From IMG/VR virus record IMGVR_UViG_3300033148_002382, positions 1 to 21,509 of that record: a stretch of 21,509 bases of DNA; one strand, given 5' to 3'. The stretch comes from a virus. The notes under the pieces were generated by a model. The model did no database searches. It was not told the DNA's origin and saw only the letters and a program-made list of their open reading frames with translations. Position numbers and translations under genes: made by a program. Of the stretch, positions 1 to 21,509 are shown piece by piece (within the stretch, counting starts at the first letter, position 1; each line of letters begins with the position of its first letter).

Positions 1-40
1 TTTTTTATCGTTGTTTTTCAATGACTTACAACTAGGTGAT

Positions 41-137
41 CGGGACATTTGCTTTTGTCCCGCATGTCCCGTTAGGCCAAAATAGCGGGACATTTGGTGT
101 TTTTGAAAAAGGGCTAAATGTCCCGCTAAATGTCCCG
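41..137. repeat. Iteron-like array, candidate replication origin
   Basis: Six exact copies of a 7-bp motif occur in 97 bp: CGGGACA at 41-47 and 86-92, and its complement TGTCCCG at 56-62, 65-71, 119-125 and 131-137. The last two lie in a perfect 12-bp tandem repeat, CTAAATGTCCCG, at 114-125 and 126-137. The copy at 84-95 (AGCGGGACATTT) forms a perfect 12-bp inverted repeat with 116-127. The array ends just beyond the primase-helicase stop codon, and AT-rich sequence flanks it at 1-40. Iterons next to a replication initiator gene are a known origin layout; origin function here is inferred. The hairpins could instead help end leftward transcription, but no U-run follows them. Confidence 0.55.
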
Positions 138-139
138 CT

Positions 140-2080
140 CTATTCGCCAATTTTTTGCACCGTTTTATCGTCAAAAATACGAATATAGCCCATAGATTCG
201 AGCTGCTTTAATGACCGGCTAAACGCTTTCTTTTTCGCCTCTTGTGATGATGTTGAGTTGTCGCTGTGACAATAAAAGTTCTTCCGCAACTCATCTTGCG
301 TGATCTCCCCCTCCATACCATCGACTATATCCATCAGTGCTTGGTCTTTGCCTTTTAGCTTTGTTGTCGATCTCATAATGTCACCGAATGTCGCCGCTAC
401 TGGCACCAAGGTTCTGAGCGGTCGGTTTTTGTGATCTGTGAGGCCGTCAAGCTCCACCGATTCCATTTTAAGCGTTACATCCTTAAACGGTGCGGCATCC
501 TTTGACTTGGTGCATGAAATCCTGACCACGCTCTCCACCGAGCCGCTGATTGAAATCTCAAAGTCCGATGCCGCCTTAAATGCCGACGATCCACGAGCAC
601 CCCTTTCCTCATCCTTGCCGGTGTGGTGCACTACCAGAATCGTGCAGCCGAATAGCTCCTTTAGCTCGTCACACCCCCTGATGAACATGGATGAGTCCTT
701 TACTGTGTTTTCGTCCCCTGCCATTGATCGTGCCAGGGTATCGACCACAATCATTGATACCTGTTGCCCGGTAGCGTCGATCAATCCTTTGATTGCTGTC
801 TTGATGTCCGCCCGGTCTTTATCGTTGTCCAGCAGCACCCCCGTTGGTAATACCCGCATGTTTGGCACCCGTTTGCCGTGGATCTGCTCCCATGCGCGCT
901 TTCTGACCCTTAAACCCCTGCCACCCTCTGCTGATATATAAACAACTTGGCTTGCGCTTGTTCCCTCGAATCCCTGCCAAGGCATCCCAGCGGCGATGTG
1001 CATTGCCTTGTCGAGTGCCGCGAATGATTTGCCGGTTCCACTTGGCCCATACATGATCCCGAATGACTCACCTGGGATCACATCGTCGATTAGCCAAGGT
1101 TGCGCTGCGATCATGTTGAGCTCAACATCATCATCTGCGAGCAACATATCGAGCAGTTTTTCCCGCTTTGGTACTGCAACGATGGTTGATTCTTGTATCT
1201 CTGCCGAACCTTCGAATGTGACCGGCGCGATCCAGCCGCCATTCTCTGCGTGTCTTGCCAGGGTTGCCAGCGTGATTGGGTCGCCGCCATGCTTGCCGAA
1301 TGATTGCCAGTGACGGTCTAGGTTCTCGATCCCTTTGTACTTCTCCCCTTTACTGCTCCATGCGTCCCAAAGGTCTAGCCCGGTTCCGCTTGTTGCGTGA
1401 TGCAGCGCCATCCCGATCTGCACCCACTCTTCATAATCGCCGTCAGGATTGATAAAGCGCAACATGTCGGCCATCTGCTCATCCGATACGGTCATTTCCT
1501 CGCCATCAATAAATCCTTTGGAGATTGGCTCACGCTTCAACTTGGCGACTAATCCTGCCGGGGCCTGATTCATATCACATGGATTACCCTTGTCTATGTC
1601 ATAGGTTAGCCCTGATGCGTGAAGCGAACCGGCCCCAACCACAAACCCGCTGGTCTTGAAGTCAATTCCCGGAAATTCTGGTAAATGCTGCATGAATGAT
1701 CCGGGAGGTCTAGCAAAATAGATATGCCTGCCGCCTCCACCCGTGTTGACCACAAAATCCGATTCTTTTACAAAATCAATCCCGCTGGCCTCAACCATTT
1801 TATCAAATGATTCGTTGCCGCCGTTCCTTGGATCAATGTCGATCACTAGCTGATCATCAATGCAAACCCCAAAGCCGGTGGTGATAATGTCATATTCGAT
1901 CAGGTTGTCGATCTGCTGCTCTGTCCAGCGTGGCGTTGTCTGCCAACTATTTATCTGCGGATGTTTGCCGACCGCTTGGCATCTTAGATCTCCGCACCCA
2001 CACGCGCCATCCTTTATAGTATGGAGCTGGAAAACCCTGAATCCAGCTTCGAGGTAATCATAAATAGTGTCAATCGACAT
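140..2080 (-). CDS. Prim-pol primase / RepA-like helicase fusion
   Basis: Putative replication initiator that primes and unwinds phage DNA. The 646-residue protein starts with a bifunctional primase-polymerase domain (about 1-180): a Cys cluster at C27, C29 and C34 ahead of GKHP, the metal-binding DID of IDIDPRNGG near 80-87, GGGGRH at 114-119, and a GFVVGAGSLHASG strand near 145-157. A PriCT-type primase C-terminal region follows (about 198-282). The RepA/AAA_25 ATPase has Walker A GPSGTGKS (345-352), Walker B MIVVDT (443-448) and VVHHTGK near 483-489. Residues 576-646 look like a winged-helix DNA-binding end. It shares the leftward transcript with the upstream Cro-like gene, 3 nt away, and its 3' end abuts the repeat array. 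The fold assignment is strong; the initiator role is inferred. Confidence 0.9.
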   Translation of the reverse strand: MSIDTIYDYLEAGFRVFQLHTIKDGACGCGDLRCQAVGKHPQINSWQTTPRWTEQQIDNLIEYDIITTGFGVCIDDQLVIDIDPRNGGNESFDKMVEASGIDFVKESDFVVNTGGGGRHIYFARPPGSFMQHLPEFPGIDFKTSGFVVGAGSLHASGLTYDIDKGNPCDMNQAPAGLVAKLKREPISKGFIDGEEMTVSDEQMADMLRFINPDGDYEEWVQIGMALHHATSGTGLDLWDAWSSKGEKYKGIENLDRHWQSFGKHGGDPITLATLARHAENGGWIAPVTFEGSAEIQESTIVAVPKREKLLDMLLADDDVELNMIAAQPWLIDDVIPGESFGIMYGPSGTGKSFAALDKAMHIAAGMPWQGFEGTSASQVVYISAEGGRGLRVRKRAWEQIHGKRVPNMRVLPTGVLLDNDKDRADIKTAIKGLIDATGQQVSMIVVDTLARSMAGDENTVKDSSMFIRGCDELKELFGCTILVVHHTGKDEERGARGSSAFKAASDFEISISGSVESVVRISCTKSKDAAPFKDVTLKMESVELDGLTDHKNRPLRTLVPVAATFGDIMRSTTKLKGKDQALMDIVDGMEGEITQDELRKNFYCHSDNSTSSQEAKKKAFSRSLKQLESMGYIRIFDDKTVQKIGE

Positions 2081-2083
2081 TCC

Positions 2084-2329
2084 CTAAATCCTCCAATCAA
2101 TTACATCCGGCCTAAATTCAGCCTTGTTGAATATCCCCTCACTTTGGATCTCCGCCTCTGCTGCCATCGTTGCTGACATCCTGCCGCGAGCAATCCAAGC
2201 GCTAACCACCTGCGGAGATACATCAAGAAACCTGGCCGCGTTACTGGCTCCGCCGCACCATGCAATGAATTCATTTAGCGTTTTTTTCTGCTTCGATTCA
2301 ATTCTACCTATTAAGCTATTTTCTCTCAT
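2084..2329 (-). CDS. Cro/YdaS-like helix-turn-helix regulator
   Basis: An 81-residue DNA-binding protein, probably the repressor or Cro-like switch of the adjacent divergent promoters. The helix-turn-helix lies near residues 27-52 (GGASNAARFLDVSPQVVSAW), and the pattern of an Ala-rich first helix followed by an SPQVVSAWIARG recognition helix is typical of the YdaS/Cro family. It is first in the leftward transcript, 3 nt ahead of the primase gene, with a weak GGGTG Shine-Dalgarno. No second, larger CI-like repressor gene is visible here, so the phage may be lytic or carry its lysogeny genes elsewhere. Regulation of its own promoter is inferred from position. Confidence 0.75.
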   Translation of the reverse strand: MRENSLIGRIESKQKKTLNEFIAWCGGASNAARFLDVSPQVVSAWIARGRMSATMAAEAEIQSEGIFNKAEFRPDVIDWRI

Positions 2330-2340
2330 GTTGCACCCAT

Positions 2341-2373
2341 TGTTGAAATAAATGTTTAACTAAGTGTTGACAT
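2341..2373. promoter_or_regulatory. Candidate operator: three repeats at 12-bp period
   Basis: Three related 9-mers start exactly 12 bp apart: TGTTGAAAT (2341), TGTTTAACT (2353) and TGTTGACAT (2365). They cover the expected start site of the leftward transcript and reach the -35 box of the rightward promoter. A tandem array in this position suits a repressor such as the adjacent Cro-like protein. Binding is inferred, and the similarity of the middle copy is only partial. Confidence 0.45.
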
Positions 2374-2395
2374 CATACATCCACGGGCGTACATT
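2367..2395 (+). promoter_or_regulatory. Rightward sigma-70-like promoter (early operon)
   Basis: A perfect -35 box TTGACA (2367-2372) and a -10 box TACATT (2390-2395, four of six matches) are 17 bp apart. Transcription should start near 2402, ahead of the AAGGAG Shine-Dalgarno (2412-2417) of the Sak4-like gene. It occupies nearly the same bases as the leftward promoter, so RNA polymerase could hold only one at a time. Confidence 0.7.
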
Positions 2396-2400
2396 GGCAA
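2372..2400 (-). promoter_or_regulatory. Leftward sigma-70-like promoter (cro/primase)
   Basis: Read on the minus strand, TTGCCA (2400-2395) and TATGAT (2377-2372) are separated by exactly 17 bp, each matching the consensus at five of six positions. Transcription should start near 2365, giving a leader of about 36 nt ahead of the Cro-like start codon. It overlaps the rightward promoter almost completely. Confidence 0.7.
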
Positions 2401-2425
2401 CTCGAAAAGTGAAGGAGTAAACGAA

Positions 2426-3190
2426 ATGAGTGTTTTTGACACTATAGCAAAACCCGGTGATCGTCCGATCATTTGCACAATCAGCGGCGAAGCTGGAATT
2501 GGTAAAACAAGTCTGGCCGCAACTTTCCCAGACCCTATATTTATTAGAGCTGAGGATGGTGTTCAATCAATACCATCAGCCAGCCGTCCAGACGCATTTC
2601 CAGTTATTGAATCTGTTGATATGCTTTGGGAGCAGCTTACAGCGCTAATTGAAAAGGATCACAAATATAAAACTCTAGTTATTGACTCCGTTAGTCAATT
2701 AGAGCTTATGTTTTCGCAACACATCGTTGAATCAGATCCAAAAAAACCAAAGAGCATAAATCAAGCTATGGGCGGATATGGCGCTGGCCTGCAAGCTGTG
2801 GCCGCACTACATCAGCGAGTAAGAAAAGCGGCTGGAATATTAAACGAGCGCAAAAATATGCACATCGTTTTTATTGCCCATGCCGACACATCAACTGTTG
2901 AGCTGCCAGATCAGGACGCATATACCCGCTATGATTTACGACTTGGCAAACGATCAGTATCACCATATCTCGACAATGTAGATCTGGTTGGCTTCATCAA
3001 ACTGGAAACCTACACATTCGGTGACGGTGAGAGAAAAAAGGCGACCAGCACCGGCAACCGCCTCATGGTTACCTATACTACCGCCGCGAATGTCTCGAAG
3101 AATCGCTACGGCATTACTGAGGATTTGCCCGTCGCGTTTGGTAAAAACCCACTTGTCCCATTCGTTCCAATGCTCGGAGGTGAGTCGTGA
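2426..3190 (+). CDS. Sak4-like recombination ATPase (AAA_24)
   Basis: A 254-residue P-loop ATPase of the phage nucleotide-binding AAA_24 group, which includes the Sak4 single-strand annealing/RecA-like proteins. Walker A GEAGIGKT lies at residues 21-28 and Walker B TLVIDS near 83-88; IFIRAEDG near 38-45 is also typical. The likely role is loading on single-stranded DNA for phage recombination, together with the ssDNA-binding-like and exonuclease-like products downstream. The start has AAGGAG 8 nt upstream. It is the first gene of the rightward operon, and its TGA overlaps the GTG of the next gene by 4 nt. The ATPase family is clear; the Sak4 role is inferred from context. Confidence 0.8.
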   Translation: MSVFDTIAKPGDRPIICTISGEAGIGKTSLAATFPDPIFIRAEDGVQSIPSASRPDAFPVIESVDMLWEQLTALIEKDHKYKTLVIDSVSQLELMFSQHIVESDPKKPKSINQAMGGYGAGLQAVAALHQRVRKAAGILNERKNMHIVFIAHADTSTVELPDQDAYTRYDLRLGKRSVSPYLDNVDLVGFIKLETYTFGDGERKKATSTGNRLMVTYTTAANVSKNRYGITEDLPVAFGKNPLVPFVPMLGGES

Positions 3191-3447
3191 GAGTAGCGCA
3201 ATTCAAATCTTTGAAATACGATTACATTACAGTGAGCGCAGAAGGATTGGATGGCGCTGATGAATATATCCGCGTAAGCGAATACATTGACGTTGATTTT
3301 GTTGAGCGTGATCCGCGTGAGACAATCGAGCAAGAGGTTGATACTATCGACAAACAAATCCAAACAGTTCAAGCTGCCGCACAAGTGAAGCTAAACGAAC
3401 TTGAGCAGCGCAAAAATGACCTTTTAGCATTGGAGGATATGACATGA
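3187..3447 (+). CDS. Hypothetical early protein with coiled coil
   Basis: An 86-residue protein starting at GTG, coupled to the preceding stop codon (GTGA overlap) with GGAGG at 3177-3181 as its ribosome site. Residues 1-40 look like a small mixed-fold domain; residues 42-86 are charged and heptad-like (IEQEVDTIDKQIQTVQ onward), predicting a coiled coil. It lies between the Sak4-like ATPase and another small ORF in what looks like a recombination operon, so a partner or assembly role is possible. I do not recognise a family with a known function. Confidence 0.7.
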   Translation: MRVAQFKSLKYDYITVSAEGLDGADEYIRVSEYIDVDFVERDPRETIEQEVDTIDKQIQTVQAAAQVKLNELEQRKNDLLALEDMT

Positions 3448-3728
3448 GAATGGACAGCGAATGGCGCAAAGCTGCAGAGCATTATCGCCATCTAAAAAAT
3501 GAGGCAAATTCAATCAATCAGTTGCTTGCTGATGCAAAGGATGTTTTATTGTCCCTCGCTGGCGAAAACGATGAAGCCGGTTTTGGTGTCTCTGTTAAAC
3601 ATGGTACACGCCAAGGAGCAATCGATTTTAAAAAGTTTGTCTCCGAACTGCTGCCAAACGCAAATCTCGAACCGTATCGCAAAGATTCGATTCAAACTAC
3701 TACCATCAATATCTCTAAAGGAGAATAA
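3444..3728 (+). CDS. Conserved phage protein of recombination operon
   Basis: A 94-residue protein with an N-terminal helical half (residues 1-45) and a C-terminal half containing EAGFGVSVKHGTRQGAIDFK and LEPYRKDS. The EAGFGVSV, G-x-IDFK, EPYRK layout recurs in small siphovirus proteins encoded near YqaJ-type nucleases; that is recollection, not a search. The start overlaps the previous stop by 4 nt (ATGA), with GGAGG at 3432-3436 spaced 7 nt, which favours it over the in-frame ATG at 3450. No function is assigned. Confidence 0.7.
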   Translation: MRMDSEWRKAAEHYRHLKNEANSINQLLADAKDVLLSLAGENDEAGFGVSVKHGTRQGAIDFKKFVSELLPNANLEPYRKDSIQTTTINISKGE

Positions 3729-3729
3729 A

Positions 3730-4106
3730 ATGAGCAATAAATCAGAAACAATAATGATCGATGATGTTAAATATATCAGAGAAGATTCTGCACAAGCAAA
3801 ACAAGCGCCAGAAGTTGATGGCATGAAATATTGTGTAATCCGCACCTATTCGGCAGGTGTTCACATTGGATATGTAAAGGAGTTCGGAGAGAAATATCCG
3901 CAACAAGCAACCCTACTTAGTTCGCGCAGGCTCTATCAGTGGAATAAAGCGTGCAGTCTATCTCAAGTTGCTATGGACGGGTTGGTGACGGTTCGCGTAT
4001 TGCGATGGAGCTGCCAGAAATCACCCTGACCGATGTAGTTGAGGTGATTCCATGCTCAGAAAAGGCTGCTGAATTCTTTAGGGGAGCAAAGGTATGGAAG
4101 AAGTAA
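3730..4106 (+). pseudogene. Conserved early phage protein, frameshifted
   Basis: The first frame (3730-4029) encodes 99 residues, but the conserved reading switches to the -1 frame near 3980-3986. Frame one reads naturally through KYCVIRTYSAGVHIGYVKEF, RRLYQWNKACSLSQVAMDG. The rest of the family pattern (LPEITLTDVVEVIPCSEKAA ... KVWKK) continues from about 3984 to a TAA at 4104-4106. Restoring one base in the TTGG near 3982-3985 gives one open frame of about 125 codons. I recognise the family as a recurrent phage protein of unknown function (DGMKYCVIR, RRLxxWxxAxSLSQ, VIPCSEKA). AAGGAG at 3718-3723 is the ribosome site. The cause may be sequencing error, real decay or a recoding event; no canonical slippery heptamer is present. 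Confidence 0.75.
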
Positions 4107-4174
4107 CTATTCCTAGCATGCGCAACGCCAAGATTTATGGCTATGGCGATGGCTCTGGCTATGGCGATGGCTAA
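4094..4174 (+). CDS. Gly-Tyr-Asp repeat micro-protein
   Basis: A 26-residue ORF whose start overlaps the end of the preceding (frameshifted) gene and is preceded by a GGGGAG purine stretch at 4081-4086. After MEEVTIPSMRNAKI it becomes YGYGDGSGYGDG, encoded by a 16-bp direct repeat (4139-4154 and 4157-4172) with an 18-bp period. Longer GYGDGSG-type repeat proteins occur in other phages as hypotheticals, so this may be a contracted copy. Alternatively translation may begin at the internal ATG at 4118. Function unknown. Confidence 0.5.
   Translation: MEEVTIPSMRNAKIYGYGDGSGYGDG
4139..4172 (+). repeat. 18-bp period tandem repeat in GYGDG ORF
   Basis: A 16-bp unit, GGCTATGGCGATGGCT, is present twice without mismatch at 4139-4154 and 4157-4172. 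It encodes the GYGDG motif, and a family of this kind can expand or contract by slippage. Confidence 0.8.
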
Positions 4175-4221
4175 TTAACACAACAATATAATTTAATTTT
4201 TTAATCAGGAGAATAATCACA

Positions 4222-4764
4222 ATGTCATTTTTTACAACTTCCGAAGGTGAAAACCTAAACGCATCAAACGTCACCACCGACTATGAAGTCTCAACCGCTA
4301 TGGAGCCAATCCCTGATGGGACGATCCTCAAAGCCGTACCAACTGAGGTGAAGTGGGCAGAATATGAAGGTGATCGTTATATCAATGTTCGCTGGGATGT
4401 GATCGACGGTGAATTTAAAAGCCGCGTAGTATTCCATAAGATCCGCGTTTGCTCGGTCAAGCCGACACAAAAGGACAAGGCGCTGCGTATGCTTGCCGCC
4501 ATTGATGCAAATGCTGGCGGTAAACTGATGCAACTTGCTGGCGAACCTACCGATATGGATCTAGCATATATTTGCAATAATCCAATGGAGATTCGTGTTC
4601 GCATCTGGTCTATGGAGGATGAGAATGGCGGGCCTGATCGAACAGGCAATTGGGTAGAGGCCGTTAGCTCGCTTGGTAGCGCTGCGCCGTCACCAGCTCC
4701 TGTCAATGGCGCATCTTCGCCCGCTCCTGCCGGTGAAGGAGTACAGACACAACCAAGCTGGTAG
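4222..4764 (+). CDS. Putative ssDNA-binding protein (DUF669-like)
   Basis: A 180-residue protein resembling the DUF669/OB-fold-like proteins that accompany phage Sak4-type ATPases and YqaJ nucleases. A beta-rich core covers about 28-135: IPDGTILKAVPTEVKW, YINVRWDVIDGEFKSRVVFH, then KDKALRMLAAIDANAGGKL and IRVRIWSMED. The last 30 residues are a Pro/Ala/Ser/Gly-rich disordered tail ending in Trp, as SSB-like proteins often have a flexible tail, though this one is not acidic. AGGAG lies at 4207-4211, 10 nt before the start. The likely role is to coat single-stranded DNA during phage recombination. Identity rests on pattern and neighbours and is moderate. Confidence 0.6.
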   Translation: MSFFTTSEGENLNASNVTTDYEVSTAMEPIPDGTILKAVPTEVKWAEYEGDRYINVRWDVIDGEFKSRVVFHKIRVCSVKPTQKDKALRMLAAIDANAGGKLMQLAGEPTDMDLAYICNNPMEIRVRIWSMEDENGGPDRTGNWVEAVSSLGSAAPSPAPVNGASSPAPAGEGVQTQPSW

Positions 4765-4785
4765 CAATCTGCTACAACCATAACC

Positions 4786-4808
4786 AAGCCCCTTAATTGG
4801 GGCTTTTT
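4786..4808 (+). terminator. Rho-independent terminator
   Basis: A 7-bp GC-rich stem, AAGCCCC (4786-4792) pairing with GGGGCTT (4799-4805), has a 6-nt loop, and its T-run extends through 4808. It follows the ssDNA-binding-like gene by about 20 nt and should end or reduce early transcription there. No strong promoter is visible directly after it, so the next gene probably depends on read-through or antitermination. Confidence 0.75.
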
Positions 4809-4834
4809 GGGTGAGAAGATAAGGAGAAATGAGA

Positions 4835-5344
4835 ATGAGCGATATTAAAGTAGTCGAAGGTCTTGAGCCGTGGCAGGTGTTGGAGCGTGCTAGCGAGGGT
4901 GAACCGGTAGCTAGTCTGACCATGATTGGTAAGTGGGTTGAGGTATTTGGATGGACTACAAAGTCATTGGCGGGCAGAATTGCAGACGGCAGGAAAATAG
5001 CAATCATCGACACCACTACGCCAAAGACTGATTTTAATGACCCTAAGTGGAATTGGGATTTCTTTAATCAGTATGGAGGTGTGCCTGTTGGCTGGCTATG
5101 CTCTGTCGGTTACGCTAAAACGGCGAAAATAACAGATGGCTGCAGTCTACGCGAAAGCCCATTCTACTACTGGCCCGGTGGTGAGCAGCCTGTACCTGAT
5201 AATGTGGAGGTTGAGGTGATTATGAGAAATTACAATTCCGTCGCTGATACTGGAACGCAGCAAGCCCACATCTTTACATGGCAGCATGATTCAGAAGGCA
5301 TGGACGACATCATCGCCTTCAAACTAACTGGGAGAGTGTTGTGA
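4835..5344 (+). CDS. Hypothetical early phage protein
   Basis: A 169-residue soluble protein whose reading frame stops within the GTG of the nuclease gene (4-nt overlap). The ATG at 4835 is preferred because AAGGAG at 4821-4826 sits 8 nt upstream; the ATG at 4829 is only 2 nt from it. The C-terminus HIFTWQHDSEGMDDIIAFKL resembles the end of small early phage hypotheticals with W-x-HD and DIIAYR-type endings. The middle is rich in Trp and Tyr (WNWDFFNQYGGVPVGWL). No catalytic motif or membrane segment is evident. Translational coupling to the nuclease gene suggests a shared process, but no function can be assigned. Confidence 0.65.
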   Translation: MSDIKVVEGLEPWQVLERASEGEPVASLTMIGKWVEVFGWTTKSLAGRIADGRKIAIIDTTTPKTDFNDPKWNWDFFNQYGGVPVGWLCSVGYAKTAKITDGCSLRESPFYYWPGGEQPVPDNVEVEVIMRNYNSVADTGTQQAHIFTWQHDSEGMDDIIAFKLTGRVL

Positions 5345-6216
5345 GTAGAAACTACCTCGGCGCTTCCGCCTGGTCATCGTGTGATCGGGTTATGTGGCTA
5401 AAATTCAGAAAGGCCATTCACTCAACAATTAGCCAACAGCTACAGCGCACTTTTGATCTTGGTCACGCCTGCGAGCCGATTATGATCAAGCATCTGCGCG
5501 ACTCTGGTATTGAGGTTGGATTGTGTGAGGCTGAGATCACGGGCAAGTTTGGGCAAGTATTGGGTCACGTCGATGGGGTGATCAAGATTAGCGATGGCTC
5601 CATGATGCTACTGGAGATGAAAACCGCCAACGATAGCCGCTTTAAGGATATGATGAAGAATGGATTGCCTGATTATTATTACGCGCAAATCCAGATTTAT
5701 ATGCACCACAGCGATCAGATTGTTAAATCGGTTCCCAAACTCACGTCATGCCATTATATGATCTTAAATAAAAACACTTCCGAGCTGTACGAGTTCGCGG
5801 TTAATTATGATCCAGAATATGCGGCTCAAGAAACGAGCCGATTACACGACGTAATCGAATCAGAAGCAATGCCCGCTGGCAATAAATCATATAAGTGTAA
5901 CTTTTGTGATGCTCGCTATTTCTGTTCACGCATGGATTCCGATCCGCTTGTCTTGCCTGAGATCGGTTGCGGCACTTGTGCCAATGTCTCAATCGTTAAT
6001 GGGCGGATGGAATGTCCAAACGGGAATAAGGTTTGCGACGATCATATTATCCACCCTCAAATCATGGAGCAGCTTGGCTACGAATATGTCAGCGCCAATC
6101 CTGCGACAATGATGATCGAATATAAAGATTTTGTTATTGCTCCGAAAGGAATTAAGCATAATCATAAACCAACTTATACTTCAATCGAATGGATAAGCAC
6201 ATTCAAATCAAATTAA
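5341..6216 (+). CDS. Cas4/YqaJ-like PD-(D/E)XK nuclease with Fe-S cysteines
   Basis: A 291-residue putative recombination exonuclease. The PD-(D/E)XK active site is visible as E45 (LGHACEP), D78 (GHVDGV), E92-M-K94 (LLEMKT) and the Q116/Q118 motif (YYAQIQIY). A cysteine at C14 (WSSCDR) plus C186-x2-C189-x5-C195 matches the spacing of the 4Fe-4S cluster of Cas4/AddB-type nucleases. Four more cysteines (C210, C213, C225, C232) could form a separate metal-binding knuckle. It should resect DNA ends to make single strands for the Sak4-like and ssDNA-binding proteins. The GTG start overlaps the previous TGA. The nuclease fold is secure; the Fe-S assignment is inferred from spacing. Confidence 0.85.
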   Translation: MSRNYLGASAWSSCDRVMWLKFRKAIHSTISQQLQRTFDLGHACEPIMIKHLRDSGIEVGLCEAEITGKFGQVLGHVDGVIKISDGSMMLLEMKTANDSRFKDMMKNGLPDYYYAQIQIYMHHSDQIVKSVPKLTSCHYMILNKNTSELYEFAVNYDPEYAAQETSRLHDVIESEAMPAGNKSYKCNFCDARYFCSRMDSDPLVLPEIGCGTCANVSIVNGRMECPNGNKVCDDHIIHPQIMEQLGYEYVSANPATMMIEYKDFVIAPKGIKHNHKPTYTSIEWISTFKSN

Positions 6217-6249
6217 TGATATAATGTAGCCTTGCTCACTAGGGGGGGG
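6217..6249 (+). promoter_or_regulatory. Extended -10 promoter and G8 tract before HNH gene
   Basis: TG-A-TATAAT at 6217-6225 is a perfect extended -10 element directly after the nuclease stop codon. No good -35 box lies at the usual spacing, which extended -10 promoters tolerate. Transcription should start near 6232. A run of eight G residues (6242-6249) lies 7 nt before the ATG at 6257 and is the only candidate ribosome site; such runs can slip in length. Confidence 0.6.
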
Positions 6250-6256
6250 AATAGAT

Positions 6257-6946
6257 ATGGGAAAGCCAATAATCAATATGATAGGAAAAAAAATCAATAG
6301 ATTGCTTGTTATTGATTTAGCCAAAAAATCTAAAAACTCAACACAGACCGGAAAATTCTGGTTATGTAAATGCGATTGCGGAAATGAAGTTGTAATTGAT
6401 GGCAGGGCTATAAGAAGTGGCAAAACAAAATCATGCGGCTGCTATAAACGAGACAGCTCATCAGCCAGCATGAAAAAAATGAGATTAAAGCAATCCGGCA
6501 CTATCGAGGATAGATTTTTATCGAGATTCAAAAAAGGTAAAAAAGATGATTGCTGGAATTGGCTGGCTCACTTAGACAAAGATGGCTACGGAATATTGCC
6601 AGCTAATGGGCCGGCAATAAGAGCGCACAGATATTCATTTGAACATTATAATAATACGATCCCTGTTGGAATGAACATTTGCCATAAATGCGATAATCCG
6701 TCATGCGTCAATCCACATCATTTATTTCTTGGGACAGGCAAAGATAATGTTCACGACATGCTCAATAAAAGGCGTGACGCGATAGTTGGATCAAAAAACA
6801 ATAAAGCAAAATTATCTGAAATTGATATTCTAAAAATAAGAAAATCAAATAAATCAACGCAAAAATTGATGATTGAATATGGCGTAAGTAAATCAACAAT
6901 AAATAGAGTAAAGGCTAAAAAAACATGGAGACATGTTGATGATTGA
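6257..6946 (+). CDS. HNH homing-type endonuclease
   Basis: A 229-residue free-standing HNH nuclease. An N-terminal Cys knuckle (C37, C39, C41, C60, C62: LCKCDCG and SCGC) is followed by an HNH_3-type core at about 97-165: CWNW, HRYSFEH, then ICHKCDNPSCVNPHHLFLGT. Residues 185-227 form a C-terminal helix-turn-helix-like DNA-binding segment. The gene is richer in A than its neighbours, carries its own promoter, and ends 8 nt inside the likely start of the helicase gene, all signs of insertion. Homing nucleases of this kind cut intron- or element-free alleles in mixed infections. The HNH assignment is firm; the target is unknown. Confidence 0.88.
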   Translation: MGKPIINMIGKKINRLLVIDLAKKSKNSTQTGKFWLCKCDCGNEVVIDGRAIRSGKTKSCGCYKRDSSSASMKKMRLKQSGTIEDRFLSRFKKGKKDDCWNWLAHLDKDGYGILPANGPAIRAHRYSFEHYNNTIPVGMNICHKCDNPSCVNPHHLFLGTGKDNVHDMLNKRRDAIVGSKNNKAKLSEIDILKIRKSNKSTQKLMIEYGVSKSTINRVKAKKTWRHVDD

Positions 6947-8762
6947 GCATTTAAGAGATTATCAGCTAGACGCGGTCAATGCCGCATGGGAATGGGTTAA
7001 AACGACAACAGATCCGGCGCTCCTTGAGTTGGCAACAGCCAGCGGCAAGAGCTTTATTCTTGCTGCGCTCGCTCATAAGATCCATAAAGCGAGCGGGAAA
7101 AAAGTTTTAGTTCTTGCGCCAAATCAGGAAATTGTTAAACAAAATTATTCAAAATACTTGCTAACCGGCGAGCGAGCCTCTATTTTTAGCGCATCAGCAG
7201 GGAGAAAAGAGACAATTAATCCTGTTGTGTTTGGCAGCCCGTTAACCGTTAAAAATAATTTACTTAGATTCGATCAGCGTTATGCCGCTGTTTTTATTGA
7301 TGAGTGCCACATGATAGCTGATAGCATAAAAAGCATTGTCTCATCCATGAGAACGGCTAATCCAAATCTGCGCGTCATAGGTGTTACAGCGACTCCTTTC
7401 AAATTGCTACACGGCTACATATTCCGTCATCATTATGAGCTTGGGCGCATGGGTGAAGATGTGTCTAATGCTCCATATTTTCATTCGCTCATTTATACTA
7501 TTGACGCTAGGAGGTTGATTGATGACGGGCATCTTATCGCGCCACACATGGAGCAAACTGACGAACATTATGACACATCAGGGTTAGTGCTAAACCCATC
7601 AGGGAATTGGAACGCCAAATCTGTTGACGAGGCATTTATTGGCAAAGGAAGAAAGACAGCAAGCATTGTTGCGGATGTTGTGGCGAGAAGTCGAGACAGA
7701 GAAGGTGTGATGGTTTTTGGCGCAACAGTAAAACACGCGCAAGAGATCATGGAATCATTAAACCCAAACCTATCGGCAATCGTCACAGGCAAGACGGACA
7801 AAAAAGAGCGCGAGCAAATAATCAATGCCACACGAAATGGCGAAATCAAGTATCTTGTTTCAGTCGGGGCGTTAACTACAGGTGTGGATATTCCTCGTAT
7901 AGACACAATTGCTGTTTTAAGGGCAACTGAATCACCGGCGCTGCTCCAGCAAGTGTTGGGTAGGGGGCTGAGGTTGTCGCCAGAGACGGGAAAAACAGAT
8001 TGTCTCGTACTTGATTACAGCGAGAACATAGAAAGGCATTTTCCGCATGGTGATATTTTTTCCCCTGTTATTAAAGCCAAAGTTTTATCCAAGTCCGATC
8101 CTATGCCGGTCGCCTGCCCTGAGTGCCATTATCAAAACGAATTCGGCCATCGAAAAAATGAGGATAATTACCAGATCGACCGCTTTGGCTATTTTATTGA
8201 TCCGCTCGGTAATCGCGTAGAATCCGAGCATGGGCCAATGCCTGCCCATTATGGCCGACGCTGTAATGGAGAGAGCCTGCGCGAAGGGAAGCACCACAGG
8301 TGTGATTATAAATGGACATTTAAGGAGTGCGCGGAATGCGGGCATGAAAACGACATAGCCGCCCGCTACTGCTCTGCCTGCAAAGCTGAGATCGTTGATC
8401 CCAATGAAAAGCTGCGAGAGATCGCCGCCAAGATTGCGCGTGACCCGTATCGCACCCGCTCTGCCAATGTTACGGATTGGAGCGTCCAGCGCTGGCCTGG
8501 TCGGGATGGTAAGCCCGACACGCTCCGCATCCTGTACCAGATCGATGAAGCCCCACACCAATTGTCCCAATGGTTTGCGCCTGAATCATCAAGCGCCTGG
8601 AGCCAATCCAAGTGGCTACAATTTGCCATTGATCGGTATGGTGAGCGATTGCCTGATGTGCAATCTGCGATTGATAGTTTTTCCGACGCGAAAGCGCCAA
8701 CAGAGATCGGTTTCCGTAAAAAGAAAGGATCTAAATTTTTTGATGTGATAGGAGTTAGATAG
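6939..8762 (+). CDS. SF2 (DEAD/DEAH-type) helicase with zinc clusters
   Basis: A 607-residue ATP-driven helicase. Motif I ATASGKS lies at 32-38, motif II DECH at 121-124, motif III GVTATPF at 148-154, a GVDIPR segment near 315-320 and motif VI QQVLGRGLR at 337-345. Beyond the helicase core (about residue 385) are cysteine pairs C393/C396, C442/C455, C464/C467 and C478/C481, consistent with two zinc ribbons for nucleic acid or protein binding. The ATG at 6939 is preferred because TGGAG at 6926-6930 sits 8 nt upstream; an ATG at 6933 is also in frame. It likely serves replication or recombination. Its ribosome site lies inside the HNH gene. Confidence 0.88.
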   Translation: MIEHLRDYQLDAVNAAWEWVKTTTDPALLELATASGKSFILAALAHKIHKASGKKVLVLAPNQEIVKQNYSKYLLTGERASIFSASAGRKETINPVVFGSPLTVKNNLLRFDQRYAAVFIDECHMIADSIKSIVSSMRTANPNLRVIGVTATPFKLLHGYIFRHHYELGRMGEDVSNAPYFHSLIYTIDARRLIDDGHLIAPHMEQTDEHYDTSGLVLNPSGNWNAKSVDEAFIGKGRKTASIVADVVARSRDREGVMVFGATVKHAQEIMESLNPNLSAIVTGKTDKKEREQIINATRNGEIKYLVSVGALTTGVDIPRIDTIAVLRATESPALLQQVLGRGLRLSPETGKTDCLVLDYSENIERHFPHGDIFSPVIKAKVLSKSDPMPVACPECHYQNEFGHRKNEDNYQIDRFGYFIDPLGNRVESEHGPMPAHYGRRCNGESLREGKHHRCDYKWTFKECAECGHENDIAARYCSACKAEIVDPNEKLREIAAKIARDPYRTRSANVTDWSVQRWPGRDGKPDTLRILYQIDEAPHQLSQWFAPESSSAWSQSKWLQFAIDRYGERLPDVQSAIDSFSDAKAPTEIGFRKKKGSKFFDVIGVR

Positions 8763-9320
8763 ATGAGAATAAGTGATAAGAAATACCAAGTTATTTATGC
8801 AGATCCACCCTGGCATTATGGCAGTAAGTCGGCTGTAAATAATACGAAAGGAGGCGAGATCAAGCCATTGTCGGAGCATTACCAGACAATGAGACATAAA
8901 GATTTGATGGAGATGCCGGTGAGCGATATAGCCAAAGACGATTGTGCTTGCTTCATGTGGGTGACTGATTCGCACCTAGATGAAGGTATTGAGCTGCTAA
9001 AGGCGTGGGGTTTTGAGTATAGGACTGTTGCATTTAACTGGATCAAGACAACTAGCAAAGGAAATTTTTGCAAGAATGTGGCTCCTTGGACTATGAAATC
9101 CAGCGAGATATGCTTATTAGGCATAAAGGGAAAGATGCTTAAATACAAGGTCGCAAACAATATTGAATCGCTAATAATTGCAGAAAGAACAAAGCACAGT
9201 CAAAAACCGAAAGAGGCGAGAGATCGTATAGTTCAATTGTTTGGAGATATTCCACGCATTGAATTATTCGCAAGACAGCGAGCCGATGGATGGGACGCTT
9301 GGGGTAATGAAGTTGACTAA
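8763..9320 (+). CDS. MT-A70-family adenine DNA methyltransferase
   Basis: A 185-residue methyltransferase that probably makes N6-methyladenine in phage DNA. The catalytic motif DPPW is at residues 14-17 (YADPPWHYG). The MT-A70 pattern continues with MWVTDSHLDEGIELLKAWGF, FNWIKTT and a C-terminal HSQKPKEARDRI segment, the SAM-binding part of this permuted family. The gene starts directly after the helicase stop with GGAG at 8751-8754, 8 nt upstream. Its C-terminus overlaps the start of the VRR-NUC gene. Possible roles are protection from host restriction or marking of phage DNA. No partner restriction enzyme is obvious, although a VRR-NUC protein is next door. Confidence 0.88.
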   Translation: MRISDKKYQVIYADPPWHYGSKSAVNNTKGGEIKPLSEHYQTMRHKDLMEMPVSDIAKDDCACFMWVTDSHLDEGIELLKAWGFEYRTVAFNWIKTTSKGNFCKNVAPWTMKSSEICLLGIKGKMLKYKVANNIESLIIAERTKHSQKPKEARDRIVQLFGDIPRIELFARQRADGWDAWGNEVD

Positions 9321-9657
9321 AAACACAACACCAAGCGAACATGCCGAACAGGTCGCCTTTGTCCAATGGTGGGAGATCAACCACCCGGACATAAGGATGT
9401 TTGCTATCCCGAATGGCGGCTTTAGACATAAAGCAACGGCGCAAAAATTAAAATTAGAGGGGGTGAAAAAAGGGGTTCCAGACTTATTTATACCAGCACT
9501 TCATTTATGGATCGAGATGAAGCGCCAGAAAGGCGGATCTCTCTCCGCTGATCAGAAGGATTGGCGCGACTATCTAATTAATGAGTGCGGCGATAACTGG
9601 ATAGTGGCGAAAGGCGCTGCTGATGCCATCTTACAGGTGAATAAATTAATTAAATAA
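9307..9657 (+). CDS. VRR-NUC domain nuclease
   Basis: A 116-residue single-domain nuclease of the VRR-NUC branch of the PD-(D/E)XK superfamily. Visible motifs are the N-terminal helix EHAEQVAFVQWW, IPNGG near 36-40, the metal-binding GVPDLFIP with WIEMKRQKGG (Asp, Glu and Lys of the core), and the closing helix SADQKDWRDYL. Stand-alone phage VRR-NUC proteins act as structure-specific endonucleases, often on Holliday junctions, so this may be the junction resolvase of the replication module. The start at 9307 overlaps the methylase gene by 14 nt; a longer in-frame ORF upstream lies wholly in the methylase and is not needed. Confidence 0.83.
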   Translation: MKLTKNTTPSEHAEQVAFVQWWEINHPDIRMFAIPNGGFRHKATAQKLKLEGVKKGVPDLFIPALHLWIEMKRQKGGSLSADQKDWRDYLINECGDNWIVAKGAADAILQVNKLIK

Positions 9658-9662
9658 ATAGC

Positions 9663-9691
9663 TTGCATTATTAAAGTTAAACTTTTATAGT
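9663..9691 (+). promoter_or_regulatory. Second early promoter with inverted repeat
   Basis: TTGCAT (9663-9668) and TATAGT (9686-9691) lie 17 bp apart in the only sizeable gap of this gene block, right after the VRR-NUC stop. The spacer contains the inverted repeat AAAGT-TAA-ACTTT (9673-9685), which could be an operator. Transcription would begin near 9698 and serve the small-ORF run starting at 9725. Confidence 0.65.
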
Positions 9692-9724
9692 GTCACCTCA
9701 CTTGAATCAAAGAGGAATAAGCAA

Positions 9725-9868
9725 ATGTATAACCCAACAACATTTATCGCCATGCAAGACGCATATCAAAGAGAGCTGCAAGCAGAGAGCAACAGCGGTT
9801 GCCTCGTATCACTGGCCACTGTTGCGGCGGTTGTTTCTGTTCTGGCATTGATTGGAGTAGTATCATGA
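9725..9868 (+). CDS. Small single-pass membrane protein
   Basis: A 47-residue ORF with an N-terminal soluble half and a C-terminal hydrophobic helix (about residues 26-46: CLVSLATVAAVVSVLALIGV). It is the first gene behind the 9663-9691 promoter, with GAGGA at 9711-9715 as its ribosome site. Its TGA overlaps the next ATG by 4 nt. The topology (charged N-terminus inside, tail in the membrane) would suit an inner-membrane effector such as a superinfection-exclusion or host-modulating peptide, but that is speculation. No family recognised. Confidence 0.65.
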   Translation: MYNPTTFIAMQDAYQRELQAESNSGCLVSLATVAAVVSVLALIGVVS

Positions 9869-10032
9869 GCATGAAAGAATACATAGTCGAAAGAAATGAA
9901 GCCGAGCGGGTCACTCAAGAAAAAGCCCGTAACGTCAACCGGCTCAGAGTGTGGAAATGGAAAAAAGAGCGGAATATGATGGAAGATTATGCGGTGGATT
10001 GCGGAATGAGGGACTTAAATAATGGACACTAA
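9865..10032 (+). CDS. Hypothetical small charged protein
   Basis: A 55-residue, highly charged and probably helical protein (KEYIVERNEAERVTQEKARN, then WKWKKERN). It starts by ATGA overlap with the membrane micro-protein (a second in-frame ATG lies at 9871) and its end overlaps the next ORF by 11 nt. The lysine/arginine/tryptophan patch could contact nucleic acid or membrane. Family unknown. Confidence 0.55.
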   Translation: MSMKEYIVERNEAERVTQEKARNVNRLRVWKWKKERNMMEDYAVDCGMRDLNNGH

Positions 10033-10240
10033 AATCAGAGACATGATGCGAGAGGGTAATTCAGTCGGTGAGATTGTTGATGCCGCCATTAAGCTGGAGC
10101 AATACAATATTCGCCAAGAGGCGCTAGATGAGGTTGTCGCCCTGATGATCAGGTGGATGGGTGATCACCAAGGGTATGTCGAACAGTGTCGCGGTGTCGG
10201 CATGGTTATTGATTTAATTGAGGGATTGAAAGATGAGTAA
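10022..10240 (+). CDS. Hypothetical small early protein
   Basis: A 72-residue acidic, helical protein with no membrane segment. Residues 1-30 (MDTKIRDMMREGNSVGEIVD) read like a small helix-loop-helix, and the rest is amphipathic helix. It is embedded in a chain of overlapping genes: 11 nt with the gene before and 8 nt with the PAPS-reductase-like gene after, which indicates translational coupling. No known domain seen. Confidence 0.6.
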   Translation: MDTKIRDMMREGNSVGEIVDAAIKLEQYNIRQEALDEVVALMIRWMGDHQGYVEQCRGVGMVIDLIEGLKDE

Positions 10241-10988
10241 GAAAGAAACCATTGCCGTATGGTTCTCATGTGGAGCCGCAAGTGCGGTGGCTGCTAAAAA
10301 GACAATAGAGCAATATGGCAATACTTGCGAAGTCAGGGTTATCAATAACCCTATAGTAGAAGAGGATGAGGACAATCAAAGGTTCCTTAGAGATGTTGAG
10401 AAATGGCTTGGTGTGCCGATAGAAATTGCAATCAATAGCAAATATGATTCATGTTCGGCTGTCGATGTTTGGGAGAAGAGGCAATACATGTCTGGCGTGA
10501 GTGGTGCGCCATGTACGCTTGAGCTAAAGAAGGTGGCTCGCCAACAATACGAAATGGATCACGACATTGACTGGCACGTTTTAGGGTTTACATCTGAGGA
10601 AGAGAAAAGATTTTGCAACTTCCAATCGAAAGAGAGATCGAATACTCTGCCTGTATTAATTGAGCACGGGCTGTCAAAATCAGATTGCTATAGAATCTTA
10701 CAAGATGCCGGAATAACGCCGCCGAGAATCTACGAGATGGGCTATCCTAACGCTAATTGCATCGGGTGCGTGAAAGCCACATCACCAACATATTGGAACC
10801 ATGTAAGAAAAATGCACCCCGTTATATTTAACGACAGAGCCATTCAATCAAGAATGATTGGAGCAAGACTTGTTAGAGTGAAGGGCGAAAGAATATTTCT
10901 TGATGAGCTTTCGCCAGGGGCAAAGGGCAGGCCAATGAAGAATCTTGATTTTGAGTGTGGTATATTTTGTCATACAGGAGAAGAATGA
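10233..10988 (+). CDS. PAPS-reductase-like PP-loop protein
   Basis: A 251-residue member of the adenine nucleotide alpha-hydrolase (PP-loop) group related to PAPS reductase and DndC-type proteins. The PP-loop is WFSCGAASAVAAK (10-22), in the SCGAASA form seen in phage copies rather than the usual SGGKDS. Other landmarks are APCTLELKK (92-100), LGFTSEEEKRF (117-127), NCIGCVKATSPTYW (175-188) and a terminal ECGIFC (241-246). Cysteines C94, C176, C179, C242 and C246 could hold an iron-sulfur cluster. The family usually activates a substrate with ATP for sulfur transfer or reduction; the phage substrate is not known. It might modify nucleic acid or act in sulfur metabolism. Confidence 0.8.
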   Translation: MSKKETIAVWFSCGAASAVAAKKTIEQYGNTCEVRVINNPIVEEDEDNQRFLRDVEKWLGVPIEIAINSKYDSCSAVDVWEKRQYMSGVSGAPCTLELKKVARQQYEMDHDIDWHVLGFTSEEEKRFCNFQSKERSNTLPVLIEHGLSKSDCYRILQDAGITPPRIYEMGYPNANCIGCVKATSPTYWNHVRKMHPVIFNDRAIQSRMIGARLVRVKGERIFLDELSPGAKGRPMKNLDFECGIFCHTGEE

Positions 10989-10989
10989 A

Positions 10990-11142
10990 ATGAGCAATAA
11001 AAAAGCATTTGAATTTACAGCAGAAGAAAAAAAGCAGATTCGTGAGGATGTACTGGATCATGGGTCATTTGAGCGGGCCGCGAAAGTATGGGATACCACT
11101 GTGCGAGTTATTGATATTATTGTTGGAGGTCAAAGACTATGA
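10990..11142 (+). CDS. Small HTH-like early protein
   Basis: A 50-residue protein (MSNKKAFEFTAEEKKQIRED start) placed behind CAGGAG at 10975-10980, 9 nt upstream. Residues 15-45 (IREDVLDHGSFERAAKVWDT onward) resemble a short helix-turn-helix, with the AAKVWDTT segment as a possible recognition helix. Its stop overlaps the next gene by 4 nt. It may be a small regulator; evidence is limited to pattern. Confidence 0.55.
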   Translation: MSNKKAFEFTAEEKKQIREDVLDHGSFERAAKVWDTTVRVIDIIVGGQRL

Positions 11143-11360
11143 GCCGGGCCAAGCTCTACCCGTATGATGGACGGGAGATAACTCTCGTGGAGATAAGCCA
11201 CCTTTGCTATCCTGTGCGCAACCTGAATACCATTAGAACTCAGCTTGGGCGAGGAATGACGGTTGATGAAATCATAAAAACGGATGTCATAAAGTCCGCG
11301 TTTTATGGGCGCAAGAAAGGCCAAGCAACTCAGCGGGAGAACAAAAAGAATGTGGGATAA
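11139..11360 (+). CDS. Small putative DNA-binding protein
   Basis: A 73-residue basic protein beginning at an ATGA junction. The segment EISHLCYPVRNLNTIRTQLG followed by RGMTVDEIIKTDV looks like two helices with a turn, as in small DnaT/HTH-like phage proteins that read a target sequence, and the C-terminal 20 residues are lysine/arginine rich. Its end overlaps the next ORF by 11 nt. No confident family. Confidence 0.55.
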   Translation: MSRAKLYPYDGREITLVEISHLCYPVRNLNTIRTQLGRGMTVDEIIKTDVIKSAFYGRKKGQATQRENKKNVG

Positions 11361-11631
11361 GAGAAAGGCGGGAGTCTTGGCAACCTTGGCAAAGGGCCAG
11401 CAATCAGGCGCGAGCATCCTGGCTGACAACACAACGTTGTTGCCAAGCGCTGCCATAGCCCGCGAAACAATCGTTCAATTGCGCGATGATGGTGACATAG
11501 TTAAGATTGCGATCAGCAAATATAAGTTTGAATATCGGCTATCTGATAAATTCTCATATCCTGCGCCGGTTAGTATCCCCGATCACGTTCCGCAAATGAA
11601 TGTGTTTGATATTGTTAGGAGCATGCCGTGA
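11350..11631 (+). CDS. Hypothetical early protein, possible winged helix
   Basis: A 93-residue protein. The start at 11350 (MWDKRKAGVLATL) has CGGGAGA at 11334-11340 as its ribosome site, which favours it over the longer in-frame ATG at 11305 buried in the previous gene. Residues 8-60 (KGQQSGASILADNTTLLPSA, then ARETIVQLRDDGDIVKIAIS) resemble a winged-helix fold: helices followed by a beta-wing. It ends in a GTGA overlap with a membrane micro-ORF. Possible transcription regulator; family unknown. Confidence 0.6.
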   Translation: MWDKRKAGVLATLAKGQQSGASILADNTTLLPSAAIARETIVQLRDDGDIVKIAISKYKFEYRLSDKFSYPAPVSIPDHVPQMNVFDIVRSMP

Positions 11632-11711
11632 AGGAAGGATTTGAGCGAATGATAATATTAACCGTGGTGATGATTTTAATGGTTATCTTTTTTAATTGGG
11701 TGAATTTATGA
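11628..11711 (+). CDS. Membrane micro-protein
   Basis: A tiny ORF of 27 codons from the GTG at 11628 (GTGA overlap with the preceding stop) or 20 codons from the ATG at 11649, which has AAGGAAGGA at 11631-11639 about 9 nt upstream. Almost the whole product is one hydrophobic helix (MIILTVVMILMVIFFNW). It stops inside an ATGA junction with the next membrane protein, suggesting coupled expression. Small single-helix phage proteins can act on the host envelope; here only the membrane prediction is supported. Confidence 0.5.
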   Translation: MKEGFERMIILTVVMILMVIFFNWVNL

Positions 11712-11947
11712 TCGGCATAGGTGTTGCCACATTTATCAGGGTATTCCTTCTGGCATTTCAGCAACAGAATGTCTTTCACCAATACAAGTGGTGGGCCGCG
11801 TTTACCAGTTACGGTATCGCTTTAGCTGATGTGGTCGTTGTTCTTGGCGTTGTCGATAGCGGGTTTGCTGCCGTACCATTTATAGGCACAGGCGGCGCTC
11901 TTGGTGTTGTTATGGCTATTATTATGCACAAGAGGATCAGAGGATGA
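11708..11947 (+). CDS. Two-helix phage membrane protein
   Basis: A 79-residue integral membrane protein. The N-terminal IGIGVATFIRVFLLAFQQ may be a helix or re-entrant segment, and the later hydrophobic stretches SYGIALADVVVVLGVV and VPFIGTGGALGVVMAIIM end in HKRIRG, giving a cytoplasmic positive tail. The gene overlaps both neighbours by 4 nt. It resembles small early membrane proteins found in other siphoviruses. A holin role is unlikely from its place in the early block, but cannot be excluded. Confidence 0.65.
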   Translation: MIGIGVATFIRVFLLAFQQQNVFHQYKWWAAFTSYGIALADVVVVLGVVDSGFAAVPFIGTGGALGVVMAIIMHKRIRG

Positions 11948-12174
11948 GCAAGATTGACGATGGAACCGCAGTTCATTGCTCAATCCCATCGCACCCATCA
12001 CAGATTGTCGGGTGCTGGGATTATTGGTCGGAGCTGATGCGCTGTAAGAACAAAGGGCAGATTATCCGCGTCATGGCTCGCGTCCTATCCTCTCATGGCA
12101 GGCATGGGAATATGATGCCTGATGAGGCTAGGAAGAAGATCGAGCAGTATCTTGAGGATTTTAACGAGAATTAA
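11944..12174 (+). CDS. Hypothetical protein, last of early operon
   Basis: A 76-residue soluble protein starting in an ATGA overlap. Residues 1-40 contain SQIVGCWDYWSELMRCKNKG with two cysteines, and the rest is helical (PDEARKKIEQYLEDF). It is the last rightward gene and overlaps the convergent metallophosphoesterase gene on the other strand by 14 nt. No known domain. It could be a small regulator at the end of the early transcript. Confidence 0.55.
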   Translation: MSKIDDGTAVHCSIPSHPSQIVGCWDYWSELMRCKNKGQIIRVMARVLSSHGRHGNMMPDEARKKIEQYLEDFNEN

Positions 12175-13324
12175 CCATGTCTGGAGAGATAACGCACCGG
12201 CCAACCTCTCCGAATTCCTTGTCATAGGTTATCACTTTAGCGCCACGGCCTGAGATCCACCCACCTTTCGCAGCATAAGCATCAGGGGCAGCAATAGTTC
12301 TGTGCTGCTCTATTGTCATTAGGTTATTCTCTTCCAGCTTGTCATGATGCAAATGCCCAAGGTGCGCATAACTGTGCTTAGTTCTGCCGAATACCTCTCT
12401 AAATTGAGCGGCAAACACATCGGCCACAGAGTTCATTCTCTTTCTGTGTCCATGATGAAAGAATAGCGAGGTCTTGCCATGTTCATAGCAGTAATACGGC
12501 GAAGCGGTGCGATCAACCGTTATCCTTGGCTCATCTTCATAGAAGGCGAACAGCATCTCCCGAAGCCAAGCTGATGCGGCCAGATCATGATTACCTTCTG
12601 CCATGATGACATGAACTCGATCATGTTTTTCTAATAGCATCCTGATTATTTTACGAAGTGCGCGAATAACAACCCGAATAATTCTCTGAAATCTTGAGTC
12701 CGTGTCTAGCTGATGACCACTTGACGGGGTGATCGATTCTAGGCCATCGAAGTGAAGAAAATCTCCGAGCTGTGCGAATATCGCAGTCTCAGCGGCGGGC
12801 GCTGAATCTATGGCAACACCAAACCAATCAACCAGCATCTTTTCAGCTATGTCGGTATCCCAATCATCATTTGCAGTCTCTTCATGCCAAGATAGCGCCC
12901 CTACATGGTAATCAGTCAGCGTGTACTGATTGAGAAGCCTTGATACTGTAGTTTTAGGCGCTTTAACGGCCTTCTCTCGCGGGATCTCTTCTTTTAGTGC
13001 GTCAATGGTTGCCTGCAATGCCTCGGCTTGTTGTTCGGCATCTGGCTTATATTTCACCCATTGAGCGGGGCGCTCTGGCGTTTTCTCGTAATATGCTGAT
13101 GTCCCCGTCCACCCCATATCAGAGCCGGTATCAATAAGCCCTCGATCTGGATTGTATCCGTGAGCATTTGCAGCATACCCTTTAACCCGCTTGAGCGACT
13201 TTTTAACAGTATGCCGGTTGATCCCTAAAGCCCTTGCCGCTTTAGCCTGATCCCCATATTTAATAATTGCATCAATAGTCTCGCGCTGTCGCTGTGTGCG
13301 GCAGTATTCAAGCAGCTTTTCCAT
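12161..13324 (-). CDS. HTH-metallophosphoesterase fusion
   Basis: A calcineurin-like metallophosphoesterase preceded by a helix-turn-helix. The start at 13324 (MEKLLEYCRTQRQRETIDAI) matches how this common phage family begins and leaves 7 nt to the previous gene; an upstream GTG at 13396 is in frame but has no good ribosome site. The HTH (GDQAKAARALGINRHTVKKS) lies near residues 24-43. The metal-site motifs are TDYHVG, GDFLHF, GNHD, HGHRKR and GHLHH, five blocks of the two-metal phosphoesterase/nuclease fold. Likely substrates are nucleic acid or nucleotides, and the HTH suggests DNA. It is the last gene of the late strand, downstream of the lysis genes. Confidence 0.8.
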   Translation of the reverse strand: MEKLLEYCRTQRQRETIDAIIKYGDQAKAARALGINRHTVKKSLKRVKGYAANAHGYNPDRGLIDTGSDMGWTGTSAYYEKTPERPAQWVKYKPDAEQQAEALQATIDALKEEIPREKAVKAPKTTVSRLLNQYTLTDYHVGALSWHEETANDDWDTDIAEKMLVDWFGVAIDSAPAAETAIFAQLGDFLHFDGLESITPSSGHQLDTDSRFQRIIRVVIRALRKIIRMLLEKHDRVHVIMAEGNHDLAASAWLREMLFAFYEDEPRITVDRTASPYYCYEHGKTSLFFHHGHRKRMNSVADVFAAQFREVFGRTKHSYAHLGHLHHDKLEENNLMTIEQHRTIAAPDAYAAKGGWISGRGAKVITYDKEFGEVGRCVISPDMVNSR

Positions 13325-13331
13325 ATTTTTA

Positions 13332-13688
13332 TTATTTCCAGCATTGTGAACGAATTGTTGATCTGTCTGCCAATAGCCTTGCGTCAAATTCATCACGCTT
13401 TAGAATGTATCTGGCTATATCGGTTGATCCTTTTATTGGCTTGGGGATTTCAAGCTCAGTCATTAGGTGCGCTTGAACCACGCAGCCTAAGTTTGTCAAT
13501 TTCGCTCGCTCGTCGTCCTGCTTCTTCCAGGATAGATAATGCCCTTCTATCCATGTCACTACGACAATCGCCGCGATCACTTTTATCATCAACTCTAATG
13601 TTGAATTCTGATCGAGTAATGACCCGCTCAATATCCTGTCGAACCAACTCACGTTCTGTTGCTGCTCCGAATTCTCGTTTCCGCTCAT
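13332..13688 (-). CDS. Candidate spanin partner (overlapping frame)
   Basis: A 118-residue membrane protein in a different frame, overlapping the preceding Rz-like ORF by 233 nt. GGAGG lies 7 nt before its ATG, so translation is likely. The sequence has a soluble N-terminus, one transmembrane helix at about 34-50 (MIKVIAAIVVVTWIEG) and a C-terminal periplasmic-type region with a cysteine at 69 (NLGC) and another near the end. The layout recalls Rz/Rz1 spanin pairs, where one gene lies inside the other. It lacks a typical signal peptide and lipobox at the N-terminus, so a standard Rz1 lipoprotein is not shown. Alternatively it is a separate lysis membrane protein. Confidence 0.5.
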   Translation of the reverse strand: MSGNENSEQQQNVSWFDRILSGSLLDQNSTLELMIKVIAAIVVVTWIEGHYLSWKKQDDERAKLTNLGCVVQAHLMTELEIPKPIKGSTDIARYILKRDEFDARLLADRSTIRSQCWK

Positions 13689-13812
13689 CCTGTTCCTCCA
13701 GTTTGCAATGTTTGGCTATGGCCTCAAGCTGTGTATTCTCAGACTTTAGATTGCCGCTCCAATAGAATTGGATGCCGTTCATAATTAAAGAGCCAACCAA
13801 GATCCATTCCAT
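13456..13812 (-). CDS. Rz-like i-spanin candidate
   Basis: A 118-residue protein starting 1 nt inside the holin stop (TAATG) with AAGGA as its ribosome site. An N-terminal hydrophobic anchor (WILVGSLIMNGIQFYW) is followed by a long charged helix (LKSENTQLEAIAKHCKLEEQ onward), the topology of Rz-type inner-membrane spanins. The last 50 residues overlap a second ORF in another frame and look Arg/Asp rich and less constrained. By position (lysin, holin, this gene) it should link inner and outer membranes at lysis. The assignment depends on topology and order, not on a family match. Confidence 0.6.
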   Translation of the reverse strand: MEWILVGSLIMNGIQFYWSGNLKSENTQLEAIAKHCKLEEQDERKREFGAATERELVRQDIERVITRSEFNIRVDDKSDRGDCRSDMDRRALSILEEAGRRASEIDKLRLRGSSAPND

Positions 13813-13997
13813 TATTGATCCTTAAAATATGCTTGTTTAGTCTCGCGCCCCAACCATATAGCCAAGATGATGCCTGTGGCCGTCCCATACTCTGTAAGGC
13901 TGGCTTCAACACTTCCTGATAGCCATTGGTAGTTAAGTACAGCTAAAGACGCTAGAACGAGCTTTAAGGTGGTTGATTCAATAGTTGCCTTAATCAT
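13812..13997 (-). CDS. Putative holin
   Basis: A 61-residue protein with two hydrophobic segments (KLVLASLAVLNYQWLSG and GTATGIILAIWLGR) and a positively charged C-terminus, the size and layout of class II phage holins that open the inner membrane for the lysin. It lies directly after the lysin gene (TAATG overlap of 1 nt) with AAAGG as its ribosome site, and directly before the spanin-like gene. An N-terminal-in, C-terminal-in topology is expected. An alternative holin is the membrane protein at 14455-14700. Confidence 0.7.
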   Translation of the reverse strand: MIKATIESTTLKLVLASLAVLNYQWLSGSVEASLTEYGTATGIILAIWLGRETKQAYFKDQ

Positions 13998-14458
13998 TAG
14001 CCTTTCCTTATTGCGTATCTGCCATAATTATAAATGTAATCATCCGCCGTTCCTTTTCCCTTTGGCGTGTTGTAGTATTTTTTCCAATATTCCGCCTGCC
14101 CTTGAATGTCTTTTGGGATAGCGCCTGGTTGCCGGTAATAGTGAATTCTGCACATGGCGACTGCGTATCGAAGGTTCCACATCAGCTCATCATCTATGCA
14201 ATATCTGGCAATCCTTCGCAGCTTCGCCTCGATCTCTGGCCGATAGCTGATCCAGTTATCCCATAGGTCGTTATGTGTCGCGCTCTCCATCTGGCAAATG
14301 CCAAGCGCCGGGCCTCCGCCAACCTGTTTGATGAAGTGGCCCATACGGCTCTCTTGGGCAATTGTGCCAGCAACCAGATCTTCCGCCTCATGGGAATACA
14401 TATCGAGCGCCTTAAGCGTCGGCCTAATGATTAACTCTCGAAGCTGTAGATTGTTCAC
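13997..14458 (-). CDS. SLT-type phage lysin (muramidase/transglycosylase)
   Basis: A 153-residue peptidoglycan-cleaving enzyme of the lytic transglycosylase-like lysozyme fold. The catalytic Glu is E36 in GTIAQESRMG, followed by GGGPALGICQMES (47-59), the typical G-L-Q-M block that shapes the active site, and by a YNYGRYAIRKG tail. No signal peptide is visible, so release depends on a holin. The start is GTG, overlapping the stop of the membrane protein upstream by 4 nt. It occupies the middle of the lysis cassette. The fold is well supported; whether the reaction is hydrolysis or a lytic transglycosylation is not decided. Confidence 0.8.
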   Translation of the reverse strand: MNNLQLRELIIRPTLKALDMYSHEAEDLVAGTIAQESRMGHFIKQVGGGPALGICQMESATHNDLWDNWISYRPEIEAKLRRIARYCIDDELMWNLRYAVAMCRIHYYRQPGAIPKDIQGQAEYWKKYYNTPKGKGTADDYIYNYGRYAIRKG

Positions 14459-14700
14459 TTGCCTATCACCTTACCAAAGCCCATGCCAATAGCCGATATT
14501 ACGAGGCTACCCAGCACCACCAGACCAAGAAAAGCCTTAAAAAAGATTCCTTTAACGCCGCTGAATGTTTCGTGCATATCGCGCATAGCTAAATGATCTT
14601 TATAGTGATCTTCTGGCTCAATCCAAAACGCATGTTTTGAATTATGAACCTCTGCCACTACCGCTCTGGCGATTGCCTCTACTTCTTTTTTTTCTAACAT
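14455..14700 (-). CDS. C-terminally anchored membrane protein (lysis cassette)
   Basis: An 81-residue protein with a soluble N-terminus (AIARAVVAEVHNSKHAFWIE, EDHYKDHLAMRDMHE) and one C-terminal membrane helix (about 53-75: FFKAFLGLVVLGSLVISAIG). Phage proteins with WIEPEDHYKDH followed by a membrane helix recur just upstream of lysins. They are often annotated as holin-like or of unknown function. It shares a GTGA overlap with the lysin gene. It may be the holin, an antiholin, or a lysis regulator alongside the two-helix protein downstream. Confidence 0.6.
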   Translation of the reverse strand: MLEKKEVEAIARAVVAEVHNSKHAFWIEPEDHYKDHLAMRDMHETFSGVKGIFFKAFLGLVVLGSLVISAIGMGFGKVIGK

Positions 14701-14728
14701 GGAAATTCCATTATTTTTTGTTGTCTGT

Positions 14729-14950
14729 TCACTTGATCACTCCATCATCACCCTCATCGGCCTCGATAGATCTATGGCAATGATCTTTATCCACCCAATG
14801 AAGCGCCCTGCAAACATAATAACAGCCGAGGCAGTTTCCTGACGCAATACGCTTTCCCATCCGTGAGCTCATGGTTTCATCGGGATCTCCGCCAAGCAGA
14901 GTGTTGGCTAATTGATCTAATGAAATCAGGAGGTTCAAAAAATACTTCAT
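14729..14950 (-). CDS. Conserved small phage protein near lysis genes
   Basis: A 73-residue protein beginning in an ATGA overlap with the preceding gene. Its first third (MKYFLNLLISLDQLANTLLG) and GDPDETMSSRMGKR match a recurring phage hypothetical pattern, LxxLDQ-x-NTLLGG-PDET-SSR. The C-terminus holds three Cys and several His (NCLGCYYVC, DKDHCHR) that could bind a metal. These proteins tend to lie between tail fibre and lysis genes, but their role is unknown to me. Confidence 0.65.
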   Translation of the reverse strand: MKYFLNLLISLDQLANTLLGGDPDETMSSRMGKRIASGNCLGCYYVCRALHWVDKDHCHRSIEADEGDDGVIK

Positions 14951-15318
14951 GATGGCGCTGCTGGTAATTGCGCCAACACATCATCTGCCGTCGGCTCTGA
15001 TATGTTGCCAGCCTCCCATTCAGCAAGCAGTGCGTAACATGAAGTCCACACAGCAGACCTCCACGCCCTCAGTGCTGCACCTTCTACCTGAAAAGTTGGG
15101 GCGGATGGTTCATCAGCATAGGTAACTGCCGTATGAATAGAGTCATATCCGCGCAGTTTTGCCTCTGCATCAAGGTGCGCTTGGACTATATCAGATATTG
15201 CTGTAATCTTTCTCTCACCCTCTTTTGCATCAAAGATCGCCCAGTCCGCTCTAACAGAGTCCTCATCTTCTATGGATAGTGTGACTCTTTCGCCATCGAT
15301 ATTTTTTGTAAGGGCCAT
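14947..15318 (-). CDS. Putative tail-fibre assembly / chaperone-like protein
   Basis: A 123-residue protein directly behind the fibre-like gene (TAATG overlap). Residues 70-110 carry the pattern KLRGYDSIHTAVTYADEPSA, FQVEG, LRAWRSAVWTSCYALLAEWE, typical of small phage tail proteins of the DUF4376/fibre-assembly type that accompany fibre genes. It probably helps fold or attach the protein encoded just upstream. Family membership is by pattern and position. Confidence 0.6.
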   Translation of the reverse strand: MALTKNIDGERVTLSIEDEDSVRADWAIFDAKEGERKITAISDIVQAHLDAEAKLRGYDSIHTAVTYADEPSAPTFQVEGAALRAWRSAVWTSCYALLAEWEAGNISEPTADDVLAQLPAAPS

Positions 15319-15959
15319 TATTTCATTATCCCATATAGTTTAAAGTTGCCAGAATATATATTCCCAGAACTCATAATTAAGCGTATGGCATTAACAACTA
15401 ATGACGCAGAGAATATTCCTGAACGGGTAGCAATCTTCTCGATCCCAGACGCATCCCATTGATGAGCAATTGAGCGTAATTTAACATCTTTAGAGGCGTT
15501 GCTTGGGTCTATAAGTCGCAGCTCGCCAGACACGCCACCAATTGAGGATGTTGAATGAATATTGTCTGCGATCAGAATGTAGGTGTAATATGTGCCGCCA
15601 GTACGATAATCAGTAGCACCTGACTTAAAGGTTGAGCCGTTGTCATTAGAAAATCTAGCGCGTAAGGAAGCTCCGCCTGTTGCTGCCACTAATCCTGAGA
15701 CTAAAAAGATGTATTCATCGTAGGTACTATCAATTACAGATGTGAAATCTATAGATGAGTCGTTAGATGCGTCTGTCTCTTGGAGTAATACCCATGTTTT
15801 TGTTCCAGCCTCAAGCGCCGCTCTTGCCACCGACGGTGCGCCACTTGCCCCCTCGGTAATTGCTATAGGATTATCACGGAGCAGCGTCATCAATCCAGTT
15901 GTGATTGGTGAATCAGGATCAATATCCCCATTCGGGATTGATGTGTAGCTAGTTGCCAT
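15318..15959 (-). CDS. Tail fibre / receptor-binding-like protein
   Basis: A 213-residue tail protein with a PNGDIDPDSPITTGLMTLLR opening and DNPIAITEGASGAPSV, a pattern found at the start of many short phage tail fibres or tip proteins. After it comes a beta-rich Ser/Thr/Gly region (about 55-210) that looks like a jelly-roll or beta-sandwich and may bind the host surface. It is followed by a chaperone-like gene, which fits. Its AAAGGAAA ribosome site lies inside the end of the HNH gene (11-nt overlap). The small size suggests a short fibre, with the receptor unknown. Confidence 0.65.
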   Translation of the reverse strand: MATSYTSIPNGDIDPDSPITTGLMTLLRDNPIAITEGASGAPSVARAALEAGTKTWVLLQETDASNDSSIDFTSVIDSTYDEYIFLVSGLVAATGGASLRARFSNDNGSTFKSGATDYRTGGTYYTYILIADNIHSTSSIGGVSGELRLIDPSNASKDVKLRSIAHQWDASGIEKIATRSGIFSASLVVNAIRLIMSSGNIYSGNFKLYGIMK

Positions 15960-16590
15960 GACGATTTCCTTTACTTAAATTATCCTCTGCTCTCATTAAT
16001 TGAAGATTGCCCTCAACATGGAGCCCGCAAACATTTTTGCCCTGTAGTGGAACTATGTGATCAACATGATAGCCTTTCCCAAAAGTTGCCATAGTCAAGA
16101 ATGACGCCATAACATACTTGGACTTGATGGCCTTGTCATCAGCCCATGATGGGGTTGCATGCAACAGCATTGCCCTGCGCTTTGCTGCCGAAGCGGCCTC
16201 GATAGGAGCACTTGATGGCTTCGCCCTCCACCTTCCTTTAGCTGTCTTTACTTTACCGGCATTTGCTGCACGCCACTCCCCAGCTACTGCATTGGCTCTT
16301 ATTCTGTTTGCCGCTCTCCATGCCTTGCTATTTTCAGCGTGCCTTTCTTTATTTTCCTCTCTCCACCTCTTGCATAAGGCGTTATGCTTTTTTTTGTTAG
16401 CCTTGTAATATGCCGCGCTCTCAATTTTAAGCTTGGCCCGCCCTTCTTTTGTATTGGTTCTCAACTTTCCAATCGCGGCAAAACATTTCTTACAATCAGG
16501 TCTGCGCCCCAAAACGCCAGCCTTGCTTTTAGAAAACAGCGCAAGGGCTTTTTCCTCTCCGCACTTTGAGCATATCTTGGCAGCCATCAT
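15949..16590 (-). CDS. HNH endonuclease with repetitive linker
   Basis: A 213-residue protein. The N-terminus has two CxxC pairs (C7/C10 and C33/C36: ICSKCGEEK and CKKC), a likely zinc finger. A basic middle (about 55-130) repeats W-R-E/A-x-N-x-x-like units (KRWREEN, KAWRAAN, GEWRAAN, GRWRAK). The last 40 residues are the HNH core: GYHVDHIVPLQGKNVCGLH, then GNLQLMRAEDNLSKGNRH. It lies between two tail genes, abutting the 76-residue gene and overlapping the fibre-like start by 11 nt. It is probably a homing endonuclease, like the one in the early block. The HNH core is clear; the target is unknown. Confidence 0.82.
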   Translation of the reverse strand: MMAAKICSKCGEEKALALFSKSKAGVLGRRPDCKKCFAAIGKLRTNTKEGRAKLKIESAAYYKANKKKHNALCKRWREENKERHAENSKAWRAANRIRANAVAGEWRAANAGKVKTAKGRWRAKPSSAPIEAASAAKRRAMLLHATPSWADDKAIKSKYVMASFLTMATFGKGYHVDHIVPLQGKNVCGLHVEGNLQLMRAEDNLSKGNRHGN

Positions 16591-16820
16591 CAGCCCTCTA
16601 TTACATCAAGGTTGTGCGTACGCCTTTCGATTACATGAGCGCAACGAATCACATATTTTTTGTGCCAAGGCTCATCTGGCTCAGTACACATTATTGCTAT
16701 ACCCTTAAAATCTTCACAACTTGGACAATTAGGTTTTGCTCTTGTTGGTTGAAAGTTATTTTTAGGGCAGCTAATAATAACAGCCTCATCAATTTCAACG
16801 CCTTCAATTTCTGGTAACAT
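16590..16820 (-). CDS. Small Cys-rich tail-region protein
   Basis: A 76-residue protein with cysteines in ISCPKNN, NCPSCEDFKG, IMCTE and IRCAH, which suggests a metal-binding knuckle. It lies directly after the tail hub-like gene, 9 nt apart, with AAGGA as its ribosome site. The pattern CPSCxxFKG followed by YVIRCxxxIERR resembles small phage proteins encoded next to tail tip genes. A role in tail tip assembly is inferred from order alone. Confidence 0.6.
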   Translation of the reverse strand: MLPEIEGVEIDEAVIISCPKNNFQPTRAKPNCPSCEDFKGIAIMCTEPDEPWHKKYVIRCAHVIERRTHNLDVIEG

Positions 16821-16829
16821 TTTTTATCC

Positions 16830-18638
16830 TTATGCTATTAGATAGCCGTCATCGCCATTTGTCATTAAGCCTGCGGCATCAGCGATGAAGCCATAAGCCT
16901 GTTTATTTGCATCGGACTCTAAAAGATAGTCAGATAGTGTATTCGGCCCAATGAAGCCGTATTTTTTGATCTCAAAAACAGTAGTGATTGCTTCATAATC
17001 ATATTTATGCCCAGCCTGTCGTTCTGTCACCTTTGTAATCTGGGCCTTTTGCGATTGATTCGCGCCATCGACACCCTGAAACATTCTTGATTCAAGAATG
17101 GCAACATCGCCCGTCCAAATATCAGTGTCACGCGCATCCATCGAGAATTTAACTTTTCTTGGTGTCTCATTATACTTATTTAGTAGTCGTCCCGCCAATG
17201 TAGCCACCAAAGCCGCAGAGGTAAGCCAATCGGCATAGATTACTTTCACTCGCTTCGAGCCATATGCGTTCTCGTTTTCTGATTCAGTATCTACTTGGAT
17301 ATATAGGTTTCTGTAATTGATCGCCTCATCATCGCCCGTATAGTCGATCTTGCCATAATGAACCCATAGCTGCGAGATTCTCGACTCATCATCATCTTTA
17401 ACGGATATAGATCCCTCGATTATATTTAGATCGTCAGTAAGTGTAGGCGGCGCGACATTTTTCAGGGTAGGTGCGATCGCTTTCATCTTCACCTCCTGAT
17501 CGATCTCATTCCACCAGATATAACAAAGGTTCTGCTCAGTAAGCCTCTTGAGCAGCGCATTAATTCCGGTTGGCTCACTTATGATGCCGGTCAGATCATT
17601 TCCTGACAACCAATCTGCTTTCTCATCATCCCACTCATCGTCCGTTCCGGTCGGCGTAACCTTTCCAGCATCATAGGGAATGTACGCTTCTGGCAAACCA
17701 GCGCCCGTTTTTAGAAGATAGTCGAAAATATCAACAATATTTACTGCATCAAAATGGACGCAAAGCTGCGCCGCATCATCTGCGTCGTGATCCTCGCCTG
17801 TTGTTCCGAATAATCCACGAACTATAGGGGTAAGCGTGTCTGTGCTAACTCCGGTGTATTTGATTATCTCGTCACCGATTCTAACGTAAGCGGGATATGT
17901 GGGACTTACTGTTTGCCCGGTATAAGGATCTGTATCGTAATCTACCCCTTCGCCTGTCTGTAGGGCTAAAGACGTTGCAGCAGCAGCGAGAGAGCCGGAC
18001 AATGTGCCTTCGCTTGGCGCAGGCAATTGCGCCCGCTTATCATCTGCCAGCTTGAGAATATCTTTTCCAGTTATCTTGATGTTGCCTTTTGGATCTGGCC
18101 CATCGAAGCTGTCGATTATATAACTGCGTGACTCGAAATCATCCCATGAGAATGGATCATTGATAAACCCCGTTCTGATCCGCATATTGCGACCAGCATA
18201 GTGAGGGTTGCGTGATTTCAGCTTGCCAAAGAATGATCCTTGATCCTCTGGCGTATAGGTTCGCGTCGAGGCATATGGGTCAACTCCGCGATCATGATGC
18301 GGAAAATCGATCATCTTTATCGTTGCAGATCCTCTTGCGCCCAAACCCTTCTCTGGAAATATTGTTGTAGCAGCAATTGTCGGAGCGCCATTGATACACG
18401 GAAAGCCCAGCTCTTTTGGCAGATCTGATCTGCGCTCAAAGAATCGGTATGTTTTTGTGGTCTTGTCAAAATTAGGAATATCTTGGCATGTGTGATAAGT
18501 GTTATAGCACTCATCGCCCGCCGACCCTGATGCCGTACAAGGCGATGATCCATATATATTTGCACAAGTATCCAGATCGCACTCAAGCACGATGAGCGGC
18601 TTACGTCCAACCTCTTTCTTGGCTGTAGCGTATGCCAT
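16830..18638 (-). CDS. Tail hub / tail tip structural protein
   Basis: A 602-residue phage tail structural protein. The N-terminus has a Cys-rich block (LECDLDTCANIYGSSPCTAS, DECYNTYHTCQ), then FERRSDLPKELGFPC, FPHHDRGVDPY, SRNPHYAGRN and GPDPKGNIKITGKDILKLAD (residues about 100-205). This succession recurs in one siphovirus tail protein family, from memory. Later parts hold SLAAAATSLALQTGEG and IGDEIIKYTGVS (insertion-type beta domain) and a C-terminal hub-like region (LNKYNETPRKVKFSMDARDT). Its place after the tape measure and distal-tail-like genes fits the baseplate hub. The exact homology to gpJ- or gp27-like hubs is not shown. Confidence 0.75.
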   Translation of the reverse strand: MAYATAKKEVGRKPLIVLECDLDTCANIYGSSPCTASGSAGDECYNTYHTCQDIPNFDKTTKTYRFFERRSDLPKELGFPCINGAPTIAATTIFPEKGLGARGSATIKMIDFPHHDRGVDPYASTRTYTPEDQGSFFGKLKSRNPHYAGRNMRIRTGFINDPFSWDDFESRSYIIDSFDGPDPKGNIKITGKDILKLADDKRAQLPAPSEGTLSGSLAAAATSLALQTGEGVDYDTDPYTGQTVSPTYPAYVRIGDEIIKYTGVSTDTLTPIVRGLFGTTGEDHDADDAAQLCVHFDAVNIVDIFDYLLKTGAGLPEAYIPYDAGKVTPTGTDDEWDDEKADWLSGNDLTGIISEPTGINALLKRLTEQNLCYIWWNEIDQEVKMKAIAPTLKNVAPPTLTDDLNIIEGSISVKDDDESRISQLWVHYGKIDYTGDDEAINYRNLYIQVDTESENENAYGSKRVKVIYADWLTSAALVATLAGRLLNKYNETPRKVKFSMDARDTDIWTGDVAILESRMFQGVDGANQSQKAQITKVTERQAGHKYDYEAITTVFEIKKYGFIGPNTLSDYLLESDANKQAYGFIADAAGLMTNGDDGYLIA

Positions 18639-19393
18639 TAGACGCCCCTGACTTTGATCGTGAAGTCGATCAAGGTTTCTGATGAATACTTCGGTTTCGG
18701 CATCTGGTTTTTAAGCCAAACAAATGAAGCGTCGAGCGGGCTGCTCTCATAATCCCATGAGAAAATAAACGGCTTTGTCTGTATCGCGTCCGCGAGATCA
18801 TCCCAATTTGAAGCGATCCACGCTGGCGTGACTTGCTTTTGCATAATATCAAACTCGATCCCCTCGCTAACAAGCGAGCGCCCGATGAATGAGCCGCCGT
18901 CTGTCACGTTGTTTAGGGTTTTATTGCTCCTAGCTTGGCGAGGAAGAGAAAGCCCGACAGGGATGCCCCTCTGTAGCGCAAGCGCGATACCTAGCTGCAA
19001 ATGACCGATCAATGATGCTGCGCCAGTTGATACGATCTCAAATCTCCAATAACGCGCACTTCTGCTTGTCACTTTGCGGAAAAATGGATCGCCTGTTGCC
19101 GGAGTTTGTACGGTATCAAAGTCATTCGTGTCTGCCGAGAAATTGTCGCTAGAATACTGCGGTTTAATTGTGCCGGAATTATCAGGCAAATCGTGACCAG
19201 CTATCCCCCACGAATCACACGAAACTGCGGAGCCATAATCAATGGTGAAATAGACGGTTCCTGCTGCGCTCGCTTTCCACCAATCGGATAAGATTAGATC
19301 GTAGCCGTTTTCTTTCGGGTAGCCGCTTGCCTCGCTTGTTGCCGTAACGGTTCCGTCAGGGATTATGTTGTCGTGTCCGATATATGCAGTCAT
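18638..19393 (-). CDS. Distal-tail-like protein with carbohydrate-binding-like N-domain
   Basis: A 251-residue tail protein following the tape measure. The first about 135 residues resemble a discoidin (F5/8-type) beta-sandwich: DWWKASAAGTVYFTIDYGSA, WGIAGHDLPDNSGTI and RYWRFEIVSTG. The rest has GIPVGLSLPRQARSNKTLNN and SEGIEFDIMQKQVTP, a pattern common in phage tail proteins of this position. The protein probably joins the tail tube to the hub. An ATGA overlap links it to the tape measure gene, and a TAATG overlap to the next. The domain call is by pattern and is moderate. Confidence 0.7.
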   Translation of the reverse strand: MTAYIGHDNIIPDGTVTATSEASGYPKENGYDLILSDWWKASAAGTVYFTIDYGSAVSCDSWGIAGHDLPDNSGTIKPQYSSDNFSADTNDFDTVQTPATGDPFFRKVTSRSARYWRFEIVSTGAASLIGHLQLGIALALQRGIPVGLSLPRQARSNKTLNNVTDGGSFIGRSLVSEGIEFDIMQKQVTPAWIASNWDDLADAIQTKPFIFSWDYESSPLDASFVWLKNQMPKPKYSSETLIDFTIKVRGV

Positions 19394-21099
19394 GCTGTTA
19401 CTAGCTCCACTCCGTCGCCAACCTCTTCATTAATTTGCCCGATCAATTCTCTCACATCTTCCTTCGAATAACCCGCACCATTTAGCGTTATGCTCACTTC
19501 TTGGCGTGATGCTGCGCCCTCTCCAGTTGGAGCTTCTGCCGCGCCAGACGGTGCTGCGCTTGGAATGGTTGCCGCAGTTCCAGCCGATACAGATCCACCT
19601 CCACCGAATGATGTATTTTTTAGTGCTGAGATTTGTCCCGCTACTGCCGCCGCTGCCGTTGCTGCATAAGCCACAGCGATAGCAGGAGCCCACGGGCCGC
19701 CTGTACTCATTCCTGCTGCATAGGCTGACGTAACAGATTCTTTGCCTTTTATCAGCGCTTGAGCTGTTGCCGCCATCTTTCCGATCTCAAATGCTTTCTT
19801 GCTACCAGAGTGCATCAGCCCGATAGTGTTAGCCCACATCGCGCCCTCAATCTTGTTGCGCTTCTTTGAGTCTTTGTCCTTTAACTTCTGCGATCTTAGC
19901 GCGGCCTCAGATTCTATTTGGTGCATTATTCCAAAGTGGAGACTAGCCCCAAGCTGCTTTGCTGCGTCAATTTCTACTTGAGCTGCGGCAATTTCCTCGG
20001 CCTCTCTCGCCAATCTCTCGATCTTGGTTTCGCCGCCCTCACCGTCCTCGCCTCTCATTTCTTTAAATTTGGCGACTCCAGCGTTAAAACGTTCTTGAGC
20101 GCTGGCAAGCTCATTTTTTGCCGCAGCCGCCTCTTTATCAAGAGTTACCTGGAATGTGAGCCACCCCGCGCCCTCTTCTTGCGCGATCTTTGCCTTGTCA
20201 TAGGCAGCGGTTAGATCTTCGATCTCTATCTTTAGGATGGTATTTGCTTTCGCAACATCCAATAAAGCCTGTTCTGATTCGGTAGTGGATGGTATCCAGC
20301 TATTAAACGTATTAATTACATCCGCAATAGCTTTGCTGGTCTTTCCGCTTGCCTCGAATAGATCACCGAATTTGTTACCGAGCGCCGATAATGCGCCGCC
20401 CATTGTGTCCCTGGCCGCTCTTGCTGATCCACCGAATTGAGTATCTAGTTCCGCTAGGATGATCTTCTGAGCCTCAACCATCCGGTTCGATTCGACCAAC
20501 TCTTTTACCATCGCCTTTTGGCTTTTGGAGAATTGGATACCAGATCGGCTTAGTGCGCTAAGATTTGCGATTGGATCGTTTAGCGCTTTACCTAATTGAA
20601 TTGCGGCTGATTTAAGATCAGTTCCCATCCTGGTTGCGAGATTTGCGACCGCCTCGGTTGTTTGTGGAAGTGTCTCCTTTCCGATCTTGGTAAAGGTCAG
20701 GAGTATTGCCTGCATCTCCATGATGGCTTCGTCACCAAATGTGGTTACTTGCTGTAGCCCTGCGGCCATTTCGCGCAATTCTACAGCGGTCATGCCAGCA
20801 GCGCCGCCGGTAGACTTAACCGCGACCTCAAGCTGTCTCATAGCCTGCTCTTGGCGCACAGTGTTTTCGATAAACATGTTGGCTGCGCCGGTAATCGCTT
20901 TGTAGGCAAGCACCGCGCCCCCGATCTTTGCCGCCATCATAGCGTAGGACTTTGACCCGTCCTTTGCCGCTTTTGATGCTTTGCCGGTTGCTTTCTCTGC
21001 TTTCCCAGATCCTTTTGTGAGGCCGTCAAGATTCTTGGATGCCTTAACGACACCCTTTGAGTCAACCTTAATTACTAAACTGGCAATATCGTCAGCCAC
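19390..21099 (-). CDS. Tail tape measure protein
   Basis: A 569-residue tape measure that sets tail length and guides assembly. Its landmarks are an N-terminal lysine-rich part, hydrophobic helix MMAAKIGGAVLAYKAITGAA (about 54-73), the conserved GDEAIMEMQAILLTFTKIGK and SAAIQLGKALNDPIANLSAL block of tape measure proteins, charged coiled coils in the middle (EIEDLTAAYDKAK, EAEEIAAAQVEIDAAKQ), and Ala/Gly-rich hydrophobic runs near the end (WAPAIAVAYAATAAAAVAG). At the usual 0.15 nm per residue it would give a tail of about 85 nm, short for a siphovirus. It is the longest late structural gene before the tail tip genes. Confidence 0.88.
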   Translation of the reverse strand: MADDIASLVIKVDSKGVVKASKNLDGLTKGSGKAEKATGKASKAAKDGSKSYAMMAAKIGGAVLAYKAITGAANMFIENTVRQEQAMRQLEVAVKSTGGAAGMTAVELREMAAGLQQVTTFGDEAIMEMQAILLTFTKIGKETLPQTTEAVANLATRMGTDLKSAAIQLGKALNDPIANLSALSRSGIQFSKSQKAMVKELVESNRMVEAQKIILAELDTQFGGSARAARDTMGGALSALGNKFGDLFEASGKTSKAIADVINTFNSWIPSTTESEQALLDVAKANTILKIEIEDLTAAYDKAKIAQEEGAGWLTFQVTLDKEAAAAKNELASAQERFNAGVAKFKEMRGEDGEGGETKIERLAREAEEIAAAQVEIDAAKQLGASLHFGIMHQIESEAALRSQKLKDKDSKKRNKIEGAMWANTIGLMHSGSKKAFEIGKMAATAQALIKGKESVTSAYAAGMSTGGPWAPAIAVAYAATAAAAVAGQISALKNTSFGGGGSVSAGTAATIPSAAPSGAAEAPTGEGAASRQEVSITLNGAGYSKEDVRELIGQINEEVGDGVELVTA

Positions 21100-21349
21100 A
21101 ATAGAACCTCACAAATTCAGAATCTAAATCACGCAACAGCTTATATTCTACACTATCCAGCGCAATGCTACTTAATTCACAATGAGCCTTTACCTCGCTT
21201 GGCTTAATTGACCTTGGTTTGCCATCCGTCCAATCTCTTGATGAAGAGATGCTAACAAACAGATCCCAAAGGAAATGCGCCCATTCTGGTAGCTTAACCT
21301 CACCCTCAAGCTGTTGAGGCTTTGCCCCTCCAGCTCTTGCCCTCTCCAA
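21092..21349 (-). CDS. Tail assembly chaperone, T-like domain
   Basis: An 85-residue product if translation begins at the TTG at 21349; the same frame stays open upstream to a TGA at 21452-21454 with no ATG or GTG. The pattern DGATLRVHLE (upstream), LPEWAHFLWDLFVSISSSRDW, IKPSEVKAHCEL, LLRDLDSEFVRF recalls the C-terminal (T-type) part of phage tail chaperones that lie before the tape measure gene. A weak AAGGG sits 5 nt before the TTG. Either the gene starts at TTG, or the domain is made as a -1 frameshift extension of the upstream ORF, as in lambda gpG/gpGT. It overlaps the tape measure start by 8 nt. Confidence 0.6.
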   Translation of the reverse strand: MERARAGGAKPQQLEGEVKLPEWAHFLWDLFVSISSSRDWTDGKPRSIKPSEVKAHCELSSIALDSVEYKLLRDLDSEFVRFYCG

Positions 21350-21417
21350 ATGAACCCTTAGAGTTGCGCCGTCAGTCTGTAGTTTTGAAAGCTCGAACGA
21401 GCCAAGAGCAAAGGCTA

Positions 21418-21509
21418 CTAACTCGGCTCTGGCCCTTTGATAAAATTGGAGTCATTCCCCACGAACAATGATGCCTGGGCGCGAATCATCACGATCTCTC
21501 GATAGATTT
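21418..21509 (-). CDS. Partial upstream tail ORF, G-like candidate
   Basis: Only the last 29 codons are in the window (ending ASLFVGNDSNFIKGPEPS and a TAG at 21418-21420), and the 5' part lies beyond the right edge. It runs one frame away (+1) from the T-like ORF downstream and overlaps its open region at 21421-21451. In position it corresponds to the first tail chaperone (G-like) of siphoviruses. An alternative end in the T-like frame (…GIIVRGE then TGA) cannot be excluded from this fragment. Confidence 0.35.
   Translation of the reverse strand, partial: IYREIVMIRAQASLFVGNDSNFIKGPEPS

Follow-up and report, generated by a model that had tools for sequence, protein, structure and literature searches.

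The repeat array beside the primase-helicase gene of this phage is likely to consist of iterons that are bound by the C-terminal winged helix of the adjoining primase-helicase, and to be the phage replication origin. This reading was reached by sequence comparison. What the analysis observed is the array itself, its position 3′ of genes of this helicase family, and a word that covaries with helicase residue 618 (and 622); the winged-helix fold is a prediction from models.

The repeat array

The window, the whole stretch of DNA analyzed, is a complete virus contig of 21,509 bases, and its left end falls inside the array. The exact-match scan found six copies of CGGGACA/TGTCCCG, at 41–47 (+), 56–62 (−), 65–71 (−), 86–92 (+), 119–125 (−), and 131–137 (−). 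The copy nearest the gene lies 2 nt past the primase-helicase stop codon. One further copy of CGGGACA was present in the whole window outside the array, compared with 1.49 expected by shuffling. The scan agreed with the preliminary description, which had reported six exact copies within 41–137, right after the prim-pol/helicase gene and beside AT-rich DNA. The two 12-bp repeats described there were also exact, a tandem repeat at 113–124/125–136 and an inverted repeat, AGCGGGACATTT (84–95) and AAATGTCCCGCT (116–127), with a 20-nt spacer.

A second contig, L007, overlapped window positions 1–68 with no mismatch and extended the sequence leftward. It contributed three further copies, TGTCCCGTTTTGTCCCGATGTCCCG, at L007 4985–5009, outside the window. 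The count of six was therefore correct for the window, but the array is larger: the intergenic region holds nine copies in about 170 bp, as sets of six and three around an AT-rich spacer. This spacer is 45 nt long (window 1–40 plus 5 nt from L007) and is 71% AT, compared with 53% for the genome. By a Poisson estimate, the chance of a nine-copy array was about 3e-21 for CGGGACA and about 3e-15 once all words and positions were corrected for. No second CGGGACA array was found in the 26.5 kb of joined sequence (window and L007), and a search of viral contigs for an exact 25-nt array sequence gave no match.

A strain variant, L005, came from the same metagenome as L007. Compared with window 1–142, L005:3999–4141 differed in one array copy (TGTCCCC at window 119–125), with GTTTTGTCCCCC in place of one copy of the 12-bp tandem unit and the rest kept. 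Because L005 does not conserve the tandem unit, this unit is a strain-specific detail; judged from the two strains, it is turnover of single iterons.

The primase-helicase and its C-terminal domain

The primase-helicase gene (140–2080, minus strand) encodes 646 amino acids. Pfam domains and AlphaFold2 models divided the protein into Prim-Pol (residues 8–174), PriCT_2 (204–278), an AAA_25/RepA-type helicase (306–491; AAA_25 E-value 6e-39), and a C-terminal winged helix (about 565–646), the last part having no Pfam coverage. RSF1010 RepA (1g8y) was the only solved relative found by sequence, and its match was confined to the ATPase part. Residues 300–646, modeled from a 63-row alignment, reached a pLDDT of 90 and showed the RepA fold followed by a helix-helix-helix-strand-strand order, which is that of a winged helix. 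The best structural match of the ATPase core was 1OLO/1G8Y, with Z of about 23 over 222/215 residues. The tail modeled alone was less confident (pLDDT 68) and kept its topology. A structure search with the winged helix matched nothing beyond general folds of that class (ORC, cullin, MukF, and Fur, with Z up to 11), and no specific initiator was among the neighbors.

The C-terminus is thus predicted to fold as a winged helix of about 80 residues. Its coding part (143–388, minus strand) was assigned as the predicted iteron reader from the models, the fold neighbors, and the covariation described below. The recognition helix (residues 613–629; 194–244, minus strand) was placed by the model and the covariation. 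It contains EAKKKAFSRS, with Lys618, the putative reader of base 4 (codon 227–229), and Arg622 (codon 215–217).

Co-occurrence of helicase and array

Viral contigs were scanned for three clustered TGTCCCG words, with the reversed word as control. Both words gave at least 120 contigs, the control through coding repeats, and the raw count was rejected as evidence, as only linkage to the helicase discriminates. Among the matches listed, the RepA/AAA_25 helicase family was present in 43 of 120 TGTCCCG contigs versus 1 of 120 reversed-word contigs, and 41 of those 43 carried the array at the 3′ end of the helicase.

Selection by word was avoided by gathering 160 loci from viral and genome contigs by the helicase protein alone. 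An array was defined as at least five copies of one 7-mer within 380 nt around the stop, and same-length windows elsewhere in the same loci served as controls. Under this definition 91 of 154 testable loci had an array, against 6 of 1778 control windows. After later loci and annotated records were added and redundancy was removed, arrays were found at 109 of 189 helicase loci of this family versus 8 of 1762 control windows. The first copy lay at a median of 4.5 nt past the stop (interquartile 1–13) in a search that started 30 nt before it. Most arrays were of mixed orientation (103/108), and the median span was 140 nt. The arrays followed the helicase in unrelated gene contexts, namely phages, PICI-like islands, and plasmids. 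About 40% of the helicase loci had no array of five or more copies, though most of them have the C-terminal domain. This domain does not alone predict an array, since nearly all members have it and those without it are too few for a contrast. The iteron reading in the preliminary description is strongly supported by this linkage and by the covariation.

At L055:1315–1459 and L106:10184–10328 the array sits inside the final 230 nt of the helicase ORF, and its repeats thus also encode part of the protein tail. In many alphaproteobacterial relatives (L371, L267, L276, L302), the arrays 3′ of the stop hold a conserved hairpin, formed by two words around CACCTCTAGGAGGTG.

Covariation of the array word with the recognition helix

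The word of the array was lineage-dependent and included CGGGACA, CGTCACA, CGTGACA, CGTAACR, CGTTACA, CGTTACC, CGTTCCC, CGAAACA, AAGTGGG, AAGTGAG, GTGCGGC, and GTGAGGA, among others. In Klebsiella, E. coli, and Salmonella, PICI-like islands that bear capsid genes had a helicase of this family with GTGCGGC or AAGTGAG-type words. A search of relatives for the same motif downstream of the primase gene had been suggested as a check; the array was often kept, but the word often differed. Because relatives often keep the array and not the word, absence of the motif from them does not count as a refutation.

Alignment A1, with 36 diverse helicases, had diverged too far to be scanned by back-translation, and the tighter alignments A2 and A4 were used. 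Covariation was calculated for 16 alphaproteobacterial helicases (75% mean identity, four words, 362 columns). The top column of the 362 was the recognition-helix residue two before a conserved Phe (MI 1.37, z 6.8), and further high-z columns fell in the same recognition-helix region. In the enlarged locus set, this residue covaried with base 4 of CGTnAC with z 12.1; the residue-base counts were Thr-C 13, Gln-G 8, Val-T 2, Met-A 2, Met-C 2, and Ala-C 1.

For CG-type arrays, Thr went with CGTCACA, Gln with CGTGACA, Val with CGTTACA, and Lys or Arg with CGGGACA. A second residue refined this rule. Lys at the key position went with CGGGACA where the following Arg was kept and with CGTTACC where that Arg was replaced by Ala, Ser, or Val, and Thr or Ser with Lys in place of the Arg went with CGTTCCC. 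The window helicase, with Lys618, Arg622, and CGGGACA, agrees with the rule and with CGGGACA helicases generally. The Lys/Arg-CGGGACA class was gathered largely by the word itself; of the seven CGGGACA helicases found by protein, six had Lys or Arg.

Outside the 16 derivation helicases, Gln was paired with CGTGACA in 6/6 loci (L251, L445, L466, L472, L473, L479), and Thr with an intact Arg was paired with CGTCACA in 6/6 (L427, L443, L444, L459, L468, L477); some of these loci are close kin of the derivation helicases, such as L443 with 98% identity to L370, and others share only 50–53% identity. Exceptions were L310 (Thr with CGGGACA) and Met, for which both CGTAAC and CGTCAC occurred. A tree of the ATPase part required a minimum of 14 changes in base 4 and 17 in the residue. 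All five independent pairs from branches with good support were concordant (p = 0.0625), a small test limited by the number of pairs. Three helicases with near-identical ATPase parts (L451, L282, and L448) had three different residue-word pairs, which looks like a swap of tail and array as one unit.

The covariation could in principle reflect a module that is inherited together; functional matching is favored by the fact that helicases that are nearly identical have switched repeatedly. We take the residue-base rule as comparative evidence for recognition of the word by the winged helix. Binding of the array by the primase-helicase, as first proposed, is strongly supported by comparison, but the reader is most likely the C-terminal winged helix of the helicase half and not the primase.

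Proposed mechanism and alternative roles

From these observations we infer direct binding, loading of hexamers, melting, priming, and activity as an origin. Several helicase protomers would dock on the mixed-orientation iterons and form hexamers next to the AT-rich spacer. This spacer would then open, the RepA-type (SF4) motor would load on the single strands, and the fused Prim-Pol domain would prime. A GC-skew switch had been suggested as a mark of the origin. None was present at the array, and the skew minimum lay near window position 2500, where gene direction changes; GC skew tracks gene direction and was set aside as an uninformative marker.

It is possible, but unlikely, that the array is bound by the helicase to govern copy number or incompatibility, in the manner of P1 incA or P4 crr, and that the origin lies at another site. 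P1 has such a control iteron set downstream of repA, and the covariation evidence for binding fits an origin and a control locus equally. The single CGGGACA array in the joined sequence argues against this role, as do the two sets around an AT-rich spacer, which is the layout of tested PICI origins (PMC6092414). It is still less probable that the array is an operator for a phage regulator, either the YdaS-like product of 2084–2329 or that of a ribbon-helix-helix-like ORF past the array, controlling the packaging-side operon. A sigma-70-like promoter (TTGATA-16-TATAAT) does lie beyond the array and reads away from it, but arrays accompany the helicase in unrelated contexts and their word covaries with a helicase residue. 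A transcription terminator or structured RNA that ends the primase transcript was rejected as very improbable. The transcript strand does fold better than shuffled sequence (z −4.3), which is expected of any mixed-orientation repeat. Against this role, the primase strand has no terminator-like site (GC stem and T run) within the array, Rfam gave no match, some copies in relatives share one orientation, some of their arrays fall within the coding 3′ end, and a residue covaries with the word.

Comparison with known replicons

The C-terminal domain of SaPI Rep recognizes an origin downstream of its gene, and that of SCCmec Cch2 binds repeats after the cch2 gene (PMC7581432). PICI origins lie directly 3′ of the initiator gene, with two iteron sets around an AT-rich stretch, and were tested on plasmids for EcCICFT073 (PMC6092414), the only case in which autonomous replication from the gene with its repeats was shown, and one with a different helicase. 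The window resembles these islands (SaPIbov1, EcCICFT073) in the short repeats directly 3′ of the helicase gene (2 nt past the stop), in the two iteron sets flanking an AT-rich region (six and three, around 45 nt of 71% AT), and in the predicted reading of iterons by the C-terminal domain of the helicase, with a putative origin role in the window. Their helicases are of the DUF927 or D5 type (SF3), whereas that of the window is AAA_25 with the RSF1010 RepA fold (SF4). Pri-Rep of EcCICFT073 matched D5_N/Pox_D5 in Pfam and had GGTAGA-like repeats 3′ of its gene; this architecture is thus also seen with a helicase from another family. The islands carry int and alpA and lack tail genes, whereas the window belongs to a tailed phage: it encodes a tail tape measure and a tail protein, and L007 adds a terminase.

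RSF1010 RepA shares the hexameric SF4 ATPase core with the window helicase. The 279-residue RepA matches only the ATPase part, whereas the window helicase has the winged-helix tail. RSF1010 uses separate primase, helicase, and iteron-binding (RepC) proteins (PMC4234260). In contrast, the window has primase, helicase, and winged helix on one chain, and its iterons are 7–10 bp. ORF904 of pRN1 combines Prim-Pol, helicase, and a C-terminal winged helix, and a region immediately after its gene is essential (PMC4234260). This archaeal plasmid protein has the same domain order as the window protein, again with an element just 3′ of the gene. The pRN1 element is a 100-nt stem-loop that is not known to contain iterons, and the helicase is of another type. 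P4 alpha with ori/crr is alike in being a primase-helicase with a C-terminal iteron-binding winged helix and unlike in its SF3-type helicase and TOPRIM primase.

Origins of the lambda O type also have iterons tied to the initiator, but these lie inside the initiator gene in one orientation, whereas all window copies lie downstream of the stop. Same-orientation TGTCCCG repeats with about 11-bp spacing were seen inside lambda O/DnaD-like initiator genes in L043, L047 (5104–5209), L058, L060, L065, L084, and L087. All seven initiators matched phrog_35955, and their arrays are probably lambda-type origins, in which an unrelated initiator type has the same word.

On balance we favor a wider conclusion, that the members of a large, widespread family of SF4 helicases of the RepA type each have their own origin reader (the C-terminal winged helix) and their own origin (the iteron array at the gene 3′ end). 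Specificity would be set mainly by one or two recognition-helix residues and would switch often, and tail and array would act as a lock and key that phages and islands can exchange as one module. In the open-access literature, we found no paper on this pairing of RepA-type helicase and array, which is no proof of novelty. The proposal that a RepA-type helicase reads its own iterons suggests that such helicases can unite roles that are split between RepA and RepC in RSF1010, and it gives the unannotated C-terminal domain a proposed job. The rule needs sequence only and may help to find where replication probably starts in many phages, prophages, and islands that are uncultured; the pairs would also form a compact natural series of protein-DNA recognition (one residue, one base). 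Frequent word switching, if true, would fit selection by incompatibility or by origin-directed nucleases, as reported for PLE/Odn (PMC8263062).

Genome neighborhood

Leftward past the three-copy set, L007 has a GC-rich hairpin, the sigma-70-like promoter, the short ribbon-helix-helix-like ORF, small ORFs, a ParB/N6_N4 methylase, a probable small terminase, and the large terminase. The hairpin (L007:4921–4975; CTCTCCCCCCTCTTAGGGGGGGGGAGA) has long C/G runs, lies between the three-copy set and the next promoter, and is terminator-like on the plus strand. In the early region, window 10233–10988 holds an ORF resembling a phosphoadenosine-phosphosulfate reductase by eye. In Vibrio phage 1.210.O (L248), a gene with this annotation is located directly 3′ of the helicase. 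Two ORFs among the phage genes (window 6257–6946 and 15949–16590) resembled HNH-type homing endonucleases by eye.
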